DNA from: Bacteroidota bacterium | GTDB lineage: Bacteria > Bacteroidota > Bacteroidia > UKL13-3 | DNA: 32,224 nt | Assembly (NCBI GenBank): GCA_030699355.1 | Contig: JAUYMZ010000452.1 | Span: 1 to 32,224, forward strand | Direction: 5' to 3' | Part shown: piece by piece, positions 1-32,224 of the stretch | How positions within the stretch are numbered: the stretch's first letter is position 1 | Layout: each line of letters opens with the position of its first letter | Notes under the pieces: model-generated | The model's input: the letters and a program-made list of their open reading frames with translations, nothing else | Told to the model about the DNA's origin: nothing | The model's database searches: none | Made by a program: the position numbers and the translations under genes

Positions 1-9
1 GATTGTGCC

Positions 10-819
10 TTACTCGCAACCAATAGCGTAAAAATTAGGATATAAATTATTTTTAATTTCATTTTTTATTTTTTGTAATTCAAACGATTTTTGGCGCTTT
101 AAACTTTGATAGGTTCCCCAAATATTTCCCCCGTAAAAAACAGTGCCCATCATTAAATTTGTATATCCAAAAAGGGATACTGCGCCATATCTATTAAAGC
201 TATATGCGCTTAAGTAGGCGTGGGTGCTTACCATAAGCAAGTGAAGCATACCTTCATAGGTTTTACCCATCCAAATTTTGCCGCTTCCGGGTATAAGAAC
301 AGAGGCAACTATGAACTTTTTTTCAATTGGTTTTTCGGTCTGAACCCACTGCCTGTTTAAATTAGAAAAATAGGCTGTATCCAAGGTATGTGCATGGTTT
401 TGCAGAAACTGTTGTGCACTATCTGTGGAGGAATTTAAAAGCAAGTACCGTATTTGAAGTTCTTGCGGAAGTTGGGTCCAAATTTTATTTAAAATAGCAC
501 TAGAATCGAGTTGAAAGCATAGGGCTGCTATTTGGTTTAGCATAAAACTTGGAATGCTATCTAAGGATATCGTTTGCCTAATTTCTTTAAAGAGTAATTC
601 GTTTTCTTGTAGGTTAAAAAGGCAGTGTAAATACAAGGAGTTGATTGGGTTAATTTTGTCAATTAAAAGGGAATCGTGTAAGGCAAGTTTAGCTTCTAAA
701 AAACGGCTTTCACATGCAAGTTGCTTGGCATAGATAAAACTGTGTTTTTTATCGAAGATGTTTTGAGAATGGCCCCTAAAATGTGCCAACATGAAAATAA
801 AGAAAAGTATTTTTTTCAT
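10..819 (-). CDS. Secreted/membrane protein with an N-terminal signal peptide and a C-terminal hydrophobic region carrying a PGSGKIWMGKTYEG motif (TM2/DUF5683-like)
   Basis: 269 aa ORF with ATG at 817-819; signal-peptide-like start (MKKILFFIFMLAHFRGHSQ); 'PGxGxxxxGxxxEG' motif followed by hydrophobic segments; ATGA overlap with the upstream yidD-like ORF. Confidence 0.65.
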   Translation of the reverse strand: MKKILFFIFMLAHFRGHSQNIFDKKHSFIYAKQLACESRFLEAKLALHDSLLIDKINPINSLYLHCLFNLQENELLFKEIRQTISLDSIPSFMLNQIAALCFQLDSSAILNKIWTQLPQELQIRYLLLNSSTDSAQQFLQNHAHTLDTAYFSNLNRQWVQTEKPIEKKFIVASVLIPGSGKIWMGKTYEGMLHLLMVSTHAYLSAYSFNRYGAVSLFGYTNLMMGTVFYGGNIWGTYQSLKRQKSFELQKIKNEIKNNLYPNFYAIGCE

Positions 820-1160
820 GGAAGGTCTATGGCTTTCTCACTGTCGTTGGTAAAATAATCTTCGGTTCTTCCATTGCATCTCAATAATCTATCTGCGGTT
901 AAAAACAGTCCAATGGGTAGGGGGTATTTTTTTATAGCCAATTTTGCGTAGTAGGAGCAACTTGGGTGAAATTGGCAGGTAGACCCATCTTGGGAGGAAA
1001 TGTACTTTTTATAAAATCCATGTAAGCCAGTATAATGGGTTGGTTCAGGCCGAGGTTTTTGAGCAGTAATTAAATCTTTTTGTAAGTTTATGGGCTGCCC
1101 AAAACAAAGGGCGGCCATTAATATTAAGTTAAAAATAAGTGCAAATTTCAATTTCCTCAT
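816..1160 (-). CDS. YidD-like membrane protein insertion efficiency factor family protein with N-terminal signal-peptide-like extension
   Basis: Core 'FYKKYISSQDGSTCQFHPSCSYYAKLAIKKYPLPIGLFLTADRLLRCN' matches the YidD Cys-rich pattern; hydrophobic N-terminus MRKLKFALIFNLILMAALCFGQ. Confidence 0.85.
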   Translation of the reverse strand: MRKLKFALIFNLILMAALCFGQPINLQKDLITAQKPRPEPTHYTGLHGFYKKYISSQDGSTCQFHPSCSYYAKLAIKKYPLPIGLFLTADRLLRCNGRTEDYFTNDSEKAIDLP

Positions 1161-1197
1161 TTTTTTATATTTATTGCAATAAAATTAAAAACCATCT

Positions 1198-2856
1198 ATG
1201 AAAAAAGTTTTACTGCTTAGTCTTTCCATTTTATTTTTCTCAATCACCTTTGCTCAAGATCAAACAAGAATTGAATTTGATGCAGATAATGCAGCTGGAG
1301 GACATTATTACACATACCCAATTGGTGAAAAAGGGGTAATACTCATGTACCTGCCAAAGGGTAAAGAAAAAGGAAAATCCAAAGAAACAGCCTATACCCT
1401 TAAAAAATTGGATATAAATTTTAAAGAGACGGGTAAGGGTTCGTTTATTCCTCCAAAAGGATTTACGCTAGATAAGGTTGTAAGTGACGCCAATAATTTA
1501 TATGCGATGTTTTCGCCTAGGGCTAATTTTAAAGAGTATGCTGTTTTTAAGATTGATAAAACCACTTTAAAAACGAGTGTTTATCAAGGAGAATATCCTA
1601 AGCACCTAACTTTCGAAGCGATGGAGGTTATGAATGAAACTGTTTTTCTAGGATTTATTGCTGGCCCACACCCAAACACACCACAGCTTATACTTTGTTT
1701 AACTATGCCTGTTTGTTTTATCCCTTATTTTTTTTACCAACCAAAGTATTACTCTATGGTAAGTGCCGTTGATTTTAGTAAAAGGGTGGCCTCTAGAAAA
1801 GATTTTCAACTTGGGGGTGGTAAAGGATTAAAGGTGGCATTTTTAGATATGACTAAGAATGATTCGCTTCAAAAGGTTGATTTACTATTATCTCTAATTG
1901 GTAAAAAGGAAACTCGAACTATTCTGCGTGAAATGAATACCAAAACCATGGAAAAGGAAAAGGTGTTTAAATTAACAAGTGGGAAAGATATTGCTACAGC
2001 CAAAGTGTTTAGCACCAATCCTACTGATAAAATTATTTTGGGTCAGTTTAAAAATAAACCGGGTAAATCTAGAAAAGAAAGAAAAGAAGCTGCTAAAAAA
2101 GCACCCGGCGGATTATTTATAAGCATGGTAGATGGGGGTAAGCAATCCTTCACAAAACTAATTCCTTTTTCTTCGTTTAAGAATTTTACCATCAGCATAC
2201 CAAAAGACCCTAATAAGAAGGATAAGAAAACATCTAAGCGAGAAGTCGCAAATAATAAGAGTTTACAAAATATTATATCTTTTACTTTTCATGATATTTT
2301 GATTAGAGAGGATGAAATTTTAGTTTTTGCTGAGCCGTATTATCCAACCTATCATACCGAAACTCGTGTTGTTATTGTAAATGGAAGAGCTACAACCCAA
2401 ACAGTAGTTGTTTTTGATGGGTATAGGTTTTTAGGTGCCATGGTTATGGCTTTTGATATGGAAGGAAATATGAAATGGGAAAATGGATTTAAAATTTCTA
2501 ATGGTCCGCTTTCTTTCTCTACAAGTAGAAAATTTGATTTTTATGAAACTGAAGACGATGGTATAAAGGTGGTATACAATAGTGCTGGGTCTATTTTTTC
2601 TAAAACTATTTATGATGATAAGGTAGATTCTGAAGTAGAATTAATGAAGATCAAAACTTTAACCAATGATAAAAAAGTTAAAAACCTAGACTCAAGGTAT
2701 ACCGAAGTAAACGGAACAGAGTATTGGTATGATAATTTTTATCTTGCTTTTGGAATGCAAAAAATAACTTCTGAAGCCAAAGCTAAAGATAGGGCTAAAG
2801 ACGAAAAGAAAAACAGAACTATTTTTTACTTAAATAAAATTGAAATTGAAGAATAA
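1198..2856 (+). CDS. Secreted hypothetical protein
   Basis: 552 aa ORF with signal peptide MKKVLLLSLSILFFSITFAQ; no family recognised. Confidence 0.75.
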   Translation: MKKVLLLSLSILFFSITFAQDQTRIEFDADNAAGGHYYTYPIGEKGVILMYLPKGKEKGKSKETAYTLKKLDINFKETGKGSFIPPKGFTLDKVVSDANNLYAMFSPRANFKEYAVFKIDKTTLKTSVYQGEYPKHLTFEAMEVMNETVFLGFIAGPHPNTPQLILCLTMPVCFIPYFFYQPKYYSMVSAVDFSKRVASRKDFQLGGGKGLKVAFLDMTKNDSLQKVDLLLSLIGKKETRTILREMNTKTMEKEKVFKLTSGKDIATAKVFSTNPTDKIILGQFKNKPGKSRKERKEAAKKAPGGLFISMVDGGKQSFTKLIPFSSFKNFTISIPKDPNKKDKKTSKREVANNKSLQNIISFTFHDILIREDEILVFAEPYYPTYHTETRVVIVNGRATTQTVVVFDGYRFLGAMVMAFDMEGNMKWENGFKISNGPLSFSTSRKFDFYETEDDGIKVVYNSAGSIFSKTIYDDKVDSEVELMKIKTLTNDKKVKNLDSRYTEVNGTEYWYDNFYLAFGMQKITSEAKAKDRAKDEKKNRTIFYLNKIEIEE

Positions 2857-5110
2857 GTTATTTTGTTTGCTGTGGCTGAGTTTATTTTCGGCTGCTTCGC
2901 ATGCGCAAGAATATAAATCTTGGTTCAAAACCATTGCTCCACTTGGTTCAGAATTTACAGATAGAAGCACGGTTTTGGCTAACTTAGAATTGGATAAGCC
3001 AGCCAAAAAATCTAAAGTGAATATCAAAGCATTTAAAGAATCTAACGATTATTTTATTGATAGATTCTTAAATTCGGGTAAAGTTATTGCCTATAGTAAA
3101 GCCAACTTATACCTCGACAGGGTAGTTGATAAACTGCTAGCCAACGACCCTGCTTTGCGAGCTAAGCTTAAATTTTATATTGTTTATACTTCCGAAGTGA
3201 ATGCCTTTACTTTTACCAACGGGATGATATTTGTAAATATTGGTTTGTTTGCCCGTTTTGAAAATGAAGCGCAATTAGCCTTTATTTTGGCTCACGAAAT
3301 TGCCCATTATACCAAAAAACATGCTTTTGAGCGCTATAAATTTAGCACCGAATCGGAAGTTGAAGACATGGGAGAGGAGGAATTTCTGGAAGTTGTATTG
3401 AGTAAGTTTTCAAGAAACCAAGAGTTTGAAGCCGATGATATAGGCTTCGAAATTTTCAGAAACTCTGGCTATGCACAAACCGAAGCTGCCAGTGTGTTTA
3501 ATATCCTAAAGATTTCTGAATACCCAGTAGAAAATAAAAAAATTGAAAAGCATGTTTTTGAAGGGCCGTACTTAAAGGTGCCTTCTGCCTACTATCCAGA
3601 TTCTGCTATTCAAATGATTATTAGTTCGGATGAAAATGATAGTACACATACCCATCCTAGTAGTGGCAAAAGGCAGGCGGCTTTGGGCAAAAAAATGGAT
3701 GCGAACGCTGCCAGTAGCGGACAAACTTTTAGGGTAGATGAACAAACGTTTAATCAAATTAAACTTGCCTCGCAATTCGCTTTGAGCGAAATTTTAATTC
3801 AAGAGAAAGACTATGTAAGTGCAATTTACAATACAGAGCTATTGTTATCAAGGTTTCCAAACCATGAAACTTTGCTTTCCCTGAAAGTGAAAGCCTATTA
3901 CTTTTTATTGGCCAATATTGATGCGGGTAGCGGTTCTTCGGTTATTAAAAAGCCGCAGAGAATAAATGGTGAAATTAAGAAGTTTCATCAGTTGTTTAAA
4001 AAGTTGAGTTTAAAAGAAACCAATACCTTGGCGCTGCGTATTGCTTGGGATATTCATTTAGCGAATCCTAAAAATGAGGAGATTAAACAATTTACTCATG
4101 CCATTACCAAATTGTTTGCTATCAGCGTAAGCACAGATTTAAATCAATTTGCCCAATCTACAGAGTATGATGAAGCACTAATAGCCTCTTTCTACTTACA
4201 AGATACCTCCCAAGAATTTAGTAAGCGTAAAAAATTTAACTCAGGAAGTGGCGCCGTTATCAGGAAAAAAAAGAATCAACCGAAAGAAAGTTTCGTAAAA
4301 TTTGCCATCCCAGATTTAATAGAAAACAAAGAGTTTAGGTCGGTTTTTACTGATATTGCCAAAGATGTAATAGCTTACAAAGAAGCTAACCCAGACCATA
4401 TTGAACAATACGATGATGCCGAAGAAGATATTTCTCGGTCTCGACCTGCTCCAGAAGAAAAGAAGAAAAAGAAAAAGGGGTCAACCAAAAAAATAATTGA
4501 GGCTCAGAAGCCCTTTACAACAGATAAATTATTAATTATAGATGTTAGTAATATAAAACTCGACCTTAGCTCTGGTAGTCCGGTAAAATTTTTCTCTATT
4601 AAGCAAAAGCAGAAAGAGTTGGTAAATACCTTACAAACTTGTGCTAAGCTAACTGGTATAAATTTAACAGTGTTTAATCCTGTAGATTTAATAGCCAACG
4701 ATTCGCAATTTTATAATGATAGAAACACACTAGAAGCATGGAAAATGGAGCGTATTACCAATCGCCACATGGAGGAAGTTTTGCCTTCTAATTATCAAGA
4801 AATACAAGACTTGTGTAAGCGATATGATACCAAATATGTATGTTTTATAACTACCCGTAACATCATTTTGCCAATAAATCAGTCGAGATTATTTTTAGAT
4901 GTTCTATATACGGTGTATAATCCTCCTCTGTTTATTTATACCATGCATAGTATTTTTAGGTATAAAAGATACAGCGCTATTTATATGCCAGTGTTTGATA
5001 TTACCTCGGGTAAAGTGGTGGCCGACTATTCCTCTCAATACGATTATCCTGATCACCCAGATTTAATGAAGGCCGAATTCTATTATTTCTTAAATTCAAT
5101 CAAAAAATGA
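2840..5110 (+). CDS. M48-family metalloprotease with signal peptide and long C-terminal extension
   Basis: HExxH motif 'LAHEIAHYTKKH' and downstream ExxxD 'EFEADDIGFEIF'; signal peptide ending SHAQ; first codon is TTG, overlapping the end of the upstream ORF. Confidence 0.85.
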   Translation: MKLKNKLFCLLWLSLFSAASHAQEYKSWFKTIAPLGSEFTDRSTVLANLELDKPAKKSKVNIKAFKESNDYFIDRFLNSGKVIAYSKANLYLDRVVDKLLANDPALRAKLKFYIVYTSEVNAFTFTNGMIFVNIGLFARFENEAQLAFILAHEIAHYTKKHAFERYKFSTESEVEDMGEEEFLEVVLSKFSRNQEFEADDIGFEIFRNSGYAQTEAASVFNILKISEYPVENKKIEKHVFEGPYLKVPSAYYPDSAIQMIISSDENDSTHTHPSSGKRQAALGKKMDANAASSGQTFRVDEQTFNQIKLASQFALSEILIQEKDYVSAIYNTELLLSRFPNHETLLSLKVKAYYFLLANIDAGSGSSVIKKPQRINGEIKKFHQLFKKLSLKETNTLALRIAWDIHLANPKNEEIKQFTHAITKLFAISVSTDLNQFAQSTEYDEALIASFYLQDTSQEFSKRKKFNSGSGAVIRKKKNQPKESFVKFAIPDLIENKEFRSVFTDIAKDVIAYKEANPDHIEQYDDAEEDISRSRPAPEEKKKKKKGSTKKIIEAQKPFTTDKLLIIDVSNIKLDLSSGSPVKFFSIKQKQKELVNTLQTCAKLTGINLTVFNPVDLIANDSQFYNDRNTLEAWKMERITNRHMEEVLPSNYQEIQDLCKRYDTKYVCFITTRNIILPINQSRLFLDVLYTVYNPPLFIYTMHSIFRYKRYSAIYMPVFDITSGKVVADYSSQYDYPDHPDLMKAEFYYFLNSIKK

Positions 5111-5826
5111 AAAGATTTTCATTTATATTTTTTCTAAGTATTTCTTTATGCCTGATCCAAAATATGGTTTTGGCACAAAGGGTGGCAGGATACATGGGTA
5201 AACGCTTTTTTGTGGGAGTTCCTGTTTCTTACATGCCAAACCTATTAGGTCTGCTATCTGAAGATGTTAACCACAATGGTGAGCATCGATTTTATATGAT
5301 TAATGCTCCTAAAATTGGGGCTAGTGTTGGTTTTGTTGCAAGCAATACGAGGTCGATTGTGCTTGATGTTGATTTTCAAAATATCGGAGGATTCTATGCA
5401 AGACCTAAAATTTCTTCTGCTTCTCCAACTGATTTATTATATAGTAGAAGTCAGCTTGTTTCTTACAAGTTTAGGTTTCAAAATGCGTTTCAACATTGCG
5501 CACCAGTTGGTGGTTATAGCGGAATTACCTTGGGACTAACCACCTTTAATAATTCATATATGAATATTGGGGGCAACATACAACCAGCAGATAGAACTAT
5601 CGATTATTCTCTAGGATATGCGGGTGGCTTAAGACGGGTTTACAAAGATAAAATCGTGTTAGATTTAGGTTTAGAATTCAATTTTTCTTTTAAAACAATA
5701 GGTGCTTTAATTGATACTGAAAATCGCTACGAAACGGATGAACAAGCGGTAGGAACCTATGCCATTATTAAAAACGGTGTAAATAATATCATCGTTTGTA
5801 GAGCCGCTGTTTACTTATTGCTTTAA
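5107..5826 (+). CDS. Secreted hypothetical protein, possible outer membrane beta-barrel
   Basis: 239 aa ORF with signal peptide (MKRFSFIFFLSISLCLIQNMVLAQ), alternating hydrophobic strands, start overlaps the M48 stop (ATGA). Confidence 0.65.
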   Translation: MKRFSFIFFLSISLCLIQNMVLAQRVAGYMGKRFFVGVPVSYMPNLLGLLSEDVNHNGEHRFYMINAPKIGASVGFVASNTRSIVLDVDFQNIGGFYARPKISSASPTDLLYSRSQLVSYKFRFQNAFQHCAPVGGYSGITLGLTTFNNSYMNIGGNIQPADRTIDYSLGYAGGLRRVYKDKIVLDLGLEFNFSFKTIGALIDTENRYETDEQAVGTYAIIKNGVNNIIVCRAAVYLLL

Positions 5827-6483
5827 CTATTTCTTCCTAAACTGATTGCCAAATACTTTCTCAAATTTCTCTAATTTAGGAGCTATTACATATTGGCAAT
5901 AACCTTGTGAACTGTTTTGATTGTAGTAATTTTGGTGGTAATCTTCTGCTTCGTAAAAATTACTGTAAGCAGATATCTCTGTTACAATGGGCGCCTTAAA
6001 AGCGCCACTTGTATCTAAGTCCTTTTTAATTTTTTCGGCAATGTTTTTCTGATTTTCATTGAGGTAAAATATTGCCGAACGGTATTGAGTTCCTACATCA
6101 TTGCCTTGTCTGTTTAAGGTTGTTGGGTCGTGTGTTTGCCAGAAAACAGAAAGCAGGGTCTCAAATGAAACTTCTGCCGGATTGTATACTAATTTAATTA
6201 CCTCTGCATGACCTGTTGTACCTTCACAAACTTCTTTGTAGCTTGGGTCTTTCACTTGTCCGCCGCTATACCCAGAAATTATTTTCTTAACACCTGGCAC
6301 GCGCTGAAAAACGGCCTCTACACACCAAAAACATCCAGCACCTAAAATGGTACTATCTAACTTAGTTTCGTTTATTTCCTCTGTCATTTGATTGTTTATT
6401 TCTGTTTTATTGCCTTTTTCTGTTTGGGTTTGGCACGACATTCCCAAGAATAAAAATGTACTGATAATAATGGGCTGCAACAT
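5827..6483 (-). CDS. msrA: Peptide-methionine (S)-S-oxide reductase MsrA, predicted lipoprotein
   Basis: 'GAGCFWCVEAVFQRVPGVKKIISGYSGG' and 'GTQYRSAIFY' motifs; N-terminus MLQPIIISTFLFLGMSC resembles a lipobox. Confidence 0.93.
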   Translation of the reverse strand: MLQPIIISTFLFLGMSCQTQTEKGNKTEINNQMTEEINETKLDSTILGAGCFWCVEAVFQRVPGVKKIISGYSGGQVKDPSYKEVCEGTTGHAEVIKLVYNPAEVSFETLLSVFWQTHDPTTLNRQGNDVGTQYRSAIFYLNENQKNIAEKIKKDLDTSGAFKAPIVTEISAYSNFYEAEDYHQNYYNQNSSQGYCQYVIAPKLEKFEKVFGNQFRKK

Positions 6484-6488
6484 GTTGT

Positions 6489-7112
6489 TTACTTATTAAT
6501 TGGTTTGGCATACGGTAATCTGCCTATTTTCTCTGCTTGATAATAGGTTTCTAATCCATGAACCAAGCTTGTTTTAACTTTGCTTAAATCAATATATCCT
6601 GCTTCTTCTAATATCTCTTCTGCTATTATAATTTCCTCAACACTGCCTATAATTAGTACGGTATCATTGCTTTTAATAGGAATAATCTCTACCAATTTCA
6701 ATCCTATTTTAAGCATGCTATCTTTTACATAAGGAGCTTTCACTTGTGCCGTAAATTCTGGTTCAAAGCCACATTCCGCAAACTCACTTTGATTTCTTTC
6801 ATATCGGGCAGAACTTTGATGTGCTTCCTTATACTTTTCAACCGGAATATGATTTAACGTAAAGTATTCATTACTTACAATATTTTCATAAGTATGTTTT
6901 TCTACCGAAACAGGTCTATGTATAATTCCCATTAACGCAGGATTGGCCCCAATATGCACAATCTGAGAAAATATGGCTAGGTTGTTTTCTCCATTTTTTC
7001 CCTGCGTGCCCACTAATATCGCAGATTTTATGCCACCCAAACCATTTATTAAATTGGTTCGGTATTGCTTTTCAAAGCCTGATATATCTGCTGCATAAAT
7101 ATGTTTGTTCAT
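6489..7112 (-). CDS. Flavin reductase family protein (FMN-binding split barrel)
   Basis: Overall similarity to the flavin-reductase-like family (SAILVGTQGKNGENNLAIFSQIVHIGANPALMGIIHRP...EYFTLNHI). ATG at 7110-7112 preferred because GGAGGA precedes it; the ORF track start at 7124 lies inside the SDR end. Confidence 0.7.
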   Translation of the reverse strand: MNKHIYAADISGFEKQYRTNLINGLGGIKSAILVGTQGKNGENNLAIFSQIVHIGANPALMGIIHRPVSVEKHTYENIVSNEYFTLNHIPVEKYKEAHQSSARYERNQSEFAECGFEPEFTAQVKAPYVKDSMLKIGLKLVEIIPIKSNDTVLIIGSVEEIIIAEEILEEAGYIDLSKVKTSLVHGLETYYQAEKIGRLPYAKPINK

Positions 7113-7113
7113 T

Positions 7114-7806
7114 TTATCCTCCAATGCTACTCATGCCCCCATCCACCGCCAAAATTTGTCCGCTAACCCAAGGTGCATTTAACAAATATAACGCTGCTTC
7201 GCTTATATCCTGAGCCGAACCAATTTTTTTAAGAGGATGTCTTTCTGCTGCTGAAGCCATTTTAGCTTCACTGTTTAATAATTTCTCTGCAAGCGGAGTT
7301 TCTGTTAAGGAAGGAGCAATGGCATTGACCCTAATTTTGGGTGCAAACTCAGCCGCTAATGATTTGGTTAATCCTTCAATCGCTCCTTTAGCGCCGGCAA
7401 TACTGGCATGAAAGGGCATCCCTTTTTGCACCGCCACTGTACTAAACAAAACAATAGATGGCGAATTGCCCTGAAGTAATTGTGGTAAATATTTTTGAAT
7501 GGCCTTAATGGCACCTAAATAATTTATCTGTAAATCGTTTAAGAAATCAGCTTGTTTCATGGCTTTAAATGGCCTCAAATTAATGCTTCCTGGGCAATAT
7601 ATTAATCCATCTATGGCTTCTGTAATTTCTGGAAATTGAACTGTTTCTTCTGTGATATCTATGCTACTGAATTGGATATTCGCAGGAACTTCAGCTTCTT
7701 TCCAACTTCTACTCAATACATGCACTTGGTTGCCTGCATTGGCCAATGATTTTGCCAAGTGTAAACCAATTCCGCTGCTACCGCCAACAATTAAATAATT
7801 TTTCAT
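7114..7806 (-). CDS. Short-chain dehydrogenase/reductase (SDR)
   Basis: Rossmann 'VGGSSGIGLHLAKSLA', C-terminal 'WVSGQILAVDGGMSSIGG'. Confidence 0.9.
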   Translation of the reverse strand: MKNYLIVGGSSGIGLHLAKSLANAGNQVHVLSRSWKEAEVPANIQFSSIDITEETVQFPEITEAIDGLIYCPGSINLRPFKAMKQADFLNDLQINYLGAIKAIQKYLPQLLQGNSPSIVLFSTVAVQKGMPFHASIAGAKGAIEGLTKSLAAEFAPKIRVNAIAPSLTETPLAEKLLNSEAKMASAAERHPLKKIGSAQDISEAALYLLNAPWVSGQILAVDGGMSSIGG

Positions 7807-7837
7807 ACTTCTTTTAACAGCAGCGTATAAAAATTGT

Positions 7838-8977
7838 TTAGAATTTCTTTCCGTGGGTACTGGCTATAATCTTTTTTAGTAAGCGAGGAAACGGCTTAAG
7901 TGCCATTATTACCAACCAAGTAATTTGGGTTGATCCAAATAGCTTTTGAAACAATCTGCCTACTCTTAGGCGTGTAGAAAAATTTTGATGCCAAGCCTTT
8001 CTGTAATTTTCTTCAAACAAGGCACGTGCCTGTTCGTCTTCGCAGTTTGAAGGGAATAATTTGCTCAAAATATCTGCCGCACGCATGGCCATGCTCATCC
8101 CATTCCCGCACAATGGAGCAATCAGTCCTGCCGCATCTCCCAACATTATTACATGTTGCTCTATCAGCGGCTTAGGTTCAAACCGAATTTGTGATATTAC
8201 CAAGGGTTTTTGATATACTATGGTAGACTCAGTAAATATTTTTTTTAAGCGCGGATTTTGATAAAGCACAGCTGCTTCCATTTCTTTAATTTGATTGCCA
8301 TGTTTGCTTAAATTTTCTTGGGTGGTTAAGTAACACAAGCAATAGGTTTCTTGGTCTATTTTTGAAATACCACAATATCCATCTTTAAAATTATGAAGCT
8401 CAATTAAATTGTTGGCAAAGTTGGTTTTGATATGGTATTTTACACCAATATAATTGTCTTTTCCTTGTTTAATTTCTTGGGTAAATGCCCTGTTGAGTTG
8501 AAGGTCTAAATTGCTTTTCTTGCCATAAGCACCAAAAGCATAATAACTCTTAAAAGTTCCAGAACTGCTGCTTATTGTAAATTTATTTTGTTCAAATTGA
8601 ACTGCCGTTACTTTGCAATTTTGATGGGCAACAACGCCAACTTTGAGGGCTTGGTTAAACAATAATGTATCGAGTGTATACCTCGAAATGCCAAATCCGC
8701 CTAAATCTAAATTTTGTTGTAGGTAATAACCATTTGGTGCGCTGATACCCAATTGTGATATAATGGGCAGGTTCATGTCTTTTAATGGAATGCCACACGA
8801 TTCAATAAAATCCCAGCTTTCAAGAGAAATATACTCTCCGCATACTTTGTGAAAAGGGTAAGTTTCTTTTTCTAACAAAAGCACTTTTTTACCTTGTTGA
8901 GCCAGTTTAATAGAAAGGGTTAATCCTCCTAATCCACCGCCAATAATGGCCGCATCAAATATGTTATCTTGCTGCAT
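7838..8977 (-). CDS. NAD(P)/FAD-dependent oxidoreductase (geranylgeranyl-reductase/halogenase-like flavoprotein)
   Basis: 'AAIIGGGLGGLTLSIKLAQQGKKVLLLEKE' dinucleotide-binding motif and 'VIMLGDAAGLIAPLCGNGMSMAMRAADIL' FAD motif. Confidence 0.88.
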   Translation of the reverse strand: MQQDNIFDAAIIGGGLGGLTLSIKLAQQGKKVLLLEKETYPFHKVCGEYISLESWDFIESCGIPLKDMNLPIISQLGISAPNGYYLQQNLDLGGFGISRYTLDTLLFNQALKVGVVAHQNCKVTAVQFEQNKFTISSSSGTFKSYYAFGAYGKKSNLDLQLNRAFTQEIKQGKDNYIGVKYHIKTNFANNLIELHNFKDGYCGISKIDQETYCLCYLTTQENLSKHGNQIKEMEAAVLYQNPRLKKIFTESTIVYQKPLVISQIRFEPKPLIEQHVIMLGDAAGLIAPLCGNGMSMAMRAADILSKLFPSNCEDEQARALFEENYRKAWHQNFSTRLRVGRLFQKLFGSTQITWLVIMALKPFPRLLKKIIASTHGKKF

Positions 8978-9674
8978 GTTTATAAACGATTAACCACCTA
9001 AAAGCCCACTTCCAATTAATTTGTATGTTTATAAAAGAATTTTCTGGCAGTAATTGTTTAAGTTCTTGGTAAGAAAATCCTCTTTTTACAGATAAGCACG
9101 CGTCATTTTTTACCAAATAACTCGATGAAAATAATTGGGTCAGCCATTTAATACTATAATAGGCAAATGGATGGCGATGTAAATCGTTGATGAAAAATCC
9201 TAGGGTAGATTGCTGCTTCATTTTTAAAAATAATTCTTCCAAGGCGGGTTCTTTAAAATGGTGGCAAAACAATGCGTTTAGTATAATGTCAAATTTTTGA
9301 TGCCTATTTAAAAAGTCGCGATAGTCAGCGCAAACAAAGCTGATTTCTGGGTAGTTTTCACAATGTTTTTGCGCAAATTGTATGCATTCTTTTTTTAAAT
9401 CTACGCCAACTAATTGCAACTTTAAATTGTTTTTTCTGGCCCAATTGGCAATGCTTCTTAGATTGTCTCCGCCACCGCAACCAATATCTAAAACAGTATA
9501 AGTTTTTGTGTCTTGTAAATGAAAAGAGGCCATGGCATTACAAGTAACGGCATGGCCTCCTAAAAATGTGTTTATGGTGTTTAGTTCGTGAAGGTTTACA
9601 TGTAAATCTGGCGCAGGAATATTGTCCTCATCCAACAATTCTAATTCGTAGCTTCGCTCTCTAAACTGTGGCAT
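8964..9674 (-). CDS. SAM-dependent methyltransferase
   Basis: 'TVLDIGCGGGDNLRSIANWA' motif I; 'FDIILNALFCHHF'; 14-bp overlap with the downstream oxidoreductase. Confidence 0.88.
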   Translation of the reverse strand: MPQFRERSYELELLDEDNIPAPDLHVNLHELNTINTFLGGHAVTCNAMASFHLQDTKTYTVLDIGCGGGDNLRSIANWARKNNLKLQLVGVDLKKECIQFAQKHCENYPEISFVCADYRDFLNRHQKFDIILNALFCHHFKEPALEELFLKMKQQSTLGFFINDLHRHPFAYYSIKWLTQLFSSSYLVKNDACLSVKRGFSYQELKQLLPENSFINIQINWKWAFRWLIVYKHAAR

Positions 9675-9683
9675 ATCCTTATT

Positions 9684-10694
9684 TTATGCCTGTACTTTTT
9701 TAATTTTTAATAAACTAAAATCGGTGTTCTCTTTGCGAATGGTATTGCTAAGTTTTCCTAAGCCATCAATCTCCATTTCTACCACATCTCCATCTTGCAG
9801 CCACTGAGGTTTAAAGTTTTTATCGTTTAATAAACCTGTACCGTTTAATTCAAGAAAGCATCCCGTGCCCACAGTACCAGAGCCAATCACATCTCCTGGC
9901 AAAATATCAACACCATAAGCGCAACGCTCAATAATTTCAGCAAAAGTCCAATCCATATCTCCCACACTTCCTTCACTCACCAAAACACCGTTTACCCAGC
10001 ATTTCATGGTTAAGTTATAGCTGTTTCCAATATGGCCAGCTTTTGCCGGAACTTTATATGATTCAAGTTCATCAGGTGTCACAAAATAGGGACCAATTAC
10101 GGTAGAGAAATCTTTACCTTTTGCCGGTCCTAGGTTGAGTAGCATTTCCTCCATTTGCAGGGTTCTTGCGCTCATATCGTTCATAATCATGTAACCTGCA
10201 ATATAGTTATCGGCTTCAGAGGCTTTAATATTTCTTCCTTTTTTGCCAATTACAATGGCTGCTTCCAATTCAAAATCTAACTTTTGAAAATGATCTGGCA
10301 TGCAATAAATCTCTCCCGGACCTTGCACTGCATTGTGGTTGGTAAAGTAGAAAATAGGATATTGGTCAAATTCCTCAATCATGGGTACACCGCGATTTCT
10401 TCGGGCCGCTGCCACGTGTTGTCTAAAGGCATAACCATCTCTGCAAGAAGTTGGGTTAGGAACAGGTGCTTCCAATTTAACTTCAGAGAGCTGTATGGGT
10501 TCAAGCAAATTGGGATTGCTTTTGAGTTGTTCATCCAGAGATTTAGCCAAATTCATGGTTTCTTCTCCGCCTTGCAAAAAGGCTAACATATTATCTGGAA
10601 GTTGGCTATTTAATTGGTGTGTTGGCCAAATATGTGAATTTTGAAAAATGCCTAACTGCGTTTTTCCGCCATGTGTATAGGTTACTAATTTCAT
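9684..10694 (-). CDS. Fumarylacetoacetate hydrolase (FAH) family protein
   Basis: 'DFELEAAIVIGKKGRNIKASEADNYIAGYMIMNDMSAR' and 'LPGDVIGSGTVGTGCFLE'. Start set at internal ATG (MKLVTYTHGG), 10692-10694. Confidence 0.87.
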   Translation of the reverse strand: MKLVTYTHGGKTQLGIFQNSHIWPTHQLNSQLPDNMLAFLQGGEETMNLAKSLDEQLKSNPNLLEPIQLSEVKLEAPVPNPTSCRDGYAFRQHVAAARRNRGVPMIEEFDQYPIFYFTNHNAVQGPGEIYCMPDHFQKLDFELEAAIVIGKKGRNIKASEADNYIAGYMIMNDMSARTLQMEEMLLNLGPAKGKDFSTVIGPYFVTPDELESYKVPAKAGHIGNSYNLTMKCWVNGVLVSEGSVGDMDWTFAEIIERCAYGVDILPGDVIGSGTVGTGCFLELNGTGLLNDKNFKPQWLQDGDVVEMEIDGLGKLSNTIRKENTDFSLLKIKKVQA

Positions 10695-10695
10695 A

Positions 10696-11082
10696 TTATA
10701 ATTTAGGTAGGTTAATTTTGTCTGGTACAATTAAAATTTGCCCATAAAATTTTTGCAATTGCTGGTACATCGATTGGGCTTCAATTAAATTTCTATAATC
10801 GCCAACACGCAATTTAAAATAAGGCTGCTGGTAAATGAGGTAAATTTGTTCTTCGGGAAAATCAGTTAAAAAACGTGTTCTTAAAGCATTGGCATTGTTT
10901 CTGTCTGAACCGGTAAATATTTGAATTCGATACCCCTCCATAGACTGACTCGCTTTATTGATTTCGATATTTTTCAATACCAAAGAATCCAAATGGGAAT
11001 CTGCCTCTAACACCACTTTATCTTGTGCTTTTACCAAGTGTAAGCAAAAAATAAGTGAAAGTGTGATAATCAACTTTTTCAT
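10696..11082 (-). CDS. SPOR-domain secreted protein
   Basis: Start at MKKLIITLSLIFCLHLVKAQ (11080-11082); 'GYRIQIFTGSDRNNANALRTRFLTDFPEEQIYLIYQQPYFKLRVGDYRNLIEAQ' is SPOR-like. Confidence 0.82.
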   Translation of the reverse strand: MKKLIITLSLIFCLHLVKAQDKVVLEADSHLDSLVLKNIEINKASQSMEGYRIQIFTGSDRNNANALRTRFLTDFPEEQIYLIYQQPYFKLRVGDYRNLIEAQSMYQQLQKFYGQILIVPDKINLPKL

Positions 11083-11086
11083 ATTT

Positions 11087-11740
11087 TTAGATTGTAGGTT
11101 GAACCAATGTAATACTTGCAGAAGTTCCAATTCTAGCGGCTCCGGCTTCAATTAATTCTTCTGCAAACTTGCTTGTTTTAATGCCACCTGCTGCTTTAAT
11201 TTTAATTTTTGCTGGCAAAGATTTTCGCATTATTTTAAGGGCATCAAGGGTGGCTCCTTCAGGACCAAATCCGGTAGATGTTTTTACAAAATCTGCTTCA
11301 CAATCGGCGCAAATTTTGCAAATAAGCTTAATCTCTTCCTCGTTTAAATAGCAAGTTTCGATGATTATTTTTACCTGTTTATTTTGTAAATGACAAGCCG
11401 TAATAACTGCTTGGATATCGTTTTGTACGGTTGCTATATCTCCGCTTTTAAATGCGGCAATATTGAGTACCATGTCTATCTCATCTGCCCCCGAGTTGAT
11501 GGCTTTTTTAGTTTCTTCAACCTTACTAGAAACAGTATTGTATCCAAACGGAAAGCCCACTACAGAAATAATTTTTACAGGTGCTTTTTTAATGGTTTTT
11601 TTGGCAAGCTGAACGTAATACGGAGGCACACAAACTCCATAGAATCCATGCTCAATGGCCTCTTGACACAATTGCACTATATCGTTCGTTAGTGCATTTG
11701 GCTTTAGGTTGGTATGTTCTATATAGTTTGCTAAATTCAT
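11087..11740 (-). CDS. deoC: Deoxyribose-phosphate aldolase
   Basis: 'DFVKTSTGFGPEGAT' catalytic Lys segment and 'KAAGGIKT'; start set at MNLANYIEHTNLK. Confidence 0.93.
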   Translation of the reverse strand: MNLANYIEHTNLKPNALTNDIVQLCQEAIEHGFYGVCVPPYYVQLAKKTIKKAPVKIISVVGFPFGYNTVSSKVEETKKAINSGADEIDMVLNIAAFKSGDIATVQNDIQAVITACHLQNKQVKIIIETCYLNEEEIKLICKICADCEADFVKTSTGFGPEGATLDALKIMRKSLPAKIKIKAAGGIKTSKFAEELIEAGAARIGTSASITLVQPTI

Positions 11741-11745
11741 TATTC

Positions 11746-14700
11746 TTAGTTTAAGTCTTCTTTTCCATGGCAAGATTTGTACTTTTTGCCACTGCCACAC
11801 GGACAAACATCGTTTCTTCCAATTTTTACTACGCCTTTTACTTGAGCAGGTTTTTGTGGTTCTTGTGCACCTTGTGCTGCTTGTTGATTATTGCGTTGTG
11901 CCTCGGCTAAATCATCTGTTCTCGATGTTTTTAGTCGGCTTGTATCTACTCTTTTTGGTTGTTCGGCTTGTTTTACTTCAGCGGCACTTTCAACCGGAAT
12001 AAAACCTTTAAACAACATACCCAACACTTGTTTATGAATGCGCGAAAGCATTCCTTTAAACAAATTAAACGACTCTAATTTGTAAATTAACAAAGGATCT
12101 TTTTGCTCAAAAACTGCATTCTGAGAACTTTGCTTTAAATCATCCATCTCACGCAAATGTTCTTTCCAATCGTTATCAATTACAAATAGAGAGGCAAACT
12201 TTTCGTATGTTTTACTTATCTCTTTGGCTTCTGTTTCAAAAGCTTTTTTAAGATTTACTGGTATTTGCATGTTGTGTATACCATCACTAATAGGCACAGA
12301 GATAGATTCAAATTGAGCCCCTTTATTGTTGTATACATCTTGTATAACTGGCCAAGCCATTTTAGCCATTTCGCTTGTTTTGTGATAGTATTGAGCCAAT
12401 AATTCGTCAAATAATTTATCACTCACCGCATGTAATTTGCCCCCTAAAAAGTCTTCTTCACTTAAGGTTGTTTCGTAGGCAAAAATGCGCATTACCTCAA
12501 ACTTAAACTCTGAATAATTTTTCTGTTCTTGATAGGTTTCAACCAACTCTTCGCAGGTATCTGCCAACATATTGCTAATGTCTAACGCTAATTTATCTCC
12601 GTATAGTGCATTTCTACGTTTGCTGTAAATTACCTCCCTTTGAGAGTTCATTACATCATCATATTCTAAGAGTCTTTTACGTATTCCAAAGTTATTTTGT
12701 TCTACCCGTTTTTGGGCTCTTTCAATATTTTTGGTAATGAGTGAGTGCTCAATATTTTCGCCCTCTTTCATTCCCAATTTATCCATAATCCCTGCAATTC
12801 GTTCTGAACCAAATAAGCGCATTAAATCATCTTCCAATGAAACAAAGAATTTAGATGAACCTGGGTCGCCTTGTCTACCTGCACGACCTCTTAGCTGTCT
12901 ATCTACCCTTCTACTTTCATGGCGTTCTGTACCAATAATAGCTAAACCTCCCACTTCTTTTACCCCTTCGCCAAGCTTAATGTCGGTTCCCCTTCCAGCC
13001 ATATTGGTGGCAATAGTAACCGCGCTTTTTTGTCCGGCTTCTGCCACAATATCTGCTTCCTTTTGATGTTGTTTGGCATTCAAAACATTGTGCTTAATCT
13101 TGCGCATGGCAAGCATTCTGCCCAATAACTCACTCACCTCAACAGAGGTTGTACCCACCAATACTGGTCGGCCTGCTTCTGTTAATCGAACAATCTCGTC
13201 TATTACGGCATTGTATTTTTCGCGCTTAGTTTTGTAAATAACATCCTCATCATCTTTTCTAGAAATGGCTCTGTTGGTTGGTATTTCTACCACGTCTAAC
13301 TTGTAAATTTCCCAGAATTCACCTGCTTCCGTGGTGGCTGTACCTGTCATACCACAAAGTTTGTGGTACATTCTAAAGAAGTTCTGTAAGGTAACAGTTG
13401 CGTATGTTTGGGTAGCTGCTTCAACTTTTACATTTTCTTTGGCTTCTATCGCTTGATGTAATCCATCGCTGTATCTTCTGCCATCTAAAACACGACCCGT
13501 CTGCTCGTCTACAATTTTAACTTTACTATCCTGAATAATGTATTCTACATCTCTCTCAAACATGCAATATGCTTTTAAGAGCTGATTGATGGTATGAATA
13601 CGCTCAGATTTAATCGTAAACTCAAGCATTAATTGCTCCTTGCGTTTGGCTTTTTCATCCTCAGGTAAGCTAGATTTTTCTATTTCTGCTATTTCTGAAC
13701 CTACATCTGGAATAATAAAAAAGTGGGGATCTTCTCCCGAGGAAGTAATAAATTCAGCTCCTTTTTCGGTTAAATCTACCGAGTTTAGTTTTTCATCAAT
13801 AACAAAATATAAATCAGCATCTACTTTATGCATTTCCTTTTGTTGGTCTTGCAAATAATAGTTTTCTGTTTTGTTCATTATTTGGCGAGTTCCTGGTTCA
13901 CCCAAAAACTTAATTACCGCCGAATTTTTTGGTAATCCTCTATAAGCTTGGAATAACTTAAAACCGCCTTCTTTTTCATTGTTGGCCGCAATTAATTTTT
14001 TTGCATCTGCCAAGGCTGTGCTCAAATATGTTTTTTGGGCGTTAACCAATTTTTCAATTCTTGGTTTTAAAGCATAAAACTGTTGGTCGTCTCCACGTGG
14101 CACCGGACCAGAGATAATGAGTGGGGTTCTGGCATCATCAATTAATACAGAATCTACCTCATCCACCATAGCAAAGTGGTGTTTGCGCTGAACCAACTCT
14201 TCTAAGCCATTGGCCATATTATCGCGCAAGTAATCAAAACCAAACTCATTGTTTGTACCGTAGGTAATATCTGCTTGGTAAGCCTTTCTACGCTCTGCCG
14301 AATTGGGTTGGTGGTAATCTATACAATCTACACTTAAACCATGGAATTCAAATAAAGGGGCATTCCATTCGCAATCCCTTCTGGCAAGGTAATCGTTTAC
14401 GGTTACAATATGAACACCAAGGCCGGCTAATGCATTTAGGTACGACGGTAAGGTAGAAACCAAAGTTTTTCCTTCACCCGTTGCCATTTCCGAAATTTTA
14501 CCTTTATGCAAAACCATACCACCAATCAACTGAACATCGTAATGAACCATGTTCCAGGTAATCATTTGACCTGCGGCTTCCCAAGAATTGCCCCAAATAG
14601 CTTTGTCGCCTTCTATTTTTACAGGTTTTTTAACCCTGGTTCTAGCACTTAATTCTTTGTCGTAATTAGTTGCCGTAACCACCAATTGTTTGTTCTCACT

Positions 14701-15075
14701 AAGTCTTCTGGCAGTTTCTTTTATAACCGCAAAAGCCTCCGGTAAAATTTCATTGAGCACAACCTCTAGTTCTTGGTCGCGTTTCTTTTTTAGAACCTCA
14801 ATTTCTTTAAACAAATCATCCTTTTTAACTAAATCTATTTGGTCTGCTTTTGTTTCTTGTAAAATTTCAGCTATGGTATCATCAATTTCTTTTAATCTGG
14901 CCTCAATGGTGTGTTTAAACTCAGCTGTTTTGCCGCGCAATTCATCATCACTTAAGCTGCTCAATTGAGCATATGCCGCATTAATTTCTGTAACTATCGG
15001 ATATAATTCTTTTAAATCGCGATCGGCCTTACTGCCAAAAATTTTAGTAATGCCTTTAAAAATGCTTCCAATCAT
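11746..15075 (-). CDS. secA: Preprotein translocase ATPase SecA
   Basis: 1109 aa; '[21 protein letters not shown]', '[22 protein letters not shown]', '[12 protein letters not shown]', C-terminal SEC-C zinc motif '[19 protein letters not shown]'. Confidence 0.98.
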
Positions 15076-15357
15076 ATATGTAGGTTTTCTCTTGTATGTC
15101 TATGCAAAATGGGCATAGGGCTGTAAATTTATATTATTTTTCCTTATCGGCATAAATTGTACCAATTATATTTGTTGCTCTAGCTCTTTACCCACGGTAA
15201 TTGGCGCATTTATAGCGGTTTACTTATATATTCCTGAACCAATTACTCGCCATTCATTCTATAAATTTTGCCGTAAATTTTGCCATAATGGCATAGCTCT
15301 TTTTAAAATTAGGTTAATTGGGCTGCTTTTGAAATTTTTAAGTAGGATTTGGCATAT

Positions 15358-16044
15358 TTAATCGGGTTGGTCTTGGTTGGCCTGACTTCTAAACCCGAGT
15401 AATTTTCCTGTTGGCATCCCACTGCTATAGCTCATCATATTTTTTTGTTCTAACGAGATATAACTTAAGGCTTCTATGGGTGGGGCCATTAAATCAAAAT
15501 TGAGGCAATATTGTATGGCTTCGGTAAGTATAGAATGTATGCTTTCTTGGTTTATGCAGCATTTTCCAATGTCGTTAAACATAAACGAGAGCGGCCTTTT
15601 CCCTTCAATAAACAAGTGTTGTTCTTTATTCACAAAAACCCTTGCTACCAAATAGCCTAAATCGCCTTCTCTATTGTATTTTATACTGTCGGCCAAAAAA
15701 TTATATATCTGAATCATGCCACAAAATTCGCGCATAGGTTCAGCCTGAATATAAGGATTGCTATGGATAAAATGCCCAGGCGGGAAATCAAAAATATTGG
15801 TATGCATCATGAGCACTAGTGTATCGCCACTAAATTTTAAATGCATTTCATAATCGCCCTTTTCGTAGTACTTTATCTCCACCCGCGATGATGCGCTATC
15901 AATTTCTTGGGAAAGTTTTTCGGCTATTTCTTTGGCTGCCACCTTTAGCATATTAAAAACTTGATAGGTGCTTTTATAGGCCAATTGCTTCGTGGCCGAT
16001 TTTTTTAAAAGCAGTTCTTTTATGCTGGCTAATTTATCTTCCAT
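15358..16044 (-). CDS. Conserved-looking hypothetical protein
   Basis: 228 aa ORF without signal peptide, ATG at 16042-16044, 12-nt gap to proS; no family recognised. Confidence 0.75.
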   Translation of the reverse strand: MEDKLASIKELLLKKSATKQLAYKSTYQVFNMLKVAAKEIAEKLSQEIDSASSRVEIKYYEKGDYEMHLKFSGDTLVLMMHTNIFDFPPGHFIHSNPYIQAEPMREFCGMIQIYNFLADSIKYNREGDLGYLVARVFVNKEQHLFIEGKRPLSFMFNDIGKCCINQESIHSILTEAIQYCLNFDLMAPPIEALSYISLEQKNMMSYSSGMPTGKLLGFRSQANQDQPD

Positions 16045-16055
16045 GGCTTTTTTAT

Positions 16056-17531
16056 TTAATAGGCCCTTGCAAATAAAACGCGTTCTTTAGATTCATTTCC
16101 TGTTAAAATACACTTCCCAAATTCTTGAGCGTTCTCTAAAGGAATACACCTAATAGTTGCTTTTGACAATTCTTTTATTTTTTCTTCTGTTTCAGAAGTA
16201 CCATCCCAATGGGCACTTACAAAGCCAGTTTTGTTTTCTAAAGCATCCATAAACTCATCCCAAGTATCAACGGTATGAATATGTTCGCTTCTATAATCCA
16301 ATGCTTTTTGATAGATATTCTGTTGAATTTGCTCTAGCAAATGTGGGATTTTATGCTCCAAATCTGCGGCACTCATTACCTGCTTTTCTTTGGTATCTCT
16401 TCTAGCCACCTCAACCGTTTCATTTTGCACATCTCTTGGACCAATGGCAATTCTTACTGGAACACCCTTTAGCTCATAATCGGCAAATTTATAACCAGGC
16501 GTTAGGTTTTCTCTATCGTCTAATTTAACAGAAATACCTTGCTTTTTGAGTAATTGAAAATATGCATCGGCCTTTTCCATAACCAAAGTTTTTTCTTCGG
16601 CTTTTCTAAAAATAGGCACAATAACTACTTGTATAGGCGCTAATCTTGGCGGTAAAACCAAGCCTTCATCATCGCTATGGCTCATAATTAAGGCACCCAT
16701 TAAGCGGGTAGAAACGCCCCAAGAGGTAGCCCAAACGTATTCCGATTTATTTTCTTTGCTAACGTATTTAACATCGAAGGCTTTCGCAAAGTTCTGACCT
16801 AAAAAGTGGGAGGTTCCCATTTGCAAAGCTTTACCATCTTGCATCAATCCTTCTATACAATAGGTATCTATAGCTCCAGCAAAACGTTCATTGGCCGATT
16901 TAACTCCTTTTACTACTGGAACTGCTAAAATATTCTCGGCAAAATCTGCATAAACATCCAACATTTTGCGGGTTTCTTCCACCGCTTCTTCGGCTGTTGC
17001 GTGGGCGGTATGACCTTCCTGCCATAAAAATTCGGTTGTACGTAAAAATAATCGGGTACGCATTTCCCATCTTACTACATTGGCCCATTGGTTCAGCAAT
17101 ATAGGTAAGTCTCTATAACTTTGAATCCAGTTTCTATAGGTATTCCAAATAATGGTTTCGCTGGTTGGTCTAACAATTAATTCTTCCTCCAATTTAGCAT
17201 CTGGGTCTACAATTATTTCTTTGGTTTCTGGATCAACTTTAAGTCTGTAATGAGTTACAACCGCGCATTCTTTGGCAAATCCATCTACGTGGCTGGCTTC
17301 TTTGGTAAAGAAAGATTTTGGAATAAAAAGTGGAAAGTAGGCATTAGAGTGTCCAGTCTCTTTAAATCTTCTGTCTAATTCTGCTTGCATTTTTTCCCAA
17401 ATGGCATATCCATATGGTTTTATAATCATGCATCCTTTTACGTCGGAATGCTCCGCCAAATCTGCATTTTTTACAAGATTATTGTACCACGCACTGTAAT
17501 CTTCACTTCTTTTTATTTTTTTAATTTCCAT
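16056..17531 (-). CDS. proS: Prolyl-tRNA synthetase
   Basis: Class II motifs '[64 protein letters not shown]'; start set at [16 protein letters not shown]. Confidence 0.96.
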
Positions 17532-17628
17532 ATCTTGCTTTTTGGAATAGTATTTGTTTTTGTTAGAAATATAGCACAAAAATACTTTTTAGTTGTTACT
17601 TTGTATAAGGAATAAATAATCCATCACT

Positions 17629-19173
17629 ATGAAAAATACATATTCCATAATTTATGCGCTGTTAATGTTTGCATTAGCATCATGTAGTCGCCAAAATTTT
17701 ACGGCTATTAGTCAGGTAGAAGACGATTCTTACTGGACAGAAAAGGACGATGAACGCACAAGAGGCACAAATATTAAGTCTGTTGAGCCTTGGAACAACA
17801 AGAAAGAAAATCGGTCTGAACCTACGCCAAGTAGATATAATAATGAGGCTCCACCCAGTTCGGCTACTCCAGATTATGAAGACCAACGAGGTAGGCAAGC
17901 CAGACAAACATGGGAAAGTCAGCGTTACAGCGATAACAACGCCAGCCAAGAAGATAATTCAGGCCTAAACAGCCAACAAAATATAGCCCAAGACGATATG
18001 GAGGAACGCGAAAATGAGCGCGACGCCAGAAGATTTGGTTCAAACCGAACCGTTTATTACGATGACCCTTATTTCCAAGCTTTAAGTCCGAACTGGGGTT
18101 GGACAAGCCTATACGCACCCATTGTACGCCCAGGTTTTTATAATTGGGCACCAGGTTGGAATGTAGGTTTAAGCTGGAATAGCTTTAATGGATTTGGCAT
18201 TGGTTCTGGATTTGGTATGGGTATGGGCATGCAATTTGGTTATGGCTTTGGTTATAATCCTTTTTTCTACGACCCTTGGATGTATGGCGGCGGTGGCTGG
18301 GGAATGGGTTTTCACAATCCATGGTACATGCCTATGTATAATCCTTATGCTCCTTGGGGCTTTAATCCTTGGTATAACCCTTACAGATTTGGCTTTGGAT
18401 GTGGTGGATTCTATAATCCTTGGGGCTTTAGAAACCAACATCATTACGGTGCCGGTAGGGGAGATATTGTAACCAATAGGCCTTTAATGCAACCGAGAAA
18501 TTCAATGGGTTCTTCTATTCCTTCTGCAGTAGGTACTAATAGACCCAATAATCAAATTTTTGATGGAAGGGCCGTGAGAGATGCAAGACCTAATCCTACC
18601 CAAAATTACAATGGAAGCGCCACACCCAATGCTAGGCCCAATGAAAATATTAGGTATTCTCCAGATAGGCCAGCTAATAGTAACTCACCAACTACTAGGC
18701 CGGGTGGAGAGTTGAGGCCTGATGAAAGTGGCAGGCCAGTTTATGTTTCACCTAATAATAATAACCCAATTAGAAGCGCAGAACCTTTGCCTACCCAAAG
18801 CAACAGGCCAGGAGGAGAGTTAAGAGAAGGTCGCGATGGTAGGCCTGTTTATATTCCACCAGGCAGAAGCAGGTATGATGGCATAGAAAGCAGGCCAAGT
18901 AACAATAATGAGCGCCCGTCGCGCAGCTATGATGGAGACAATCCGGGTAGAAGTCCTGGCAGTTCTAGGCCAGTTATTGAAAGCCCAAGAAACAGGGGTG
19001 GAAATGGCGGATTTAGCACGCCACCGCCATCGCAGCCTGCACCAAGCAGACCAAGTTATTCGGCTCCAGCACCAAGCAGGCCTAGCTCGGCGCCATCTCC
19101 AAGTAGCAGACCTTCGCAAAGCGCGCCAAGTAGCAGACCTCCAGCTGGTGGTGGAGGCATGCGTCCTAGATAA
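17629..19173 (+). CDS. Low-complexity lipoprotein (G/F/M/Y/W/P-rich core, R/P/S-rich tail)
   Basis: Lipobox 'LMFALASC'; core GFGIGSGFGMGMGMQFGYGFGYNPFFYDPWMYGGGGWGMG...; two ~36-aa-spaced repeats 'RPGGELR..GRPVY(V/I)(S/P)P'; antisense and alternate-frame ORFs arise from composition. Confidence 0.8.
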   Translation: MKNTYSIIYALLMFALASCSRQNFTAISQVEDDSYWTEKDDERTRGTNIKSVEPWNNKKENRSEPTPSRYNNEAPPSSATPDYEDQRGRQARQTWESQRYSDNNASQEDNSGLNSQQNIAQDDMEERENERDARRFGSNRTVYYDDPYFQALSPNWGWTSLYAPIVRPGFYNWAPGWNVGLSWNSFNGFGIGSGFGMGMGMQFGYGFGYNPFFYDPWMYGGGGWGMGFHNPWYMPMYNPYAPWGFNPWYNPYRFGFGCGGFYNPWGFRNQHHYGAGRGDIVTNRPLMQPRNSMGSSIPSAVGTNRPNNQIFDGRAVRDARPNPTQNYNGSATPNARPNENIRYSPDRPANSNSPTTRPGGELRPDESGRPVYVSPNNNNPIRSAEPLPTQSNRPGGELREGRDGRPVYIPPGRSRYDGIESRPSNNNERPSRSYDGDNPGRSPGSSRPVIESPRNRGGNGGFSTPPPSQPAPSRPSYSAPAPSRPSSAPSPSSRPSQSAPSSRPPAGGGGMRPR

Positions 19174-19199
19174 TTTTTTTAATTTTTAATACAACATAC

Positions 19200-20699
19200 A
19201 TGAAACAAGTGATAGCCATTTGCCTGAGCGCTTTATGCTTGCAGGTTTCGGCACAAAATCAAGAAGATATTTTGCGATATAGCAATCGAGGTATGGTTGG
19301 TTCAGCCAGAACAATGGGTTTATCTGGAGCTTTTGGGGCGGTTGGCGCCGATTTAAGCTCAGCTTCTATTAACCCCGCTGGTTTGGGATTATATAGAAAT
19401 AATCAGTTTTTATTAAGTACTGCCATTACATCAACCCTCACAGATGCTTCCTATACTGGAAATACCATGAATGATAGCAGAACCAATTTTAATATTCCAA
19501 ATATTGGTATAGCTTTAAATTCTACCAGTTATCACTTAGGTAAACCTAGAACATCTGGCATTATAAGTGGTACTTTTGTAATGGGCTTGAACCGACTCAA
19601 TGATTTTGGGTTGAACAGCCAATATTCTGGAAATGTAAGAAATGCAACGGTTGGAGATTATTTAGCAGGCCAAGCCAACGGGATAAACTTTAATTTTTTT
19701 AATGAAAGTTCATTTGATAATTCATTGGCTGCCCAAGCTTGGCGAGTGGCATTAATTGATTCGGTGCCTGGCTCAAACAATTATATTTCTATTCAAAATT
19801 TATTGGGTGATACTGCCTATTCGGTATCACAATTTCAACAAATAAAAAACCGTGGTAGAATGCAAGAATGGTATTTTGGAGGTGGGGTAAACGTATCCAA
19901 CTTTTTGTATTTAGGAGCTACTATGGTTATCCAACAAGCCTCTTATACCAGCGATTTAATTTATAGAGAAACTTTAAAAGAAAGTAGTATTCAAAATAAT
20001 CCTTATAGTTCTGTATCTATTAACCAAAACTTAGAATCTACAGGCTCTGGCGTGGGAGGAAAGTTTGGGTTCATCCTTCGACCTGCAACTTTTTTACGTG
20101 TAGGTGGGGCATACCATACGCCTGTTCGTTTATCAATGACAGATAATTACCAAAACTCTTTGAGTATGCGTTATAGTAATGGTGCTGTGTTTAACGCTCC
20201 AAATCAAATTAGAAAGGATTTTTATGAATATCAAATTGTAACTCCTGCAAGATGGCTGGCCAATGCAGCTATTATTGTTGGGAAGTCGTTCTTGTTTACG
20301 GCCGATTATGAAAGGATAGATTACAAAAATGGCCGTTTACAAGCTACCAATGATATGGCAGATTTTATAGTGGCTAATTCTAATAATAAATTATTGCATG
20401 ATGTGGCAGAAATATACCGCACTGGAATAGAATTTAGCTATGATTATGTGCGGGTTCGTGCTGGATATGCCCATATCGGTAGCCCGTTCAATGCTCAATA
20501 TATTAGTGAAGAAAACGGCAAAAAGCAGTTAATTAGTGGAGGTTTGGGTTGGGTGTACGACAATTCCATCTTCTTTGATTTTGCCGTAAGTAGTTTAATA
20601 GGAACAGATTTTCATGTGCCGTTTGGAGGTAATCCAGCCACAGCTTCTATTAATACCAATAGGTTAAACTTTATGTTTGGCGCCGGGATAAAGTTTTAG
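19200..20699 (+). CDS. Outer membrane protein, OmpP1/FadL-like
   Basis: Signal peptide ending SAQ; 'MVGSARTMGLSGAFGAVGADLSSASINPAGLGLYRNNQF' is typical of FadL/PorV-like OMPs. Confidence 0.82.
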   Translation: MKQVIAICLSALCLQVSAQNQEDILRYSNRGMVGSARTMGLSGAFGAVGADLSSASINPAGLGLYRNNQFLLSTAITSTLTDASYTGNTMNDSRTNFNIPNIGIALNSTSYHLGKPRTSGIISGTFVMGLNRLNDFGLNSQYSGNVRNATVGDYLAGQANGINFNFFNESSFDNSLAAQAWRVALIDSVPGSNNYISIQNLLGDTAYSVSQFQQIKNRGRMQEWYFGGGVNVSNFLYLGATMVIQQASYTSDLIYRETLKESSIQNNPYSSVSINQNLESTGSGVGGKFGFILRPATFLRVGGAYHTPVRLSMTDNYQNSLSMRYSNGAVFNAPNQIRKDFYEYQIVTPARWLANAAIIVGKSFLFTADYERIDYKNGRLQATNDMADFIVANSNNKLLHDVAEIYRTGIEFSYDYVRVRAGYAHIGSPFNAQYISEENGKKQLISGGLGWVYDNSIFFDFAVSSLIGTDFHVPFGGNPATASINTNRLNFMFGAGIKF

Positions 20700-20705
20700 T
20701 AAGAA

Positions 20706-20759
20706 AATAGCATAAAAAAAGGCTGAGTAAAGATTTACTCAGCCTTTTTTTATGCTATT
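20706..20759. terminator. Bidirectional rho-independent terminator
   Basis: Perfect 26-nt inverted repeat AATAGCATAAAAAAAGGCTGAGTAAA / TTTACTCAGCCTTTTTTTATGCTATT with a 2-nt centre, between convergent CDSs. Confidence 0.93.
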
Positions 20760-20772
20760 ATTTTCGTGCAAT

Positions 20773-21459
20773 TTATTCTGATTTAGAGAATGATTTAGAG
20801 ATGGTTTTTGAACCTTCTTTAAAACGAATAAAGTAAATGCCTTTTTGTAAATCGCTAATGTTTATATCAGTTTCAATACCTGTGTGGTTAATTGATTTTA
20901 CCTTAGAACCTAATACATTGTATATTTCCATAGAAACGGGTTCACGCGATGCACCTTGGTATTTAATAACCAAACGGTCTTTAGCTGGATTAGGGAATAA
21001 GCTTAATTCGCGATTAACCGCAGTTTCTTTTACCGAAGTTACCCATGCATTTAAGATAAACTCAACGGTATCTCTGATGCTAGGATTGCTTTTTAAGTAA
21101 CAAACAACTTTTCCAAAACCAGAACCGCTTTTATCGTTTAGAACAAAATCGCCTTTGAATTCGCCAGTTTTACCTGGAGCTAGAATAAATTCTGCTTTAG
21201 AACCAACAGATAAATCTACCAGGCAATTTCCTGGGTCACACATACCAAATTCCCACTCGGTGCGGGTAGATGAAATTTCAATTACTTCCCATTCAAAAAC
21301 ACTATCAGTGGTATTGTTAGTGAAGTTAGATTTGGCATCTAATTGAAAGAAAGTGCTTGGCCCTTGCCCTCTGCTCACTTTTGGATTGAAGGAAACAGAT
21401 TGCGCAAATAAACTTGGGACAACTATGAGGGTTAAAAAATAAAGTATTAGTTTTTTCAT
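20773..21459 (-). CDS. T9SS type A sorting domain-containing secreted protein
   Basis: Signal peptide MKKLILYFLTLIVVPSLFAQ; C-terminal 'LFPNPAKDRLVIKYQ...VLGSKVKSINHTG...ISDLQKGIYFIRFKEGSKTISKSFSKSE'. Confidence 0.9.
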   Translation of the reverse strand: MKKLILYFLTLIVVPSLFAQSVSFNPKVSRGQGPSTFFQLDAKSNFTNNTTDSVFEWEVIEISSTRTEWEFGMCDPGNCLVDLSVGSKAEFILAPGKTGEFKGDFVLNDKSGSGFGKVVCYLKSNPSIRDTVEFILNAWVTSVKETAVNRELSLFPNPAKDRLVIKYQGASREPVSMEIYNVLGSKVKSINHTGIETDINISDLQKGIYFIRFKEGSKTISKSFSKSE

Positions 21460-21518
21460 ATCATACAATTTTTAGATTCAAAAGAGTAATTTTGTTACTT
21501 CTTTGGATCAATTGGATG

Positions 21519-21526
21519 CAAAAGTA
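21519..21526 (-). promoter_or_regulatory. Candidate Bacteroidetes -7 promoter element for the T9SS protein gene
   Basis: Minus strand reads TACTTTTG, an exact match to TAnnTTTG, 60 nt upstream of the ATG; no clear -33 TTG at canonical spacing. Confidence 0.4.
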
Positions 21527-21559
21527 AAGCAAATTTTCTTAAAAAAACACTAATACTTC

Positions 21560-21973
21560 ATGAAAATCATAATAATAAATGGTCCAAACCTGAATTTACT
21601 GGGTATTCGGGAAAAAGAAATATACGGAAAACAGGATTTTGATTCCTTTTTTTTACAGTTAAAAGACCATTTTCCTGCCATCGAATTAAGTTTTTTTCAA
21701 AGCAATGTTGAAGGTGAAATCATCAATTGTTTGCACGATGTTGGGTTTAGTTATGATGGTATCATTCTCAATGCAGGTGCTTATTCTCATACATCTGTGG
21801 CCATTGGAGATGCTGTTGCCGCCATCACCACACCTGTTGTAGAGGTACACATAAGCAATTTGGCTGCCCGCGAAGATTTTAGACATAAAACCTTTATCGC
21901 TCCACACACAAAAGGGGTTATTTTTGGTTTTGGACTAAAGGGTTACCAATTGGCTATTCAGTCTTTTTTGTGA
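21560..21973 (+). CDS. aroQ: Type II 3-dehydroquinate dehydratase
   Basis: 'GPNLNLLGIREKEIYG', 'LNAGAYSHTSVAIGDAV', 'VEVHISNLAAREDFR'. Confidence 0.96.
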   Translation: MKIIIINGPNLNLLGIREKEIYGKQDFDSFFLQLKDHFPAIELSFFQSNVEGEIINCLHDVGFSYDGIILNAGAYSHTSVAIGDAVAAITTPVVEVHISNLAAREDFRHKTFIAPHTKGVIFGFGLKGYQLAIQSFL

Positions 21974-23036
21974 GTTTATGTTGGTTCAGACCTATAAATT
22001 CTGCCACATGAGGTAGCTGGCTAAATTGGCCAATTTTGCCAAGAAAATGAGCAAATACAATGCTTTTAGGGTATACCCCATATAGGTTTTGAACCGATTT
22101 TTGTGGCGCAACGGTTTTGCGTTTTTTCCACCATTTTCTCCATTTAAAGAAGAAATGAGAATGGGCTAGGTGCACCGCTTTTGAGTCTTTAAAATTTCTG
22201 TTTTTTATAAAGTAAAACGAACTTAATAAATCGAGTGTAGACCTCACTGGAATTAACCAAAACAGGGTTGAGGTTGCACTGTTTTTTAACAGCATTTGTA
22301 GCGAATTTCTAAAGTTTAAATAGGTTTTTTTTGGGTTGCCTTGTTGCAATGTGCTACCGCCCAAATGATAAACAGTGCTGTTGCCAACATACCAATTTTG
22401 ATACCCTGCCAATTGTAAGCGCCAACATAAATCTACTTCTTCCATGTGGGCAAAAAAGTGTTCATCGAAACCGCCAACTTCGTGAAAGGCTTTTGCCCTC
22501 ACAAACAAACAGGCGCCGCTAGCCCAAAAAACAGGAACATTATCATCGTATTGGCCCTTGTCTATTTCCATATCTTCGAATAGGCGCCCTCTGCAAAATA
22601 TATAGCCTAGATGGTCTATATAACCGCCTGCTGCCCCAGCATATTCAAAGTAATTACGATTGTTGTATTGCAATAATTTGGGTTGTGCCGCTGCAATTTT
22701 TGGGTCGCTTTCCATCCAAGAAATGACAGGCTCAATCCAATTTGGGCTAACTTCCACATCATTGTTTAACAAGATATAATAATCGGCTTGAACCCATTTC
22801 AATGCCTCATTATATCCGCCTGCATAGCCAAAATTTTCTGATAGCTGTACAACTTTTACTTGCGGATAATTGCTTTGTAGAAATGATACAGAATCATCGG
22901 TGGAAGCATTATCTGCTACAATTATTTGCAGGTTTTCATAGGTAGAAGCCAGAACGCTAGGTAAAAATTGTTCTAGTAATAAGCGTTTATTCCAATGTAT
23001 TATAACTACCGCAACAGAGGGTTGGTTCAGGCTCAT
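21954..23036 (-). CDS. Family 2 glycosyltransferase (rhamnosyltransferase-like)
   Basis: 'VAVVIIHWNKRLLLEQFLPSVLASTYENLQIIVADNASTDDSV', 'YYILLNNDVEV', 'EEVDLCWRLQLAGY'. Confidence 0.93.
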   Translation of the reverse strand: MSLNQPSVAVVIIHWNKRLLLEQFLPSVLASTYENLQIIVADNASTDDSVSFLQSNYPQVKVVQLSENFGYAGGYNEALKWVQADYYILLNNDVEVSPNWIEPVISWMESDPKIAAAQPKLLQYNNRNYFEYAGAAGGYIDHLGYIFCRGRLFEDMEIDKGQYDDNVPVFWASGACLFVRAKAFHEVGGFDEHFFAHMEEVDLCWRLQLAGYQNWYVGNSTVYHLGGSTLQQGNPKKTYLNFRNSLQMLLKNSATSTLFWLIPVRSTLDLLSSFYFIKNRNFKDSKAVHLAHSHFFFKWRKWWKKRKTVAPQKSVQNLYGVYPKSIVFAHFLGKIGQFSQLPHVAEFIGLNQHKLTKKTE

Positions 23037-23407
23037 GGATTTTTTTTCTTTTTATAGGGAGCATAAACAAAGCGAGCCTCTTCTGGTGTTACAAACAAAA
23101 TGCACATAAATTCTTTGGCATTTTTATAGTTGGCTATAAAGTCGGCCTCCCTTTCTGGAAGCACCAATTTACGTTCTTTCAATTCTTCTAAAGTGGTGGC
23201 GTTTATGCTAAATTCTCTGGCATAATCTTCTTTTAACAAAATAGCTTCGCCCAATTTTACCTCATGTTGGTGTGCCACAAAAATGGGATATTGGGTAAAA
23301 CCTTCTTTCACCATTTCTAAAGATACTTCTTTAATCATTGGGCTATAAAAGCCTAAATCGTCTTCTAGTACTTCTAATAACTTTTTTAGAATGTCTTCTT
23401 TTTCCAT
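23033..23407 (-). CDS. Conserved-looking hypothetical protein
   Basis: 124 aa ORF tightly coupled to neighbours: 1-nt TAATG overlap with rlmD, 4-nt ATGA overlap with GT2. Confidence 0.75.
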   Translation of the reverse strand: MEKEDILKKLLEVLEDDLGFYSPMIKEVSLEMVKEGFTQYPIFVAHQHEVKLGEAILLKEDYAREFSINATTLEELKERKLVLPEREADFIANYKNAKEFMCILFVTPEEARFVYAPYKKKKNP

Positions 23408-24819
23408 TATTTTAAAATCAATAAGGCAATATTTTCTACGTGGTGGGTGTGTGGAAACATGTCTACTGCTTGCACTTTGGCCACTTCATACACCTCTGTC
23501 ATTAAGGCTATATCTCTGGCTTGCGTGGCAGGATTACAACTTACATATACAATCTTTTTAGGCCTCACCTGCAACAATTGGTGAATCACGTCTTCATGCA
23601 TGCCCGCCCTTGGTGGGTCGGTAATTACTACATCTGGATTGCCATGGGTTTCAATAAATGCTTGGGTAAGCAAATCTTTCATATCACCAGCAAAAAAATG
23701 GGTATTATCTATTTGGTTCAGGGCGGCGTTTTGCTTGGCATCTTCTATGGCTTGCACCACATTTTCTATACCCACCACTTTGTTGGCTAATTTAGAAACA
23801 AATAGGGCAATGGTTCCCACGCCGGTATACAAATCGTAAACCAGCTCAGTGCCTGTTAATCCGGCAAATTCGCGGGCTTTTTTGTATAGTTCAATGGTTT
23901 GGTAGGCATTGGTTTGGAAAAACGATTTGGGTCCGATATAAAATTGAAGGTCTTCTAACTCTTCAATTAAATGGTTGTTTCCCTTGTAAACTTTAATATC
24001 TTGATCGTATAAAGAATCGTTTTTCTTTTCATTAATCACATACATTAGAGCGGTAATTTGCGGGAAGTTTTGATGTAAATGTTCCAGCAAAGCCTCACGA
24101 TTGGCCACATCTTCATGACCAAAGCTCATAATTAGCATCCATTCTCCTTTGAGGTTGGTGCGCAACAACATATTGCGCATAAAACCTGTTTGGCCATATA
24201 AATTATAAAAATCGTAATCGTTTGCTTTACAAAAATCGCGCACGCTGTTTCTAATTTCATCATTTAACTGCGGCATTAAATGGCAGGTAAATACCTCAAA
24301 AACTTTGTCGAACCTACCTGGAATATGGTAGCCCAAACCCATGTTTTCTTCTTTGCTGAGGGTGCCAATTTCCACTTTTTCTGTGAGCCATTTTCTGTCG
24401 GTAAACGAAAATTCTACCTTGTTTCTATATTCAGTTGTTCTGGCTGAACCTAAAATGGGTTCAAGCGGAGGGAAAGGGAATTTGCCGATTCTTTCAAAGG
24501 CATCGAGCACTTGTTGTTGTTTGTAGCGCAACTGGGCTGGGTAGCTCATTTGTTGCCACTTGCAGCCACCGCAAGTGCCGGCATGTTGACAAAAAGTATC
24601 GATTCTATCTTCCGAAGGTTTAACTACTTCGGTGATGGTGGCAATTTCGAACCTACGTTTATTTTGAATAACGCGCGCGTTCACCACATCACCCGGAACG
24701 GCATATTCTACCATTACCACTTTGCCATCTGGTCTGGCTATACTTTTACCTTCGCTGCCTGCATTTTCTATCAATAGATTTTCATAGAAAATGGGTTCTT
24801 TTGATTTCTTTTTGCCCAT
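23407..24819 (-). CDS. rlmD: 23S rRNA (uracil-C5)-methyltransferase RlmD-like
   Basis: N-terminal TRAM-like region, 'CQHAGTCGGCKWQ' Fe-S cysteines, 'DLYTGVGTIALFVS', 'VITDPPRAGMHEDVI', 'VYVSCNPATQARD'. Confidence 0.9.
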   Translation of the reverse strand: MGKKKSKEPIFYENLLIENAGSEGKSIARPDGKVVMVEYAVPGDVVNARVIQNKRRFEIATITEVVKPSEDRIDTFCQHAGTCGGCKWQQMSYPAQLRYKQQQVLDAFERIGKFPFPPLEPILGSARTTEYRNKVEFSFTDRKWLTEKVEIGTLSKEENMGLGYHIPGRFDKVFEVFTCHLMPQLNDEIRNSVRDFCKANDYDFYNLYGQTGFMRNMLLRTNLKGEWMLIMSFGHEDVANREALLEHLHQNFPQITALMYVINEKKNDSLYDQDIKVYKGNNHLIEELEDLQFYIGPKSFFQTNAYQTIELYKKAREFAGLTGTELVYDLYTGVGTIALFVSKLANKVVGIENVVQAIEDAKQNAALNQIDNTHFFAGDMKDLLTQAFIETHGNPDVVITDPPRAGMHEDVIHQLLQVRPKKIVYVSCNPATQARDIALMTEVYEVAKVQAVDMFPHTHHVENIALLILK

Positions 24820-24920
24820 TAGGGGCGCAATTTAAGAAAATGCTTTTACATATTGCTTAGCTTGTTTTCAAAGCCTGCCACCAATGTCTATAGAATGCCT
24901 AATAGTTTTTGAAGCTTTAT

Positions 24921-25577
24921 TTATCTTCTTGCGGTAAATTTTGAAATAATGATAGCCACAATGGTTACCATGTAAAACTGACCAATGATACCCCAAAAGG
25001 CGGCTAAGAGTCGGGCGTTATCAGTAGCAGGGGTAATGTCGCCATACCCAATAGTTGAAAGCGTAATGCTGCTAAAATAGGTTATTTGGTGGTAGATTTC
25101 AGGGATAGTATTACCATGAATATTGTTGAGGCTTTCTGGGTGAATAACTTGCAAAAAGATAAAGCTAAAAGTACTTAACAATACCAATAAAAGAAATCCA
25201 CTTAATGAGCCATAAACCACACTTTCACTTACTTCTTTTTTCTTTGTAATTTGTTTTAATGTTTCAATGAAAATTAATATGTAAAAGGCGATATAGGCAA
25301 ATAAACCTAAAAGTGCTGTTGTAAAATTAGAGAAAATCTCTGAGGCAAAAATTGGCTCCAGAACAATGATAACAAATAGGACGTTTTTTAGCCAATTTAC
25401 CCAGTTTTTGTTATCATGAAAAATACCCATTGAAACAATGCCAAGTAATACCATGTTAAAGGGCCATACATAGCTCGAGTAAAAGCTGTTTGAGAAGAAA
25501 AATATTCTATTGAAAATTACCATAAATAAGGCAAAAAGCAATAGCTCAAATCGGTTAGCGTATATCCACTTTTTCAT
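24921..25577 (-). CDS. Potassium-channel-like (two-TM pore) membrane protein
   Basis: Selectivity-filter sequence 'SSITLSTIGYGDITPATDNARLLA' preceded by several hydrophobic segments. Confidence 0.88.
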   Translation of the reverse strand: MKKWIYANRFELLLFALFMVIFNRIFFFSNSFYSSYVWPFNMVLLGIVSMGIFHDNKNWVNWLKNVLFVIIVLEPIFASEIFSNFTTALLGLFAYIAFYILIFIETLKQITKKKEVSESVVYGSLSGFLLLVLLSTFSFIFLQVIHPESLNNIHGNTIPEIYHQITYFSSITLSTIGYGDITPATDNARLLAAFWGIIGQFYMVTIVAIIISKFTARR

Positions 25578-25637
25578 TTACTTTTTTCACTTTTCCTTGA
25601 TGAGAAAATGCTTGCCTTATTAAAACAGCTTAAATCC

Positions 25638-26654
25638 TTAGATTATATTTACTTCAGGCGTGATGGTAATGCCAAAAGTATTTTTTACGGTTTCTTGAAT
25701 AAGCATTGCCATGGCGTAAATTTCATTTCCGGTGGCCTCACCGTAATTAACTAATACCAAGGCTTGGTCTTTATGAGCACCTGTATTTCCGATGCGTCTT
25801 CCTTTAAAACCGCAATATTCTATGAGCCAACCTGCAGGTACTTTTACCAAGTTATTTGGAAGGGGGTAGCCAGGTATAGTAGGAAATTTTGCTTTGAGTA
25901 ATTCATAGTCTGAGGCATTAATTTCTGGGTTTTTGAAAAAACTGCCCGAATTCCCTAACACTTTTGGATCAGGCAACTTTGCGCTTCTTATGGCAATAAC
26001 GGCATCACTTACATCTTTAATACTTGGACTTACAATTCCCTTTGCATGCAAGGTTTCTTGAATGGCGCCGTATTGAACATTGAGTTTGCCCTGCTTTTGC
26101 AATTTAAAAGTTACCGAAACAATGATGTATTTATCTTTTACTTCGTTTTTAAAAATACTTTCCCGGTAGCCAAACTTACATTCTGCATTGGTAAATTTTA
26201 CCAGTTTCCCCGATTCAATTTCTACGGCAAATAATTCTTCAAAGGTATCTTTGATTTCTGCTCCATAAGCACCAATATTTTGCATGGGAGCTGCGCCCAC
26301 ACATCCCGGAATAAGAGATAAATTTTCTAGGCCATACCATGCATTGTTCACAGAAAACATTACCAAATTGTGCCAAGCTTCTCCACTCATAGCTTTAATC
26401 CAAACAAAATCATCGTCTTCCTTAATTTTGTCCATGCCTTTGAGGTCTATTTGAACAGCCATGCCATCAAAATCTTGGGTGAGTAAAAGGTTGCTGCCAC
26501 CTCCCAGAACTAATTTTTTACGTTCGGCTAAGTTAAAGGCCGTACATAAAACTTGCACTTCTTCCACAGTTTTAACCGTAACAAACTGAGAGGCTTTTAC
26601 ATCAATCCCAAAAGTATTGTAAGGTTTTAGCGATATGTTTTGATAAATCACCAT
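25638..26654 (-). CDS. murB: UDP-N-acetylmuramate dehydrogenase
   Basis: 'NTFGIDVKA', 'LVLGGGSNLLLTQDFDGMAVQID', 'SLIPGCVGAAPMQNIGAYGAEIKDTF', 'GNSGSFFKNPEI'. Confidence 0.96.
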   Translation of the reverse strand: MVIYQNISLKPYNTFGIDVKASQFVTVKTVEEVQVLCTAFNLAERKKLVLGGGSNLLLTQDFDGMAVQIDLKGMDKIKEDDDFVWIKAMSGEAWHNLVMFSVNNAWYGLENLSLIPGCVGAAPMQNIGAYGAEIKDTFEELFAVEIESGKLVKFTNAECKFGYRESIFKNEVKDKYIIVSVTFKLQKQGKLNVQYGAIQETLHAKGIVSPSIKDVSDAVIAIRSAKLPDPKVLGNSGSFFKNPEINASDYELLKAKFPTIPGYPLPNNLVKVPAGWLIEYCGFKGRRIGNTGAHKDQALVLVNYGEATGNEIYAMAMLIQETVKNTFGITITPEVNII

Positions 26655-26713
26655 ATTTGCGCAGCAAGTAAAGAAATACTCTTGAAAAAAGCGATATAAA
26701 ATTTTTTTTGTTA

Positions 26714-28600
26714 ATGGATTCTATGTTTTCAACCATTTTTATTCTTTCTAGAAGGTTTCTGCTAGCCCTTGTATTTGCAGCTATTTGTAGACTTTTGTTC
26801 CTATTTTTTAATCCTTCATTATTAAATTTTCCTACCTATCAATTGTTCGAATCATTTTTTTTTGGTTTGTCTTATGATATCTCTGCTTTAGTTTATATAC
26901 ATGCCATTTTTATAGGATTTCATATTTTTCCAAGTAAAAAGTTTTACCAAACTAATTTTCAACAATACCTGCTCATCTTATACACGCTTGGGCAATTTGT
27001 TTTCTTTTTTTTTAATCTAGTTGATACAGGGTTTTATCCCATTTCTGGTAGAAGGAGTGGGAGTGAGATTTTTGATATGGCTTTTGAAACCAATGGCTTA
27101 GTGCTAAAGTATTTATCTAGTTATTGGTATTTGTTTATATTGTTATTGGTCTTAACCTTGCTAAACTACTTCGCCTATAAAAGAATAGCTTGTGTTCCTT
27201 CAAAATTTTTGGTTCAAACCAACAATAAATTTTTGTCTATATTTATAAAAGTTGCGGCTTTGTTTTTGGTTTTTATTGGGGGCCGAGGTGGATTTAAACT
27301 AATACCTCTTAATCCTTTTGATGCGGCAAAAAATACCAGGGCAGAACTCATTCCTTTGGTAGTAAATACGCCTTTTAATATTATTATTAGTGCCAAGCAA
27401 CCTGCCTTAAGCAACAAAAACTTTTTTTCATCAAAGGAAGAATTGATTGCACTTTTTAATCCAATACGGCAATTAACAATAAATAAGAAAACACAGCCTC
27501 CAAGAAATATTGTGCTCTTAATAGTAGAAAGCTTGGGTAAAGAATATGTGGGTTTCTACAATAATGGCAAGGGGTTTACGCCTTTTTTAGATTCTCTTAT
27601 GCAGCATAGTGAGGTTTATATGCATGCCTATGCCAATGGAAAAAAATCTATTGAAGGTTTGCCTGCCATTTTATCTGGATTGCCATCCCTTATGCAAATG
27701 CCTTATTTATCGAGTATATATCAAAACAATATGATTAGAGGGGCGGGGCATTATTTACAGGAGATAGGCTATAGTGCGGCGTTTTATCATGGTGGTAAAA
27801 ATGGAACCATGAGTTTTGATAATTATATTGCACTTAGCAATGGAGGAGCCTATTTTGGGAAAAATGAGTATCCCAATCAAGCCGATTTTGATGGTTATTG
27901 GGGGGTATCAGATAGGCCTTATTTGCAATATGTAGCACAAGAAATTAGTAAGCAAAAAGCGCCAACCTTTACCACTGTTTTTACTTTAACTTCACATCAC
28001 CCTTATCAGTTACCAGAAAAAGAGAAACAGCGGTTTAAAGAGGGTACTTTGCCCATTCATAAAACCATTTCTTATGCAGATGATGCTTTGAGAGATTTCT
28101 TTTTAACAGCTTCCAAAGAAGATTGGTTTGCCCATACTACTTTTATTATTACTGCCGACCATAGCGCAGAAAATGAAATGCCCTATTACCAAACGCCTCA
28201 AGGTAAATTTGAAATTCCGCTCTTGGTTTATAAACCCAATGTAGCGTTGCCCAAAAAGTTAAGTCAAACGGTTTCGCAATCAGATATTTTGCAAATTATT
28301 TTGTCTGAAGCCCAATATAACAAACCCTTTTTTAGTTTTGGTTCAGGCCTAAATACAGATAGTAATGCTTGTGCCGTACAGTTTCAAGATGGCTATTATC
28401 AATTTATTCAATGGCCATTTGTGTTAAATTTTGAGAATGAAAATGCCATTGCACTCTACCAACTAGAGCAGGATTCGTTGATGAAAGTAAATCTATTAAA
28501 AAACCCGAATTATGCCCTAAAAATAGAGAGTTTAAGTGAACGTGCTAAAGCCATTATTCAAAGTTATAATGAACGAATTATAGCCAATAAAACCTATTAA
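26714..28600 (+). CDS. LTA synthase/MdoB-family sulfatase-like phosphotransferase
   Basis: N-terminal multi-TM region then alkaline-phosphatase-superfamily domain: 'IVLLIVESLGKEYVGFYN', 'GKKSIEGLPAILSG', 'FIITADHSAENEMPYYQTPQGKFEIPLLVY'. ATG at 26714 preferred over the TTG used in the ORF track (26708). Confidence 0.9.
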   Translation: MDSMFSTIFILSRRFLLALVFAAICRLLFLFFNPSLLNFPTYQLFESFFFGLSYDISALVYIHAIFIGFHIFPSKKFYQTNFQQYLLILYTLGQFVFFFFNLVDTGFYPISGRRSGSEIFDMAFETNGLVLKYLSSYWYLFILLLVLTLLNYFAYKRIACVPSKFLVQTNNKFLSIFIKVAALFLVFIGGRGGFKLIPLNPFDAAKNTRAELIPLVVNTPFNIIISAKQPALSNKNFFSSKEELIALFNPIRQLTINKKTQPPRNIVLLIVESLGKEYVGFYNNGKGFTPFLDSLMQHSEVYMHAYANGKKSIEGLPAILSGLPSLMQMPYLSSIYQNNMIRGAGHYLQEIGYSAAFYHGGKNGTMSFDNYIALSNGGAYFGKNEYPNQADFDGYWGVSDRPYLQYVAQEISKQKAPTFTTVFTLTSHHPYQLPEKEKQRFKEGTLPIHKTISYADDALRDFFLTASKEDWFAHTTFIITADHSAENEMPYYQTPQGKFEIPLLVYKPNVALPKKLSQTVSQSDILQIILSEAQYNKPFFSFGSGLNTDSNACAVQFQDGYYQFIQWPFVLNFENENAIALYQLEQDSLMKVNLLKNPNYALKIESLSERAKAIIQSYNERIIANKTY

Positions 28601-28959
28601 AGTATATCTAATAAACCGGCTTCTATTTTGGCTTTTTTACTCAGTTTTTGGCAAACCAATTGATACGATTGGTCTATTAAATCTATGATTAGTGGTTCTG
28701 GTACATCTTGCGTAAAACTTACGGTATTCCAATGTTTTTTATCCATGTGATACCCTGGCTTTATGCCTTGGTAATCTAATCTTAACTCAATAGATTTCTC
28801 TGGGTCGCATTTTAAATTGCAAGAATCGGGTTCTTTGATGCTGATAAGGCAAAACATTTTTCCAGCAACTTTATACACCAAGGTGTCGTTGTCAAAAGGA
28901 AGGTGTTCGCTAACTGCTTGTTTAGCCAAACAATATTCCCTTAAAATCTCTATGTTCAA
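28597..28959 (-). CDS. MmcQ/YjbR family protein
   Basis: 'LPFDNDTLVYKVAGKMFCLISI', 'LKCDPEKSIELRLDYQGIKPGYHMDKKHWNTV'. Confidence 0.9.
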   Translation of the reverse strand: MNIEILREYCLAKQAVSEHLPFDNDTLVYKVAGKMFCLISIKEPDSCNLKCDPEKSIELRLDYQGIKPGYHMDKKHWNTVSFTQDVPEPLIIDLIDQSYQLVCQKLSKKAKIEAGLLDIL

Positions 28960-28960
28960 C

Positions 28961-29572
28961 TTATAAAATGCTAAATAATTTAAAGCCTACTTGCAAGGTA
29001 ATCATATTGTTTTGTAGGGTAGGGGCAACGCCATTATAACTAAAGGCTGAACCCATATCGTTGGTGTTAAAATCGTATTTTAAGTCTACCCTAAACTTTA
29101 ACAAATCTACTCCCGCACCTACTTGAAAACCGGTATTAAATCCTTTTAAACTTTCTACTTTAAAGTTAGGGTCGTTTGGAATTTCGGTTACTTGTTTGGT
29201 TAAAAATTGGAAATTGGGTCCGCCAAAAAAACGTACGGTTCTTAAAATGCGCCAGCCTACCAAAACAGGTACATCTATGTAATTGGCGGTATGACTAAAT
29301 GCTTTGCTACCCGAGCCTTGAACGGTAAAATTACTGCCACGTCTGTTGTATATCACTTCTGGCTGCACATAAAAGCCAACTGGGGTAATTAATCTAATAT
29401 AAGCACCAATATTGGTTGTTGTATTTCCTTCTATTTTAGTGCTCAAATTTTGCACATCTTCTAGGGCAATGTTATCTCTGCTTAAACCTGCTTTTATACC
29501 TACTTCAAGATTTTGTGCAGTGCTTACCAATACGGCCATAATGAGACTGAGGGTTACAATTATTTTTTTCAT
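28961..29572 (-). CDS. Outer membrane beta-barrel (porin-like) protein
   Basis: Signal peptide MKKIIVTLSLIMAVLVSTAQ; 'LEVGIKAGLSRDNIAL...TPVGFYVQPEVIYNRRGSNF...FRVDLKYDFN...MITLQVGFKLF'. Confidence 0.88.
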   Translation of the reverse strand: MKKIIVTLSLIMAVLVSTAQNLEVGIKAGLSRDNIALEDVQNLSTKIEGNTTTNIGAYIRLITPVGFYVQPEVIYNRRGSNFTVQGSGSKAFSHTANYIDVPVLVGWRILRTVRFFGGPNFQFLTKQVTEIPNDPNFKVESLKGFNTGFQVGAGVDLLKFRVDLKYDFNTNDMGSAFSYNGVAPTLQNNMITLQVGFKLFSIL

Positions 29573-29595
29573 GGTATTTTTCATTTTTAAAGAAT

Positions 29596-29603
29596 CAAAA
29601 GTA
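29596..29603 (-). promoter_or_regulatory. Candidate Bacteroidetes -7 promoter element for the beta-barrel gene
   Basis: Minus strand reads TACTTTTG (TAnnTTTG), 24 nt upstream of the ATG; no canonical-spacing -33 box. Confidence 0.4.
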
Positions 29604-29616
29604 GCTAAATTTTTAC

Positions 29617-29654
29617 AAAAAAAAATCTGGCCATGCTTGGCCAGATTTTTTTTT
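29617..29654 (-). terminator. Rho-independent terminator of the M49 peptidase gene
   Basis: 17-bp stem AAAAAAAAATCTGGCCA / TGGCCAGATTTTTTTTT with 4-nt loop, directly at the stop codon. Confidence 0.9.
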
Positions 29655-31711
29655 TAGTTTTTGTTGGGTAAAAAACTGTATCGCTTACTTCTACCTAATT
29701 GGTCTTGAAGCCAATTGTCTGGGTAGCTAACTTTAACATCAATTATTTTGTTGTTCTCCATAATCGGACTCAATACGGGTTGTACAAAGCCTTTGTAAGG
29801 TGCTACGTTTAATTTCTCGAATCTTTCTTTTACTTCTTTAAGTAAAGTTTGGTCTACTTTTACGCCATAGGTTTCTACCAAAGCCTGACCCGCAGCAAAA
29901 TCTCCTTCCGACTTAATGCGTTGAATTTCGCGCAATAATTCTCCAAATAGTTCTCTCAATCTTTCGTAGTTGTTTACCTTTACGTAGGTTTTTCCGTTTT
30001 CTTTAAAGAAGCTAATTACGTTTTCGCTTTTACCTTTTTCGTAGGCCCACATGGCATTTAATTGGCGGTTGCGCATGTGTGCTTCTTCTAAATTTTCTCC
30101 TAAGTTTAAACGGGTTAATTGGGTTATTAAGCCATTGCGTATGTAGCCATCATATTCTGTTTTGCCTACTTCTAAACTCGGCATAATGCCCATGTCTACT
30201 AGCTTTTGGTCGTATACATAATACAAGGCCACTAAATCGGCGCGGGCTTCTTCTAAGGTACTGGCATAGTTCTTAAGGGTTTGGTCAGGGTCGCCAATGC
30301 CTGGGTTTATAATACCCGAGGCATGTCCAATAACCTCGTGCATATCTGTATGTAAATCTCCTGCCAAAGCGCCATATTTCTCGTTTCTGGCAATCTCTTC
30401 TGCCGACATGCAAAACTCTTTCATCATAGGGCTTTTAGCACCTACAATATTATACGCATGTACAATATTGCCGAGTGATACAGATTTAGAACCATGTTCT
30501 TGTCTAATCCAATTGGCGTTGGGTAAATTAATACCAATAGGAGTAGAAGGCGAGCTAGCACCTGCTTCTTGAATTACAGTAATTACTTTGGCGGTAATGC
30601 CTTTTACGCTGGCTTTTTTGTGTTGCGGTAAAATAGGAGAGTTGTCTTCAAACCACTGGGCTTCTTTGGCAATGGCAGCAATGCGTTTGGTAGCTTCCAT
30701 GTCTTTAATACTTACCACCGATTCAAACGAGGCTCTTTTACCAATGGCATCATCATATACTTCAATAAATCCGTTTACCACATCTAACCTGCTTTCGGTA
30801 TCATTTACCCAAGCAATATTGTACTCGTCCCAAATTTTTAAATCTCCAGTTTTGTAGTACTGAACCAATAATTCTAATGCTTTTTTCTGCTTATCGTTTT
30901 CGGCCACAGTCACTGCTTTTTCTAACCAATATACTATTTTTTCGATGGCTGCTCCGTACATGCCACCTACTTTCCAAACCTGCTCTTTTAGTTCGCCGTT
31001 TACTTTTACCAACTTGCTATTTAATCCCCACGAAATGGGTCTTCTGTCGCTGGTATCTATCTTAGCGGCATAATACGCTTCTACTTCTTTGGCCGTAACA
31101 CCTTCGTAAAAATTATTGGCAGAAGCGGCTACATTATCAATATTGGAAGCTAGGTTCACCAATTTAGCCTCAAAATTTGGGTCGAACCAAACCTTTTGCA
31201 TCTCGTTAATAAACTGCTCCACTTCTTTGCCTTCTAACGGAAGTAAGTTGGCATCTGAAGCTTTTACCAATTGGTTAAAATAGGCCGGACTACAAGCGGG
31301 TACAAACTTAATATTAGAGTAGTGGTGGTGAATGCCATTGGAGAAGAAAACACGCTTGGCATAGGTTTCAAATTGTTCCCATTCGGTGCCGCTGCGTTGG
31401 CCGGTATAGCTGTTTAAGATGGCTTCTAAGGTTCTGCGAATACTTAAATTGTGTTTGTATTTTTGGTCGTAGTAAATGTCTCTACCGCAATTAGCCGCTT
31501 CTGAGAGGTAATAGGCCAATTCTTTTTGTTGCAAACTAAGTTCTTCAAACCCCGGAATTTGGTAGCGCAAAACTTGTAAATCGGCAAAGTTATCGCAGTT
31601 TACTTCAAACGTATCTTCCTTTTGTCCAGTGCTTTTATTATCGCTTTTGCAGGCAGCAAAGGTGAGCATAGTGCCCATGGTTCCGTACATCATAATGGTT
31701 TTAAAATTCAT
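29654..31711 (-). CDS. Dipeptidyl peptidase III (M49 family) lipoprotein
   Basis: HExxxH motif 'HTDMHEVIGHASG' and 'EEARADLVALYY'; lipobox-like N-terminus 'GTMLTFAACKSDNKS'. Confidence 0.9.
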   Translation of the reverse strand: MNFKTIMMYGTMGTMLTFAACKSDNKSTGQKEDTFEVNCDNFADLQVLRYQIPGFEELSLQQKELAYYLSEAANCGRDIYYDQKYKHNLSIRRTLEAILNSYTGQRSGTEWEQFETYAKRVFFSNGIHHHYSNIKFVPACSPAYFNQLVKASDANLLPLEGKEVEQFINEMQKVWFDPNFEAKLVNLASNIDNVAASANNFYEGVTAKEVEAYYAAKIDTSDRRPISWGLNSKLVKVNGELKEQVWKVGGMYGAAIEKIVYWLEKAVTVAENDKQKKALELLVQYYKTGDLKIWDEYNIAWVNDTESRLDVVNGFIEVYDDAIGKRASFESVVSIKDMEATKRIAAIAKEAQWFEDNSPILPQHKKASVKGITAKVITVIQEAGASSPSTPIGINLPNANWIRQEHGSKSVSLGNIVHAYNIVGAKSPMMKEFCMSAEEIARNEKYGALAGDLHTDMHEVIGHASGIINPGIGDPDQTLKNYASTLEEARADLVALYYVYDQKLVDMGIMPSLEVGKTEYDGYIRNGLITQLTRLNLGENLEEAHMRNRQLNAMWAYEKGKSENVISFFKENGKTYVKVNNYERLRELFGELLREIQRIKSEGDFAAGQALVETYGVKVDQTLLKEVKERFEKLNVAPYKGFVQPVLSPIMENNKIIDVKVSYPDNWLQDQLGRSKRYSFLPNKN

Positions 31712-31745
31712 TTTATAAAATAGATTAGTTGTGCGAATATAGGGG

Positions 31746-31830
31746 AATTCTAAAATTCTAAATTCTAAATCCGAAATTCGAAAATCGAAATCCGAAAATC
31801 GAAATCCGAAATTCTAAATTCGAAATCCGA
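31746..31830. repeat. Degenerate heptanucleotide tandem array (12 units of 7 bp plus one extra A)
   Basis: Parsed as AATTCTA|a|AATTCTA|AATTCTA|AATCCGA|AATTCGA|AAATCGA|AATCCGA|AAATCGA|AATCCGA|AATTCTA|AATTCGA|AATCCGA. Confidence 0.93.
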
Positions 31831-31908
31831 AAGTTAATTCATTATTCTGCCTTCATACACAAAGGTCCTTCGCTATCGCTCAGGATGACGCTGATTTTTT
31901 GCTTAAGG

Positions 31909-31955
31909 GCAATGAGATACAAGGGCGGTCTTCGGCCGCCCTTGTATCTCATTGC
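31909..31955. repeat. Long hairpin inside 177-bp unit 1
   Basis: GCAATGAGATACAAGGGCGG - TCTTCGG - CCGCCCTTGTATCTCATTGC, 20 paired positions. Confidence 0.95.
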
Positions 31956-32085
31956 TTGGGAATAGAATGTGATGCTGTCATACAGAGCGCAAGCGAAGAA
32001 CCTTGTGCTTCTTAATGGAAATTCTGCCTTCATACACAAAGGTCCTTCGCTATCGCTCAGGATGACGCTGATTTTTGGCTTAAGG

Positions 32086-32132
32086 GCAATTAGATACAAG
32101 GGCGGTCTTCGGTCGCCCTTGTATCTAATTGC
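32086..32132. repeat. Long hairpin inside 177-bp unit 2
   Basis: GCAATTAGATACAAGGGCGG - TCTTCGG - TCGCCCTTGTATCTAATTGC, 19 Watson-Crick pairs plus one G-T at the loop end. Confidence 0.95.
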
Positions 32133-32224
32133 TTGGGAATAGAATGCGATGCCGTCATTCAGAGCGCGAGAGAAGAACCTTGTGCTTCTTAATGGACATT
32201 CTGCCTTCATACACAAAGGTCCTT

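Follow-up and report, generated by a model that had tools for sequence, protein, structure and literature searches.

A tandem run of dispersed REP-doublet elements whose hairpin arms are probably kept paired by template switching at the DNA level

A tandem array at the end of a contig

The window analysed here, 32,224 nucleotides from a Bacteroidota bacterium, comprises the whole of C274, one of 478 contigs in a draft genome of 3.8 Mb, so that the tandem array at its right side is cut by the end of the contig and not by the window edge alone. This array forms the last 381 bases of the contig and lies upstream of an M49 peptidase gene on the minus strand (29654-31711). Tandem Repeats Finder recovered the 177-bp repeat that the initial annotation had described (31844-32224; period 177, 2.2 copies, 95% matches), and its units each contain two REP palindromes around a core hairpin (Table 1). 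The ends of these units are degenerate compared to the end motif of the family described below.

Table 1. Features of the tandem array and its immediate surroundings.
Feature	Position	Strand	Basis
Heptamer array, AAATTCG-type, 11.4 copies of 7 bp, adjoining the element	31753-31832		Tandem Repeats Finder
Unit 1 of the element (177 bp)	31844-32020	+	Repeat search; model match 31865-32007, E 2.7e-22
Left REP, unit 1: CGTCATCCTGAGCGATAGCGAAGGAC as read on the minus strand, CGTC tag inward	31865-31890	-	Box counts; own mini-hairpin
Core hairpin, unit 1: 20-bp perfect arms (repeat search)	31909-31955		Repeat search, folding, unit comparison
Right REP, unit 1: TGTCATACAGAGCGCAAGCGAAGAACC, TGTC tag inward	31976-32002	+	Sequence; family alignment
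Unit 2 of the element, 94-95% identity with unit 1	32021-32197	+	Model match 32042-32184, E 3.4e-20
Left REP, unit 2, CGTC tag	32042-32067	-	Sequence; box counts
Core hairpin, unit 2, mirror change T32091-A32127	32086-32132		Repeat search, unit comparison
Right REP, unit 2: tag CGTC (TGTC in unit 1)	32153-32179	+	Sequence; difference at 31976
Unit 3, first 27 bases, truncated at the contig end	32198-32224	+	100% identity with the unit start

Ten bases distinguish unit 1 from unit 2, and the majority of them have no mirror partner. The compensatory change noted earlier, by which the pair G31914-C31950 has become T32091-A32127, is present in the sequence, as is the change of C31936 to T32113 that turns G-C into G-T at the loop end. 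All remaining differences lie outside the core stem as had been stated, and to this we add that three of them hit paired bases of the predicted outer arms: all three break their predicted pairs, and all core changes keep pairing.

A 124-aa open frame on the minus strand runs across the tandem (31842-32216) and has no Pfam match; it is probably spurious, though easily annotated as a gene. Heptamer arrays (AAATTCG, ATTACGG, TTATGAA, and others) adjoin many copies of the element (e.g., L013, L018, L025, and L067), sometimes on both sides of a copy and once inverted.

A dispersed and mobile family with three hairpins

The full 177-bp unit, which the initial annotation had proposed to search for in the genome, is found here alone, yet a search with its conserved boxes revealed a dispersed family. 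At up to 3 mismatches, one of these boxes, CTTCGCTATCGCTCAGGATGAC, has 27 occurrences in the genome (reversed control, 0); its partner box occurs 25 times. The complete element is about 215 bp long and consists, in this order, of an end YTGCTGTCYRGGRWAA, a REP, a spacer, a perfect hairpin with arms of 15 to 26 bp and a 3-base loop, a second spacer, an inverted REP, and an inverted end, with the CGTC or TGTC tags of both REPs facing inward. Using a covariance model built from 17 copies, whose E-values are rough, we found 41 distinct places in the source genome at E<=0.01 (67 rows, since palindromes match on both strands) and about 33 in the congener G006 (MAG MS011 bin-011), which was also the sole return from a pattern scan of named genomes; other members of the genus have few or none. 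In a class-wide sample of 247 genomes, 38 have matches to the model at E<=1e-4, and 43 of the 50 class-wide loci scanned contain a strong hairpin, mostly between inward GATTCCTC...GGAATGAC and GTCATTCC...GAGGAATC boxes. Most relatives have TGTC as the tag of the right REP. Copies are dispersed at intergenic sites, and plasmid and phage collections returned no match. A REP of the same type lies within an apparent folP (dihydropteroate synthase) frame, perhaps in frame, at a locus of another family (L039, G050:C37:45992-46024).

Numerous contigs of the source genome (G000) end in or beside a copy (C10, C32, C43, C49, C55, C111, C188, and C209, and further C248, C257, C290, C366, C368, C395, C466, and C467), suggesting that the palindromes probably break assembly. 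All evidence comes from draft assemblies, and the true copy number is likely above our count.

Comparison of syntenic regions supports the earlier idea of a non-autonomous mobile element. At one site between two convergent genes, the source genome carries a copy where four congeners (G006, G001, G009, and G012) have only a short element-free intergenic region, indicating that the element inserts, as seen by presence or absence with a junction that is not exact. At the C297 copy, the right flank is conserved and the element absent in G006, with a different left neighbour, and the only matches for the C395 copy were other copies of the element. The end motif has 62 matches in two genomes (reversed control, 0), nearly all at element ends, and its off-element matches in these genomes are contig-end fragments or isolated ends and not an autonomous parent. 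No target-site duplication is evident at copies with both ends, and neither a mobilising enzyme nor a related full-length insertion sequence was found in the draft genome. The same draft genome encodes three RAYT-like Y1 transposases with Y1_Tnp domains (L034, G000:C354; L035, G000:C282; L036, G000:C438), which we considered and rejected as cognate mobilisers: they sit among other repeats, two of the three lying amid tandem arrays of another repeat that bears a palindrome (TACCGAAATATNTTCCCTACGGGAAAT), and therefore probably serve other REP families. We conclude that the array consists of tandemly arranged copies of a REP doublet that is dispersed and non-autonomous.

When folded as a whole, a unit reaches -84.3 kcal/mol compared to a mean of -47.4 for shuffled sequences (z -9.5; 0 of 200 shuffles). 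The single giant hairpin of this minimum-energy fold was nevertheless rejected as the conserved form, because left and right REPs show no correlation at the same positions and the outer-arm changes in the window break pairs. The diagnostic stem pair of the right REP is C-G in 24 cases and T-A in 14 with no mispairs; this internal covariation means that the REP folds on its own. The REP stem pairs ATTCT with AGAAT and GC with GC, two G/A mispairs lying between these segments; the loop is GATA in the short form, and the tail is CTC or similar rather than CCA. Each copy can thus fold as three separate hairpins within one DNA strand.

What keeps the hairpin arms paired

Two tandem copies alone are little proof of covariation, for which the dispersed family provides the decisive support. 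The 16 aligned hairpins of the source genome contain 51 doubly changed cells, and both sides vary in 13 of 21 stem pairs. Excess covariation over many copies was the check set in advance by the initial annotation, and the score of 0.489 does exceed both the 0.157 obtained with shuffles and the values of slid controls, which reach 0.100 at most. Over 46 hairpins from two species, 40 of them with distinct stems, 903 of 966 cells are Watson-Crick paired (93.5%) compared to no more than 718 after arms were exchanged between copies. Such an excess cannot separate selection on structure from template switching in DNA, but other footprints favour the latter.

These footprints are clearest between closely related copies. 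The 23 closest pairs differ by 73 double and 62 single stem changes, counts that do not represent independent events since the copies share ancestry. In 6 of these pairs, the loop is inverted (GAA/TTC or AAA/TTT) with no change in the orientation of the asymmetric outer boxes. Among orthologous or near-orthologous copies, C432 and C290 differ by two mirror changes from G-C to T-A, C261 and C349 by two adjacent mirrored pairs (an adjacent change of the type GG/CC to TA/TA was seen), C276 and C176 by two mirrored pairs plus an inverted loop, and C276 and C77 by one mirrored pair plus an inverted loop, each time with little other change. Similarly, at one locus shared by three species of another genus, an inverted loop separates L206 from L207 and one mirror change separates L206 from L208, with unchanged REPs in both comparisons. 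Separately, a terminator-like hairpin found between the same two genes in five congeners (L270-L273 and L069) has a wholly different stem in each species that is still palindromic, and might provide a set for comparison in studies of template switching.

The tip of the hairpin behaves differently from its stem. A survey of 95 hairpins, whose arms come in 88 distinct versions, showed 57 folded loops of GAA and 23 of AAA; GC closes the loop in 87, and purines make up 70% of the 5' arm. The tip GC-GAA-GC or GC-AAA-GC stays constant in at least nine genera whose stems are unrelated, and GAA may lie on either strand. The UUCG tetraloop highlighted by the initial annotation is not supported as the key feature, as the loop of the family is a triloop (GAA/TTC or AAA/TTT). 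A uniform tip on saturated stems suggests a constraint on the GC-closed GAA/AAA tip, as judged from sequence comparison, and the freedom of the strand that bears GAA points to DNA. The oligonucleotide d(GCGAAGC) forms an unusually stable DNA mini-hairpin that is far less stable as RNA. Extraordinarily stable mini-hairpins have been described as a class (PMC10527192).

It would be intuitive to read strong covariation and a very stable fold as signs of a stem selected as RNA, be it a small RNA, an mRNA stability element, or a transcript-end structure, with stepwise compensation via tolerated intermediates such as G.U, and the loop-end change in the window is indeed one from G-C to G-U. However, the mispaired states at pairs 2-21 of the 46 hairpins (13 G.U, 9 A.C, and 23 others) show no wobble preference, and although this test alone is blind if copies use different strands, other counterpoints remain. 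Compensation via G.U would favour transitions, but the double changes in the 23 closest pairs are not rich in them (28 transitions to 45 transversions, compared to 224:302 in the surroundings; p 0.53), and stepwise compensation does not yield loop inversions. Based on simple ORF calling, the genes around the copies have no preferred orientation (13 convergent, 13 divergent, and 24 tandem), with 5' and 3' gene ends equally near (56:55). The window has no Rfam match at gathering score, and no terminator-like site (GC-rich hairpin followed by a T run) was detected between 31600 and 32224. We therefore consider selection as RNA improbable, and the earlier proposals of a small RNA and a transcript-end structure are not borne out.

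Selection of the hairpin as DNA, with a protein that recognises it as a cruciform or as a folded single strand, compensation in two steps, and no template switching, would account for the constant tip on unrelated stems and for mispairs without strand preference. Yet it would require the exact loop inversions from GAA to TTC to arise from three simultaneous substitutions, once at an orthologous locus with the rest of the element unchanged, and adjacent pairs to be altered jointly, which makes this account unlikely on its own. Ectopic gene conversion between dispersed copies, importing whole hairpins with both arms together, could exploit the long identical boxes common to many copies and would fit the recurrence of some stems. 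Nevertheless, the 46 stems include no donor for the changed one of C290, GTATAC (though donors may have been lost in assembly), and changes of single or adjacent pairs within otherwise unchanged stems as well as the one-step changes at the L206-L208 locus render it quite unlikely. Finally, collapsed or misjoined repeats might have produced the array and its unit differences, given that the contig terminates within the array and that many copies lie at contig ends. This seems highly improbable because the same anatomy and mirror changes recur mid-contig in independent genomes and the two units differ at ten mostly unmirrored bases, even if the tandem copy number itself comes from a draft assembly.

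Mirror substitutions and loop inversions, together with the lack of wobble preference, transition richness, gene bias, and Rfam or terminator matches, indicate that the arms are probably kept paired in DNA by template switching from one to the other. Gene conversion between arms, raised at first as an alternative, has become the best-backed reading. A mutation would strike one arm, and DNA polymerase would switch template at the hairpin and copy the change into the other arm, sometimes inverting the loop by the same switch, so that the palindrome would stay perfect while its sequence drifts irrespective of the transcribed strand. The constraint on a GC-closed GAA/AAA triloop would keep the hairpin easily foldable as DNA and, as the weakest step, a trans-acting enzyme, possibly a single-strand transposase of the HUH/Y1 type, might spread the element. 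On sequence comparisons, we assign a probability of roughly 0.7 to this whole explanation of a REP-doublet element with arms homogenised by template switching, a tip constraint, and mobilisation in trans. Selection for a perfect DNA hairpin could still act alone or alongside template switching: the tip constraint implies that some selection exists, and one-arm mismatches are not rare (62 single to 73 double stem changes), so that correction is incomplete. A more far-reaching version, in which a class-wide single-strand mobile family of the Bacteroidia has the three hairpins as its DNA substrate, a putative enzyme recognises the GC-GAA-GC tip on either strand, and the GAA/TTC flip is also a product of the mobilisation cycle, appears doubtful.

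Relation to known systems

If correct, the element is a natural many-copy record of arm homogenisation at the DNA level in bacteria. It is also a warning for covariation-based RNA discovery, since a repeat that needs no function as RNA would pass for a structured RNA by its covariation statistics. CGTC-type REPs, which are not known to have a mobiliser, would gain a widespread element form for direct tests of mobilisation and template switching.

Published work describes matched multiple changes and inverted loops as marks that template switching leaves at inverted repeats (PMC8794818 and PMC8604942), and both are found in the element. The likeness to template-switch (quasipalindrome) mutation thus extends to arm homogenisation, matched double substitutions, and inverted loops (PMC8794818, PMC8604942, and PMC7202029), but the process has been described for RNA genes, for genes of yeast, and for reporters in E. 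coli, whereas here it would have acted repeatedly on a single dispersed family throughout a bacterial class. According to one of these papers (PMC8604942), transversions were favoured in earlier data from bacteria, whereas the double changes observed here match their background; an apparent excess of transversions among orthologous double changes vanished in the larger sample.

Similar to bacterial MITEs, the element is short (about 215 bp), non-coding, intergenic, bounded by inverted ends, and polymorphic for insertion, but differs from them in that no parent insertion sequence or target-site duplication was found. With REPINs or BIMEs mobilised by RAYT (TnpA-REP; PMC3116915, PMC6006769, and PMC8266576) it shares the organisation as non-autonomous, intergenic REP doublets in many copies with conserved mispairs in the REP stem. 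Their tag is GTAG instead of CGTC/TGTC, however, and the RAYT-like genes of the source genome do not sit among copies of the element.

Also closely similar are the CGTC-tagged REP dimers of Di Nocera et al. 2013 (PMC3733652). In that work, the superfamily is defined by a tag of CGTC (or TGTC or CCTC) at one end of a short palindrome with an 8 to 9 bp stem that starts with AT, a loop of 4 to 5 bases, and an unpaired 3-base tail that is mostly CCA; the REPs of the window carry such CGTC/TGTC tags. Further likenesses lie in what appears to be an AT start of the stem by the tag and a short loop, and in inverted pairs, occurrence in Bacteroidetes, structured spacers in some dimers, and the lack of a dedicated transposase. 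Unlike those dimers, for which inward-facing (TT) tags are said there to be rare, the element has its tags inward, contains two G/A mispairs in the REP stem, and has as its spacer a long, perfect, and hypervariable hairpin with a constant tip. We found no description of this form of the element in our search of openly available papers. It is best seen as a novel form of an established repeat type, the CGTC REP dimer, and its covariation is most likely due to a mutational process that is already known.
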